In this document: piece by piece, positions 1 through 47,460 of the stretch
Numbering within the stretch: the stretch's first letter is position 1
Layout of the letters: each line of letters opens with the position of its first letter
Source: a bacterium
Lineage (GTDB): Bacteria > Patescibacteriota > Minisyncoccia > Phycocordibacterales > GCA-002787175
Reading direction: 5' to 3'
Assembly: GCA_030699905.1 (NCBI GenBank)
Contig: JAUYKQ010000018.1
Coordinates: 1 to 47,460 of the forward strand
DNA length: 47,460 bases
Translations under genes and position numbers: made by a program
Notes under the pieces: model-generated
What the model was told of the DNA's origin: nothing
Seen by the model: the letters and a program-made list of their open reading frames with translations, nothing else
Database searches by the model: none

Positions 1-3000
1 TACTTCGTAACCTAAGAGAGCGCAGTGAACATCGTTGACTACTTGCTGGTCGGCTTGGAATGCAAGAAGGAGGTTTAGGATTGATTGGATTTGGGAAGAA
101 GTTAAGGCAGAAGAGAGCGAGGGGAAGAGTTCGGGAGAGGATGTAATGGATGAGGAGCAGGAGGAGGGATCGTCTGTTCCTTCAAATTCGTCAGGTTCTG
201 ATTGTGTAGAAATGTCTTGAGGAATGGTGTAGGAGCCGAGGTCAAGGGTGCCGCCGCCACCTGAAGAACCGCCTCCTCCGCTACTTGAAGACGGAGCGGA
301 GCTTCCGCCACCTGAAGAAGAGCCGCCACCGCCTGAAGAACTTCCGCCTCCTCCGCCTCCTGACGGTGGTGATGGCGGTGGAACATACCCTTCCGTAACT
401 TCATAGGTAGAGAAGCCGGTAACGGTGAAGGTTAGGGTTTTCTCGGTTTTGTCGTAGGTGATATTGGAGCAGATGGTGGAAGGACAGGAGACGCCGTCTC
501 TTTGGATTTTGGGCTCGGTAAAGGAGATGTTGTGGAGGGTGATGGAAGCTTCTCGGTTGAATTCGGGAAGATTGGAAGGGTTGAGAGTTACTTTGTTTGG
601 AGCAAAGGTGATGTTGCCGTCCAGTGACAGACGGGTTTTGTAGGTTGTTTGGTTCTCTGTTTCGTCTTTGAGAAGAGGGATGCTTTCACTCCAGTTGATT
701 TTACCGTAGTTCCCTACTCCGAGTTCAAGGTTGGAGAGTGAACGTAGGTCAAGAGCGTGGAAGTCGGGTTTGATGTCAAAGGTGGAGGCAAGAGGTTTGG
801 GACAGCCGTATTTGTTGACTACTGATGCGAGAGTGGATGGAGTGGAGGGACAGTAGTCGTCTGTATCAGGGATGCCGTCGTTGTCGGAGTCGCTTCCATT
901 TGTTGAGGGAGGGTTGGAGACGGAAAAAGAGATTTGGTAGTCGGAGGAGTTGGTGTTGCCTGCGGTGTCTCGGCATTTGATGTGGTAGGTGTAGCTTTGG
1001 CCGTTAGAGAGACCGGAAACTGAAGTTGAGTGAGTTGTGCTTCCCGTGGTGGAGAATGTGGTCATAGATGCGTAGTTGGTGTTTGCTGTGGTGGAGTATC
1101 GGCAGGTGGAGGATTCATTTGTGATTAAGGAAAGAGTAGCGGAGGTGGTGCCTGATGAGAGAGAGTCGGAAGGCGAACCGCCCGAGCGTGAAGGAGGAGT
1201 AACATCACCTTGGGCTGTGGTGATGGTGCCGTTTTGGGAGGTGGCGAGGTTGCCTGAAGAGTCGCGGGATTTGACGCGGTAGTTGTAGAGTGTAGACGCT
1301 GATAGGCCACTGATAGCCACAGAGTGGCTTGTAACCAACGCTGAATCTAACGCTGATGAAGAGCCGTAGGAAGTGGTGAGTCCGTATTCTATCTGTGAAT
1401 CGGCCGGTTCGTTGGTAGTCCAGTTTACTGTGGCGCCAGAGGTCGTGATGTTTGAAACGGTGAGGTTGGAGAGGGTGGGTTGGGTGGTGTCTGGGGTAGG
1501 TGTGGAGCCGTTGGTTAGAGAGATGCCGGAAACAGTGTGCGAACCTGTGTCGGCATAGAGAGAGATGTTGGCAAGTGATGACGCGCTTCCCTGTTCCGTC
1601 CTGAAGGCGTAGTTGCTGGCGATGGTTACAGGCGTGCCGTTGTTGGGTGCGACTGTGGCACTGTATCTCTTATTGAGAACGTCAACCGTCATTACCACAT
1701 TGTATGGGATGTTGGAAGTGTATGGGAGAGAAGTGACAGCGCTGTAGATACCTCCGTTCCTGGCGTCGATGGTACCGTTGGGGTTGAAGCGGATGATAGC
1801 TGCAAGGTCGGTGTAGCCGTCTGCGGGTCCTGACGAGAGGCCGGTGACTGCGTCGATGTTGGTGCCGGATGGAGTCATGGTGAAAGAGATAGTGAAGGTA
1901 CCGGTTTGGGAAGTGAGTGGGACGTTGGTCCAGTCGAATTCGTTAGAGGATATCGAGCCGAGGACATATACTTCATCTAGAATGTCGCTCGTAGACAATC
2001 CTGATTTGACCGCTATGGCCTTGAGAGTAACAGAAGAAGAAATGGTAATGGGAGAAGTGTATTTTGTTGAAGAAGTGGTGGGAGTGGCGCCGTTTAGAGT
2101 GTAGTAGATATCAGCCCCACTGGTCGGAGTAGAGAGCGAAACCGTCTGGGCGTTTAGATAACTGCCTCCACCTGGAGTAGCAGTTGGGATGGATGTCTTG
2201 AAAGAGTAGGTTTCTGTGCGGACCGTGCTGTCTTCCAGACCGTCAGCTACTGCAAATGCTTTAATGGTCGTGTTTGAAGAAACGTTGATAGCGCCGGTGT
2301 AGCGATTTGAGCTTCGGGTAGGTGTGGAGTTGTTGGTAGTGTAGTAGATAACGGCGCTTGGGGTGGCAGAGGTCAGAGTGACTGATGTGGGAGAGGAGAT
2401 ATTTCCACCGGAGGGGGTGAATGTGGGAGAGTGGGTAGTGGATGGCTGTGAGACGGTATTGCGATAGGCGGTCCACATACTATGTGCAAACGGTGAACTA
2501 TAACTTCCACCCGTACCAAGTTCTTTCATACGATCAATCCAATCGAAGAATGCATCATGGTTCCAGAGATTCTCAATACCCATGACATGCGCAACGAGCG
2601 CAGCGCCCATCGATGATTGGTAGGTACTGCTGTGATATGCAAGCTTCCCCGGAAGGTATCTATAACTGGTCGTCAGCAATCGATAATGTCTTTCTCCCCA
2701 ACTCGCTGTCCCCAGAGGTGTGTCGTCATAGTATCCTGGGTTACAATAACTCTGATCACCGCTGCAATTTATCGGATCATATGTCGCATCTCTCTCCGCT
2801 TGCGTGAGATAGAAGGTTTGTCCATCCTCTTGGAAAACTCCGCGCGTATCAAATGCGGAGGCTACATTCTTCATAGCATCATCGTTGAGAATCACTCCGG
2901 CAAATAGGATGGGCATCTTCCTTCCAACACCGATAGTGCCACCAACATTGCCCCAATTGGCGCCATTTGCGACATTCCCGTAAAAATCAATGCCGAGTTG

Positions 3001-5037
3001 AATGTAACGGATGAGAAGTGTTCTCTTCGCATCAAAGGAATCGTTGAGCATGAGACGCAGTACACCGTTATGTGCTTGTCGAGCCATTTCTCCTCCATAG
3101 TTAGGCATGTTCTGCGCCGGATGTAAGTAATCCCCTTGCCATTCTGTGCGATGATCTATCCACGGCTTCTCAAATATAGTTTCCATTGAAGCGAGGGTTG
3201 GTGTGTTGGCGACCGGTGCTAGAGATGGAATGAGATGTGACTGGATGCTATTCACAGAATGCATAGGTTTGCTGGTGCCGGCATATGGAGGACGGAAGGT
3301 TCCTGATGCCGGAGCAGACGAAACAACGGTGAGCACGGCGGCGACATCCAATACCGGACGAGACAAATCTCCGCTAATTGTAGACACGAGCGATGATACT
3401 CCCGCAAGCGAAAGCGGAAGCTGTGTAGAAACATCTAAAGCGGAACTAAAACTACCATTCACGCGTGAATCGTATCCGTGACTGGAGCCAGGCATGGGGT
3501 TGACCATGGATCCGTCACGGCCAGCTGTGTTATTTGGTTTGCTGATACCTGTGACCACCACCGGCCCCACCACCCACCAATCACCATTAACAAACTGTCC
3601 GCAAGAATACGCCTTGTCAAACGTCCACGTGATGCCGAACTGAGAGATGGATGAGCAAGTGCCTGCAGTCGTGGTCTCTGAGGCCTGTGTCCTGGCGCTC
3701 ACACTGGATGACTGGGTTGATTGATTGCCTGTCGCGTCGTATGCAGATACGGTATATGAATATGATGTGTCGGCAGAGAGGCCGGAATTTGAAAATGAGG
3801 TTGTGTTGGATGTTGCGATCTGACTGCCGTTTCTGTAGATGCGGTAGCCGGTGACACCGCTCGCCTGCCCTGAGCCTGTCGAAGGGTCGGTACTTGCCGT
3901 CCAGGAGAGATTGATTTGAGATGAGGAAACGGCGGTTGCGGAAAGGCCTGTAGGAGTTGAAGGAGCCGTAGTGTCATTTTCGTTCTCAATGGGATCGGGT
4001 TCAGGATCCGGTGTAGGGTCTGGCTCAGTAGTGCCTCCTTCCTGACTTCCGAGAGAGTAGAGTTCTTGGATTTCTGATGAGGTGAGGGCGCGGTTGTAGA
4101 TGCGAACGTCATCTAAAAAACCTGCGTAGTAAAAAACGGTAGATCGTGCACCAATCTGGTTTACAAGTACGTCGCCTGTTGTGCCAATATCTCCTGAACC
4201 TATTGACTCTCCGTTTATATAGAACGTAACCGTAGTACCATCACGGACAAAAACATAATGGTTCCAACTATCCAACTCTATTCCTCCTATACTTTTATCT
4301 ACAAAGCCAGCACTAACGCGATAGCGTAAGCTTCCGGAATTAAAGCCTACATGGTTACTAGCAGAGTTAGAGTGTCCAAATACAGCAGTAGCCGAAAATG
4401 CTTTAGCCCAAAAAACAAATGAGTTCGTTTGATCCCCCGAAAAAGAAATTCTTATTGTATCATCCACCCCATCAAAACTCATCGCCCCACTCCCCACTTT
4501 CCCACTTGTCCAAGTCGGGCCGTTTTTAAGTGTACCATTATTACCACTTCCACTTGAGTCCCCTGCTGTTGTGCCCGATCCGTCATCAAAAGTGTAGTGA
4601 GCGACAAGGCCGGAACCCGAGCCGGAGATAGCCGCCGTCTGGGAAGACGGCGGCAGATTTACGATGTATGATTTAAGATTTAGGAAGGAGGAAGAAAGAG
4701 AAGAAAAGAGAGAGTTAAGAAGTGATCGGGTTTTGGGGCCGACTTGTCCCCAGCCGGTTGATTCTTCGTCTCCTTCGCAGACAATTCCCTTTTCACATTG
4801 AAAGGCCTTGACTGCAGAGGTGGTAAGAGAGCCGTAGTAGGTGGTTTCGTTGTTTAAAGAGCCGGGTTCGGGTGCGGGAGCTACGGTCTTGCCTGTTAGG
4901 TTTAGGATTTTCTGAAGCAGAGTTACCTCATCGTTTGAGTCGCCGTACTTGAGCGTCTGGTTTATCTGCGCGTTTGCAAAAAACGGGATGGTGAATAATG
5001 AGCAGACGAGGATGGGGTATAAAAATGCTTTTTTCAT
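1..5037 (-). CDS. Giant secreted multidomain surface protein (partial at the left edge)
   Basis: An open frame of 1679 codons runs from the ATG at 5037-5035 to base 1 without a stop, so the C-terminus lies outside the window. Order seen: signal peptide (about 1-23, ends FFANA), PG_binding_1-like domain (about 28-100, QINQTLKYGDSNDEVTLLQK), LamG/concanavalin-like domain (about 140-310), fibronectin type III (about 335-420), a central globular region (about 430-850) I do not recognise, two chitobiase-like beta-sandwich repeats (about 860-1015), a second jelly-roll-like region, FN3-like repeats (about 1180-1370), a calcium-binding thrombospondin-3-like motif (DSDNDGIPDTDDYCP, about 1380), a Gly/Ser linker (about 1555-1600) and a helix (SQIQSILNLLLAFQADQQ) typical of Patescibacteria surface proteins. 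Probably wall-bound and used in attachment or polymer binding. Domain names come from sequence patterns read by eye; the single gene and reading frame are clear. Confidence 0.85.
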   Translation of the reverse strand, partial: MKKAFLYPILVCSLFTIPFFANAQINQTLKYGDSNDEVTLLQKILNLTGKTVAPAPEPGSLNNETTYYGSLTTSAVKAFQCEKGIVCEGDEESTGWGQVGPKTRSLLNSLFSSLSSSFLNLKSYIVNLPPSSQTAAISGSGSGLVAHYTFDDGSGTTAGDSSGSGNNGTLKNGPTWTSGKVGSGAMSFDGVDDTIRISFSGDQTNSFVFWAKAFSATAVFGHSNSASNHVGFNSGSLRYRVSAGFVDKSIGGIELDSWNHYVFVRDGTTVTFYINGESIGSGDIGTTGDVLVNQIGARSTVFYYAGFLDDVRIYNRALTSSEIQELYSLGSQEGGTTEPDPTPDPEPDPIENENDTTAPSTPTGLSATAVSSSQINLSWTASTDPSTGSGQASGVTGYRIYRNGSQIATSNTTSFSNSGLSADTSYSYTVSAYDATGNQSTQSSSVSARTQASETTTAGTCSSISQFGITWTFDKAYSCGQFVNGDWWVVGPVVVTGISKPNNTAGRDGSMVNPMPGSSHGYDSRVNGSFSSALDVSTQLPLSLAGVSSLVSTISGDLSRPVLDVAAVLTVVSSAPASGTFRPPYAGTSKPMHSVNSIQSHLIPSLAPVANTPTLASMETIFEKPWIDHRTEWQGDYLHPAQNMPNYGGEMARQAHNGVLRLMLNDSFDAKRTLLIRYIQLGIDFYGNVANGANWGNVGGTIGVGRKMPILFAGVILNDDAMKNVASAFDTRGVFQEDGQTFYLTQAERDATYDPINCSGDQSYCNPGYYDDTPLGTASWGERHYRLLTTSYRYLPGKLAYHSSTYQSSMGAALVAHVMGIENLWNHDAFFDWIDRMKELGTGGSYSSPFAHSMWTAYRNTVSQPSTTHSPTFTPSGGNISSPTSVTLTSATPSAVIYYTTNNSTPTRSSNRYTGAINVSSNTTIKAFAVADGLEDSTVRTETYSFKTSIPTATPGGGSYLNAQTVSLSTPTSGADIYYTLNGATPTTSSTKYTSPITISSSVTLKAIAVKSGLSTSDILDEVYVLGSISSNEFDWTNVPLTSQTGTFTISFTMTPSGTNIDAVTGLSSGPADGYTDLAAIIRFNPNGTIDARNGGIYSAVTSLPYTSNIPYNVVMTVDVLNKRYSATVAPNNGTPVTIASNYAFRTEQGSASSLANISLYADTGSHTVSGISLTNGSTPTPDTTQPTLSNLTVSNITTSGATVNWTTNEPADSQIEYGLTTSYGSSSALDSALVTSHSVAISGLSASTLYNYRVKSRDSSGNLATSQNGTITTAQGDVTPPSRSGGSPSDSLSSGTTSATLSLITNESSTCRYSTTANTNYASMTTFSTTGSTTHSTSVSGLSNGQSYTYHIKCRDTAGNTNSSDYQISFSVSNPPSTNGSDSDNDGIPDTDDYCPSTPSTLASVVNKYGCPKPLASTFDIKPDFHALDLRSLSNLELGVGNYGKINWSESIPLLKDETENQTTYKTRLSLDGNITFAPNKVTLNPSNLPEFNREASITLHNISFTEPKIQRDGVSCPSTICSNITYDKTEKTLTFTVTGFSTYEVTEGYVPPPSPPSGGGGGGSSSGGGGSSSGGGSSAPSSSSGGGGSSGGGGTLDLGSYTIPQDISTQSEPDEFEGTDDPSSCSSSITSSPELFPSLSSALTSSQIQSILNLLLAFQADQQVVNDVHCALLGYEV

Positions 5038-5298
5038 GTTCCTAATTTTAACATTCCAACTTTTAATGTCTAATCTCTTTATAGCATAATTTTTAATTTT
5101 GTAATTTTCATACCGTTAGAAGTTACTGCTTATCATTCTCTGATAATATTTTATTGAAAATTTCGGGGTTTGATTGAAAATTGAAAATTGGAAATTGAAA
5201 ATTATTATCATCTCCCCATATTGTATAGCTGCGTGATTTCGGAGGCGGAGAGGGAAAGAATGTGCCCGTATATCCCGTCTCCCATGTCCAACCCGCAG
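5038..5298. other. AT-rich intergenic region
   Basis: No convincing gene. It holds short imperfect repeats of GAAAATTG type around 5165-5205. Overlapping short open frames on both strands look like chance frames and the antisense of the permease gene. Confidence 0.6.
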
Positions 5299-6186
5299 TT
5301 ATATAAACAATACAAACAACCCGCTCGTGATAAGAACAATCGCCACCCATTTGTGCAATATATGTCCGGGTCTGAAGACCTCTTTAACGTATCTTGGCCT
5401 CCTTTCACCCAAAAGCCCCACTATTATAAACAGGAAGACAAACTGCAAACCTTGCAAAGCATTTACGATGGAAACATCACCAAGTTTTATGGCAAAAAGA
5501 GTTACCAAGAAAACCAAGGAAGATAAAATTTTATTTCCCACAACCAGAGAAATGGTTCTTTGCGAAACTCTCTTTGTTTTAGAAAAAACGGCCTTAAAAA
5601 CAGGTGGCCACAGGAGAAGACACATTGCCGCCACGAAATTCGCCATTCGCGACCAGAAAAAAGCGTTCATAAAATCAATCTGATTAAACATTATTTTCAT
5701 GTAAATGGAAGAAAGAGCAAAAAGAAGACCGGAAAATACAACGAAAACAAAAGCCAAAGGATGAAAACGAAAATGAGCGACGAAAAGCATTCCGACAATC
5801 AAAAAGACAATGCCCGCCACAAAATGTTCCGGCAGAGGGGACTGCAAAAGTTTTAAACTGAAGAAAAAAGTCGCTCCGGCCGTAATGGCTCCCAAAAACG
5901 GCGCGACATCCGTCGCATCCGCCCACTTGAGGGCCGTGTAGAGAAATAAAATCGCCCCAATAAAAGTAAACCCAACTATGGCGGACAGTTTTAAAGTAAC
6001 AAAGGAAGGAAGTGAAATGAGACCTGAAGGCAGGAGGACTATCGGAAATATTGAAAGGGCGCCGACATAAAAAGCATAGACGGCGGGACGAGGTATTTCA
6101 GGCGAAGTTACCAGATACTTGTCCAGAAGCACCACGATTGCCTGAAAAAACTGCGCGATTACAACTAATATTATCCAAAATTCCAT
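5299..6186 (-). CDS. EamA/DMT-family membrane permease
   Basis: 295 aa, almost entirely hydrophobic, with about ten predicted membrane segments arranged as two five-helix halves, as in the drug/metabolite transporter (EamA) family. It starts with ILVVIAQFFQAIVVLLDKYL, a typical EamA first helix, and has the usual short loops. The substrate cannot be read from sequence. A TAAAAT box lies 7 nt upstream of the ATG, and the gene follows the GH1 gene by only 10 bp on the same strand, so it may be co-transcribed with it; a link to sugar traffic is an inference from that spacing only. Confidence 0.8.
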   Translation of the reverse strand: MEFWIILVVIAQFFQAIVVLLDKYLVTSPEIPRPAVYAFYVGALSIFPIVLLPSGLISLPSFVTLKLSAIVGFTFIGAILFLYTALKWADATDVAPFLGAITAGATFFFSLKLLQSPLPEHFVAGIVFLIVGMLFVAHFRFHPLAFVFVVFSGLLFALSSIYMKIMFNQIDFMNAFFWSRMANFVAAMCLLLWPPVFKAVFSKTKRVSQRTISLVVGNKILSSLVFLVTLFAIKLGDVSIVNALQGLQFVFLFIIVGLLGERRPRYVKEVFRPGHILHKWVAIVLITSGLFVLFI

Positions 6187-6196
6187 GAAAAAAATT

Positions 6197-7345
6197 TTAA
6201 CGTGAATTTTTGACTGAATTGATTAAATGTTTATACACCTCGGCGGAATTCCTGACAGTCCTCTTGCCCGTCTCGTAGTCCGTTTCCACCAAACCAAACC
6301 TCGGCCCAAAACCTTCCGCCCATTCATAGTTATCCAAAAGCGACCAGTAAAAATATCCTCTGACATCCACCCCCTTTTTTATGGCTTCCTCCACGGCCGC
6401 CACATGTTCTATTATATACTGTCCCCGTCGCAAGTCCTTGGCGTCCGCCAGTCCGTTTTCCGTAACATAAATGGGCTTCTCGTATGATTTGGCTTCTACG
6501 AGAACGCTTTCAAGCCCCGCGGGATAAATATCCCAACCCATGTCTGATTTTTCATGATGTTTGTCGTCTCCGAATTTCTTATGGAAATAAAAATTTATGC
6601 CTATAAAATCGGTTTCGCCTCTGATTGAGTTTAAAAATCTTTTGTTCCAGAACCAACGCAAGAAGCCGGCGAAGATGGAGCTCCAGAAATTGCCACCACA
6701 AAAGTCAATGTTGTTTTTCGCGATACCGACTTGAACAAACTCTTTGGCTTTTTTGATTTGCCGATACGCTTCTCTATGGGCCTTCACCAGAGAACTTTGA
6801 ACCCTCAAAAAAGACAGGACGTTCTTTTTAAAAGGAGGCCATACTCCGCGATTGTATCCATTGGAAGCAAAGACGACCGGTTCGTTCATTATAATCCAAA
6901 AATCGGCTTCGGCGCCAAGTTTTTCCACAACATGTCGGCAATATTTAGAAAACACAAAAGGAAAAGACGGCGACAACACACCCCCTTTTTTAGAAAGCCA
7001 GTCCGGCAAAGTAAAATGCCAAAGCGTAACAAACGGTTCCATTCCCTGCGACTTAAGTTCCCGCAAGACGGTTCTGTAATGTTCTATCTCTTTTTGGTTA
7101 AAACGTCCTTGAACCGGTTCAATTCTCGCCCACTCAACTGACAGTCGATGGGCGTTATGCCCAAGCATCTTTGCGATAGCGAAATCCTGCTTGAATTTCG
7201 TATAATGCTCCGCTGTTTTACCACAAACAGGCACAGTTCCTTTGCGGGCCTCTTCAGCCCAATCATTGTTTTCTATCCCGCCCTCTACCTGATAAGCGGA
7301 AGTGGCCGCCCCAAAATAAAACCCGTCAGGAAATTTTCTAACCAT
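6197..7345 (-). CDS. Glycoside hydrolase family 1 (beta-glucosidase-like)
   Basis: 382 aa. Hydrolyses beta-glycosides by the retaining mechanism of GH1. Signatures: N-terminal FPDGFYFGAATSAYQVEGG, the acid/base Glu in WIIMNEP (about residue 155), the nucleophile Glu in YVTENGLAD (about 295), and C-terminal YFYWSLLDNYEWAEGF that lines the sugar site. Both catalytic glutamates are present. It is shorter than most GH1 enzymes (430-480 aa), with loops trimmed between the barrel strands, as often seen in reduced genomes. No signal peptide, so cytoplasmic. A TACAAT -10 box lies 6 nt before the ATG, so the message is probably leaderless. Confidence 0.93.
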   Translation of the reverse strand: MVRKFPDGFYFGAATSAYQVEGGIENNDWAEEARKGTVPVCGKTAEHYTKFKQDFAIAKMLGHNAHRLSVEWARIEPVQGRFNQKEIEHYRTVLRELKSQGMEPFVTLWHFTLPDWLSKKGGVLSPSFPFVFSKYCRHVVEKLGAEADFWIIMNEPVVFASNGYNRGVWPPFKKNVLSFLRVQSSLVKAHREAYRQIKKAKEFVQVGIAKNNIDFCGGNFWSSIFAGFLRWFWNKRFLNSIRGETDFIGINFYFHKKFGDDKHHEKSDMGWDIYPAGLESVLVEAKSYEKPIYVTENGLADAKDLRRGQYIIEHVAAVEEAIKKGVDVRGYFYWSLLDNYEWAEGFGPRFGLVETDYETGKRTVRNSAEVYKHLINSVKNSR

Positions 7346-7351
7346 GTGATA

Positions 7352-7357
7352 ATTGTA
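7352..7357 (-). promoter_or_regulatory. -10 box of the GH1 gene
   Basis: TACAAT on the minus strand, 6 nt before the GH1 ATG at 7345. With initiation about 6-7 nt after the -10 box, the transcript would begin at or next to the start codon. Confidence 0.55.
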
Positions 7358-7382
7358 GCATGATAAACGCCGTTTAAAATGG

Positions 7383-7388
7383 TATAAT
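7383..7388 (+). promoter_or_regulatory. -10 box of the 7395 membrane gene
   Basis: Perfect TATAAT, 6 nt before the ATG at 7395, again predicting a leaderless transcript. It is divergent from the GH1 promoter about 30 bp away. Confidence 0.6.
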
Positions 7389-7394
7389 TTTTTG

Positions 7395-7895
7395 ATGTTT
7401 TCAAAATTTTGGAACTGGTACGAAAAACATTACCTTTTAAATGTTAGCGTGGCCGCCGGACTTTTCACCCTACAGATAATTCACTTGATATGGCTTTTCG
7501 GCGAGGTTATAGTTTTAAAGCTCTCGGGTGTGACGCTTTTTCATTTCCACGACAGCTGGCGATGGCTTGTCATTCTTGTTGACTACACGGAAATACCGGC
7601 TCTTTTTGGCATTTCTTTAATCTACATAAACGACCTGCGAAAACGATTCACATGGAAGCCGTTACTGTACCTCGTGTTTTTGAATTCCCAATGGCTTCAT
7701 ATTTTTTGGATTACGGACACGTTTGTCGTAAACTCTTTCACCGGCGCCGGAACTGTTTTTCCGGGATTTTTAGCTTGGATTGCCATTCTTATTGACTACT
7801 TGGAAGTTCCGGTAATGGTGGAGACATTTAAAAAACTTTTTGTCGCCATAAAAGAACGCGACCGTACCCTTATGAAAGTGGCGTTTGAAGAATAG
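7395..7895 (+). CDS. Hypothetical polytopic membrane protein
   Basis: 166 aa from the ATG at 7395 (a TTG lies one codon upstream; the ATG fits the -10 spacing better). About four membrane helices. It contains an internal repeat, WLVILVDYTEIP near residue 60 and WIAILIDYLEVP near residue 135, each ending a hydrophobic segment with D-Y-x-E-x-P, which suggests two related halves with acidic residues at the membrane face. I do not recognise the family. Divergent from the GH1 gene. Confidence 0.75.
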   Translation: MFSKFWNWYEKHYLLNVSVAAGLFTLQIIHLIWLFGEVIVLKLSGVTLFHFHDSWRWLVILVDYTEIPALFGISLIYINDLRKRFTWKPLLYLVFLNSQWLHIFWITDTFVVNSFTGAGTVFPGFLAWIAILIDYLEVPVMVETFKKLFVAIKERDRTLMKVAFEE

Positions 7896-7975
7896 TCGGT
7901 CAATGCCAAGTATTGACCATATGATTTTATCTGATAGATTAATATAAGACGCAAAACTCAAACCGGAAGGTATCT

Positions 7976-8314
7976 ATGAGATCTATGAAGATAGTCATGA
8001 CGATGTATTCTTCTTACGAAATCGGTATTCCGCAGTTTAGTGTAAAATGTCCATTTTGCAAACGGACGATAGCCGAAGGAGAATGGGTTATTTTCACGGA
8101 ATTCGGTGGCAAAGGGTTTGTCCTGGCAAGAGAAGTGACTCACTGCGGTATTTACGAAAAACATGTGCCGTTTTTCTTGCCTTACGTGTACGATAGCGAC
8201 ATGGAGGCCTCAAAGAAAATTAACGCCATAATAAAGGCCTCGTCCGATAACGATGGACATTGTAAGCTGTCTTTTTTTCCGGTATCGTCTTTCTTCATTC
8301 CGGAAAACAACTGA
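7976..8314 (+). CDS. Hypothetical protein with a CxxC knuckle
   Basis: 112 aa, preceded by GGAAGGT at a usable distance from the ATG. Contains VKCPFCKRTIAEGEWVIF near residues 23-40, a single Cys-x2-Cys resembling half of a zinc ribbon, with a further His/Cys (THCGIYEKH) near residue 60 that could complete the site. No membrane segment and no recognised family. An upstream TTGACC near 7912 might be a -35 box but the -10 is not clear. It is followed by a strong bidirectional terminator. Confidence 0.6.
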   Translation: MRSMKIVMTMYSSYEIGIPQFSVKCPFCKRTIAEGEWVIFTEFGGKGFVLAREVTHCGIYEKHVPFFLPYVYDSDMEASKKINAIIKASSDNDGHCKLSFFPVSSFFIPENN

Positions 8315-8338
8315 CCTGTCCTTCGTTTACTTTCATAA

Positions 8339-8367
8339 AAACCCGCCGTCACGTTCACGGCGGGTTT
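8339..8367. terminator. Bidirectional hairpin terminator
   Basis: Eleven-bp stem AAACCCGCCGT / ACGGCGGGTTT with a 7-nt loop, A-rich on one side and T-rich on the other. It can end the 7976 gene on the plus strand. Confidence 0.75.
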
Positions 8368-8513
8368 AAGTTTTACGGACAAAAGTAATCTTAAGAAACG
8401 AAAAAATAGAAACAGAAAATTGCGATTTTTCCTCTTCTCTCTTTTATTCTCTCTTTTTTGACTTTCTTAACTTCTTTCTTAATCTCTTCATCCATTAATT
8501 TCCTAATTTCCTC

Positions 8514-8555
8514 ACATACACTAATTATGGACGGCCGTCCATAATTAGTGTATGT
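8514..8555. repeat. 42-bp perfect palindrome (family 1, copy A)
   Basis: Perfect inverted repeat centred on GGACGGCCGTCC with outer ends ACATACACT / AGTGTATGT, about 57 bp past the aminopeptidase stop. The same palindrome recurs at 20928-20969 with two arm differences, each mirrored in the opposite arm. No T-tract follows. Confidence 0.9.
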
Positions 8556-8611
8556 CGGGATGGAAGACAAAGAACAAGCTGGCTTTATAGTAGACACCCC
8601 ACCGGCTGTTC

Positions 8612-9826
8612 TTAAAGCACGAACATGCCGTTTTTGTAGATGACGCGCTCAGAGCCGTCTTTTAAAATCGCGGTTACAATTCGCTCTTCGGTGGAAACTA
8701 TATCCGTATGCACCGACGAGTCGTTATAGCCCATTTTTTTCCATTCTTCTTTTGTAACTTTTGACGGGTCGCCATCAAAACAGTCGTGATAGGCCTTGCC
8801 AAGCGCCAGATGAGTATTGCCGTTTGGTCCGCCCATGTTTTCGTCAAAAAGTGTCTCGGCCATGAATTTTGTAATTCTTGAAAATCGCTTATCCGTCAAT
8901 GAATATTCTCCGATTTTGTCGGCATTCTCTGTCTTTATCATCTGTTTTAGAATTTTTTCTCCCTTTTTGGCTTTTGCTTTAACCACTTTTCCTTTTTCAA
9001 ACCAAAGTTCCACTCCTTTTATCAAATTTCCGTAAACGTAAAGCGGTTCGCTAAAACGTATCCACCCTTCCGTACCCCGCCAGTCAGGTGAAGTAAAAAG
9101 CTCAAAACTTGGAATATTTCTGCCGGAACCGCCCATCCAAATTCGCTCCTTTCCCAGCTTTATTTTCAAATCCGCTGACGGCCCCTTTACGCGCAGATAT
9201 TCAGGCCGAAGGGTATTGAGTTTTTTTCTTATATTTTCCAGCTTCACGTAGACCTTCTTCCACTCAGCAACCGGGTTTTTACTGTCCAAAAAACACGCCT
9301 TTATTATTTGGTTCCAGTACTCTTTTTCCGTAAGCCCCGCTTCCTTGGCCATAGCCGGTGTGCCGTAAAGCGCTATGGTCCATGTATATAGTCCTCTGTT
9401 TTCTTTTTCATTTCGCCAATCCATATAGGGCTTAAAAGTCAGACCGCGTAGCATGATTTTCTCGGGCGGAACGCCTTTTAGCGCCTGTTTGTTCATTTCG
9501 GAAACCACAAAAAGTGAATGGTGTGCTTCTTCCACAAGACCTTTTAAAAATTTTTCAGGAAAAAAACGAAGCTGGTGCTCTTTGGCGTAAAGATAAAAAT
9601 CCCGTTCCAATGGAAGCCGTACTCCTCCGTCAGGCCGGAAATCGGAAATCACATGTCCACCCGCTTTCCACACGGCTTTTCTAAGCTCAACAAAAAGAGG
9701 TTTTGCGTACTCATAGCAAATCAAATGCACGACGTCATTTTTTTTGATGCCTTTTCCTCCGCCGAGAGCGAAATTTACCAAAACATCGGCGTATTTTTCC
9801 AAAATTTTTTGAGAAGGATGGTACAT
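8612..9826 (-). CDS. M29 family metallo-aminopeptidase (AmpS/AmpT-like)
   Basis: 404 aa from the ATG at 9826; a GTG three codons upstream (9835) is possible, but the family starts near YHPSQKILEKYADVLVNFAL. Removes N-terminal residues from peptides in the cytoplasm using two metal ions. The C-terminal half keeps the M29 pattern: GPNGNTHLALGKAYHDC (metal-binding His and Tyr region) and SVHTDIVST with the H-x-D pair, plus upstream glutamates in the central beta region (RFSEPLYVYGN). Length matches the family (about 400-410). TATCAT about 9 nt before the ATG may be the -10 box. Confidence 0.9.
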   Translation of the reverse strand: MYHPSQKILEKYADVLVNFALGGGKGIKKNDVVHLICYEYAKPLFVELRKAVWKAGGHVISDFRPDGGVRLPLERDFYLYAKEHQLRFFPEKFLKGLVEEAHHSLFVVSEMNKQALKGVPPEKIMLRGLTFKPYMDWRNEKENRGLYTWTIALYGTPAMAKEAGLTEKEYWNQIIKACFLDSKNPVAEWKKVYVKLENIRKKLNTLRPEYLRVKGPSADLKIKLGKERIWMGGSGRNIPSFELFTSPDWRGTEGWIRFSEPLYVYGNLIKGVELWFEKGKVVKAKAKKGEKILKQMIKTENADKIGEYSLTDKRFSRITKFMAETLFDENMGGPNGNTHLALGKAYHDCFDGDPSKVTKEEWKKMGYNDSSVHTDIVSTEERIVTAILKDGSERVIYKNGMFVL

Positions 9827-9905
9827 GATAGGCACATGATAAAACAGGGTCGGAAGATTATGCTTCCTTAATGCCTATCTTAACCTTTAAGATTCATTCA
9901 TACAA

Positions 9906-10808
9906 CTAAATGCGACACCTTTCCCGAAGGGCGCTTATATCTTCTTCGGTTAAAGACACGTTTTCCAAGTCCTGTTCGCCCATTAAATAGTACATGACCG
10001 AACGAGGGTCCTCCACATGGTCCAAACCGAGCGCGTGCCCCAGTTCATGAACCAGAACCAAAGTCAGATTGGACATATCGTCAAATTGAAAAATATTTAT
10101 TTCCCGACCGTTGTATTCGCCTTGACTGAATTCTCTGGACGAACCGTGTTCTGATTGATAGGTCTTTACTCCAACATTGTATTGCCCCACCAAAGAGTTT
10201 CCTTGAGCGCTTAGCCGGTTTAGTTCTCTGGCAAAAGAATTTATACTTACTCTCTGCGCTTCCAAAGAAACGGCTAACTGACGCAGTTCTTTTTCTTCCT
10301 GCTCCAGTCGCTCGTAGACGTCTTGTGGCGCTCCTCCTCGCCTGTTCCACATCTCTACTTCACTGTTGAAAGAAGAAATCCTCCTCTCGTACTCGTCTGC
10401 CGACGTCTTGTAAGCGGAAAGTTCCTTTTCATACAGCGCCTGCGATTTTGACTGTTCGTGACTGAGCGACAGGTAAGTGTTTTCAAGCATTTCAAGTTCG
10501 TTCCTTTTTCTTTCTTCTTCTATGGCCAAACGCTGTCTTTCGTCAAAAATAAGATTGACCTTAAAATCGGCTTGCTCCACCAATTGAAACAAATTCACGT
10601 TGAAAGCGTCTTCCCAGACACCTTCCGCTTCAAGGAGGGCAAAGGTGAAATCCGACTCTGTTATGCCGAAACGGCTGTCAAATTGTCCCAAAGAATATTT
10701 CAGCGTTTTCTCGCAAACAGTGGGTCCGATAATTTCGGCGTTGCGCAAGATGACATAAGAGACACCGACTGAAAGAATTATGAAAATAATGCTAAAAAAT
10801 TTTTTCAT
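9906..10808 (-). CDS. Membrane-anchored matrixin-like zinc protease (M10-like)
   Basis: 300 aa. One N-terminal membrane segment (about 5-22) and then a long charged coiled coil (about 85-205), followed by a C-terminal protease domain. The metzincin signature HELGHALGLDH (about 254-264) supplies three His ligands and the catalytic Glu, and SVMYYLM (about 272-278) is the Met-turn. A signal-anchor topology puts the catalytic domain outside the cell. The start codon is only 2 bp from the stop of the YihY gene, so the two are probably co-transcribed. The coiled coil between anchor and protease is unusual for matrixins; substrates unknown. Confidence 0.85.
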   Translation of the reverse strand: MKKFFSIIFIILSVGVSYVILRNAEIIGPTVCEKTLKYSLGQFDSRFGITESDFTFALLEAEGVWEDAFNVNLFQLVEQADFKVNLIFDERQRLAIEEERKRNELEMLENTYLSLSHEQSKSQALYEKELSAYKTSADEYERRISSFNSEVEMWNRRGGAPQDVYERLEQEEKELRQLAVSLEAQRVSINSFARELNRLSAQGNSLVGQYNVGVKTYQSEHGSSREFSQGEYNGREINIFQFDDMSNLTLVLVHELGHALGLDHVEDPRSVMYYLMGEQDLENVSLTEEDISALRERCRI

Positions 10809-10809
10809 T

Positions 10810-11619
10810 TTACTTGGCCTTTGCTAAAAGAGCGCCGACGAACGCAGACAGAATGGCATAATATACCCATATAAGTGCGACCAAAAGAAATTCAGCGGCT
10901 CCGTATATGGAAACAGTGGTGCTCCACTGCAAAAACAGCGAAATAATATAATTTAGAAAAGTAACGCAAGCGGCCGCAGTCAGACCGCCGTAAAAACACT
11001 GAAGCCACCCAATATCCGATACGGAAGCCAGCCGATAAACCACGGTAAACAAAAGACCGAGAGCAAGAAAACTCATCGCGAACTGAGCCGTTATAAAAAG
11101 AGCATCCGGCAAAAATGTCAAAACCTCGTGGGAAAACTGAACCAGAAGAGGTACTGTTATGTTGAACACGGATAGCGAGAAAAATAAAATTATCACGGCC
11201 ACCATGAAGACAACGGAAAGTCCGTGTGTTTTAATGGTTCGCTTCAGCGGGTCTCTTTCATGTATTTCATAGGAGAACAAATCAAAAAAACTTTGTCTGG
11301 CGTGATGAAAGAAACGAGCAATTCCAAATACGAGAATTATCGCGGATATGCTCGTCAGAGTGATATTTTGTTCAACAGAGGCCAGCCGGTCAATCATGGT
11401 TTGGAAAAAAACTACGGCGCTTTCTCCAAAACGCGACATTACATAGCCGGAAACAGCGTCTCTGACAAGAGTGTTTTCAATGAAAAGATTGCCGATTGAA
11501 ACGGCGATGATGAGAAGAGGAGCGAGAGCGAACATGGCGTAATAAGCCAGCGAGGCGGCTCGCAAAGTTATCTTCTCATTTCTTGCCATTTCAATAATGA
11601 GACGGATTTTTTGGGGCAT
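10810..11619 (-). CDS. YihY/BrkB family inner membrane protein
   Basis: 269 aa with about six membrane helices. The N-terminus RAASLAYYAMFALAPLLIIA is the family hallmark (the usual A-x-x-L-x-Y-x-x-x-x-x-l-f-P segment), and the C-terminal half has the conserved YGAAEFLLVALIWVYYAILS helix. Length fits UPF0761. The family has been linked to tRNA processing (the old RNase BN name) but this is disputed; treat as membrane protein of unclear role. TATATT lies 7 nt before the ATG, pointing to a leaderless start. First gene of a pair with the matrixin-like protease. Confidence 0.88.
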   Translation of the reverse strand: MPQKIRLIIEMARNEKITLRAASLAYYAMFALAPLLIIAVSIGNLFIENTLVRDAVSGYVMSRFGESAVVFFQTMIDRLASVEQNITLTSISAIILVFGIARFFHHARQSFFDLFSYEIHERDPLKRTIKTHGLSVVFMVAVIILFFSLSVFNITVPLLVQFSHEVLTFLPDALFITAQFAMSFLALGLLFTVVYRLASVSDIGWLQCFYGGLTAAACVTFLNYIISLFLQWSTTVSIYGAAEFLLVALIWVYYAILSAFVGALLAKAK

Positions 11620-11664
11620 GGGTATAAATATATCACGACCAGTAACGTGGATATTAACACCGAA

Positions 11665-11694
11665 CCCGCCCTTTCGCCAAGGCGAAAGGGCGGG
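11665..11694. repeat. 14-bp-stem GC-rich hairpin
   Basis: CCCGCCCTTTCGCC and its exact complement separated by AA, between the YihY start and the stop of the secreted PG-binding gene. No T-tract follows, so a classical terminator is not certain. Confidence 0.6.
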
Positions 11695-11730
11695 CGGGTC
11701 ACTATGCCATATAGAACGGAGACATTTGTT

Positions 11731-12786
11731 TTAGTTCGTTATTGTCTGCGTTGTTCCAAAAACAGGCAGTGTTCCTCCCACCGACGTTCCGAAAGGAACA
11801 GTGACAGAAAGGACTCTAAGGCCTCCGCTTTGACCGACAGAACCGGCAAGATTGCTTGTGGGGATACCCGTTACCGTAAAAGTTCTGGATTGTCCGGCCG
11901 GAATCGTGACACTCTGGCCTATGACAGTCACGCCATTGGTTCCAAGTGTACCTCCCAGTCCGATCTGGTTACCATTCTCGTCAAGCAGTATCACTCTTGC
12001 GAATGTGAAATTCGGCAGTGAGCCGGTTTTTTCAACCACAAAGTTGTTTATCGTTACCTCTGAATTTGCTCCGGCTGACAAAGTGACACGGGTGAAAGGC
12101 ACGTGAGCGCCGTCGCCTCTTATGGATGTGGCATTCGGCTGTGAAGGAACACTAACGGTTAGAAAAGGACTGCTTAAAGGAACGCCCGCCACGAAGCCGA
12201 CATAGTCGTTGGCGATAAGAGAATTCAATTTATTCTGTGTGCTTACGTCCACAATGCCGTAGCCACTAAACAGTCCGAATGGCGACAGAAGCTCTGAACG
12301 GAAATATTCCTGGAAACGAGCTACCGCGTTTTCCGTCAGTGAACCGAAAAAACGAGTTTCGTTGCCCGGCGAACCGGGACCGGAAGACACGATACGAGTG
12401 GAGGAGTTTACGTTTAGTATTCTCTGAAGATAGAGAACGTCGTCTCCCACTGCCCCTTGGCTCAAATACCTGTTGAATCTAAACCCTGTGGGAACTATCG
12501 GAAATTCGCCCCCTCCGACGGCGTCTCCGCCTCCTCCACTGTTAATTCCCACGCGCAGGGAAGCTATTTGCGCCATAAATGTGTCAAAGACGGATAGCAT
12601 GGCATTTATTTTGGCTTCAAGCTCCGCGTATGTCTGGGCTTCGGCTTTTGGAGCGAGTAACGGACTTCCGAGTACCGCCATGAAAAACGCGACCGACAGT
12701 ATTGCCACTGCCGCCTTTTTCCCGAAATTCTTGGAATTTTGTCTTTTTTCCCGAGTGGAATTCAAAAATGCTGAAATTTTTTTCAT
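11731..12786 (-). CDS. Secreted protein with peptidoglycan-binding domain
   Basis: 351 aa. Positively charged N-terminus and a hydrophobic signal (about 22-50, ending PKAEA), a coiled stretch (ELEAKINAMLSVFDTFMAQI), then a PG_binding_1-like domain (about 105-190: LSQGAVGDDVLYLQRILN ... NETRFFGSLTENAVARFQ) that holds the protein to murein. The C-terminal part (about 205-351) is beta-rich, Gly/Thr/Val-rich and looks like an immunoglobulin-like sandwich. It resembles the first domain of the giant protein at 1-5037. Cell-wall structural or adhesive role inferred; family-level function unknown. Confidence 0.82.
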   Translation of the reverse strand: MKKISAFLNSTREKRQNSKNFGKKAAVAILSVAFFMAVLGSPLLAPKAEAQTYAELEAKINAMLSVFDTFMAQIASLRVGINSGGGGDAVGGGEFPIVPTGFRFNRYLSQGAVGDDVLYLQRILNVNSSTRIVSSGPGSPGNETRFFGSLTENAVARFQEYFRSELLSPFGLFSGYGIVDVSTQNKLNSLIANDYVGFVAGVPLSSPFLTVSVPSQPNATSIRGDGAHVPFTRVTLSAGANSEVTINNFVVEKTGSLPNFTFARVILLDENGNQIGLGGTLGTNGVTVIGQSVTIPAGQSRTFTVTGIPTSNLAGSVGQSGGLRVLSVTVPFGTSVGGTLPVFGTTQTITN

Positions 12787-13025
12787 AGTTTTGTTAAAAA
12801 TTAGATAATTGATTTAATCGACCCTTGTGGCCGGATCTATTGGGTAAAATAGAACTTGGCCACATATTTAATAATGTCTATGTTTATAGTACGACTAAGT
12901 TATGAGGTAGCAGTGAACGAGCGCCTTCGTATTTCACCAAGTGTTCATGAATTTGAAAGAAGATGTTATAGTTGAAATGTTCGCAAAGTAACTGATTTTA
13001 ATTACAAAATAACAGAATTTAACTT

Positions 13026-13397
13026 ATGGAGACAACCATTTTGCTTGTCGGAAACGTTATTTTCGGGGGATATTTCTTTTTAATGGGTATCAATCACTTT
13101 TTAAAGTCGGACATGCTTTCCGGCTACGCCTCTTCAAAAGGCGTACCGTTTCCGAAAACAGCCAATATTTTGGCAGGGCTTTTTTTGACTTTGGGTGGCC
13201 TTGGGATCGTGGCAGGACTTTACATTGTCCTCTCTTCAATATTGCTTATCGTATTTTTGATAGCAGTCAACTTCATGATTCATTCTTTTTGGAAAAACAA
13301 AAATGCTGATGAAAAGGCGTCTGACCTTCAGCATTTTTTGAAAAACACCGCCCTTATCGGAGCGCTACTGGCGCTCATCGCGAGAGTGATGATGTAA
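13026..13397 (+). CDS. DoxX-like membrane protein
   Basis: 123 aa with four membrane helices. FLMGINHFLKSDMLSGYASSKGVPFP carries the DoxX pattern (an N-H in the first helix and a conserved loop before helix two); shown here only for positions about 19-45. The family is loosely tied to redox reactions and thiosulfate or quinone metabolism, but its function in this lineage is unknown. The preceding 240 bp (12787-13025) hold a possible promoter (TTGAAA near 12953, TATAGT near 12968). The MITE-like element begins right at the stop codon. Confidence 0.75.
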   Translation: METTILLVGNVIFGGYFFLMGINHFLKSDMLSGYASSKGVPFPKTANILAGLFLTLGGLGIVAGLYIVLSSILLIVFLIAVNFMIHSFWKNKNADEKASDLQHFLKNTALIGALLALIARVMM

Positions 13398-13542
13398 TAC
13401 TGTGAATTGCTAAATATTTGCTTCCCCCCCCACGAGGGAAAGCTCCCAAAAAAGTGACCGCTCCAAGGGCGCTTGCCCGGTCTTAGTCACTTTTTTGTGA
13501 CTTTCCTCGTGGGGGGCGCCTGTCGTATTTCGCAATTCAAAG
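13397..13542 (-). mobile_element. MITE-like inverted-repeat element, copy 1
   Basis: About 146 bp; its reverse complement aligns along nearly its whole length with 15268-15417. Terminal inverted repeats of the TTACGAAA / TTTCGTAA type are preserved imperfectly; inside are poly-C CACGAGGAAAG and its complement, a GTCAC/GTGAC stem and GACCG...CGGTC. No coding capacity. It abuts the DoxX stop codon. Confidence 0.7.
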
Positions 13543-13545
13543 ATA

Positions 13546-13580
13546 AAAACACAGCCCGCGCTTCGCGCGGGCTGTGTTTT
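13546..13580. terminator. Strong bidirectional terminator
   Basis: Perfect stem AAAACACAGCCCGCGC / GCGCGGGCTGTGTTTT around a TTC loop. It can end both the DoxX transcript and the minus-strand gene at 13612-13995. Confidence 0.8.
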
Positions 13581-13611
13581 TAAATTTCTCTCTCACATCG
13601 CAAACTAACCG

Positions 13612-13995
13612 CTATACCCAGAAAGTAGACAGTACCAAAACCGCTCCCACAAGAAAGTACGCCACTCCTATCATGTAGTAGGCGCTTTGCTTATGGAAGA
13701 GCGACGCCGTGTTTCTTAAGGCCCTTTGAGAAGCGAACATATAGAAAACCCCTTCAATCAAAAGAATCCACGCCAACGCGGATACTACCGAAGCCAAAGG
13801 TGAATCCCAAACATTGTGAAAAAGCACCAAGAGAACGCCTCCCACTATTTCCGCTATACCCACCAAATAGATGAGAGCGCGGCTGCCGAACATTTCGTCA
13901 AATATTTTTACAGTCATCTTGCGCTTTATGAGCATACCCGAACCGATAACCAGAGAAAACAGTCCCATAAATTGCGCCAAAAAAACAGTGTCCAT
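13612..13995 (-). CDS. Small four-helix membrane protein
   Basis: 127 aa with four hydrophobic segments: FMGLFSLVIGSGMLI (about 9-24), YLVGIAEIVGGVLLVLF, VVSALAWILLIEGVFYMF and YYMIGVAYFLVGAVLVLSTF. The Gly-rich second helix and overall plan resemble DoxX-like or DUF-type small integral membrane proteins, but I cannot name the family. Lies between the two copies of the MITE-like element. No ribosome-binding site is obvious. Confidence 0.7.
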   Translation of the reverse strand: MDTVFLAQFMGLFSLVIGSGMLIKRKMTVKIFDEMFGSRALIYLVGIAEIVGGVLLVLFHNVWDSPLASVVSALAWILLIEGVFYMFASQRALRNTASLFHKQSAYYMIGVAYFLVGAVLVLSTFWV

Positions 13996-14134
13996 AAAAT
14001 TTGTTGCCAGATTACGTTAATAATTAAAACGACATTTTTTAACCTTGATATAATTATACAATAAGCGTCAATAGTCCACAATTTAAAACTGTGGATTAAC
14101 ACGGGTACGAATTGGTGAAAAAACCATCGGCCTC

Positions 14135-15262
14135 TTATCTGAAAATTTCAGGATTGATTTTTAAAATCCTGTCGTCTCCACTTCCGGGAGTTCCTCTGCC
14201 GTCCGTGTTGCTCGTGCTTATATATAGAAATCCATCGTCCCCCATTCTTGCCATTCGCACGCGCCCATATTCTTCCCGAAAATGAATTTTGAGTTCAGGT
14301 TTGCTTGTGGCGCTTAAAACCGCTTCAAAAAGAGCTTCTCCGCGAAGCCCGCCGAAAAATATGCTTCCATCATAATAGGTGGCCGACGCGGGCGCCCAAG
14401 TATAGTCGGAACCGGAATGTAAAACCGGCGCATTCATCCCTTCTTTGCGCTCGTCCCCTTGAATTGTCGGCCAGCCGTAATTGCCTCCTTTTTCTATAAT
14501 ATTCAACTCGTCAAAACCCGAGAGAGCTCCGGAACGGCCGTGTTCCGTGCTCCAAAGCCGTCCCTCCCCGTCCCAGACGAGACCTTGCGGATTTCTGTGT
14601 CCGTAACTCCAAACGGCGTTCCCAAAAGGGTTGTCGGCAGCAGTGGCGCCATCGTCGTTTAAACGCAAAATTTTTCCGGCAAGAGAATTTTTATTTTGGG
14701 CGAGGCCGGCATTGCCGGCGTCTCCGGTTGTAATATACAAAAATCCGTCCGGACCAAATTCAATCCTTCCTCCGTCATGGTAAGAGGCGCCGGGAATTCC
14801 GGAGAGAATCACTTCCCTGCCCGAAAGTTCGTCATTTTCAAAACGATATCTCTCCACGCGATTTTCAATTTGTCCGCCAACCTGCGAGGTGAAGTAAAGA
14901 TAGACGAAGCGGTTTTGTGAGAAGTCCGGATGAAGAGCTATGCCCAAAAGACCGCCTTCGCCGATATGTCGCACGCCCGAAATTTCATAACGCCTTTGGC
15001 CGTCCCCGATTCGCAAAAGCGTGCCGGGCCGTTCTGTCACCAAAAAATCACCTTCCGGCAGAAAAGCCATATCCCATGGAACCTTCAGCCCTGTCGCCAC
15101 TTCTTCCACGTCTTCCGACTGTTTTCCTTTCATATCCGTAACCGCGACATCTTTCGGCGGACTCTGCGAAGCAAAGAAAAACTTTTTTAAATCATCGCCA
15201 AAAAACACTCCGGATAAAACTACAACCAAAACCGCTATTGCAATGGCAATACTTTTTTTCAT
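14135..15262 (-). CDS. PQQ-dependent sugar dehydrogenase-like beta-propeller (Asd/YliI type)
   Basis: 375 aa. N-terminal signal-anchor (about 5-24), then a GSDH-family six-blade propeller. Signatures: VATGLKVPWDMAFLPEGD (start of blade 1), LLGIALHPDF, YLYFTSQ, HDGGRIEFGPDGFLYITTGD (catalytic His region and Ca2+/PQQ loop), AGKILRL, YGHRNPQGLVWD, STEHGRSG and ELNIIEKGGNYGWP. In the family these residues bind PQQ and oxidise aldoses to lactones outside the membrane. No PQQ synthesis gene is present here, so the cofactor would have to be taken up, or the protein may have another propeller role. Confidence 0.9.
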   Translation of the reverse strand: MKKSIAIAIAVLVVVLSGVFFGDDLKKFFFASQSPPKDVAVTDMKGKQSEDVEEVATGLKVPWDMAFLPEGDFLVTERPGTLLRIGDGQRRYEISGVRHIGEGGLLGIALHPDFSQNRFVYLYFTSQVGGQIENRVERYRFENDELSGREVILSGIPGASYHDGGRIEFGPDGFLYITTGDAGNAGLAQNKNSLAGKILRLNDDGATAADNPFGNAVWSYGHRNPQGLVWDGEGRLWSTEHGRSGALSGFDELNIIEKGGNYGWPTIQGDERKEGMNAPVLHSGSDYTWAPASATYYDGSIFFGGLRGEALFEAVLSATSKPELKIHFREEYGRVRMARMGDDGFLYISTSNTDGRGTPGSGDDRILKINPEIFR

Positions 15263-15267
15263 ATTTT

Positions 15268-15417
15268 CTTTGAGTTACGAAATACGGCAAGCACGCCCCC
15301 ACGAGGAAAGTCACAGAAAAGTGACTAAGACCGGGCAAGCGCCCTTGGAGCGGTCACTTTTTTGGGAGCTTTCCGAGTGGGGGGGCATGAAACAGATGTT
15401 TCGTAATTGACAGTATT
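15268..15417 (+). mobile_element. MITE-like inverted-repeat element, copy 2
   Basis: About 150 bp, aligns with the reverse complement of 13397-13542 with a few substitutions and short gaps in homopolymers. TTACGAAAT near 15276 pairs with GTTTCGTAA near 15399, and CCCCCACGAGGAAAG with its near-complement further in. The AGTGAC/GTCACT stem followed by T6 could act as a terminator. Confidence 0.7.
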
Positions 15418-15489
15418 TATCAAATTCTTAAAATCCGCGACGATTGCCGGACAATATTTATTTTAAGTACTCAACTTATTCTTTTCTCT

Positions 15490-16056
15490 CTACTCCTGGT
15501 CTATTACAAAAAATATCGGAATCTCAAGCGCATCGTCGTTTTCAGAAAGGTCGGAAGGGTTGGCCTTTTGCAAAATCAAAGCCCCTCTGTTTGAATAGTT
15601 TCCCCTGATTTGCGAGATGTCAAATTCCACTTCCGCCTCAAACGGCACAAAATCAGTGGTCATCCATTCGCCTAAAGAAGTGGCGTATCCCTCCCCTATT
15701 ATAAGTCCATCCCAATCCACGACAGAAATCGGAAAATTGGCTTCAAAAAACCACGTGCCTCTCGCTTCTCCTGTTATCTTCACGGGACTTGTTATTTCCG
15801 TGCTTGGCCGAGGGCTTGTCAGACGGATAAAATCCATTTTTTCAATTAAATTGCCGACATTTTCCACGAACAAGTTACCCTCACTGTCGCGACATTGCCT
15901 TGGATAGCTTTCCATTATGGGAAATCCCGCGTTCGCGCATTCTTCAAATGAAGTTACGGTCACCTGTGGCTCTTCCCTCTCCGTATCTTTTACATAAATC
16001 CAATATCCGAGTCCCAAAAGCGCCACAATCCCCAAAATAAGAATAGTTTTTTTCAT
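15490..16056 (-). CDS. Membrane-anchored Gmad2-domain protein
   Basis: 188 aa. N-terminal membrane anchor (about 4-21), a short Cys-bearing segment (FEECANAGFPIMESYPRQC, about 36-54) seen often before Gmad2 domains in Patescibacteria, then an immunoglobulin-like Gmad2 domain (about 78-188): IRLTSPRPSTEITSPVKITG, WFFEANFPISVVDWDG, and GALILQKANPSDLSENDD. Gmad2 is known from spore germination proteins, where it is a binding module; here it is an extracellular module of unknown partner. Confidence 0.82.
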   Translation of the reverse strand: MKKTILILGIVALLGLGYWIYVKDTEREEPQVTVTSFEECANAGFPIMESYPRQCRDSEGNLFVENVGNLIEKMDFIRLTSPRPSTEITSPVKITGEARGTWFFEANFPISVVDWDGLIIGEGYATSLGEWMTTDFVPFEAEVEFDISQIRGNYSNRGALILQKANPSDLSENDDALEIPIFFVIDQE

Positions 16057-16557
16057 TTTTTTAATTAATTATCCAATAAAGAGCTGTTAAATTTTAAATC
16101 TCACAAATCAATAAAAATATTGATAAAGGTAATAGAAATAATATTTTCTAAATTTCAGTGGCACGGCATTACATAAACACCACAACGAAAGAAACGCCTG
16201 CTTGGCTTGTTGGCATTATACCACATATTCACATATTATTTTCCTCCCCACTGCACGCATTCTGTCCACTCGGCATCTTCGTTTTAAAAAACCGCCGCTT
16301 CAACATACAAAGTATGAGAAGCGGCGGCCCAACTTGAAGCCCTTTTACCCTTTTCCTAGTGTGTGGCCAAGAATTCCTCCTCTTTACAAAGGATAACACA
16401 AAAAAACACGCGAAGGAAGGGTCGATAACATAATTTTCTTTCGCGAGTTATGAAGATTTCCACATTTCAAGTTTAACAATATTAATAACTATAATATAAT
16501 TAAAGTGAATGAATTTCAACTCCGAAACAGAGTATATCAACGATTTTATAAGATAAA
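16057..16557. other. Intergenic region with minus-strand hairpin
   Basis: No gene seen in about 500 bp. A strong hairpin lies at 16292-16327 (CCGCCGCTTC / GAAGCGGCGG) with a T6 run on its minus-strand side, so it terminates minus-strand transcription although no minus-strand gene is evident to its right until the tRNA-Gln. At the right end a TATAAG box (16547-16552) sits 5 nt before the first pseudopilin ATG. Confidence 0.55.
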
Positions 16558-17130
16558 ATGAAACATCACAGTCACAAAGCGGGTTTTACATTGGTAGAGC
16601 TTCTGGTGGTGATATCCGTAATCGGCCTGCTTTCGTCCGTGGTTCTTGCGAGTATAGAGGGCACCAGGGCGAAAGCGCGCGATACCGTACGCATTCAAAC
16701 GTTTTCCCAGTTGGAAACAGCGCTAGCTCTTTATCACGACAGGCATGGTGTTTACCCCTGCGGTGACAACAACGGAAGATACGACTCTTCCGTAAGCGCT
16801 GGTTTTATAAACGGCGCGGGAGAGGACCAAGACAGTTGCACAGGAGGTCCATTGACCGGGCTTTTTGAAGAGGGCTTCTTTGTAGAGTGGATAAAAGACC
16901 CGATAAACTCGCAACCGCAAGGATGGTTTTATTTTTACCAACTGCCCGATATAACAGCTCCTGACCACCGACAAAGTTATGTTCTATACACGCGTCTGGA
17001 AAGTACTCCGAAATTGATGAAAGAAGACGGCGGCAAATGTGATAATTTTTACGAAGTAGGTCCGGATGCCGGATTGGTAGACCTGATTTTCGTAGTAGTG
17101 GTTCCATATTTTGGAGTACCTTGCAATTAG
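16558..17130 (+). CDS. Type IV pseudopilin/GspG-like protein 1
   Basis: 190 aa. Class III prepilin leader: short basic N-terminus, cleavage after Gly in HKAGFTLVELLVVISVIG with Phe +1 and Glu +5, then one hydrophobic helix (about 10-30). KARDTVRIQTFSQLETALALYHDRHGVYPC is the usual pilin alpha1-C segment leading into a Cys-bearing globular domain (shown: positions about 41-70). Assembled by a type II secretion/type IV pilus machine; with DprA in this window, DNA uptake is a reasonable guess. Followed 88 bp later by a close paralogue with duplicated upstream sequence. -10 box 5 nt before the ATG. Confidence 0.88.
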   Translation: MKHHSHKAGFTLVELLVVISVIGLLSSVVLASIEGTRAKARDTVRIQTFSQLETALALYHDRHGVYPCGDNNGRYDSSVSAGFINGAGEDQDSCTGGPLTGLFEEGFFVEWIKDPINSQPQGWFYFYQLPDITAPDHRQSYVLYTRLESTPKLMKEDGGKCDNFYEVGPDAGLVDLIFVVVVPYFGVPCN

Positions 17131-17218
17131 CATTCCTGTCAGCTTTCTAAGGTTATCTTGAAAAAGTCAATGAATTTCAACTCCAAAACAGAGCATATTA
17201 GTGCTACTATAGTATAAA

Positions 17219-17791
17219 ATGACGCGGTACAGTCACAAAGCGGGTTTTTCCATTTTAGAGCTTCTGGTGGTGCTTTTCATAATATATGTCCTTTCCACGA
17301 TAGTGGTAAGCCAAATCAGAGTCGCCATAAAAAGAGCGCGCGACACCGTACGTATTGAAACGTTTCATCAAATGGAAACAGCGCTGGCTCTTTATCACGA
17401 CAGGCATGGTGTTTACCCCTGCGGTGACAACAACGGAAGATACGACTCTTCTTTGAGCGATGGTTTTATAAACGGCGCGGGAGAGGACCAAGACAGTTGC
17501 ACAGGAGGTCCATTGACCGGGCTTTTTGAAGAGGGCTTTATAGACGCGTGGATAAAAGACCCGATAAATTCAGAGGAAGACGGATGGTTTTATCTTTACC
17601 AACTGCCCGACATAACAGCCAACGACCATCGACAAAGTTATGTTCTATACACGCGGCTGGAAGATAAATCGGAAATGATGAAAGAAGACGGCGGTAAATG
17701 TGATAATTTTTACGAAGTAGGTCCGGATGCCGGAGTGGCTGACTTGGCTTACGCGGGCGCAGGAAATCTTTTTGGAACGGAATGCAATTAG
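17219..17791 (+). CDS. Type IV pseudopilin/GspG-like protein 2 (tandem paralogue)
   Basis: 190 aa, same length and layout as the preceding gene: HKAGFSILELLVVLFIIYV leader with Gly/Phe cleavage and Glu +5, then the same globular domain with HDRHGVYPCGDNNGRYDSS and the C-terminal Cys (FGTECN). The leader and the last 20 residues differ clearly, while 17397-17523 is almost identical to 16736-16862 at the DNA level, so the middle looks homogenised by gene conversion. Its upstream region (17171-17218) is also a copy of 16510-16557. TATAGT lies 5 nt before the ATG. Confidence 0.88.
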   Translation: MTRYSHKAGFSILELLVVLFIIYVLSTIVVSQIRVAIKRARDTVRIETFHQMETALALYHDRHGVYPCGDNNGRYDSSLSDGFINGAGEDQDSCTGGPLTGLFEEGFIDAWIKDPINSEEDGWFYLYQLPDITANDHRQSYVLYTRLEDKSEMMKEDGGKCDNFYEVGPDAGVADLAYAGAGNLFGTECN

Positions 17792-17848
17792 CATTTGCTG
17801 GATCCCGACGTCGCCGACGGGGCTCGTCTCTCGGGATGCTCAATCGGG

Positions 17849-18082
17849 CTTCGAGTCCCTGACGCAAGTGAAGCGGTTCACTTGCTACCGGCAGTTCTCC
17901 ACTGTCGTTACGAACTGCCGGTCAGGGACCGCGGGTACGCTTCTCGGTCCTTACAGGACCAGTACAGGTTTCCCGTTTTTTCGGCATAAGAATGCCTCAA
18001 AAACATGGGAGAACCTCTTCGAGTCCCTGACGCAAGTGAAGCGGTTCACTTGCTACCGGCAGTTCTCCACTGTCGTTACGAA
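17849..18082 (-). repeat. Structured tRNA-tail element following tRNA-Gln, with an 81-bp direct repeat
   Basis: Read on the minus strand after tRNA-Gln: ACCGGC complement (18055-18060), a 9-bp hairpin (18032-18053), the antisense of the tRNA T-arm (18018-18030), then two hairpins (17975-18004 and 17946-17960) and finally an exact 81-bp copy (17849-17929) of the tRNA-side segment 18017-18097. The same order of parts follows tRNA-Leu at 38738-38901. No protein is encoded. Confidence 0.8.
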
Positions 18083-18153
18083 CTGCCGGTCAGGGACTCG
18101 AACCCCAATACCCTCCTCCAAAGGGAGGTGTCCTACCATTAGACGAACCGGCA
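18083..18153 (-). tRNA. tRNA-Gln (TTG)
   Basis: Cloverleaf on the minus strand: acceptor TGCCGGT / ACCGGCA (U1-A72, the glutamine-type first pair), D-arm GTC...GAC, anticodon stem CCTCC/GGAGG with loop CTTTGGA giving anticodon TTG, T-loop TTCGAGT, discriminator G73 as expected for Gln. CCA is not encoded. Confidence 0.93.
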
Positions 18154-18239
18154 AAATTTGTTCCTAAATTTATAGTTAAAAAAGCGACGTCCGAGTACCA
18201 CTCACTCACAAAACCCTAATATACCCCCAATTTATATCA

Positions 18240-18268
18240 TAAAAAAACCTAAATTAACAGGTTTTTTT
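18240..18268. terminator. Bidirectional terminator
   Basis: AAAAAAACCT / AGGTTTTTTT around an 8-nt loop, 40 bp beyond the aldolase stop codon, able to end minus-strand aldolase transcription. Confidence 0.7.
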
Positions 18269-18311
18269 AATAGAAATTCAAAATTCAAACGCGCACTTGC
18301 CGTATTTTATT

Positions 18312-19334
18312 CTACGCGACTTCATACCGCCCCTCGCTCGCTTGTGCCGTTTCTTTCAATCTCTTCAAAAATATTTCTTGCGCTCTCTCAATATTTTCAT
18401 CTTTTCCGGCCCAGGCCTTCATGATGGGGTCTTGGATGGCTCGAGAATAGGAAAAAGTAAGAGGCCATGGCGCGTCTTTATTCTTGGCTATTTTCGCTAT
18501 TTCGTTTAAGTTTTCCGTAGCTTGCTGTGGCGTCTGCCCGCCGGAAAGAAATACGACACCGGCAGTTTCTTTGGGTACTTTGGCCAAAAGAGAACGCATG
18601 GTCGCTTCCGCGATTTCTTTGGAACCCCATTTCTCTCCGGACTTGTTTCCCTGCAAAACCATACTTGTCTTCAAAATCAAACCGCCCAAATTTATTCCCT
18701 CTTTATTCAACTCTTCAAAAGTAATGCCGAGGGTATTTCTCACAACCTCTTCGCATCTCTTCAATGTGTGATTTCCTTCAAGCAAAACTTCCGGCTCCAC
18801 CATCGGCACCATTCCTTTTTCCTGCGCCAAACCTGCGTACTTTGCCATTCGCCTGGCATTTTCTCTAACAGCTTCTTCGGTAGGCAAATTATCGCCGATT
18901 CTAACCACTGCCCTCCATTTGGTAAACTTTGCCCCCATTTCCGCGTATTCAGAGAGACGATCGGATAGCCCCTCAAGCCCGTTTGTCACTTCTTCTTGTG
19001 GCGAATTTTCAAAGGGACTCGTCTTTTGGTCAACCTTGATTCCTGTCGCGATTCCCCTTTGGCTCAAAAGTTTAGGGAAAGAAACCCCGTCGTTATCGGA
19101 CTGCCGTATCGTCTCATCGTATAAAATTACTCCGGAAAGATACTTTTCGGCTCCAGGCGCGGACAAAAGAAGCTCGCGCCATTTTCTCCTATTTTCTTCA
19201 CTGCACTCAATACCCTCCGCCACAAATCTTTTTTCAGCCGTGCCGACACTCTCGTCAGCGGCCAAAATTCCCTTACCCGATGCCATTAGATTTTTTACCA
19301 CTTCACTTAAACTTAAAGAAGATTCAGAATTCAT
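18312..19334 (-). CDS. Class I fructose-bisphosphate aldolase
   Basis: 340 aa. Cleaves fructose-1,6-bisphosphate to dihydroxyacetone phosphate and glyceraldehyde-3-phosphate through a Schiff base. N-terminal GKGILAADESVGTAEKRF is the eukaryote-type class I signature; KFTKWRAVVRIGD (about 137-149), VPMVEPEVLLEG (about 176-187) and GGLILKTSMV (about 217-226, the Schiff-base Lys) carry the active-site lysines and Glu; VVFLSGGQT binds phosphate. Length is a little under the animal enzyme (about 360), missing the C-terminal Tyr tail. TAAAAT lies 8 nt before the ATG. Confidence 0.95.
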   Translation of the reverse strand: MNSESSLSLSEVVKNLMASGKGILAADESVGTAEKRFVAEGIECSEENRRKWRELLLSAPGAEKYLSGVILYDETIRQSDNDGVSFPKLLSQRGIATGIKVDQKTSPFENSPQEEVTNGLEGLSDRLSEYAEMGAKFTKWRAVVRIGDNLPTEEAVRENARRMAKYAGLAQEKGMVPMVEPEVLLEGNHTLKRCEEVVRNTLGITFEELNKEGINLGGLILKTSMVLQGNKSGEKWGSKEIAEATMRSLLAKVPKETAGVVFLSGGQTPQQATENLNEIAKIAKNKDAPWPLTFSYSRAIQDPIMKAWAGKDENIERAQEIFLKRLKETAQASEGRYEVA

Positions 19335-19422
19335 GATTTAGGATTTTAGAAATAAATTTCGCATTTTTAATTATACTTTAACTCCGCGCTTTAGACCTTG
19401 AATATGGATAATCTATCACAAA

Positions 19423-20454
19423 CTACACGCCACACGATTTTATTACCGCGAGCTCTATAGGCAACTGCGGTATTGCCGTCTTGCCGACCAAATCGGCGCT
19501 TTCCAAAAAAGCAAGAAGCGAAGAGGATGTCACATTTGAACCGGACGTCATCGCAAGACCTTTTAAAAACTCAAAATCCTCTTCTGACACCTCCTCTTTT
19601 ATCGTCTTTTCCAAGTCCTTTGCGAAACGCAAAAGAAGAATCAGGCGCATCTTGTGAAGAATCAGCTTGACATAGGTCTTCATGTCAATGTTCTCCTCCG
19701 TAGCGCAAGCTACCGCCTGAAGCCCTTTTTCAACGTCTTTTTCGCTAACTGCCGACAAAAGATCGTTCACCACCTCCTTTTTCGGAACGCCGGAAACGAT
19801 TCGCACGTTTTCTTCCGTTATTACCTTGCCGGAAAAAGAACTCACTATTTTTTGAAGTATGCCGTGAGTATCTCGGAAAGAACCGTCCCCAAGCAAAGCC
19901 ACGAGTTCCGCCGCGCTTTTTTCCATATCTTTCCCTTCCTTTTTGGCGACATTTAAAACGAGGTCGCGCAGGGTCTTGACGGAGGGTTTTTTAAACGTAT
20001 GAACTTCGCACCTCGAAATTATCGTTTCAGGCAATCGGTCTATTTCCGTAGTCGCCAAGACAAAGATGACATGAGGTGGAGGTTCTTCAAGCGTCTTTAA
20101 AAGAGCGTTGAATGCCTCCTTGGTCATCATATGCGCCTCGTCAACAATGTAAATTTTATACTTTGATTCAAGAGGCAAAGTGTAGACCGCCTCGCGTAGC
20201 GCCCGCACGTCGTCAATGCCCCTGTTTGAAGCGGCGTCTATTTCGTAAAGGTCGTTTGCCGTAGTGCCGAGGGTCTTGGCTAAAATCCTGGCAAAGGACG
20301 TCTTGCCTGTGCCACGAGAGCCGGAAAAAAGATAGGCGTGAGAAACATTACCTTGTTTAAAAGAACCCTGAAGAGCAGAGACAATGTGTTCCTGACCTAA
20401 ACATTCTTCAAATTCCTGCGGTCTGTATTTTCTGTAAAAAACAACTTCTGGCAT
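19423..20454 (-). CDS. dnaX: DNA polymerase III gamma/tau subunit, short form without zinc module
   Basis: 343 aa from the ATG at 20454, chosen because TATAAT ends 6 nt upstream and family homology starts at VFYRKYRPQEFEECLGQEH. Clamp-loader ATPase. Walker A GSRGTGKTS (about 44-52), Walker B IYIVDEAHMM (about 95-104), sensor 1 LATTEIDRLPETIISRC. The usual four-Cys zinc module after Walker A is absent: ARILAKTLGTTANDLYEIDA runs straight across where about 30 residues with four cysteines normally lie. The C-terminal tau domains that bind DnaB and the polymerase are also missing, so this is a gamma-like motor only. Confidence 0.93.
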   Translation of the reverse strand: MPEVVFYRKYRPQEFEECLGQEHIVSALQGSFKQGNVSHAYLFSGSRGTGKTSFARILAKTLGTTANDLYEIDAASNRGIDDVRALREAVYTLPLESKYKIYIVDEAHMMTKEAFNALLKTLEEPPPHVIFVLATTEIDRLPETIISRCEVHTFKKPSVKTLRDLVLNVAKKEGKDMEKSAAELVALLGDGSFRDTHGILQKIVSSFSGKVITEENVRIVSGVPKKEVVNDLLSAVSEKDVEKGLQAVACATEENIDMKTYVKLILHKMRLILLLRFAKDLEKTIKEEVSEEDFEFLKGLAMTSGSNVTSSSLLAFLESADLVGKTAIPQLPIELAVIKSCGV

Positions 20455-20460
20455 TAGGGT

Positions 20461-20466
20461 ATTATA
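20461..20466 (-). promoter_or_regulatory. -10 box of dnaX
   Basis: Perfect TATAAT on the minus strand, 6 nt before the ATG at 20454. It decides the start: the open frame extends 41 codons upstream but those would lie before the transcript start. Confidence 0.6.
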
Positions 20467-20573
20467 ACATAGTGAGCGCCGCAAAACGCGACGCTCATTG
20501 TAATTGAAATGCTTCGGGTTCCTATTCCAACCCCATAACCGAAGCGGAAAAAAGGTCTTTTTGAGGATGTTTT

Positions 20574-20816
20574 TCACCGCGTAAGCGGTTCAAGCTGACA
20601 GAGAGACGAGACCCTTCTCTTGGCATTTATCGTCTCTTCCACTCTGGCAACGACTTCTTCTCTACTTCTGTCAAGTAAGTCGTCCCAAAAATCGGAGCGG
20701 TCTTCTACGGAACGTAAAAAAGCCACCCTCTCAGCGATATCAAGCCCTTTTTCAATCAAAATGCCTATCACCGTTTGACGCTTGCGCGTTTTCACGTATT
20801 CGGTTTCTTCTCGCAT
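20574..20816 (-). CDS. Small hypothetical helical protein
   Basis: 80 aa, charged and mostly helical: GILIEKGLDIAERVAFL and EEVVARVEETINAKRRV. AAAAGG lies about 7 nt before the ATG as a weak ribosome-binding site. No family recognised. It sits 119 bp upstream of dnaX on the same strand and downstream of the 181-aa gene. The frame has good coding character but the gene is not proven. Confidence 0.45.
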   Translation of the reverse strand: MREETEYVKTRKRQTVIGILIEKGLDIAERVAFLRSVEDRSDFWDDLLDRSREEVVARVEETINAKRRVSSLCQLEPLTR

Positions 20817-20927
20817 ATTTTTACCTTTTCTCTTTTGAGTTTTACCACCGTCTGCATTTAATCCTATTCCAAATAATATTTATGACAAGTCCTAACAGTG
20901 GAAAACTCCTGTCGTCTCCCCCTATCG

Positions 20928-20969
20928 ACATACACTCATTTTGGACGGCCGTCCAAAATGAGTGTATGT
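20928..20969. repeat. 42-bp perfect palindrome (family 1, copy B)
   Basis: Same ends (ACATACACT / AGTGTATGT) and centre (GGACGGCCGTCC) as 8514-8555. The positions that differ between the copies are changed in both arms so that pairing is kept. It overlaps the last codons and TGA stop of the 181-aa gene. Confidence 0.9.
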
Positions 20970-21481
20970 GAATTTGAATTACAAACTCCGCGATAAACAC
21001 CTCTTTCATTCGTAAGTGTTTTCATCTTCATTCGCTTTTGCGTTTTGCGACTCATGATCATAGAGACCACAAAAAAGAGCCCCTCTTCGGAGCCCTTTTC
21101 ATCCACTGCGTACGCACACCTTGCATGGATTCCCCATTCCCCTAAAATCAGGGTTACTTTGGATTCGTATCTATTAAAAACCGATACGAATTTGCGCACA
21201 TCCTCATCGCTTTGAGGGCCGGTCGCCCAGAGCTTGAAAACCAAAACCGCGTGTACGGTTTCCACCCAACTAACCTCCTCATTCTCCAGTCCATTCTGGA
21301 GTTCCATTTCATATAGTTGTTCTATCGTTGTCTGAAAGGCCCTGTAGACTGCTTTGAATGGGACTCTTGCGTCCAGTATTTCATGCAAAATACCTCTGGC
21401 CTCTCTTTCACACCTTCCGGGCGTGCCGGTGGATTTATCAATATATTCCTCAATCAGTTCTCTAAACTTCTGTTCTTTCAT
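20936..21481 (-). CDS. Hypothetical cytoplasmic protein
   Basis: 181 aa with a strong AAGGAGG site 6-7 nt before the ATG, unlike most neighbours, which appear leaderless. N-terminal half helical and charged (FRELIEEYIDKSTGTPGRCE, ILHEILDARVPFKAVYRAFQ), C-terminal half with beta character (SKVTLILGEWGIHARCAYAV). No membrane segment, no recognised family. Its last ten residues (HTLILDGRPK) are encoded by one arm and the centre of the 42-bp palindrome, suggesting the palindrome inserted there and replaced the original end. Confidence 0.7.
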   Translation of the reverse strand: MKEQKFRELIEEYIDKSTGTPGRCEREARGILHEILDARVPFKAVYRAFQTTIEQLYEMELQNGLENEEVSWVETVHAVLVFKLWATGPQSDEDVRKFVSVFNRYESKVTLILGEWGIHARCAYAVDEKGSEEGLFFVVSMIMSRKTQKRMKMKTLTNERGVYRGVCNSNSHTLILDGRPK

Positions 21482-21531
21482 TTCATCCTCCTTTCCTTTG
21501 TTCTTCCTCTAATATACTAATATATCGCAAT

Positions 21532-22623
21532 CTAAGTCAAAAGAAAACTGTTGACAACATTTTCCACCTCATGCGCGTTTTCTGTTTCCATGAGTTTCAT
21601 ACGCAATTCTTTGGCTTTGGAAAAGTCAGAAACATAGGCCTTATAGTGTTTTTTCATGATAGCAAAACTTTTTTTGACGCCTAAAAATTTTCCGGAATTT
21701 TCGTTTACAAAAAAGTCCTCAAACAATTTGGTATGCTCAATCATTATTCTCAATCTCTTCTCGGGAAAAATTTCCTCGGAATTATTTTCTAATTCACGCG
21801 AATCGGAAAACAAGTCCGGTCGGCCGAAAATCGCTTTACCGAGCATCACCCCGTCCGCCAAGCTTTCCCCGACTCGCTTTACACCGTCTTCAATAGACGA
21901 AACATCTCCATTTCCAAAAATTAAGGCCTGACTGCCGAGAGCATCTCTGATTTTTACCACCTCTTTTATCCTCTCCCAGCGCGCCGGCACTTTAGACATT
22001 TCTTTTCGGGTGCGAGCATGTATGGTAACTACGGCAGGATTTTCAGCCAGCAACTCCGGAAGCCAATCCTCCAGTTCGTCTTTGTTGTAGCCAAGTCGGG
22101 TTTTGACCGAAACGGGAATATTTTTAGAGGCATCGGAGACGCCTTCTTTGGCCGCCCGAATAAGGGCGCGAGCAAGCGGTGGGTTTTTCATAAGAGCCGC
22201 GCCGGCTCCCTGCTTTTCCACTTTTCTGTCAGGACAGCCCATGTTTATGTCCACTCCGTCAAAGCCGAGATTGGCGCAAAGTTTAGCCGCATTTTTCATA
22301 TTTTCAGGATTGCTCGTAAAAAGTTGGGCAACGATAGGTCTTTCCTCTTCGGAGTATTTTAAATCAACCGAAAGTTTTTCTCTTGCCTTCTCGTGGCAAA
22401 GCCCGTCTGCCGAAACAAATTCCGTCCACATAGCATCCAATACGCCACCCGTCTGGCGTATTGTAGAATCACCACCACATGCGTCATCCTCCGCGCGGCT
22501 GTATTTGGGGATAATTTGCCGAAAAGCCGCGTCCGTGACATCGGCCATCGGAGCCAAAACAAAAATCGGCCTGCTTTCGCCTGCCGCCTTTTTCTTTAGA
22601 TTTTCCCAAAACCCCAATTTCAT
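21532..22623 (-). CDS. tRNA-dihydrouridine synthase
   Basis: 363 aa. Reduces uridines in the tRNA D-loop with FMN and NADPH. TIM-barrel signatures: FVLAPMADVTDAAFRQI (FMN phosphate side), VAQLFTSNPENM, GVDINMGCPDRKVEKQGAGA with the catalytic Cys (about residue 130), VSVKTRLGY, VVTIHARTRKEMS and LIFGNGDVSS ... GVMLGKAIFGRPDLF. C-terminal helical domain present. A longer insert than usual between the first barrel strand and the FTSN motif (SRAEDDACGGDSTIRQTGG) is seen. The Dus subtype (A/B/C) cannot be fixed. Confidence 0.94.
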   Translation of the reverse strand: MKLGFWENLKKKAAGESRPIFVLAPMADVTDAAFRQIIPKYSRAEDDACGGDSTIRQTGGVLDAMWTEFVSADGLCHEKAREKLSVDLKYSEEERPIVAQLFTSNPENMKNAAKLCANLGFDGVDINMGCPDRKVEKQGAGAALMKNPPLARALIRAAKEGVSDASKNIPVSVKTRLGYNKDELEDWLPELLAENPAVVTIHARTRKEMSKVPARWERIKEVVKIRDALGSQALIFGNGDVSSIEDGVKRVGESLADGVMLGKAIFGRPDLFSDSRELENNSEEIFPEKRLRIMIEHTKLFEDFFVNENSGKFLGVKKSFAIMKKHYKAYVSDFSKAKELRMKLMETENAHEVENVVNSFLLT

Positions 22624-22717
22624 GAGTTGTCAGTTTATCACCGCGCGGAAATGTTTACAACGCGTTCAAGCGACGCGTTCAACCGGCGTGCAAACGATTA
22701 CAAAGGCATAATAAACG

Positions 22718-22769
22718 TCCTCATCCAAACACTTCCATACTATATAGTATGGAAGTGTTTGGATGAGGA
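22718..22769. repeat. 52-bp perfect palindrome (family 2)
   Basis: Perfect inverted repeat, 26 bp per arm, centred on CTATATAG and ending TCCTCATCC / GGATGAGGA. Located between the Clp-like stop (22860) and the dus start (22623). Sequence unrelated to the 42-bp family apart from its length and its position 3' of a gene. Confidence 0.9.
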
Positions 22770-22859
22770 GAATTTTCGTATGGAGATTCGCGCAACGAAA
22801 AGAAAAACGCGCTTCAAAATGCTTCAAGGGCGCGTTGGTTTGCTGTGAGAATGTGTCCC

Positions 22860-25319
22860 TTAAGATCGCAAGTCCGCCCCGCTTAACGCCACTTTTGAAC
22901 CGGCGGAGATTTCACCGCGCAACATTTTTTCAGCGATTATTTTTTCCACAGTATCCTGAATGGCGCGGTTCATTGGACGCGCGCCAAACTGCGGGTCGTA
23001 ACCTCTTTCCGCTAAAAAATTCACAAGTTCTTCCGTTATGACAAGTTCCACACCCTTTTCCTGAAGCCGTTTTTGCAAACGATTGAGCATTATTTTCGCG
23101 ACGGCTTTCATTTCTTCACGGCTTAGCGGTCTAAACAAAATCACTCCGTCAAACCGGTTCAAAAGTTCCGGTTTGTAAATTCCGCGCCTCACTATGTCGT
23201 CTACGATATTTTTCTTGTCCGGCAAGCCACCGGCTTTATTCATCTCCCATATAAGCTCGCTTCCGGCATTTGAAGTCGCGACAATTATGAGGTTACGAGC
23301 GTTTACTTTTTTACCCGCCATGTCCGAAAACACTCCTTCGTCAAGAATCTGCAAAAACAAATCCAAAACTTCGGGAGATGTCTTCTCAAACTCGTCCAAG
23401 AGCAGAACTCCGTATGGCTTTTCACGCAACTTGGAAGAAAGAACACCCGCCCGCGAAGTTCCGAAAATTCCTATAAGCCGCTCCAGTGCGTCTGCCGTCC
23501 TAAACTCGGACATATCCAGGCGAATAATATCGGCCTCGCCTCCGAAAAACACCGAGGCCAGAGCTTTGGTTGTTTCCGTTTTGCCGACTCCCGTAGGCCC
23601 CAGAAAAAGGAACGACCCTATTGGACGGTTCGGATTCGTAAGTCCCAAGCGCGCCCGACGCAGAGAGTTAGCCACCGCCTGAAGCGCTTCGGTTTGACCG
23701 ATGACCCTTTCCTTCAAAAGTTTTTCCAAATTTAGCAGTTTTTCCTTTTCGGCCTGCTTGGGGACACTGGCGGGAATTCCCGTCTTGCTCTCAACCGCCA
23801 AAAGCACGTCTTCCTTGCGTACCGTTTTTTTGCCGGAAGATATGGAACGAGACGCTATTTCCGAAATCAAATCAATGGCTTTATCCGACAGCACGCCGTC
23901 GGAAAAATATCTTTCCGCGCTTCTTACAATTTCAGCCACCGCTTGAAATGTGAAAAAAAGTCCGTCCTTGGCTTCAAATGCCAAAGCCGCTTTTTTGACT
24001 GTGGCTAAAGTTGCCGAGCTGTCCTCGTTTTTTACCTGAATCTTTTCAAAAAGCTTCATGAAAAGAGCGTTTTGCTCCAAAAGATTGTGAAATCCGTCCG
24101 GAGAAGAAAGGGCCACAACATGCACATCCGGCGAAACAAGAAACGGCTCAAGCAAAGGAACAAGATCTGTCCCCATGGTCCTCGCGCTTTCTAAAAACTC
24201 CGGCAAGTTTTCAATGACTATAATGACGTTGCCGGAACGGACGATATCAAAAAAAACTTTACGCAGTTCCGACTCAAACGACTGTTTGTTTCCGGTAACC
24301 GTTACAAAAGAGTTGCCGTCAAAAAGAAAAACTCTTTTATGTTCTATAGCCGGCAGCGCTTTTCCGCTTGAAATTTTGGCGGCCAACCGATAAACAAGTT
24401 CCTTTTTTATTCCACCGTCTTCTCCAACAAGCAGAATGTTGGCCTCGCTGTTTTTGCTCAAAACATTTTCCATTTCCCACAGCTCTTTTTCGCCACTTTC
24501 CGTTTTGTTGAGAGTTGTCCTGCTTTTTGAGACCGAAGTTATATCTTGAGCGTATTTTTCCAAGATATAAGCTCCGCCATAAGACCAGTCCTTGCCTATT
24601 CCGGAAATGGCGCCGAGACGTTCTTTGCTCCAAAAGCGCAAAGCCAGACGCATATTTTCATGCATTTCTTCCACCCACAAGGCCGCCCCTTTAAATTCGC
24701 CCCTATCAATACCACGGCGAGCCAGGTATGACGCGAACTCTTGGTCTTCGGCAAAAACCGCGTCTGAAAATTCCAAAAGAGTAACTTTTTCTGACGGAAC
24801 GGAAAATATCACAGGCAAAAGAGGTTCTCTTTTGGACGTTAGGAATTCCACTACAGAGTCCTGCCCGAGACCTAAACGTTTTAAAATCAAAATGCCGTAC
24901 TTGGATTTGAGAAAAGCAACAGTGATGTCTTCTCGCGCGGAATATACTATGGAAGCGACTGTGAAAGAGACACTCGTCCCGTTTTTCCCCTTGGTTAAAT
25001 TTTCATCCCCCTTTTCCGGCAAACGCATTGGAAGTCCCTTGAAAAAAAACGAATAGTAAAAAGAATTTACAAGAAATACAATAGTCCATAAGCTGAAGAC
25101 GAGCACGAAAACGCCAGTCATCTTTTGCCTGAATTCGTAAATTTCGGAAAAACCGAAGTTTTGCGACAAAAAAGTCAAAATGGCCGCAAACAAGGAAATC
25201 CACGCAAGCCATGACAATATAGAGAAAACCTTTCTTCGGGCACCAAGAGAAAATACCAAATCCATTTTAATGGCGGGAGAATAAATTTTTGCCGATTGTC
25301 TAATTTCAGCGAAATTCAT
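22860..25319 (-). CDS. Membrane-anchored ClpC/ClpB-like AAA+ protein with degenerate first ATPase domain
   Basis: 819 aa from the ATG at 25319, which overlaps the upstream stop as ATGA; the frame runs 63 codons further but that part is the antisense-like overlap of the upstream gene. Two membrane helices near 35-60 and 75-105, then a Clp-type layout. First ATPase site is degenerate (LLVGEDGGIKKELVYRLA near 295, no GxxGxGKT). Second site is intact: GPTGVGKTETTKALA (about 570), LLLDEFEKTSPEVLDLFLQ (Walker B, about 635), ATSNAGSE, and a C-terminal D2-small domain (GYDPQFGARPMNRAIQDTVE). Clp unfoldases are normally soluble; a membrane anchor suggests work on membrane or exported proteins. Confidence 0.88.
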   Translation of the reverse strand: MNFAEIRQSAKIYSPAIKMDLVFSLGARRKVFSILSWLAWISLFAAILTFLSQNFGFSEIYEFRQKMTGVFVLVFSLWTIVFLVNSFYYSFFFKGLPMRLPEKGDENLTKGKNGTSVSFTVASIVYSAREDITVAFLKSKYGILILKRLGLGQDSVVEFLTSKREPLLPVIFSVPSEKVTLLEFSDAVFAEDQEFASYLARRGIDRGEFKGAALWVEEMHENMRLALRFWSKERLGAISGIGKDWSYGGAYILEKYAQDITSVSKSRTTLNKTESGEKELWEMENVLSKNSEANILLVGEDGGIKKELVYRLAAKISSGKALPAIEHKRVFLFDGNSFVTVTGNKQSFESELRKVFFDIVRSGNVIIVIENLPEFLESARTMGTDLVPLLEPFLVSPDVHVVALSSPDGFHNLLEQNALFMKLFEKIQVKNEDSSATLATVKKAALAFEAKDGLFFTFQAVAEIVRSAERYFSDGVLSDKAIDLISEIASRSISSGKKTVRKEDVLLAVESKTGIPASVPKQAEKEKLLNLEKLLKERVIGQTEALQAVANSLRRARLGLTNPNRPIGSFLFLGPTGVGKTETTKALASVFFGGEADIIRLDMSEFRTADALERLIGIFGTSRAGVLSSKLREKPYGVLLLDEFEKTSPEVLDLFLQILDEGVFSDMAGKKVNARNLIIVATSNAGSELIWEMNKAGGLPDKKNIVDDIVRRGIYKPELLNRFDGVILFRPLSREEMKAVAKIMLNRLQKRLQEKGVELVITEELVNFLAERGYDPQFGARPMNRAIQDTVEKIIAEKMLRGEISAGSKVALSGADLRS

Positions 25320-25699
25320 AGTGTCAAAGATACCGCCCCTCCTATTAAAAGCACGACCACTATTGCCGGCAATAAAAACCATATGACGTAAAAAGCAACC
25401 GACACGATAAAAGCGATTAGAATGATAAAGAGTCCCGAGATTACAGTAACAAGACGAGCCAAAAATCCAACCAAGCGCATTATGGTGTTTATGATAATTC
25501 TCTGCCAAAAAGCGTCTTCATTCTTGTTTTCTGAAAGTCGTCTCCAAGGAGAAAAAAATGTTTTAAAAAGTATGGATAAGGAGAAGAAATTATAAAGAAA
25601 CCACATGATGTTGGTTTCAATGCGAAAGATGTCCCGAAAAGCGCCTCCGTAATGCCAGACGAAATAGTGCACGGGCAAACTTAAAGTATTAAAGCGCAT
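25316..25699 (-). CDS. Hypothetical membrane protein coupled to the Clp-like gene
   Basis: 127 aa with two to three membrane helices (WFLYNFFSLSILFKTFF, and a long C-terminal hydrophobic stretch VISGLFIILIAFIVSVAFYV ... AIVVVLLIGGAV). Stop overlaps the downstream start by 4 nt, so translation is probably coupled and the two proteins may form one membrane complex. TACAAT (25706-25711) is 6 nt before the ATG. Family not recognised; gene pair is common-looking for Patescibacteria but that is an impression. Confidence 0.75.
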   Translation of the reverse strand: MRFNTLSLPVHYFVWHYGGAFRDIFRIETNIMWFLYNFFSLSILFKTFFSPWRRLSENKNEDAFWQRIIINTIMRLVGFLARLVTVISGLFIILIAFIVSVAFYVIWFLLPAIVVVLLIGGAVSLTL

Positions 25700-25746
25700 G
25701 AGATAATTGTATCACGCAACGTAAAACATCAAACACCTCGCCTCTT

Positions 25747-26553
25747 CTATTTATAAAACACTTTGTTTTCAAACCTTAAATCAATATATTCAAGTTCCGG
25801 AATTTTCCCGCCAGTTTGAATATTTGCAAACGCGATGCTCAAGGACTCAAGCACGGTTGAAAATTCTTGTTCCAGCGAAAAAATGACTTTTGTTCCGTTC
25901 TCCAAAAAAACCTGACGCTCACCGTCTTCTTTTTCCCAAAAAGCTATCGGAGTCAAGTTTGTTATATTTTTGACCTCTTCTAAAAAACTCAAAACAGCGA
26001 CAAACCCCTCCTTGGTATCGTATCTTTGAGAGATAGGTACCTCGTGGTCAATAAGACCGTAAAAACGCAAGTAAACCGTTCCCGCAAGTTCCGGCGAAGG
26101 AGCATAAACAAAGCCATCTTTGTCAGTGAAAAAGCACGGCGTCTCAAGGGGAGCTTCTGAAAAATCCGGTTCACCTTGGCACCATATGGCCTTTGGCTGT
26201 CGCTCGGAAACAACCACAGAAAAAGACCGCAAATCAGTAGTATGAATGGCCAATTCTTTGACTTTTGGATGCTTCTCCAGAATATAATTTTTAACCGATA
26301 CTTTGGAATACAGAAAAATGTTTGACTTTGGAAAAAGAAAAAAGTGTTTGCCCGACAGGGCCTCTCTGGTTGAAGCGACAAGAGCGCCGGCATCTATGGT
26401 TGTATTTCCACGAACTTCTATCTTATTCACTTGAAAATAAGGCAGATGCGACAGAAAAGTTAGCAATCCAAAAATAATAACTGAAAGACAGATAAGAAAG
26501 GCCGATATGCGCAAAATTTTTTGCCTTTTGCGATCTTTTAGTCGGATTTTCAT
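25747..26553 (-). CDS. ftsQ: FtsQ/DivIB-like cell division protein
   Basis: 268 aa from the ATG at 26553 (the frame is open 23 codons further upstream, but the basic N-terminus MKIRLKDRKRQKILR followed by the single membrane helix, about 14-37, fits the family). POTRA domain follows: LPYFQVNKIEVRGNTTID (about 38-55), then the beta domain with HPKVKELAIHTTDLRSFSVV and VSERQPKAIW. FtsQ links the early and late parts of the divisome in the periplasmic or outer space. Lies between SerS and the membrane pair. Confidence 0.82.
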   Translation of the reverse strand: MKIRLKDRKRQKILRISAFLICLSVIIFGLLTFLSHLPYFQVNKIEVRGNTTIDAGALVASTREALSGKHFFLFPKSNIFLYSKVSVKNYILEKHPKVKELAIHTTDLRSFSVVVSERQPKAIWCQGEPDFSEAPLETPCFFTDKDGFVYAPSPELAGTVYLRFYGLIDHEVPISQRYDTKEGFVAVLSFLEEVKNITNLTPIAFWEKEDGERQVFLENGTKVIFSLEQEFSTVLESLSIAFANIQTGGKIPELEYIDLRFENKVFYK

Positions 26554-26634
26554 TTGACATGGAACATAAGAAAATCGGCAGATGGACTCTGCCCCGCGGG
26601 GCTTGCCACTTGCGGTATTCAAAGTAGTTACCGC

Positions 26635-27903
26635 CTAAATCTTTCGCTCTATCTTCTCTTTTCCCATGTATTTTTGCAAAACCTTGGGAATCAAAACAGA
26701 GCCGTCTTCCTGTTGGTAATTTTCAACTATGGCGGAAAGAACGCGCGGTGTCGGTATGGCCGTGGCGTTTAAAGAGTGGGCGTAGCGTTTTTTGTCACCG
26801 TCGTCATAGCGGATATTAAAACGGCGGGTTTGAAAGTCATGATAATACGAAGCGCTGGCGATTTCTCTATAAGAGTTCTGCGAAGGCATCCACAATTCCG
26901 TGTCGTATGATTTTACTTGGGCCTTTTTCAAGTCCCCCGTGCATATCGCGAGTTGCCTATACGGAATGCAAAGCGACTCAACAAATTCTTCCGTATTGCG
27001 ATTTAACTCCTCGTGAATTTTCACTGATTCGGCATGATCACAGTGGCATAAAACAAGCTGTTCCAATTTGTAAAACTCATGCACGCGTATCAGCCCTTTT
27101 GTGTCCTTGCCGTGACTTCCCGCCTCTCTTCTGTAACAAGGTGAAAAAGCCAAATATCTTTTCGGCAAATCTTCTTTCTTTAAAATCTCTTCGGAATGAT
27201 AGGCCATCATCGCCACTTCCGAAGTACCCGAAAGATAATCATCGTCCTGAGTTTTAAAAAGGTCCTCGGCGTCTGCCGGTAAATGCCCCGTCCCGTAAAA
27301 AAATTCCTTCTTTACTATTGCCGGAGCGATGAAAGGAACGAAATTTTTATTTCCGAAAAATTCCCGCGCGTAATTCCAAACAGCCCAGGACATGTCCGCT
27401 CCTTCATTTTTCAAAAAGTATCCTCTAAAACCGTGAACTTTCGTCCCTCTTTCAAAGTCCACCATGTCCAAATTTTTCATTATCTCAACATGGTCTTTTG
27501 GCTCAAAAGAAAACTGTGGCTTTTCCCCCCACGTTTTTAACTCCAAATTGTCCTCCTCGCCCTTGCCGTCAGGAACCGACATGTCGGGAATATTAGGAAC
27601 GGCAAGCATCATGTTTTTCCAATCCGTCACTAACGTCTTGAAATACTCTTCGTCGTCTTTCATTCCGTCTTTTAGGGCGCGCATTTCTTCTACCAAACTT
27701 TTACGTCTAAGGTCGTCTCGGCAAGACGATATCGCGTTGCCAACCCTGTTTTGCTCGGCGCGCTTTTCCTCAATTTTCCGAATCAATATTCTTCTCTCGC
27801 TATCTTTTTTCAAAAACTCGTCCACGTCAAGTTCAATCCTTTTCTTTTTAACGGCTTCTTTTACGAGGTCTGTGTTCTCGCGAATAAAATTTATATCTAA
27901 CAT
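26635..27903 (-). CDS. serS: Seryl-tRNA synthetase
   Basis: 422 aa, normal length. Charges tRNA-Ser. N-terminal coiled-coil arm (about 1-110: LDINFIRENTDLVKEAVKKK ... EYFKTLVTDWKNMML) that contacts the long variable arm of tRNA-Ser; class II core with motif 1 near VHGFRGYFLKNEGADMSWAV, motif 2 CYRREAGSHGKDTKGLIRVH (about 262-281) and motif 3 NATAIPTPRVLSAIVENYQQ (about 378-397). All core motifs are intact. Confidence 0.97.
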   Translation of the reverse strand: MLDINFIRENTDLVKEAVKKKRIELDVDEFLKKDSERRILIRKIEEKRAEQNRVGNAISSCRDDLRRKSLVEEMRALKDGMKDDEEYFKTLVTDWKNMMLAVPNIPDMSVPDGKGEEDNLELKTWGEKPQFSFEPKDHVEIMKNLDMVDFERGTKVHGFRGYFLKNEGADMSWAVWNYAREFFGNKNFVPFIAPAIVKKEFFYGTGHLPADAEDLFKTQDDDYLSGTSEVAMMAYHSEEILKKEDLPKRYLAFSPCYRREAGSHGKDTKGLIRVHEFYKLEQLVLCHCDHAESVKIHEELNRNTEEFVESLCIPYRQLAICTGDLKKAQVKSYDTELWMPSQNSYREIASASYYHDFQTRRFNIRYDDGDKKRYAHSLNATAIPTPRVLSAIVENYQQEDGSVLIPKVLQKYMGKEKIERKI

Positions 27904-28006
27904 AAATATGTAATATTAAACCCGCGCCCGAAAAATCTAACCGCAACTTCTGACTTTTCACTTTTAACTTGCATGTCGCAGATTACATGCATTATACCAA
28001 ATCTGT

Positions 28007-28012
28007 TACAAT
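28007..28012 (+). promoter_or_regulatory. -10 box of dprA
   Basis: TACAAT 6 nt before the ATG at 28019, predicting a leaderless transcript. Confidence 0.55.
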
Positions 28013-28018
28013 ATTTCC

Positions 28019-28891
28019 ATGGATTATCCCCTTTCCACGATTACAGGCGAAAAAATGCCGGAACGTCTTCGTCAAATACCCGTATCGCCGAAAAAACTCC
28101 ACTACAGAGGTAACCTCCCCGACTGGAGCGGTAAATTCCTCTGTGTTGTCGGTTCCCGAAAATATACACCCTACGGAAAAAGTGTTTGCGAAAATCTGAT
28201 AGCCGGCCTTTCGGGCTATCCGATAACAGTAGTATCGGGTCTGGCTTTGGGAATTGACGGCATAGCTCATGAAGCGGCGCTTTCTGCCGGCCTCGTTACT
28301 TTGGCTTTTCCGGGTTCCGGCCTTGACTGGAAAGTTTTGTATCCATCATCTCACGCGGGGCTGGCCCAAAAAATTCTGGAAAGAGGAGGCGCGATTTTTT
28401 CGGAGTCAGAGCCGGATTTCCGAGCCCGACCCGAAAGTTTTCCTCAAAGAAACAGAATTATGGCGGGAATTTCCCACGCCATTTTGGTAATAGAGGCCGA
28501 GTTAAAATCAGGCACGCTTATCACTTCTCGTCTGGCGACGGAATACAACCGCGACGTATTCACCATTCCTCACTCCATATTTTCAAAAACCGGCGAGGGA
28601 CCGCACATGCTTCTGAAACTCGGCGCCACTTTGATAACTTCACCAAGCGACATTTTAGACGCTTTTGATATTGGTCCTGAAAAGAAAGACACTGAATTTT
28701 CACCCAATAAATACGCCGACTGCATGCCCGACGAACTTCTCGTAATAGAAAAGCTCACGATACCCCAATCCCGCGACGGACTCATACGGCAGTTGCCTTT
28801 TCCGGCTTCTCAGGTAAATTCCATTTTAACAATGTTGGAGATAAGAGGTCTGGTGAAGGAAGAGTTAGGAAGGATAAGAATCGTGAATTGA
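28019..28891 (+). CDS. dprA: DNA processing protein DprA/Smf
   Basis: 290 aa. Binds incoming single-stranded DNA and loads RecA during natural transformation. Extended Rossmann domain: CVVGSRKYTPYGKSVCENLI (about 42-61), VVSGLALGIDGIAHEAAL (about 72-89), AFPGSGLDWKVLYP, GAIFSESEPD, PESFPQRNRIMAGIS and VIEAELKSGTLITSRLA. A C-terminal winged-helix domain (about 225-290) is present, the N-terminal SAM domain is absent. With pseudopilins at 16.5-17.8 kb it supports competence. Confidence 0.95.
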   Translation: MDYPLSTITGEKMPERLRQIPVSPKKLHYRGNLPDWSGKFLCVVGSRKYTPYGKSVCENLIAGLSGYPITVVSGLALGIDGIAHEAALSAGLVTLAFPGSGLDWKVLYPSSHAGLAQKILERGGAIFSESEPDFRARPESFPQRNRIMAGISHAILVIEAELKSGTLITSRLATEYNRDVFTIPHSIFSKTGEGPHMLLKLGATLITSPSDILDAFDIGPEKKDTEFSPNKYADCMPDELLVIEKLTIPQSRDGLIRQLPFPASQVNSILTMLEIRGLVKEELGRIRIVN

Positions 28892-28951
28892 GAGAAAAAT
28901 AATTTTCAACTTATTGCATCTTTCGCATAGTTCGTGTAATACTTAAAAACC

Positions 28952-31156
28952 ATGAAGCTTTTAATAGTGGAATCCCCCGCCAAAGCAAAAACCATTTCAA
29001 AATATTTGGACAATGAATACACGGTTCGGGCCTCTGTCGGTCATATCCGTGATTTGCCCAAGTCAAACAAAAAAGCCATTTCAATAGAAGGTGGTTTTGT
29101 TCCGCATTACGAAATTGTAAAAGGTAAAGAGAAAGTGGTAAGCGAGCTTAAAGCCCTCGCGGAGAGGGCCGATGAAATAGTGCTGGCGACCGACTTGGAC
29201 CGTGAAGGAGAAGCCATCGCTTGGCATTTGTCTGAACTTTTTAAAAAAGGTGTCGCGAAAAATAGAGGGCGCGACTCATCCGGTCCGTTGAAAAGAATTA
29301 CCTACAGCGAAATCACAAAAGAAGCGATTCGGGAAGCGCTTAAACACCCGAGGACTATTGACCAAAATCTGCGCAAGGCCCAAGAAGCGCGCAGGGTTCT
29401 TGACCGACTCGTCGGCTACGACCTATCCGGTCTCATATGGAAAAAGCTCCGTTACGGACTGTCGGCGGGACGCGTGCAGTCGCCGGCCCTGCGGATAATA
29501 GTGGAGCGCGAAAGAGAAATAAAGGCATTCAAGCCCGAAAAATTTTGGGTCATAACGGCCAACGTAAAAAATAAAGAAGCTGAATTTTCAGTGGTATGCT
29601 CGGAAGAGCCGCGAGAAAAAGAGCAAGTGAACAAAATCGTTTCGGACGGAGAGAAAGGACAATGGTATGTCAAAGACATCGTGGAAACAAAAGCCGGTCG
29701 TTCTCCGCGCCCTCCTTTTATCACGTCCACGCTCCAACAATCCGCTTCCACCCGACTGGGATTTACTCCCGCCCGCACCATGGGCGTCGCTCAAAAACTT
29801 TACGAAAACGGACATATCACATATATGCGTACCGACAGCACGAACCTAAGCAAACAGGCACTCGGTTATGCCGCCTCAGTAATAGAAAAAAAATTTGGCA
29901 AAAATCTCGTACAGATTAGAACTTATGCCAAAAAAAGCAAAAACGCCCAAGAGGCCCACGAGGCCATCCGTCCGACAAACCTGGCAAAAGAAAAAATTTC
30001 CGGAAACGACGACCAGAAACGACTTTACGAACTTATCTGGCAAAGGGCTATCGCGAGCCAAATGGCGGATGCCGAAATTCTCCGCACAAAAATAACCGCG
30101 AACATAAAAAGCGACTCTGTTCCCGATTTCGCCATAAACGGTTCAAGGGTAATATCGGCGGGATGGCTTCTGGCTGACCCGAGGGCCCGTGGCGACGACG
30201 TTGAACTGCCAAAAGTGACAAAAGGCGAGGACCTTGACCTTTTAAATATAGGTTCGGAAGAAAAAGAGACGGAGCCGCCGTCACGTTTCAGTGAAGCCGG
30301 ACTCGTAAAAGAACTTGAGAAAAGAGGTATTGGCCGACCTTCCACTTACGCGTCTATTATAAAAACACTTGAAGACAGGGGTTACGTGGAAAAACAAAAC
30401 AAAGCGCTTGTGCCGACGGACACCGGTGAAGTGGTCAGCAGTTTTTTGGAAAAACATTTCTCTACTTATATAAGCGACGACTTTACCGCCCACATGGAAG
30501 ACGACCTTGACGATATCGCGAACGGTGACAAAGAATACAGAACCACTCTTGAAAACTTTTACACGCCTTTTTCCAAAGATGTAAAGGCCAAAGAAAACAT
30601 TGAGAAAATAAACAATTTAGGGTTGGCCGACAAAAAATTCAAATGTCCGACTTGCGGAGGGTCTATGATTATAAAACTCGGCAAAACGGGAAAATTTCTT
30701 TCTTGCGAAAAATTTCCCGACTGTTCGGGAGCTCTAATGATGGACGGCCACGAAATAAAGGTGGACGAGCCGATAGGTAAACATCCGGAAACGGGCGAAG
30801 ATATTTATCTTTTGACTGGGAGGTTCGGACCTTATGTCCAGCTCGGACTTCAAGAGAAAGGCAAAAACAAGCCGAAAGCAAGAAAAGCCAGTATTCCAAA
30901 AGATAAGGACTTGGGAACCGTAACGGTGGAGGACGCGGCAAAATATCTTTCATTGCCGAGAAAGCTCGGCAAACATCCGAAAACGGACAATGATATCTCC
31001 TCAAATATAGGACGCTTTGGACCGTACATAGTTCACGACGGAGATTTCCGCTCTCTTAAAGGCGCGGACAACCCATACGAAATCACTTTGGAGCGGGCGT
31101 TGCAAATACTCTCGGAACCGAAAAAAGCCCGTTTCGGCAGAAAGAAAAAAGAATAG
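28952..31156 (+). CDS. topA: DNA topoisomerase I
   Basis: 734 aa. Relaxes negative supercoils. Toprim domain first (LLIVESPAKAKTISKYL, about 3-19; LATDLDREGEAIAWHL, about 79-94), then the type IA core with RRVLDRLVGYDLSG and SAGRVQSPALRIIVERE; active-site Tyr in ITYMRTDSTNLS (about residue 291). GRPSTYASIIKTLEDRGYV follows near 455. One C4 zinc finger (CPTCGG ... CEKFPDC, about 567-595) and two C-terminal DNA-binding repeats ending FGPYVQLG and FGPYIVHDG. TAATAC lies 9 nt before the ATG. Confidence 0.97.
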   Translation: MKLLIVESPAKAKTISKYLDNEYTVRASVGHIRDLPKSNKKAISIEGGFVPHYEIVKGKEKVVSELKALAERADEIVLATDLDREGEAIAWHLSELFKKGVAKNRGRDSSGPLKRITYSEITKEAIREALKHPRTIDQNLRKAQEARRVLDRLVGYDLSGLIWKKLRYGLSAGRVQSPALRIIVEREREIKAFKPEKFWVITANVKNKEAEFSVVCSEEPREKEQVNKIVSDGEKGQWYVKDIVETKAGRSPRPPFITSTLQQSASTRLGFTPARTMGVAQKLYENGHITYMRTDSTNLSKQALGYAASVIEKKFGKNLVQIRTYAKKSKNAQEAHEAIRPTNLAKEKISGNDDQKRLYELIWQRAIASQMADAEILRTKITANIKSDSVPDFAINGSRVISAGWLLADPRARGDDVELPKVTKGEDLDLLNIGSEEKETEPPSRFSEAGLVKELEKRGIGRPSTYASIIKTLEDRGYVEKQNKALVPTDTGEVVSSFLEKHFSTYISDDFTAHMEDDLDDIANGDKEYRTTLENFYTPFSKDVKAKENIEKINNLGLADKKFKCPTCGGSMIIKLGKTGKFLSCEKFPDCSGALMMDGHEIKVDEPIGKHPETGEDIYLLTGRFGPYVQLGLQEKGKNKPKARKASIPKDKDLGTVTVEDAAKYLSLPRKLGKHPKTDNDISSNIGRFGPYIVHDGDFRSLKGADNPYEITLERALQILSEPKKARFGRKKKE

Positions 31157-31166
31157 ACAAAAGAAA

Positions 31167-31192
31167 ATGCCCGAAACAACGTTCGGACATTT
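31167..31192. terminator. Weak bidirectional hairpin terminator
   Basis: CCGAA / TTCGG stem with flanking pairs; T-rich on the minus-strand side, which would end the small gene at 31214-31408. Confidence 0.45.
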
Positions 31193-31213
31193 GCGATGGG
31201 AATGATATGATGC

Positions 31214-31408
31214 TCACAAACTCATCATAAAGTCGTACATCTCCTCATCTTCTTTCCTTTTTAAGGGAGGTGAATTATATTCAATTTCTGAATCCCCGAG
31301 GACGAGCCCGTGTCCGTCAGGGTTTGACCGCCTCGTGGTGTGTCTTGATTGACGAGAATGTTTTCTCCCACATTCTCGCCCCATTTGCTGACTGTTTGTA
31401 TTTTTCAT
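31214..31408 (-). CDS. Small hypothetical protein
   Basis: 64 aa from the ATG at 31408, chosen because AGGAGAG lies just before it and TATAAG further up; the open frame continues upstream to 31561 without support. Basic, Gln/Arg-rich N-terminus (NTNSQQMGRECGRKHSRQSR) and acidic, Met-rich C-terminus (KRKEDEEMYDFMMSL). No Cys pair, no membrane segment, no recognised family. It has its own promoter, ribosome-binding site and terminator, which supports expression as a single gene. Confidence 0.55.
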   Translation of the reverse strand: MKNTNSQQMGRECGRKHSRQSRHTTRRSNPDGHGLVLGDSEIEYNSPPLKRKEDEEMYDFMMSL

Positions 31409-31660
31409 AGATACTCTCCTTATACCAGTATCACATAGTGGCCCCCAGGATGTCAACGTGCCATCGCACAACTCTCTTTCCACAAATTTTGTCGCAAGAG
31501 AAAAACTCCGAAAATTGAAAATTGCCACTTCCTTAACTTTTGCTTCATATTTCTTATTCATAATTCATAAATCATATTTCACTTTTAATCTTGCCTACTC
31601 CTTCCCCATTCGCTATTCTTAGCTTACGGCTACGCTTAAACATAATGTCTAAACATTTTT

Positions 31661-33292
31661 ATGTCAGATTCTTCCCTTGAAAAACTCATTTCAATATTAG
31701 AAAAGCCGACTCCTTCGGACATCGCTCTTATTTCCAAGGCCTATCACTTTGCGAAAGAGGCGCATCAAAGCCACCTGCGCTTCTCCGGAGAGCCCTACTT
31801 CAATCACCTTTTCGCTACGGCCGTAAACTTGGCCGAACTTCGCATGGGCCCCATAACCATTTCCGCGGGACTCCTGCACGACTCTCTGGAAGACGCGAAT
31901 ATAAGCCGGGAAACACTGGAAAAAGAGTTCGGCAAGGAAATTCTTTTCTTAGTTGAAGGTGTCACAAAACTCGGCCACGTCAGATATCACGGCGCCGAAC
32001 GACACGTGGAATCATTGCGTAAATTTTTCGTAGCTGTTTCCAAAGACCTCAGGGTTCTCATCATCAAACTTTGCGACCGTCTGCACAACATGGAAACGCT
32101 CGCGCATGTTCGCGAGGAAAAAAGAGAACGCATCGCCAAAGAAACCTTGGAAATATATTCGGCTCTGGCGTATCGTCTGGGCATACGAAAACTTTCGCGC
32201 CGACTGGCCGACCTGTCGTTCCCCTATGTCTATCCCGAGGAACATAAAAGAACCGAAGAACTTTTGAGCAAACGTTTGAAAAAAGAAACATCCTCCCACC
32301 TTGAGAAGATGTTAAAGTCGGTGAAAAAAGAACTTGGCAAGGCGGGTATTACCGAATTTTTTACAAGCTATCGCGTAAAAGGTCTGTACAATCTCTACTT
32401 GAAATTAAAGAGAAAGGACTGGGATATTGAAAAAATTTATGATATTTCCGCCTTGCGCATCATAGTGCCGACAGTCGCCGATTGCTATGCCGTCTTGGGA
32501 GTCATCCACGGGAACTGGATGCCTCTTCCCGGCCGAATAAAGGACTACATTGCCTTTCCGAAACGTAACGGTTATCAGGGAATACATACCACTATTTTCA
32601 CCGGAGACGGCACGATACTTGAGGTTCAGATAAGGACAAAAGCCATGAACAGAGAGGCCGAATACGGCATAGCTTCGCATTTTGAATACAAGGAAGAAAT
32701 GGCTTCAAAAGAAGAAGTGATGGAGAACAGCGTGTCGTGGGTGAAGGAAATATTGCCTTCCTTTACAATAAGGGACGAAAAGGACAAAGATATTCCGCTT
32801 TGGGTTGAAAACTTGAGGGCGGTTGAGTCGTTCCCTAAAGACCCGGCCGCCTTTATGGAGACCTTGGCTGTTGAATTTTTTGGAAACAGGGTCTTCGTGT
32901 TCACACCCAAAGGCGACGTTATGGACCTTCCTCAAGGAGCAAGTATTGTGGACTTTGCTTACGCCATACATTCAGACATCGGCAACCACATGGCCGGAGC
33001 AAAAGTCAACGGCAAAATTGTTCCGTTAAACAGAGAGCTCAAAAACGGCGAAATTGTGGAGGTTGTTACCAAAGAATCCGCCCATCCTTCGCTCAAGTGG
33101 ATAGAATTTTGTAAAACCAGTTTGGCCCAGAAACACATAAGAACGGCAGTGAAACTGCAGATATGGGTGCCTCGTAAAGAAAATCCGCCGAAAAAAAAGG
33201 AAGAGAGTCAATCCAAAAAACAGAAATCAGCCCGAAAACATGAGATGAGAAAAAGAAAAAAGAAAGGGAAAGGAGAGAAAATCAGACGGTAA
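31661..33292 (+). CDS. rel: RelA/SpoT-type (p)ppGpp synthetase/hydrolase, lacking the ACT domain
   Basis: 543 aa. Makes and degrades the stringent-response alarmone. HD hydrolase domain: YFNHLFATAVNLAELRM (about 46-62), LLHDSLEDANI (about 70-80) and KLCDRLHNMETL; all metal ligands of the HD type are present. Synthetase domain: YRVKGLYNLYLKLKRKD, YDISALRIIVPTVADCYAVL, RIKDYIAFPKRNGYQGIHTT and LEVQIRT with the catalytic acid. TGS domain: FVFTPKGDVMDLPQGASIVD. The C-terminal ACT/RRM module is absent and replaced by a Lys-rich tail. Its end overlaps the parB end by 11 bp. Confidence 0.95.
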   Translation: MSDSSLEKLISILEKPTPSDIALISKAYHFAKEAHQSHLRFSGEPYFNHLFATAVNLAELRMGPITISAGLLHDSLEDANISRETLEKEFGKEILFLVEGVTKLGHVRYHGAERHVESLRKFFVAVSKDLRVLIIKLCDRLHNMETLAHVREEKRERIAKETLEIYSALAYRLGIRKLSRRLADLSFPYVYPEEHKRTEELLSKRLKKETSSHLEKMLKSVKKELGKAGITEFFTSYRVKGLYNLYLKLKRKDWDIEKIYDISALRIIVPTVADCYAVLGVIHGNWMPLPGRIKDYIAFPKRNGYQGIHTTIFTGDGTILEVQIRTKAMNREAEYGIASHFEYKEEMASKEEVMENSVSWVKEILPSFTIRDEKDKDIPLWVENLRAVESFPKDPAAFMETLAVEFFGNRVFVFTPKGDVMDLPQGASIVDFAYAIHSDIGNHMAGAKVNGKIVPLNRELKNGEIVEVVTKESAHPSLKWIEFCKTSLAQKHIRTAVKLQIWVPRKENPPKKKEESQSKKQKSARKHEMRKRKKKGKGEKIRR

Positions 33293-34337
33293 AATTCTTT
33301 AAAGAATACAAATCAGTGTCATCGTCTTCTCTTTTTTGGTTTGGACTTCTGTCGTCTATCGGAAAATCCCGTGAGGCGGGGTCGTCGCTCAAAGAAAAAG
33401 TGTCCTCTGCTACCTCTACCGGTAGGGCAGAGGTATCCGGCACATCCGATCCGGAAAATTCTTGCCTATCAGGAATTTGATCAGGAAGTTGAGATGCTGA
33501 CAAAATCTCTCTGTCCGCTTTTATTTTATCAAGAATAGACATCAAATCGTCATTGGAGAAAAAATCAATGCGAATCTTCCCTCCGCCAAACGGTTTTGCT
33601 TCTATCATTACTCTTGTGCCCAAAATTTCCGAAAACATATTTTCAAGCTCTGCCTGTTCAGGCGATCTTGGAATTCGCCTGGCTCTTTCCACCGCTATTG
33701 AACGGGCTATTTGCTCGGCGTCCCGAACATTCATTTTCTTTAATATTATTTCTTTAAAAAGGGTCTGTTGTTCTTCCGGTCTGTCAACAAGCATGAGTAT
33801 TGGCCTCGTATGTCCTTCGTTTATTTTACCCTCGGAAAGAGCGTTAAGCATTTCCCCGGGTAACAAAAGAACCCGCAAACTGTTTGTTACGTACTCGCGG
33901 CTTCTGCCGATTTTCATGGCTATTTCGTGATGCTTCAACCCGAAATCTTCCACCAGTTTTTCAAACGCCCTGGCCCTTTCCACCACATTTAAGTCCTCAC
34001 GCTGAAGGTTCTCTATTATGGCCAATTCCAGCTTTTCTCTGTCGCTGTCTTCGCTCGCTCTTATAAGAACCGGAACCTGAAAAAGACCGGCGATTTTTGA
34101 AGCCCGAAGACGACGTTCTCCGGATATAAGCTCATACTCTACGGCCATTCCACCTTCCGGCGTTTGAAATTCTTTTCGTGTTACCACAAGCGGCTGCAAA
34201 ATTCCGTACATCTTTATGGATTCGGCCAAATCATTTAGGCGCGCCTCGTCAAATTCCCGTCTCGGCTGAAAAGGATTAGGTTTTATCTTATCTGTTTCTA
34301 TCCAAAAAATTGAATTGTTGAAAAATTGAGAAGACAT
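33282..34337 (-). CDS. parB: ParB-family chromosome partition protein
   Basis: 351 aa from the ATG at 34337; a TTG nine codons upstream is in frame but overlaps the TATAAT box (34354-34359). N-terminal CTPase domain: IKPNPFQPRREFDEARLNDL, YGILQPLVV, and the GERRLRASKIAG phosphate motif (about 72-83). LAIIENLQREDLNVVERARA and the helix-turn-helix GLKHHEIAMKIGRSREYVTN (about 134-153) bind parS. C-terminal region is Asp/Ser-rich and weakly conserved. No parA or recognisable parS (TGTTTCACGTGAAACA) is in the window. Convergent with rel. Confidence 0.93.
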   Translation of the reverse strand: MSSQFFNNSIFWIETDKIKPNPFQPRREFDEARLNDLAESIKMYGILQPLVVTRKEFQTPEGGMAVEYELISGERRLRASKIAGLFQVPVLIRASEDSDREKLELAIIENLQREDLNVVERARAFEKLVEDFGLKHHEIAMKIGRSREYVTNSLRVLLLPGEMLNALSEGKINEGHTRPILMLVDRPEEQQTLFKEIILKKMNVRDAEQIARSIAVERARRIPRSPEQAELENMFSEILGTRVMIEAKPFGGGKIRIDFFSNDDLMSILDKIKADREILSASQLPDQIPDRQEFSGSDVPDTSALPVEVAEDTFSLSDDPASRDFPIDDRSPNQKREDDDTDLYSLKNFTV

Positions 34338-34364
34338 AGAGTTATGGAATGCAATTATAGTCAA

Positions 34365-34557
34365 ATTTTATCACAGCTCTTACATAACGAGCAAGTTCTT
34401 CTAATAATACACAAGCTTAGCTTTAAGTATTGAGAAGTGAGGTCTAATTTCAGAGGAGATTTAGGGAGGCGATTTTGCGATTCGTTGTCCACGTTTTGTT
34501 GTCCACAATACACCACAAAAATCGTCCGAAAAAGGTGGTGGCCACGATTTCCAAAAT
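34365..34557. other. Intergenic region with two DnaA-box-like 9-mers
   Basis: No gene seen. GTTGTCCAC (34484-34492) and TTGTCCACA (34499-34507) are close to the DnaA box TTATCCACA. Two boxes next to parB are suggestive only; no AT-rich unwinding stretch or dnaA gene is seen. Confidence 0.3.
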
Positions 34558-34586
34558 TTGACATTTAGACCTGCTTGTCATATTCT
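34558..34586 (+). promoter_or_regulatory. Promoter of CRISPR cassette 1
   Basis: TTGACA (34558-34563), 17-nt spacer, TATTCT (34581-34586). Initiation 7 nt later would fall on the G at 34594, the first base of the conserved leader. Confidence 0.7.
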
Positions 34587-34593
34587 ACCGTTA

Positions 34594-34750
34594 GAAAACC
34601 TTGAAACCCGCCTTTGTCCAGGGCGGAGGCCGAGAACAGAGGACTTCGCGCGCCTCTTTTCCCGGCTAAACCACCGGTAACCCCGCGCGTGGCGCGGGAC
34701 CTCATCATTTTGCTTAGGGCGAAAAACGGCTAAATAGAGCCAGAGTCGGA
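34594..34750 (+). ncRNA. Structured CRISPR leader RNA, copy 1 (putative tracr/scout-like RNA)
   Basis: 157 nt, about 90% identical to 37757-37912; the first 110 nt differ at two positions only. Predicted hairpins: CCGCC/GGCGG (34608-34626), AGAGG/CCTCT (about 34638-34657) and CCCGCGC-GTG-GCGCGGG (about 34682-34698). GCTAAATAGAG (34729-34739) can pair with the CTCTA..AGC start of the first repeat, a short anti-repeat with a bulge. It begins at the predicted transcription start and reads into the array, so it would be co-transcribed with the guides. Confidence 0.65.
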
Positions 34751-35207
34751 CTCTAGAGCGCACTCTCTTTGAGTGGTGGGTGGACTTATAATCGCACGAC
34801 CTTTGCCCGCCCTCTATAGCACCTATTCTTTTGAGTGGTGGGTGGACCAAGATACGGCCATCCGACTCGTTGGCTCTATAGCATCTACTTCTTTGGGGTG
34901 TGGGTGGACTTCGCTGATGGCTTGGGTCTCTATAGCATCTGCTCTTTGAGTGGTGGGTGGACGTATGACTTCAAGGAGTTTCAGCCCGCTCTATAGCACA
35001 TGCTTCTTTGAGGGGTGGGTGGACTCCAGTCGTAGTCGTCGCATTAGGAAGCTCTATAGCATCTACTCTTTTGGGGGGTGGGTGGACGTGATCAAGGTCT
35101 CGTTATGGCCGTCCTCTAGAGTACCTGTTCTGATGAGGGGTGGATGGACGTATACGAACTTCACGGATCACATTTCTCTATAGCACCTGCTCTTTTGATG
35201 GGTTGAC
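34751..35207 (+). CRISPR. CRISPR array 1 (8 repeats, 7 spacers)
   Basis: Repeats of 35-36 nt, consensus start CTCTATAGCACCTGCTCTTT and end GAGGGGTGGGTGGAC, at 34751, 34812, 34874, 34928, 34989, 35052, 35114 and 35176; the last is a truncated 32-nt copy. Spacers are 26 or 27 nt and all different, except the third, which is only 18 nt. Repeats differ from each other at several positions, which is unusual for an active array. Transcribed rightward, because the promoter is on the left and the only T-run terminator on the right. Confidence 0.92.
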
Positions 35208-35237
35208 TATAGTTCAAAATTCAAGGTTTGATTTATT

Positions 35238-35267
35238 CGGCTCGCGCTTCTCGCGAGCCGTTTTTTT
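35238..35267 (+). terminator. Terminator of CRISPR array 1
   Basis: CGGCTCGCG / CGCGAGCCG stem followed by T7. Flanking sequence (TTCAAGGTTTGATTTATT before, ATTCGTAAACCC after) is duplicated at the end of array 2. Confidence 0.85.
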
Positions 35268-35322
35268 ATTCGTAAACCCCATCAATTTGCCCGTACGCGA
35301 AAAATGACAAACATAAAAAAAA

Positions 35323-35348
35323 GACCCGAGGAGCAATGCTCCCGGGCC
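35323..35348 (-). terminator. Terminator of the cas12-like operon
   Basis: On the minus strand GGCCCGGGAGC-ATT-GCTCCTCGGGTC followed by T8, 27 bp after the cas12-like stop codon. Confidence 0.85.
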
Positions 35349-35374
35349 TGTGTATTCGTTTTATATAATCGCGC

Positions 35375-37429
35375 CTATTTATTGGCGACGCGGTCTTTCT
35401 CCGCCAGATCGTTGGCTCGCCTGACGCCTGCTTCAGCGACAAGTTCTGCCTGAAACTTCGAAGGTACAATACCCTCAAAGCCACACTTGCGGCAATTAAG
35501 GATCTCTCCTTTGCGCCATGTATCAGCGTTCTCTTCCTTTTGCCCTTTTTGCCTGCAGGCGCGACAAGCGGGACAAGTGAACTGAAGAAAGAAGTCGTAC
35601 AGCTCTGCTACCGTCGGAATAGCCGATTCAAACTGCCGAAGACCGAGCCACTTTGTAACGCTCGGAAGACGGCTATAATTCCACATTGAGAAGCGTATGT
35701 TCGCTTCTCCGTCTTTACCGCTCTTGTCCACCCAGTTTATATTTTCAAGCGCGAGATTGGCATCCTTTTCCCATGCAATCATGAGAATGCTCCGAGCGAC
35801 CTCGTAGGTGGCTGTCATGAGTTCGTCTCCAAACACACGGTCTTTGACTGACCCGTGCCGCTTTTGGATTTCCTCCAACTCACCCTTGCGGGCGAGACCG
35901 GTGCCAAGAATCGGGTTGCCCTCTATCCCCCCCCGTTCAAAGACCTCGCCTTCTCGGGACATAAGACACCAGTGTATTGCGTCAATTCCGAAATGCACTC
36001 CCAAAACATTTGGACGAAGTTCCGGCTTAACTTCTCGCCGCAAAGCGAGATGAAGCCACCACTCGGTTCTTGAGGCCTTGACCGGCCTGTCAACCCTCTT
36101 TCCTTTTTCATCGTTTTCCCCCTTGCGCCAAACATTTTTCCTCCAGCTTCGGCGTAGACGGTATTCTGCCGGTTTCTCCACGATAGAGCCGATACAGAGG
36201 TCCCACACGCTACTCTCAAGGAAGTGCTTAAAGCGCCGTTCAGAGGATTTCTGCTGTGAAGGAACAAGAGGCACCACGATGGCGGTGTTGCCATCGGGCA
36301 AATTTCCGCTTGTAACACGGAGGGGCTCAAACTCCTTGCGATGTTTCTGCCACCAGAAACAGCGAGTGTCATCTGCCAGCCGTCCGAGCGGTGAGTCGGG
36401 AGAGATTTTCTCAAAGACGGGAAGACAGCCGTAGTAGCGCGTGCGCGTCTTTATTACTGTCTTTCCGTTTACATTATATCTCTCCTCCACTGTCCGCCTG
36501 AATATGCCGATAGCCGTTGATGCGTTCGTAGTTGCCGGCAACCTGCCCGGCTCCGGCGACTGGACGAGCTTGCGCCAGTCGGGGTCCACATTGATGGGTC
36601 TGTCGCCGTGCTTGTCGTCTTCCGCGTATTCACCCGGATACAGCTCGCGAGCGGTCTTGTACGGAAAGCTTTCCGTTCGATTTACTATTCGCTCCAGAGC
36701 GGCAAGCCACTGCGTCTCTCTGGTGTCAGGGTCCCGTTCTGAAAGAGACGGGAATCCGGTGTCCGGGTCGTCGCAAAGAAGCGCGATGTGCGAGTTTAGG
36801 CTTTCGGCGCATTTTTGGCGTACGCCATTTCTGAATGACGCGGAAACAAAAGGCATGTCGGAATCCATCCAGCATTGAAAGATCATGGCGACCGTTTCGG
36901 CCTGCAAACTTTCATACGCATGGGAGTCCTCCGTTACCGTTTCTTTTCCTTTCTTTCTCTCCACCTTGAAGCTATAACGCTCCAAAAGGCGGAAACGGAA
37001 CGATGTGCCTTCGTCCTCGCCTACGATGGCGGAGGCAAGATGAATGGCGACAAGATGGTACGCATTGGTGTACCGCGGTCTTGCTTTCCACCGGTTCATC
37101 GCGGAGACGGTTTCGCTTTTCGGCCGTTTTGGCTCTTTCGGCTCTTTTGATAGGAGCTTTCGCGCCGCCTTGAGCTTGTCGCTCTTCTTTCCTTTCGGAA
37201 TGGGAAGAACAAGGTCGGCGGTTATTACGCCGATTTCGTCCCGCTTAACATCGAGCGCGTTTTGCAATGTCGCAAGAAGGCTTTGTACCCCTACGCCAGC
37301 GGAAGTAACAGTCTCCGTTAAGATGCTTCGCGTGAACTCGGCAAATTTGCCCCCTTCGTCAGTTTGAAGTTTCACCCTGAATGTCGCGGTGATGTCCTGC
37401 GGCTCGTGGGGTTTGGGTTTGAATTTCAA
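35375..37429 (-). CDS. Cas12-like (type V) effector with degenerate RuvC, subtype unassigned
   Basis: 684 aa. Start is TTG at 37429 with a perfect AAGGAGGT five nt before it. N-terminal two thirds are helical and recognised by no motif I know; the C-terminal third has the split RuvC plan. Motif I VLGVHFGIDAIHWCLM (about 476-491) aligns with the usual GVDxG so that Asp is His479; motif II is ALENINW with Glu562 intact; a zinc ribbon CPACRAC ... CRKCG lies at about 613-650; motif III should give D-x-N-A-A-x-N but reads AEAGVRRANDLA with only Glu666 near the Asp position. Likely role: crRNA-guided DNA or RNA binding with little or no cutting. Size excludes Cas12a/b/c/d; closest size classes are Cas12f/k/m. 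Two arrays flank the operon. The loss of catalytic acids could also mean the alignment is misplaced; Asp483 is four residues downstream. Confidence 0.8.
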   Translation of the reverse strand: MKFKPKPHEPQDITATFRVKLQTDEGGKFAEFTRSILTETVTSAGVGVQSLLATLQNALDVKRDEIGVITADLVLPIPKGKKSDKLKAARKLLSKEPKEPKRPKSETVSAMNRWKARPRYTNAYHLVAIHLASAIVGEDEGTSFRFRLLERYSFKVERKKGKETVTEDSHAYESLQAETVAMIFQCWMDSDMPFVSASFRNGVRQKCAESLNSHIALLCDDPDTGFPSLSERDPDTRETQWLAALERIVNRTESFPYKTARELYPGEYAEDDKHGDRPINVDPDWRKLVQSPEPGRLPATTNASTAIGIFRRTVEERYNVNGKTVIKTRTRYYGCLPVFEKISPDSPLGRLADDTRCFWWQKHRKEFEPLRVTSGNLPDGNTAIVVPLVPSQQKSSERRFKHFLESSVWDLCIGSIVEKPAEYRLRRSWRKNVWRKGENDEKGKRVDRPVKASRTEWWLHLALRREVKPELRPNVLGVHFGIDAIHWCLMSREGEVFERGGIEGNPILGTGLARKGELEEIQKRHGSVKDRVFGDELMTATYEVARSILMIAWEKDANLALENINWVDKSGKDGEANIRFSMWNYSRLPSVTKWLGLRQFESAIPTVAELYDFFLQFTCPACRACRQKGQKEENADTWRKGEILNCRKCGFEGIVPSKFQAELVAEAGVRRANDLAEKDRVANK

Positions 37430-37680
37430 TTCGTACCTCCTTTCTTGATTTCTTTGATTAGGGTTTCAGCTAAGGTTGGATTCTGCTCTCGTATGACCTC
37501 CAGCACTTCAGCTCGTCTGTTGATTGCCCGCTCAAGTTTGAAACGAGCTTTTTTATTCTGGCCAGAGCTTCGTTGAAGCTCGGCCGCGTTTGTTCCGATA
37601 CTTTTCGTTAGAGCTCGGGTATGTTCCGCAAGCGATTTATCGCCTTTGGGCAGAGTTTTCTGCTTTTTTACAATGTTCAT
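37426..37680 (-). CDS. 84-aa basic helical protein, translationally coupled to the Cas12-like gene
   Basis: Starts at ATG 37680 and ends in TGA at 37426, overlapping the downstream TTG start as TTGA, so ribosomes can pass from one to the other. Rich in Lys/Arg (KKQKTLPKGDK; SGQNKKARFKLERAINRRAE) and helical throughout, with no Cys. It matches no cas protein I know (not Cas2, Cas4, Cas6 or a transposition protein). A promoter lies directly upstream. Its placement as first gene of a two-gene CRISPR operon suggests an RNA-binding or regulatory partner; function is not known. Confidence 0.75.
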   Translation of the reverse strand: MNIVKKQKTLPKGDKSLAEHTRALTKSIGTNAAELQRSSGQNKKARFKLERAINRRAEVLEVIREQNPTLAETLIKEIKKGGTN

Positions 37681-37691
37681 AACTGAATGTC

Positions 37692-37720
37692 TTTCTACTG
37701 CAGATAGTGTTTTTTGTCAA
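37692..37720 (-). promoter_or_regulatory. Promoter of the 84-aa/cas12-like operon
   Basis: Minus strand TTGACA (37720-37715), 17-nt spacer, TAGAAA (37697-37692), 11 nt before the ATG at 37680. Divergent from the promoter of CRISPR cassette 2. Confidence 0.7.
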
Positions 37721-37749
37721 TTTACTTTATTATCAATCTATGGTTAAAT
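37721..37749 (+). promoter_or_regulatory. Promoter of CRISPR cassette 2
   Basis: TTTACT (37721-37726), 17-nt spacer, TTAAAT (37744-37749), 7 nt before the G at 37757 where the conserved leader begins: the same geometry as at cassette 1. Weaker match to consensus. Confidence 0.5.
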
Positions 37750-37756
37750 CTTATCA

Positions 37757-37912
37757 GAAAACCTTGAAACCCGCCTTTGTCCAGGGCGGAAACCGAGAAC
37801 AGAGGACTTCGCGCGCCTCTTTTCCCGGCTAAACCACCGGTAACCCCGCGCGTGGCGCGGGACCTCAATATTTGACTTAGAACAAAAACGGCTAAGTAGA
37901 GCCAGAGTCGGA
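37757..37912 (+). ncRNA. Structured CRISPR leader RNA, copy 2
   Basis: 156 nt, duplicate of 34594-34750 with the same hairpins. The anti-repeat is GCTAAGTAGAG (37891-37901), able to pair with CTCTATAGC at the start of repeat 1 apart from a two-base bulge. The segment between the CCCGCGC hairpin and the anti-repeat (37867-37885) is the least conserved part. Confidence 0.65.
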
Positions 37913-38308
37913 CTCTATAGCGCCTGCTCTTTTGAGTGGTGGGTGGACTTAGACGCGCCAAAAGGAATAATAAGCTCTATAGCATCTGCTTTTTTTAGGG
38001 GTGGGAGGACAAGTTTGCTTGCTGGCGTAGTCGTCCCTCTATAGCATCTGCTCTTTGAGGGGTGGGTGGACACAAATCCACGACTCTATAGCACCTGCTT
38101 CTTTGAGGGGTGGGGGGGGGACGTGCGCGCACATCGCGGGCACACAAACTCTATAGTGCCTGCTCTTTTGAGGGGTGGGTGGACCGGGAGTCGTGGAGGA
38201 GGTAAAACCGACTCTATAGCACCTGCTTCTTTGAGGGGTGAGTGGACTTTCGCTTCATACTTAGGGAAATCTACTCTATAACATCTGCTCTTTGGGGGTA
38301 GTTCGCCC
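37913..38308 (+). CRISPR. CRISPR array 2 (7 repeats, 6 spacers)
   Basis: Repeats at 37913, 37975, 38037, 38084, 38149, 38212 and 38274, mostly 36 nt with the same consensus as array 1. The fourth has an expanded G-run (39 nt) and the last is degenerate at its 3' end. Spacers of 26, 26, 12, 26, 27 and 26 nt; the 12-nt one is too short to guide. No spacer matches array 1 or other parts of this window by eye. Confidence 0.92.
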
Positions 38309-38363
38309 TCTTGAGAACCTGTTATCACAGGAGGATATTAGAAAATTCAAGGTTTAATTTATT

Positions 38364-38391
38364 CGGCTCGCGCAAGCGCGAGCCGTTTTTT
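38364..38391 (+). terminator. Terminator of CRISPR array 2
   Basis: CGGCTCGCGC-AA-GCGCGAGCCG followed by T6, within a block shared with the end of array 1. The loop differs (AA versus CTTCT) while the stem is kept. Confidence 0.85.
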
Positions 38392-38408
38392 ATTCGTAAA
38401 CCCGAAAC

Positions 38409-38555
38409 ACCTTGACCACGAAGTAGCAGACCTTGTGGCAAGGGGCCAGTGCCAACAAAAGTTAGTACTGGCCAAAAAAACCTTACCCTCGCGGAGCGCC
38501 TGCCTGCGTGCGGACAGAAGTACGGCAGGCAAGCGAGAGGGCGTTCCGTCAAGGT
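38409..38555. repeat. Multi-branched inverted-repeat element
   Basis: Outer stem ACCTTGAC (38409-38416) / GTCAAGGT (38548-38555) encloses CCTTG/CAAGG (38431-38443), GGCCAGT ... ACTGGCC (38443-38473) and a long arm with CTCGC/GCGAG and GCCTGCC/GGCAGGC (38486-38541). No coding capacity and no T-run. Confidence 0.6.
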
Positions 38556-38655
38556 AATCCGGTAAAATATCCGCTTTTTCGTAAATACCCGCTTTTTTTC
38601 GGTGCAGTACAGCAGTTTGATTTAGGATGTCCTTTAGAGTAGAATCTGTATAATT

Positions 38656-38737
38656 GCCGGGGTGGCGGAATTGGTAGACGCACACGACTCAAAATCGTGC
38701 GGGGTAACCCATGGGAGTTCGATTCTCCCCTCCGGCA
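38656..38737 (+). tRNA. tRNA-Leu (CAA)
   Basis: Acceptor GCCGGGG / CTCCGGC (one G-T pair), D-arm with GGTAGAC, anticodon stem CACGA/TCGTG with loop CTCAAAA giving anticodon CAA, a long variable arm typical of Leu, T-loop TTCGATT with GGGAG/CTCCC stem, discriminator A. CCA not encoded. Confidence 0.95.
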
Positions 38738-38901
38738 CACGATCAAAGCAAGTGGCCGGAGAGCCGCAAACTGCTTTGCGGCGTGGGAGAATTGAAGGGG
38801 TTCTCCGTTATGATTTGGAAATTCTGATTTCAAAATCATCGGAAACCCGTACTGGTCATGTAATGACCGATAAGCGTACTCGCGGTCTCCCCTCCGGCAC
38901 A
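38738..38901 (+). repeat. Structured tRNA-tail element following tRNA-Leu
   Basis: Contains the antisense of the tRNA-Leu 3' end in two pieces, GCCGGAG (38755-38761) and GGGAGAATTGAA (38785-38796), split by an 8-bp hairpin (38763-38782). A nested hairpin (38810-38839) and GGTCAT-GTA-ATGACC (38854-38868) follow, then a 16-bp direct repeat of the tRNA 3' end (38886-38901, copy of 38724-38739). Same order of parts as after tRNA-Gln. Confidence 0.8.
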
Positions 38902-38986
38902 AAACGCGAAACGAGAAATGGGGAAAGGGGTAGGTACCCTTATCTGTCCCACACCATACCAATTCAAAAACAGAGTGTATCATCAA

Positions 38987-39877
38987 ATGAAAATTTTAGT
39001 GATAGTAGGGCCGACCGCAGTGGGAAAAAGCGACTTGACGGTTGAACTCGCTTTAAAGTTCAAAGGGGAAGTGATTTCCGCGGACTCTCGTCAAATATAC
39101 GAAGGACTGGACATAGGAACCGGAAAAATTACAAAAGAAGAAATGCGCGGTATTCCCCACCACCTTTTGAGCGAAGTTAAACCCTCCAGACAGTTTTCCG
39201 TCGCGGAATTTAAAATTTTGGCCGAGCAAAAAATTGCCGACATCGCGGAGCGCGGAAAACTTCCGTTGGTTTGCGGAGGCACGGGTTTTTATATACAGGC
39301 GCTTGTAGATAATTTACTTTTGCCCGAAGTGCTTCCGGATAAAACTTTGCGAAACGAGCTGGAGAAAAAAACTTCACAGGAGCTTTTTAAAATTTTACGC
39401 GACTTTGACCCAAAGCGAGCCGGACTTATTGACGTGAAAAACAAAAGACGGCTTATCCGCGCCATAGAGATAATAAAAGCGCTTGGAAAAGTACCACTTC
39501 TCGCGAAGCCGGAAACAAAATTCAACCCACTTATTATAGGACTCGACCTGCCGGATGATACTCTGCGCAAGAATATAAGCGCCCGAATTAGCAAAAGAAT
39601 CAAAAAAGGCATGATAGCGGAAGCGGAAGGACTGCGCAAAAAGGGCCTCACATGGAAAAGAATGAACGAACTTGGCCTTGAATACCGGTACTTGGCAAAA
39701 TTGCTTCGCGAAGAGATTTCTCGCGAAGAATTTATAGCTGTTTTGGAGCAAAAAATCTGGCAATACGCGAAACGGCAAAGAACATGGTTTAGGCGGGACG
39801 GCCGAATAAAATGGTTTGAACCGTCCGAAGTAAAAAACGTGATTGCCGTGGTCTCTGATTTCCTTAGCAATGATTAG
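38987..39877 (+). CDS. miaA: tRNA dimethylallyltransferase
   Basis: 296 aa from the ATG at 38987 (23 codons into the open frame; family homology begins at ILVIVGPTAVGKSDL). Adds the dimethylallyl group to A37 of tRNAs reading UNN codons. P-loop GPTAVGKSD (about 7-15), VISADSRQIYEGLDIGTGK (about 31-49), VCGGTGFYIQALVDN (about 94-108), and the C-terminal KRMNELGLEYRYLAKLL and QYAKRQRTWFRRD (tRNA contact). The neighbouring tRNA-Leu(CAA) is a typical substrate class (A36-A37). Confidence 0.95.
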   Translation: MKILVIVGPTAVGKSDLTVELALKFKGEVISADSRQIYEGLDIGTGKITKEEMRGIPHHLLSEVKPSRQFSVAEFKILAEQKIADIAERGKLPLVCGGTGFYIQALVDNLLLPEVLPDKTLRNELEKKTSQELFKILRDFDPKRAGLIDVKNKRRLIRAIEIIKALGKVPLLAKPETKFNPLIIGLDLPDDTLRKNISARISKRIKKGMIAEAEGLRKKGLTWKRMNELGLEYRYLAKLLREEISREEFIAVLEQKIWQYAKRQRTWFRRDGRIKWFEPSEVKNVIAVVSDFLSND

Positions 39878-39961
39878 AGCATGTTTGAAAACCCTACCAC
39901 AGATGTTTAAGAAATCCGCAAGCCGCTTGTTTCGCTCGCCAGCGCCGGATGAATTCCCTCC

Positions 39962-39993
39962 TTATTCGCTTATTCGTACGAATAAGCGAATAA
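39962..39993. repeat. 32-bp perfect palindrome (family 3)
   Basis: TTATTCGCTTATTCGT and its exact complement, centred on GTAC, 85 bp past the miaA stop. A degenerate copy (ATTCGTACGAAT core with one intact arm) lies at about 42622-42647. Confidence 0.85.
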
Positions 39994-40046
39994 ATCTCAT
40001 TGGATTTATGTGATTTAAATATGATATAATACAGCCACTTTGGTTT

Positions 40047-40118
40047 GGGTCCATAGTTTCAATGGTAAAACGTCGCTCTCCAAAAGCGAAGTTTCCCGTT
40101 CGAGTCGGGATGGGCCCG
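40047..40118 (+). tRNA. tRNA-Trp (CCA)
   Basis: Acceptor GGGTCCA / TGGGCCC, anticodon stem TCGCT/AGCGA with loop CTCCAAA giving anticodon CCA, T-loop TTCGAGT, discriminator G. TATAAT at 40025-40030 lies upstream. No tRNA-tail element follows this tRNA. Confidence 0.95.
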
Positions 40119-40123
40119 CAATA

Positions 40124-40184
40124 AAATTTTTTCGTCCTATCCCCGCGAGTTATGCTCGCGGGGATATTAGGCGAAAAATTTTTT
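40124..40184. terminator. Bidirectional terminator after tRNA-Trp
   Basis: TATCCCCGCGAG / CTCGCGGGGATA stem with flanking AAATTTTTTCG and CGAAAAATTTTTT, 6 bp past the tRNA. Confidence 0.85.
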
Positions 40185-40314
40185 GAGAACTCTTCCGTTC
40201 GGGGCACTCGCTTCGCTCGTTGCTCTCCGCCACGGGGAAACTCCCGTTTCCCCGACCCCCTTCCCACTATTCCTCGTCACCCCGAAGCAGAGCTTCGGGG
40301 TATCTCTCAGAATG

Positions 40315-40345
40315 AAAAACAGCCCTTCATATTAGGGCGGTTTTT
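40315..40345. terminator. Bidirectional terminator after rpmG
   Basis: AAAAACAGCCCT / AGGGCGGTTTTT around a 7-nt loop, overlapping the L33 stop codon and T-rich on the minus-strand side. Confidence 0.75.
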
Positions 40346-40502
40346 ACTTCTTCGTCTCTTTATGCGCCACCTGCTTCCTGCACCACTTGCACCACTTTTT
40401 AAGCTCTATTTTTCGCTCCACTTTTTTCTTATTTTTGCTTGACCAGTAATTAATGCGTTTGCATTTGGAACAAGCCAGTTTTATAAGTCGGTCTTGGGAC
40501 AT
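40344..40502 (-). CDS. rpmG: 50S ribosomal protein L33
   Basis: 52 aa, read directly from the minus strand. Sequence begins MSQDRLIKLACSKCKRINYW, continues SSKNKKKVERKIELKKWCKW and ends CRKQVAHKETKK. The two Cys pairs (C-x2-C near residues 11-14 and C-x2-C near 38-41) form the L33 zinc ribbon, and the Lys-rich middle with YWSSKNKKK is the family pattern. Small basic protein of the large ribosomal subunit near the E site. It sits alone between two terminators and reads against tRNA-Trp. Confidence 0.9.
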   Translation of the reverse strand: MSQDRLIKLACSKCKRINYWSSKNKKKVERKIELKKWCKWCRKQVAHKETKK

Positions 40503-40585
40503 ATGTAAGTCAAAAGTTAAAAGTGTAAAGTTGAAAGTTAATTAAGACAATAAAAAGAATAGCACAAATAAGAAAAAAAGCAAAT

Positions 40586-40621
40586 AAAAACCGCGCAATT
40601 CGTCGAAACGAATTGCGCGGG
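40586..40621 (-). terminator. Terminator of the 41730/40644 operon
   Basis: CCGCGCAATTCGT / ACGAATTGCGCGG with a 4-nt loop and TTTTT on the minus-strand side, just past the stop at 40644. Confidence 0.8.
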
Positions 40622-40643
40622 TGAAGAACTTAAGGCGGGGGGA

Positions 40644-41711
40644 TTATCCTCTTCCACCTCCGCCTTGGGTGGGCGGTTGCGGTAGGATGGGAGGAAGGAT
40701 GTAGACCACCTGGTACTTCCCTTCTCCGAGTATCCATTTTTCCGTTTTCAAACTCTGGACAAACGGAACCGACCAGCGATTTTCCTCCTCGCTGAATGTA
40801 CGGAGGACGAAAGCGAACGGAGCTTCGCCGCTATGGTCGGCGCCACCAAAGAGGACTTCCATAGGCCCTCCCCGTATTTCAAAGTATACAATCGCCGAGC
40901 GAATGTCTACTCCCCATAGGCCGACACCGGAAGGGTTTATCCCGAAGTCGTACTCCCCTTCAATCCCAATCCCCATATACCCGTGGGTGAAGCCGGCGAC
41001 GCCTTTCGGTGCCCCGTTTTGAAGGCCGAGGACGTGTTCGCGCCTTTCATTTTCGAGTTGCGTTTGGAGGTAAATCTCCCCTTGCAAACCGGCAAGCCAC
41101 GAGGGGAAATAGAGCCGCCCCGCATAGATACGAGGGTATACTTCCTGGGTTGAACCGTCCTCCCTACGGATTACAATCCGGGCATAACTTAACCCTGCGA
41201 TTTTGATGGGCACCTCGCTTGCCAGCTTGAAGGCAATGTGGTTTTGCCCATCGGGAAACCATACTCCTCCGCCCTTTTTCACCTCCAGGTTGGAAGTATG
41301 GTTGTGGGAGAAAAGAATTTCTCCCATCTCGTCCCAGAGGTACGCATGGACTTCCGCTTTTCCCTTGAGCGTTCCGAGTTCAAACAGAAACGGCGTTTGC
41401 CGTAACTTCTGAACCACGGCATCGGCGCCGCCAGTTTGGATATTCGCATGAACGGATGCATGCCCGTACGGCACAATGCCGGCATGACTTATGTTGATCT
41501 CCCCGCTTTTCACAACATCCTTGGCGTAGGCCTTGAGGAGGCCCTCGCTTTGGATCATGGGAAGGGATAGGTCGTACCCCGTGGATGTCGGAAAAAGTTC
41601 TGAAGGAACTGGCAGACTCGTGCCACCTACGCCTCCACCGCCGGACGACTGCGCCAAGATTGGCGTTAAGATGATACAAATCGAAACCAACAAACCGATA
41701 ATTTTTTTCAT
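40644..41711 (-). CDS. Secreted hypothetical protein
   Basis: 355 aa with a signal peptide (about 1-20, ends PILAQ), then a Gly/Ser linker (SSGGGGVGGTSLPVP) and a beta-rich domain of unknown family (about 45-335), for example WDEMGEILFSHNHTSNLEV and GLSYARIVIRREDGSTQEVY. Ends with Pro- and Gly-rich ILPPILPQPPTQGGGGRG. It follows the 41730 gene by 18 bp on the same strand and shares its sigma70-type promoter. Exposed or released at the surface; function unknown. Confidence 0.75.
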   Translation of the reverse strand: MKKIIGLLVSICIILTPILAQSSGGGGVGGTSLPVPSELFPTSTGYDLSLPMIQSEGLLKAYAKDVVKSGEINISHAGIVPYGHASVHANIQTGGADAVVQKLRQTPFLFELGTLKGKAEVHAYLWDEMGEILFSHNHTSNLEVKKGGGVWFPDGQNHIAFKLASEVPIKIAGLSYARIVIRREDGSTQEVYPRIYAGRLYFPSWLAGLQGEIYLQTQLENERREHVLGLQNGAPKGVAGFTHGYMGIGIEGEYDFGINPSGVGLWGVDIRSAIVYFEIRGGPMEVLFGGADHSGEAPFAFVLRTFSEEENRWSVPFVQSLKTEKWILGEGKYQVVYILPPILPQPPTQGGGGRG

Positions 41712-41729
41712 TCTTTTTTCCTTTCTTTC

Positions 41730-41936
41730 TTATTCAACCGCCATCTGGAAACCGCCGGAGGCCACGTAGGACTCTCGCTTCACTTCGTCCTTTTTTGATG
41801 TAGTATGGTTACTGACCGTTTTCGCCGTTTCTTCCGCAGACCATTTTTCAGGCCCGGGTTTTCCTCCGCGTTGCAAGTTTTGCATTGCCACCAAAACGAT
41901 GGCGACAACAGCCAGTACGACCAAGATTTTTTTCAT
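41730..41936 (-). CDS. Small membrane-anchored protein
   Basis: 68 aa. Basic start and one hydrophobic helix (KKILVVLAVVAIVLVAMQNL), then a polar, charged tail of 45 residues. No lipobox Cys, so a signal-anchor topology is likely. First gene of a two-gene operon with the secreted protein at 40644. Not a recognised family. The 5' untranslated region of about 90 nt carries a terminator-like hairpin. Confidence 0.65.
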   Translation of the reverse strand: MKKILVVLAVVAIVLVAMQNLQRGGKPGPEKWSAEETAKTVSNHTTSKKDEVKRESYVASGGFQMAVE

Positions 41937-41992
41937 ATTTTACTATCCGTTTTGCGCCATTGGGCGCAGGTTTTCCCCGCCTTTTGTCAAAC

Positions 41993-42016
41993 AAAAAGAG
42001 CCACCAAGCTCTTTTA
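41993..42016 (-). promoter_or_regulatory. Terminator-like hairpin in the 5' UTR of the 41730 operon
   Basis: AAAAGAGC-TTGGTG-GCTCTTTT followed by further T on the minus strand, about 15 nt after the predicted transcription start and before the ATG at 41936. A second hairpin (GCGCC-ATT-GGGCGC) lies at 41954-41967. Possible attenuator. Confidence 0.45.
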
Positions 42017-42030
42017 GTACACTGGATATT

Positions 42031-42058
42031 ATTATACACATATTACGCTATTTGTCAA
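42031..42058 (-). promoter_or_regulatory. Consensus sigma70-type promoter of the 41730 operon
   Basis: TTGACA (42058-42053), 16-nt spacer, TATAAT (42036-42031) on the minus strand: perfect matches to both boxes, the best promoter in the window. Confidence 0.8.
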
Positions 42059-42131
42059 CTTTTGTTGACTTCCCTCTCTTTTTGTTATAGGTTATTTCAG
42101 GACTTCGGTTTAACCTCAACTAAATTCAGAA

Positions 42132-42431
42132 ATGAAGAAAATCGTGTTTTTTACAGAAGAAGGAGAGGACGCAATAGCGTGTTTCATCGGTGGCAAAGAT
42201 GCCATCAGGAGAGTAAAGCAGAAAAGTAATATGGATGTAATAGTCATCCGAGTGGTTGATGTTGACAGCATCACTCACCCGGTCTTCTGCAAGGTGCTTG
42301 AGCTTTTGGCTGAAGTAGAAGACAAAACAGAGCAAACCGGCCTTTCCGAAACACTCTGTGGCGTCTTTGAAGCCGGTATCGACCATGCCTCTGCCGAGAC
42401 GGCACACCGACATCGGACAAAGAAAAAGTGA
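42132..42431 (+). CDS. Small hypothetical protein
   Basis: 99 aa, acidic and soluble: KKIVFFTEEGEDAIACFIGG, then VIVIRVVDVDSITHPVF and helical KVLELLAEVEDKTEQTGL; the tail is His/Lys-rich. A TTGACT (42065-42070) and TATAGG (about 42086) could form a promoter divergent from the 41730 operon. Followed by a terminator. No family recognised. Confidence 0.5.
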   Translation: MKKIVFFTEEGEDAIACFIGGKDAIRRVKQKSNMDVIVIRVVDVDSITHPVFCKVLELLAEVEDKTEQTGLSETLCGVFEAGIDHASAETAHRHRTKKK

Positions 42432-42465
42432 CACTGCCTCCGCACGGCCCACCTGACGTCTCATC

Positions 42466-42495
42466 AAAGTCGCCTCCTCACAAGATGGCGGCTTT
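42466..42495 (+). terminator. Terminator of the 42132 gene
   Basis: AAAGTCGCC / GGCGGCTTT (one G-T pair) followed by TTCTTTT, about 35 bp past the stop codon. The rest of 42432-42714 holds no gene I can see, only the degenerate family 3 palindrome at 42622-42647. Confidence 0.6.
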
Positions 42496-42714
42496 TCTTT
42501 TGATACTTTGATATTAAAACAGAAAAGTTTCTATACTCCGAAAAGGACTACAAAAAAAGGGACTCCTGCCAACTATTTCATAAATTCAACAACGAGCATT
42601 CGACAGACGACGCCAATGGTCTAATTCGTACGAATAGGCGAATAGTTTGAGTCCATTTTTGATTTTTGATTCGGCTGTTTCGTAAAAGTGGAGATGATTT
42701 TGGTTCGCAAACAA

Positions 42715-43929
42715 TCAAAACTTTACTGTTTGCATAATTTCGTCCAAGATTTTCATCTCCGAGTCAAAATATGCGTCAAAATTATCTGGCTGTGAAGTAC
42801 CAGGAGGAGTTTCGTTTGTACCCGTTCCCGCAATTCTCTCTTCAAAGACAAAGCATTTGTCATTCCTGTCCAATAAATATTGCTTAAATCTATTGATTGA
42901 GCTCATTCCGCTCGTTGCTCCGTAAGGGGGATTTTCGAAATTATAAGAAGTACCATTTATAGTGATTTTCTCTTCAGACAGTGTACGCACGTTGGGACAA
43001 GAGCTTGGGTATATTTGCACAGAAAAGTTTTTATAATTAAACTTTCCATACTTTTGAACAAACGGTACTTCAAAACTGATAATCTGCGTCCCGTAAGAAT
43101 TAGTGCTTTCAGTAAATACCGCGTTTTCCGGATACTGAAACGAGAAACCATACTCTTCATTGCGGTAGGTTTTCCATCGGGATGTATTTATAAGGCCTTT
43201 AAATTTAAAAGTTGAGATGATTTGGTCAAATTCAAGCTTATATGAATTTACCACTGATTGATCGGAAGAGATACCTACACTCAAAGATAGCAGAAAAATG
43301 CGGTCGCCTTTTTTGACATAAACCGCGGTTGATTTACTCACTTGTTCAAAAACAAATTCTCGCGCCAAATTGCCGTCAATATTAAAATCTCTAACGGAAA
43401 TAAGTTTACTATGCACATTAGAACCGTATCCTTCTTTAAGAGATCTCTCAAATTGTTCCGCATCTGGTATATTTCGGACATTTTCATTGAGAGGAATGAA
43501 ATCTAACACGGCTTTGTTTTTTCCAAGATCATCCGTCTCGGAAACTGAATTCTCATCCCAACTAACCAGTCTCACGGCTCCATCGCTCATAATCACAATC
43601 CTCCATTCTGCGGGAAAATAAAAAGAAAAATCCGCTGCCGGGTCATTGTAGATTTGCCATCCCTCCGGCACTTCAAATTGCGGCGATTCTTCTGCTTCGT
43701 CTCCCGCTAACGCTTCTTGATTTCCGTTGTCAATTGTTTGCTGTTGGTCTTTGGTTAGCAACAAATACCCGACCGCGCCGAGTAGAATTACGATAACGGC
43801 AACGAGAACCCAAATCAACCCTTTGCTTTTGGCCGGTTCGGGATTTGGTGTTTGCTCACCTTTGCCGACGGTGGGTTGTTGGTAGTCGGTAGTAGGTTCT
43901 CGGTTGGTATCTTGTCCTTGGTTTTCCAC
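42715..43929 (-). CDS. Membrane-anchored protein with two PsbP-like domains
   Basis: 404 aa. A polar Pro/Gln-rich cytoplasmic start (about 1-35), one membrane helix (GLIWVLVAVIVILLGAVGYL, about 37-56), a linker, then two related domains of about 155 residues: the first begins PEGWQIYNDPAADFSFYFPA and the second SRWKTYRNEEYGFSFQYPEN. Both open with the W-x-x-Y-x-N...Y/F-x-F-x-(Y/F)-P pattern of PsbP-like lipoprotein domains, often found outside the membrane in Patescibacteria. No ligand can be named. The same motif is in the 46754 gene. Confidence 0.75.
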   Translation of the reverse strand: MENQGQDTNREPTTDYQQPTVGKGEQTPNPEPAKSKGLIWVLVAVIVILLGAVGYLLLTKDQQQTIDNGNQEALAGDEAEESPQFEVPEGWQIYNDPAADFSFYFPAEWRIVIMSDGAVRLVSWDENSVSETDDLGKNKAVLDFIPLNENVRNIPDAEQFERSLKEGYGSNVHSKLISVRDFNIDGNLAREFVFEQVSKSTAVYVKKGDRIFLLSLSVGISSDQSVVNSYKLEFDQIISTFKFKGLINTSRWKTYRNEEYGFSFQYPENAVFTESTNSYGTQIISFEVPFVQKYGKFNYKNFSVQIYPSSCPNVRTLSEEKITINGTSYNFENPPYGATSGMSSINRFKQYLLDRNDKCFVFEERIAGTGTNETPPGTSQPDNFDAYFDSEMKILDEIMQTVKF

Positions 43930-43986
43930 AGTTCTTAAAGTTAGTTTCTAATTTGCCATTCGATAACGTAAGAATCTATTACTCAT

Positions 43987-44175
43987 TTACGCATACCATT
44001 TATCAATATTATCAAATGCTTTCGTAACTTCTTTATCTCCAATGTATTCAAGGAGTGTCCTGTCGGCTTTAACATGCGCGCTTTCAGGACTTTCTCCTTC
44101 ATAGTCCGGCTCTGACCATCCCACCGTACTTCCAGCCAATTCTCGCAACCGCTTAACTAACTGTTTTGTGGTCAT
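43987..44175 (-). CDS. Small hypothetical protein
   Basis: 62 aa, soluble and helical: TTKQLVKRLRELAGSTVGWS and ADRTLLEYIGDKEVTKAFDN, followed by IDKWYA. No recognised family and no clear ribosome-binding site. Lies between two surface-protein genes on the same strand. Length and composition are compatible with a real small gene. Confidence 0.5.
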   Translation of the reverse strand: MTTKQLVKRLRELAGSTVGWSEPDYEGESPESAHVKADRTLLEYIGDKEVTKAFDNIDKWYA

Positions 44176-44325
44176 AGCGCTTTGGATTTATGTTTGAAGT
44201 ATTTTAACGCCTTCACTAATTATACTACCTTCGCATATAATTCCAGTGAATTCTGTCCGTGGTTTTTACCATCTTCGTTCATACATAGATTGTACCAAGA
44301 TTTTGGGAAGATAGGCAATGTAGGG

Positions 44326-46263
44326 TTAGAGGATAGAATGCAACACCTTTTCTTGCTCACCTTCCCCTCCGCAGTCCCATCCATCCCTGAATTTCATACC
44401 GTATTGTCTGACAACCTCCACTTCACTGTTTGAAATCCATCTGATACTCTCCAGAGTATTTGCTCTTGAATCCAGAATCTTATTGAATTCCCGAACCGCG
44501 AAATTTTTCAAATCTATTGCCAACGGGTACTCTACGTAAACGCACGTGCCTCCGGCAACCGAGGTAACAAAGGCGACATGCCTGCCGTCCGGTGAAATTT
44601 TAAAACTCTTTGCACCGCCTGACGCATCCTTGACGGCAAGTACACGCTTGATGAAATCACCGTCTTTGTAAATATCCACATAGGTGTCTCCGAACTTCTG
44701 TGTACCGACATTTGAGTTATCTTTTATTTCCTTAAACGTGTAAGGATCTTCAGCACTGCGATAGGTTTCCCGATCACTACCGACCTTACCATCTTTTGAG
44801 TTTTCAAAAATAGGATCAGAAAAGCTATCGGATATGAATCTCATATTCAGTCCTCTGGAATTGTGTCCATCTTCTTTTGTCGGTATTATCTCGCCGTCTT
44901 TAAGAAGTATGTAATCATTTACAAAAATCTTGTCACTGAATCGGCTTCTGAAGTCATTCGCTTTCTGTGCTTCCGTTTCGTAATCCGCCTCATCGCCACA
45001 ACTTCCGTAATCTTCTCCGCGCAAAAGTTCCTGTTTTGAAAAGTCGTACATTTCAGTTGTGCCCCAAAAACATCCGCCATCCCCCTCACCCCACTCCATT
45101 AAAAGCAAATTATCTTCTTCTGAATATCCGATTATTTGACGTGAAGACACGCCGCTCGCTAGTAATTTTCTATCACCACTCCTCATGTCGTAGGCATAAA
45201 GATCAAGATGACACTTTGCCAGATATTCATTGCAGTCAGGGCCCGCCAAATACAGCATATAATTTTCAGTAAAGAAAAACTCAACAACTACTGCATTGCC
45301 TGACAGTCCAAGATTGTCCAAATCAGCGGTTTCTTGCGTGATAATATTCAATGTCTTCAGTCGGCCATTCTCGGCATGATAGATAATGCCGTCATACACA
45401 ATAGGTGCAGGCCCGTAGCTCATCTTGGGAAGCTCTGCAGCCAGATAATCTATGTTGCTTCCATCCGGCCTGAAAATCACACTGGTAATATATGTTCCGG
45501 AGAATAATCTATCCTTCTCTCTTGTGTCAAAATAAACAACTCCTGAAGATTTATCTGTAATTTTTTTCGTCTCGTACCGTTCCCTGATCGTGGATATCAT
45601 TTGGGAAAAATCGTCACTGCAAGTATCCGGTACGGGGTTCCCGTTTTTATCGTATAAGATAAAAGCTGTTACCGAATTTTCTTCTCCGGAAGAAAAACTG
45701 CCCCCATGATGCACTATACGAACTTCCCCGGGGAATGTCTGCTTTCCTTCCCACTGAAACTCAAAATTATCCGGCAAAGACCCTGTGTGCAGATACCACG
45801 AAGAGTCAAATTGGCGTCCTTCTGTCGTCATAACCCGGTCGGCAAAAGAGGTTTGTCTGTACGTTGACCCGCCAAATAAGGATTGCGACGACCGTACATA
45901 GGCCATAACACACGAATTTGCCGAATTTTCAAACGCAAAAAGCGCTTGCTCCATATCTTTCGGTAATTCCAGATTTTCACCATCCAACTCTTGCCATCCA
46001 GAAGCGGGAGTAAATTCAAAATTTTGGGGCAGATAAACCAAGTTTTGTCCATCATAAAATTTTTCAGCTTGGACTTCGTTTTCGGTTTTACCGTTTCCAG
46101 CCAGGAAAATATAACTAAGGGTGGAAAGAAGGAAGACGATAACGATTGAAAGTGCCCAAATGAGTCCTTTGCCGTTGCTTGGAGGCGGAGTTTGCGCAAG
46201 TCCTTGCGGGGAAATATTTTGCGACGGCGGATTATTGAAGTTTTGATTTTGTTCCGGGGGCAT
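44326..46263 (-). CDS. Membrane-anchored beta-propeller-like protein
   Basis: 645 aa. Asn/Pro/Gln-rich N-terminus, a membrane helix (GLIWALSIVIVFLLSTLSYI, about 33-52), then an extracellular part. Residues about 55-215 resemble a PsbP-like or immunoglobulin-like domain; residues about 245-600 show repeated TolB/WD40-like blades, for example DLYAYDMRSGDRKLLASG and KSFKISPDGRHVAFVTSVAG. Such propellers usually bind proteins or sugars. Its first 50 codons are nearly identical in DNA to the start of the neighbouring 46754 gene, so the anchor was duplicated. Followed by a C-terminal segment without known motif. Confidence 0.75.
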   Translation of the reverse strand: MPPEQNQNFNNPPSQNISPQGLAQTPPPSNGKGLIWALSIVIVFLLSTLSYIFLAGNGKTENEVQAEKFYDGQNLVYLPQNFEFTPASGWQELDGENLELPKDMEQALFAFENSANSCVMAYVRSSQSLFGGSTYRQTSFADRVMTTEGRQFDSSWYLHTGSLPDNFEFQWEGKQTFPGEVRIVHHGGSFSSGEENSVTAFILYDKNGNPVPDTCSDDFSQMISTIRERYETKKITDKSSGVVYFDTREKDRLFSGTYITSVIFRPDGSNIDYLAAELPKMSYGPAPIVYDGIIYHAENGRLKTLNIITQETADLDNLGLSGNAVVVEFFFTENYMLYLAGPDCNEYLAKCHLDLYAYDMRSGDRKLLASGVSSRQIIGYSEEDNLLLMEWGEGDGGCFWGTTEMYDFSKQELLRGEDYGSCGDEADYETEAQKANDFRSRFSDKIFVNDYILLKDGEIIPTKEDGHNSRGLNMRFISDSFSDPIFENSKDGKVGSDRETYRSAEDPYTFKEIKDNSNVGTQKFGDTYVDIYKDGDFIKRVLAVKDASGGAKSFKISPDGRHVAFVTSVAGGTCVYVEYPLAIDLKNFAVREFNKILDSRANTLESIRWISNSEVEVVRQYGMKFRDGWDCGGEGEQEKVLHSIL

Positions 46264-46275
46264 AGATCGTCTGAT

Positions 46276-46512
46276 TTAAACTGTTATCGGTATGGGGATA
46301 TCCAAATTAAACAACAAAGAAGGTTTTGTCTTGCTTTCCTTATCTTTTCCTAATTGCTTTGAAGCACACAAAATTTCAATGCCTATTATTTTGCCTTGTT
46401 TATCAAGGTCGGCGACTAAAAAGTCGGACAGCTCAACGGTTCGGGCAACTTTTTTGCCTTTGTTTAAATAGATATACATTGCGTCTGCTTTTTTGTCGTA
46501 AGTGATGTTCAT
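46276..46512 (-). CDS. DUF2283-family protein (putative antitoxin)
   Basis: 78 aa. MNITYDKKADAMYIYLNKGK is the classical DUF2283 opening (Y-D-x-x-x-D-x-x-Y-I/L), and VADLDKQGKIIGIEIL is its second conserved strand. DUF2283 proteins frequently lie next to DUF4258 toxins, as here with a 2-bp gap after the DUF4258 gene. Proposed antitoxin by neighbourhood; no test possible from sequence. The C-terminus is longer than usual (KTKPSLLFNLDIPIPITV). Confidence 0.8.
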   Translation of the reverse strand: MNITYDKKADAMYIYLNKGKKVARTVELSDFLVADLDKQGKIIGIEILCASKQLGKDKESKTKPSLLFNLDIPIPITV

Positions 46513-46514
46513 AT

Positions 46515-46736
46515 TTAATCTTTAAAATACGCCGTGATGATAACATAAACATTTTTGTCTTTGCTGAAAACCACCACGAGTTCGCTCTTACTTATGTTCT
46601 TAACACACTTTACCAAACCGCCAGGCAAGGATTTACGACTATCTGGATTTTGTATTACAGCTTTAATAGCTTCGGCAGAAATCTTACGCTCAACAAACAG
46701 CCGGTATTTCGCATGTTCGGTAAACCTGAATTTCAC
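46515..46736 (-). CDS. DUF4258-family protein (putative toxin)
   Basis: 73 aa. FRFTEHAKYRLFVERKISAE is the conserved N-terminal H-A-x-x-R pattern and AIKAVIQNPDSRKSLPGG the next helix; LVVVFSKDKNVYVIITAYF gives the final strands. The fold is RelE-like. Genes are in the order toxin then antitoxin, 2 bp apart. Toxic activity is inferred from the family and pairing. Confidence 0.78.
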   Translation of the reverse strand: MKFRFTEHAKYRLFVERKISAEAIKAVIQNPDSRKSLPGGLVKCVKNISKSELVVVFSKDKNVYVIITAYFKD

Positions 46737-46753
46737 TTTCTTATTTTACCATA

Positions 46754-47460
46754 TTACTCCGTAAATTTGAAAGTTGAGAGGATTTGCTTATACAGTTCAT
46801 CTTCGCTCATATAAACCGCAAATATTACATCGTCTTGTTTTCTTAAAAACAAGATTTTCTTTGGCGTATCCGACCTAAAAAATCCATAGTGTGGGGCGAC
46901 AGAACACATGCCGTTGCAAGTAAAAATATATCCTTTTCCACCCGCGATAGCTGTACTTTCAAGAGGACCGAGTAGCGCCGGCGGGTTTCCTTCGGTTTTA
47001 GTGTGCTCGTAGGCATATTCTGCAAACTCTTTAAGCGATTGGGAAATGCCTTCAACGACAATAAATGAGATTGGTTCGGGGTCACTAACATTCTTGTTTG
47101 AATTTGTTAATGCAATGTAGTTTGATTCTGCTAATACCCCTATCGTTCTGGGTACGTTGTAATCGGCTAATGTATGACTTACAGGATACTCAAACTCAAA
47201 CCCGTACCTTTCATTACTGTAGGTTTTCCAGTCCGAAGGCACAGCGAATTGCTCTTCACTTTCCGTCTTTTTTTGACTCTCGCTTTCTTCTTCTACTAAC
47301 GCGGATTTGAAATATTGAGCGTAAGCAAGATAAAAGATGGTGGCGAGCAAGATAACGATAACGATTGAAAGTGCCCAAATTAGACCTTTGCCAACGCTTG
47401 GAGGCGGAGTTTGCTCAAATCCTTGCGGGGAAATATTTTGCGACGGCGGATTATTGAAGT
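46754..47460 (-). CDS. Membrane-anchored PsbP-like protein, N-terminus outside the window
   Basis: The frame is open to the right edge, so the start codon lies beyond 47460; 235 codons are visible including the stop. It begins with a Pro/Gln-rich stretch (FNNPPSQNISPQGFEQTPPP), a membrane helix (GLIWALSIVIVILLATIFYL), an acidic linker and then one PsbP-like domain (SDWKTYSNERYGFEFEYPVS to ILSTFKFTE). A start at 47350 inside the membrane helix would be wrong. The first visible 110 bp match 46140-46250 at about 90%. Confidence 0.8.
   Translation of the reverse strand, partial: FNNPPSQNISPQGFEQTPPPSVGKGLIWALSIVIVILLATIFYLAYAQYFKSALVEEESESQKKTESEEQFAVPSDWKTYSNERYGFEFEYPVSHTLADYNVPRTIGVLAESNYIALTNSNKNVSDPEPISFIVVEGISQSLKEFAEYAYEHTKTEGNPPALLGPLESTAIAGGKGYIFTCNGMCSVAPHYGFFRSDTPKKILFLRKQDDVIFAVYMSEDELYKQILSTFKFTE

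Follow-up and report, generated by a model that had tools for sequence, protein, structure and literature searches.

A family of hairpin repeats, probably kept as DNA, at tRNA and tmRNA 3′ ends in one order of Paceibacteria, with arms matching the host gene

Repeat units behind tRNA-Leu and tRNA-Gln

The window, that is, the whole stretch of 47,460 nucleotides analyzed here, carries a tRNA-Leu(caa) gene that is followed on its 3′ side by a structured non-coding element, which base-by-base reading of the sequence places at 38739-38901 (Table 1). The unit is built in the order tail (sense), spacer, antisense of the acceptor strand, hairpin, antisense of the T-arm, the long hairpin P2, GTACT, the short hairpin P3, the optional hairpin P4, and tail (sense) again, with constant segments alternating with host-customized ones along its length. 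All the parts that the original prediction named at this locus, among them the 16-bp direct repeat, were found. The T-arm antisense has one mismatch to its host, reading AATTGAA instead of AATCGAA. The copy predicted behind tRNA-Gln(ttg), at about 17800-18081 on the minus strand, follows the same plan and is arranged in tandem: its second, truncated unit repeats the first from the spacer to S1′, and then begins a P2 of another type (GCCCGATTGAGCAT). The element is absent from the tRNA-Trp gene in the window.

Table 1. Features of the tRNA-Leu and tRNA-Gln loci in the window, and positions of a second structured block found at other loci.
Feature	Position	Strand	Source or remark
tRNA-Leu(caa), host	38656..38738	+	ARAGORN, Rfam RF00005
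Stretch of the tRNA-Leu host that is copied	T-loop (38718) to 3′ end		
16-bp direct repeat TCTCCCCTCCGGCACA, copy 1 (tRNA tail)	38724..38739	+	sequence
Spacer	38740..38752	+	sequence; terminator-like hairpin in many other copies
S2′, antisense of acceptor 3′ strand	38753..38761	+	imperfect in the Leu copy
Inserted hairpin HP, GCCGCAAA-CTGC-TTTGCGGC	38763..38782	+	between S2′ and S1′; plan repeated in other copies
S1′, antisense of T-stem 3′ strand and T-loop	38785..38796	+	
P2, long hairpin, GGGGTTCTCC...GGAAACCC	38797..38848	+	inner part exchangeable
GTACT	38849..38853	+	invariant across the 22 model sequences
P3, 6-bp stem with GTA loop	38854..38868	+	loop constant, stem covaries
GATAA, small hairpin P4 (38874-38883) and GG	38869..38885	+	inside the T-loop copy; missing from some copies
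16-bp direct repeat TCTCCCCTCCGGCACA, copy 2 (tRNA tail)	38886..38901	+	sequence
tRNA-Gln(ttg), second host	18082..18154	-	ARAGORN, Rfam
Gln unit 1: spacer, S2′, HP, S1′, P2, GTACT, P3, P4, tail copy	17911..18081	-	model match 17925-17971
Gln unit 2, tandem, truncated	17800..17910	-	sequence
Second structured block	L083:1042		
Second structured block	L150:1407		
Second structured block	L205:480		
Second structured block	L219:692	-	
Second structured block	L249		
Second structured block	L291		behind tRNA-Asp, this genome

Spread of the repeat and its tie to tRNA and tmRNA genes

A first search with a pattern derived from the core returned eight copies in this genome. Applied loosely to the contigs of other genomes, the pattern gave mostly chance matches. 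Matches were retained only if P3 was complementary, and real copies were recognized among them in Nomura-, Taylor-, Yonath- and Kaiserbacteria. With a covariance model of the 47-nt core, built from 22 aligned sequences, 13 strong matches were obtained in this 0.8-Mb genome, as against one or two in each of its sister genomes. Matches were obtained in eight of 286 genomes sampled across the class, every one of them in the same order and none in any other order, and in 68 of the 397 genomes of that order, the weakest being close to the threshold. A lack of further copies, which would have refuted the original prediction, is thus contradicted both in this genome and across the order, and 100 copies were examined. 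The model took GTAC:GTAC as a helix; the second GTAC was subsequently rejected as a helix strand, as variants suggest that it is instead the loop of P4, with stems such as GCG/CGC, ATG/CAT and GTG/CAC. The model overlooks copies devoid of P4; several tRNA genes of this genome, among them tRNA-Glu(ctc) and tRNA-Lys(ctt), are nonetheless followed by the same plan. Including a core-less Val copy and copies at contig ends, about 13 of the 35 tRNA genes on the examined contigs of this genome carry the element.

Fifty-six of the 96 copies that have enough upstream sequence to be assessed start less than 200 nt from the 3′ end of a tRNA or tmRNA gene on the same strand, with 80-195 nt separating the end of the gene from the core. 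The hosts comprise tRNAs for Glu, Gln, Ser, Arg, Pro, Trp, Leu, Lys, Tyr, Cys, His and Asn as well as tmRNA. Many of the remaining copies are second tandem units or stand behind intron-containing tRNAs missed by ARAGORN. There are also orphan copies without a tRNA body, some of which keep only the last few acceptor bases. Overall, these copies constitute a chromosomal, non-coding, interspersed family of hairpins tied to tRNA and tmRNA 3′ ends in one order of Paceibacteria. A survey of the open-access literature found no comparable tRNA-linked repeats in CPR bacteria.

Several further features were observed around these genes. At four loci (L163, L164, L214 and L215), tRNA genes uncalled by ARAGORN are seemingly split by a group-I-like intron (GATGATATAGTCC...), and the element is present. 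Among 133 tRNA and tmRNA genes, CCA is encoded by 6 of 64 element hosts and by 18 of 69 other tRNAs of the same loci (Fisher p 0.014). A second structured block, consisting of GGGGTCGCGAGCACTTA, a hairpin and CTTAGTGACTCGTGACC, occurs behind tRNAs, often beside the first element and in some cases with a tail copy of its own after it, and is possibly a second core type of the same architecture. Another hairpin repeat, GAGGCAGGGCGAA...TTCGCCCTGCCGAGTCC, has a REP-like look and is found near orphan copies (L060, L062, L099 and L163).

Host-specific arms and the nature of the structure

The two antisense arms follow the sequence of the gene that they stand behind. Across 55 hosts, the fit of the T-arm antisense to its own host is 10.58 of 12 and that of the acceptor antisense 5.87 of 7, compared to 8.59 ± 0.14 and 4.22 ± 0.15, respectively, when the hosts are re-paired, and none of 1000 shuffles reaches the observed arm fit. 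Likewise, the best downstream antisense match is 11-12 of 12 for hosts and 7-9, in one case 10, for tRNAs of the same genome that are not hosts. A generic T-loop sequence does not account for the arm, because it carries the matching variant in all ten hosts with unusual T-loops (TTCAA, TCCGA), some of these loci being related. Several of the ten, for example a tRNA-Ser beside tRNA-Glu loci, had no recognized core, and the arms may therefore be spread more widely than the core. For the CCA-less hosts, the three bases beside the arm fit the genomic trailer perfectly in 34 of 54 cases, and the antisense of an added CCA (TGG) is found there in none of the 54, which argues that the template is the gene or its unprocessed transcript and not the mature tRNA. 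The original description of a structured repeat customized to the 3′ end of its own tRNA is thus supported in 55-64 hosts from many genomes. Since both arms mirror the end of their own host gene, something appears to copy the host gene into the repeat.

Terminator-like spacers stand before the element in many copies and are lacking in some. This look lends itself to the idea that we are dealing with ordinary tRNA terminators, secondary palindromes and chance similarity, but the invariant core motifs and the terminator-less copies speak against it, and the host-specific arms, together with the re-pairing and non-host controls, refute it, leaving it with practically no likelihood.

In 93 of 94 copies the loop of P3 reads GTA, and 28 different stems are found around it. 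In the core alignment, 33 both-side changes were counted in P3 and 99.5% of the cells over the two helices are paired; P3 hence covaries strongly, where a lack of compensatory changes would have spoken against the original prediction. RNA helices are expected to tolerate G-U pairs, but not A-C. Counted with an automatic helix finder, in copies that are related and not independent, the mismatches in the element helices amount to 57 G·T and 36 A·C, a mild sense-strand excess (p 0.04), whereas the tRNA stems from the same loci have 47 and 1 (Fisher p 4e-7 versus the element helices). The numbers for P3 alone are 10 and 3. Both strands fold better than shuffled sequences, and it is the minus strand that has the lower z-score. 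Because the mismatches are nearly strand-symmetric, unlike those of tRNA stems, DNA-level hairpins are favored over RNA. The mild excess of G·T over A·C nevertheless leaves room for a degree of selection on the sense strand at the RNA level, and a weaker role for RNA is possible, especially for P3. Searches against Rfam at the gathering and relaxed thresholds gave no match apart from the tRNA itself.

These observations lend no support to two functions that had been envisaged for the element, namely pairing of its RNA with the tRNA tail and production of a tRNA-like RNA. The non-Watson-Crick pairs lack the strand bias of tRNA (near symmetry as opposed to 47:1), the antisense strand folds at least equally well, many copies have terminator-like spacers upstream, and the acceptor half of the tail copy is often lost. 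A more elaborate alternative is a cis-acting structured RNA, in which the antisense arm would pair with either the tRNA tail or the downstream tail copy and thereby act as a switch for tRNA folding or 3′ processing, the arms being maintained by selection. Both alternative pairings are indeed available in most copies, and such a switch would also agree with the covariation of P3, the mild G·T excess on the sense strand, the more frequent retention of the stem-needed part of the downstream copy than of its acceptor part, and the scarcity of CCA-encoding hosts, as though 3′ processing counted. However, it sits poorly with the near symmetry of the mismatches compared to tRNA stems, with the upstream terminator-like spacers and with the patchy presence of the element (one or two matches in sister genomes against 13), and point mutation and selection would hardly yield HP and P2 blocks that are common to different tRNAs with swapped arms. 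We therefore regard the RNA switch as unlikely, though it deserves to be taken seriously.

Duplicated tails, possible movement and related systems

The insert is flanked by a direct repeat of the tRNA tail, which measures 16 bp behind tRNA-Leu and 27 bp behind tRNA-Lys(ctt), where it extends from GTTCGA to six bases beyond the gene. The repeat is not full length in every copy: the downstream tail ranges from 5-6 bases up to the full tail, the acceptor half often being lost and the stem-forming part being retained more often. Where P4 is lacking, the T-loop copy is formed by the 3′ side of the P3 stem and the GA after it; where P4 is present, it sits within the T-loop copy. The units are also mosaic. 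In this genome, the copies behind Ser and Arg tRNAs are nearly base-for-base alike in HP and P2 and differ in their arms and P3, and in two species of the genus the Pro copies share their arms but differ in the inner part of P2. Tandem arrays with identical or near-identical units were found. Within one genus, tRNA-Glu loci hold different elements or a terminator only, in a comparison of empty sites that is between species and not strains, and in which contigs often break at elements; for the tRNA-Leu locus, the flanks did not align with those of two sister species. Movement at tRNA ends, as had been anticipated, thus has indirect support from the duplicated tails, the tandem arrays, the turnover of loci and the presence or absence of the element, but neither a dedicated integrase nor a larger island was found.

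The reading that we favor, with a probability of about 0.5, is that of a DNA hairpin repeat locked to tRNA tails, which duplicates the tail as it inserts and takes the template for its arms from the host gene, fold-back replication being the probable route. Joining of the conserved hairpin block into GTTCGA, the universal T-loop sequence, together with duplication of the tail, would give a new unit. The antisense arms would be written by the replication machinery as it folds back and switches template on the tRNA gene, and the same switching would later keep them perfect; with arms written and kept in this manner, the structure would live as DNA hairpins. Template switching is an established source of mutations and is able both to create and to repair perfect stems in a single step (PMC8794818). 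The invariance of GTACT and of the GTA loop, both outside the stems, suggests recognition by a factor, for which a purely replicative origin offers no account. Also counting against the favored reading are the mild G·T excess, the orphan copies without a tRNA body and the indirect nature of the evidence of movement. Somewhat more tentatively, the element may represent a new type of mobile DNA, a hairpin that writes the reverse complement of the end of its target gene into its own arms at each site and is re-customized for every tRNA or tmRNA.

Direct repeats at tRNA and tmRNA 3′ ends are the classic pattern of attachment sites, and the units could accordingly be remnants of integrative elements, or non-autonomous ones, that use the tRNA tails as attachment sites for a tyrosine recombinase, with P3 and P4 as recombinase sites. 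The start of the repeat at the T-loop and the tandem arrays would fit such an origin. It is made improbable, however, by the use of many different tRNAs within one genome, by the fact that attachment sites do not contain their target rewritten in antisense, and by the presence in this genome of a single tyrosine recombinase, the number expected for a resident Xer. The element itself encodes no gene, and hence no integrase, and no conserved gene was found upstream of it. A viral, phage or plasmid origin was rejected, since the searches made of phage, plasmid and viral collections returned no match to the element, a result that also speaks against the attachment-site origin.

Transposition through single-strand (HUH/Y1, REP-type) or reverse-transcriptase machinery was also considered. 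The substrates of Y1 transposases are hairpins with conserved loops and short flanking motifs, which the element resembles, and its arms recall retroviral primer-binding sites, which are templated from the tRNA and complement its 3′ end as far as the T-loop. Y1 (PF01797) is present in 249 of the 397 genomes of the order, and RVT_1 (PF00078) in four of ten carrier genomes tested, but neither has a match in this genome, which is the richest in copies and has an estimated completeness of 98.9%; both were therefore rejected as mobilizers. In addition, the arms are templated from the gene and its trailer and never from a CCA-tailed tRNA, and the 22 aligned cores have no GTAG or CGTC tag beside the palindrome, the conserved flank being GTACT. 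Such machinery is thus a very improbable source of the repeat.

In kind, the family is close to small interspersed hairpin repeats. As in REP/BIME and bacterial MITEs, the units are small, non-coding, interspersed, hairpin-forming, mosaic and present in many copies per genome, but they are locked to tRNA/tmRNA 3′ ends and have their arms rewritten for each host gene, and they differ from REP/RAYT systems in having neither the GTAG/CGTC tag nor a Y1 gene in their genome. Mitochondrial double-hairpin and repetitive hairpin-forming elements are likewise presumed mobile hairpin pairs with no known enzyme; they occur in other genomes, are not tied to tRNA tails and are not known to have host-templated arms (PMC10085805, PMC2800124). 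Integrative elements at tRNA 3′ ends, including casposons, share the target and its direct repeat, but the element described here is far smaller, is gene-less and contains an antisense copy of the target (PMC4046053). Quasipalindrome template-switch mutations resemble it in producing reverse-complement copies and in repairing stems in one step without G-U intermediates (PMC8794818). The host-written arms and the strong tRNA/tmRNA tropism set the family apart from all systems known to us. To our knowledge, template switching has not been described as giving rise to a repeat family that recurs at defined genes with a conserved sequence.

If the favored reading is correct, bacteria harbor a repeat family with arms written from the neighboring gene, and thereby a natural, genome-wide record of template switching. 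It would also allow a clean check on the assumption that covarying stems always imply RNA, as strong covariation is here accompanied by near strand symmetry. The element may affect tRNA 3′ ends in a minimal-genome lineage of tiny uncultured bacteria, and it breaks assemblies at tRNA genes and gives rise to spurious small ORFs in annotations. On the minus strand of the Leu element (38739-38901) and of other copies there is one open frame, which yields GDREYAYRNLQFQYT-like peptides; small annotated proteins of the GDREYAYRNLQFQYT type in these bacteria are probably spurious. Finally, the hairpin tips in the spacers and P4 of many copies often read GCGAAGC (for example at C23:12637 of this genome, L197 and L202), a sequence known to form a very stable DNA mini-hairpin, and the GTA loop of P3 belongs to the same GNA type.
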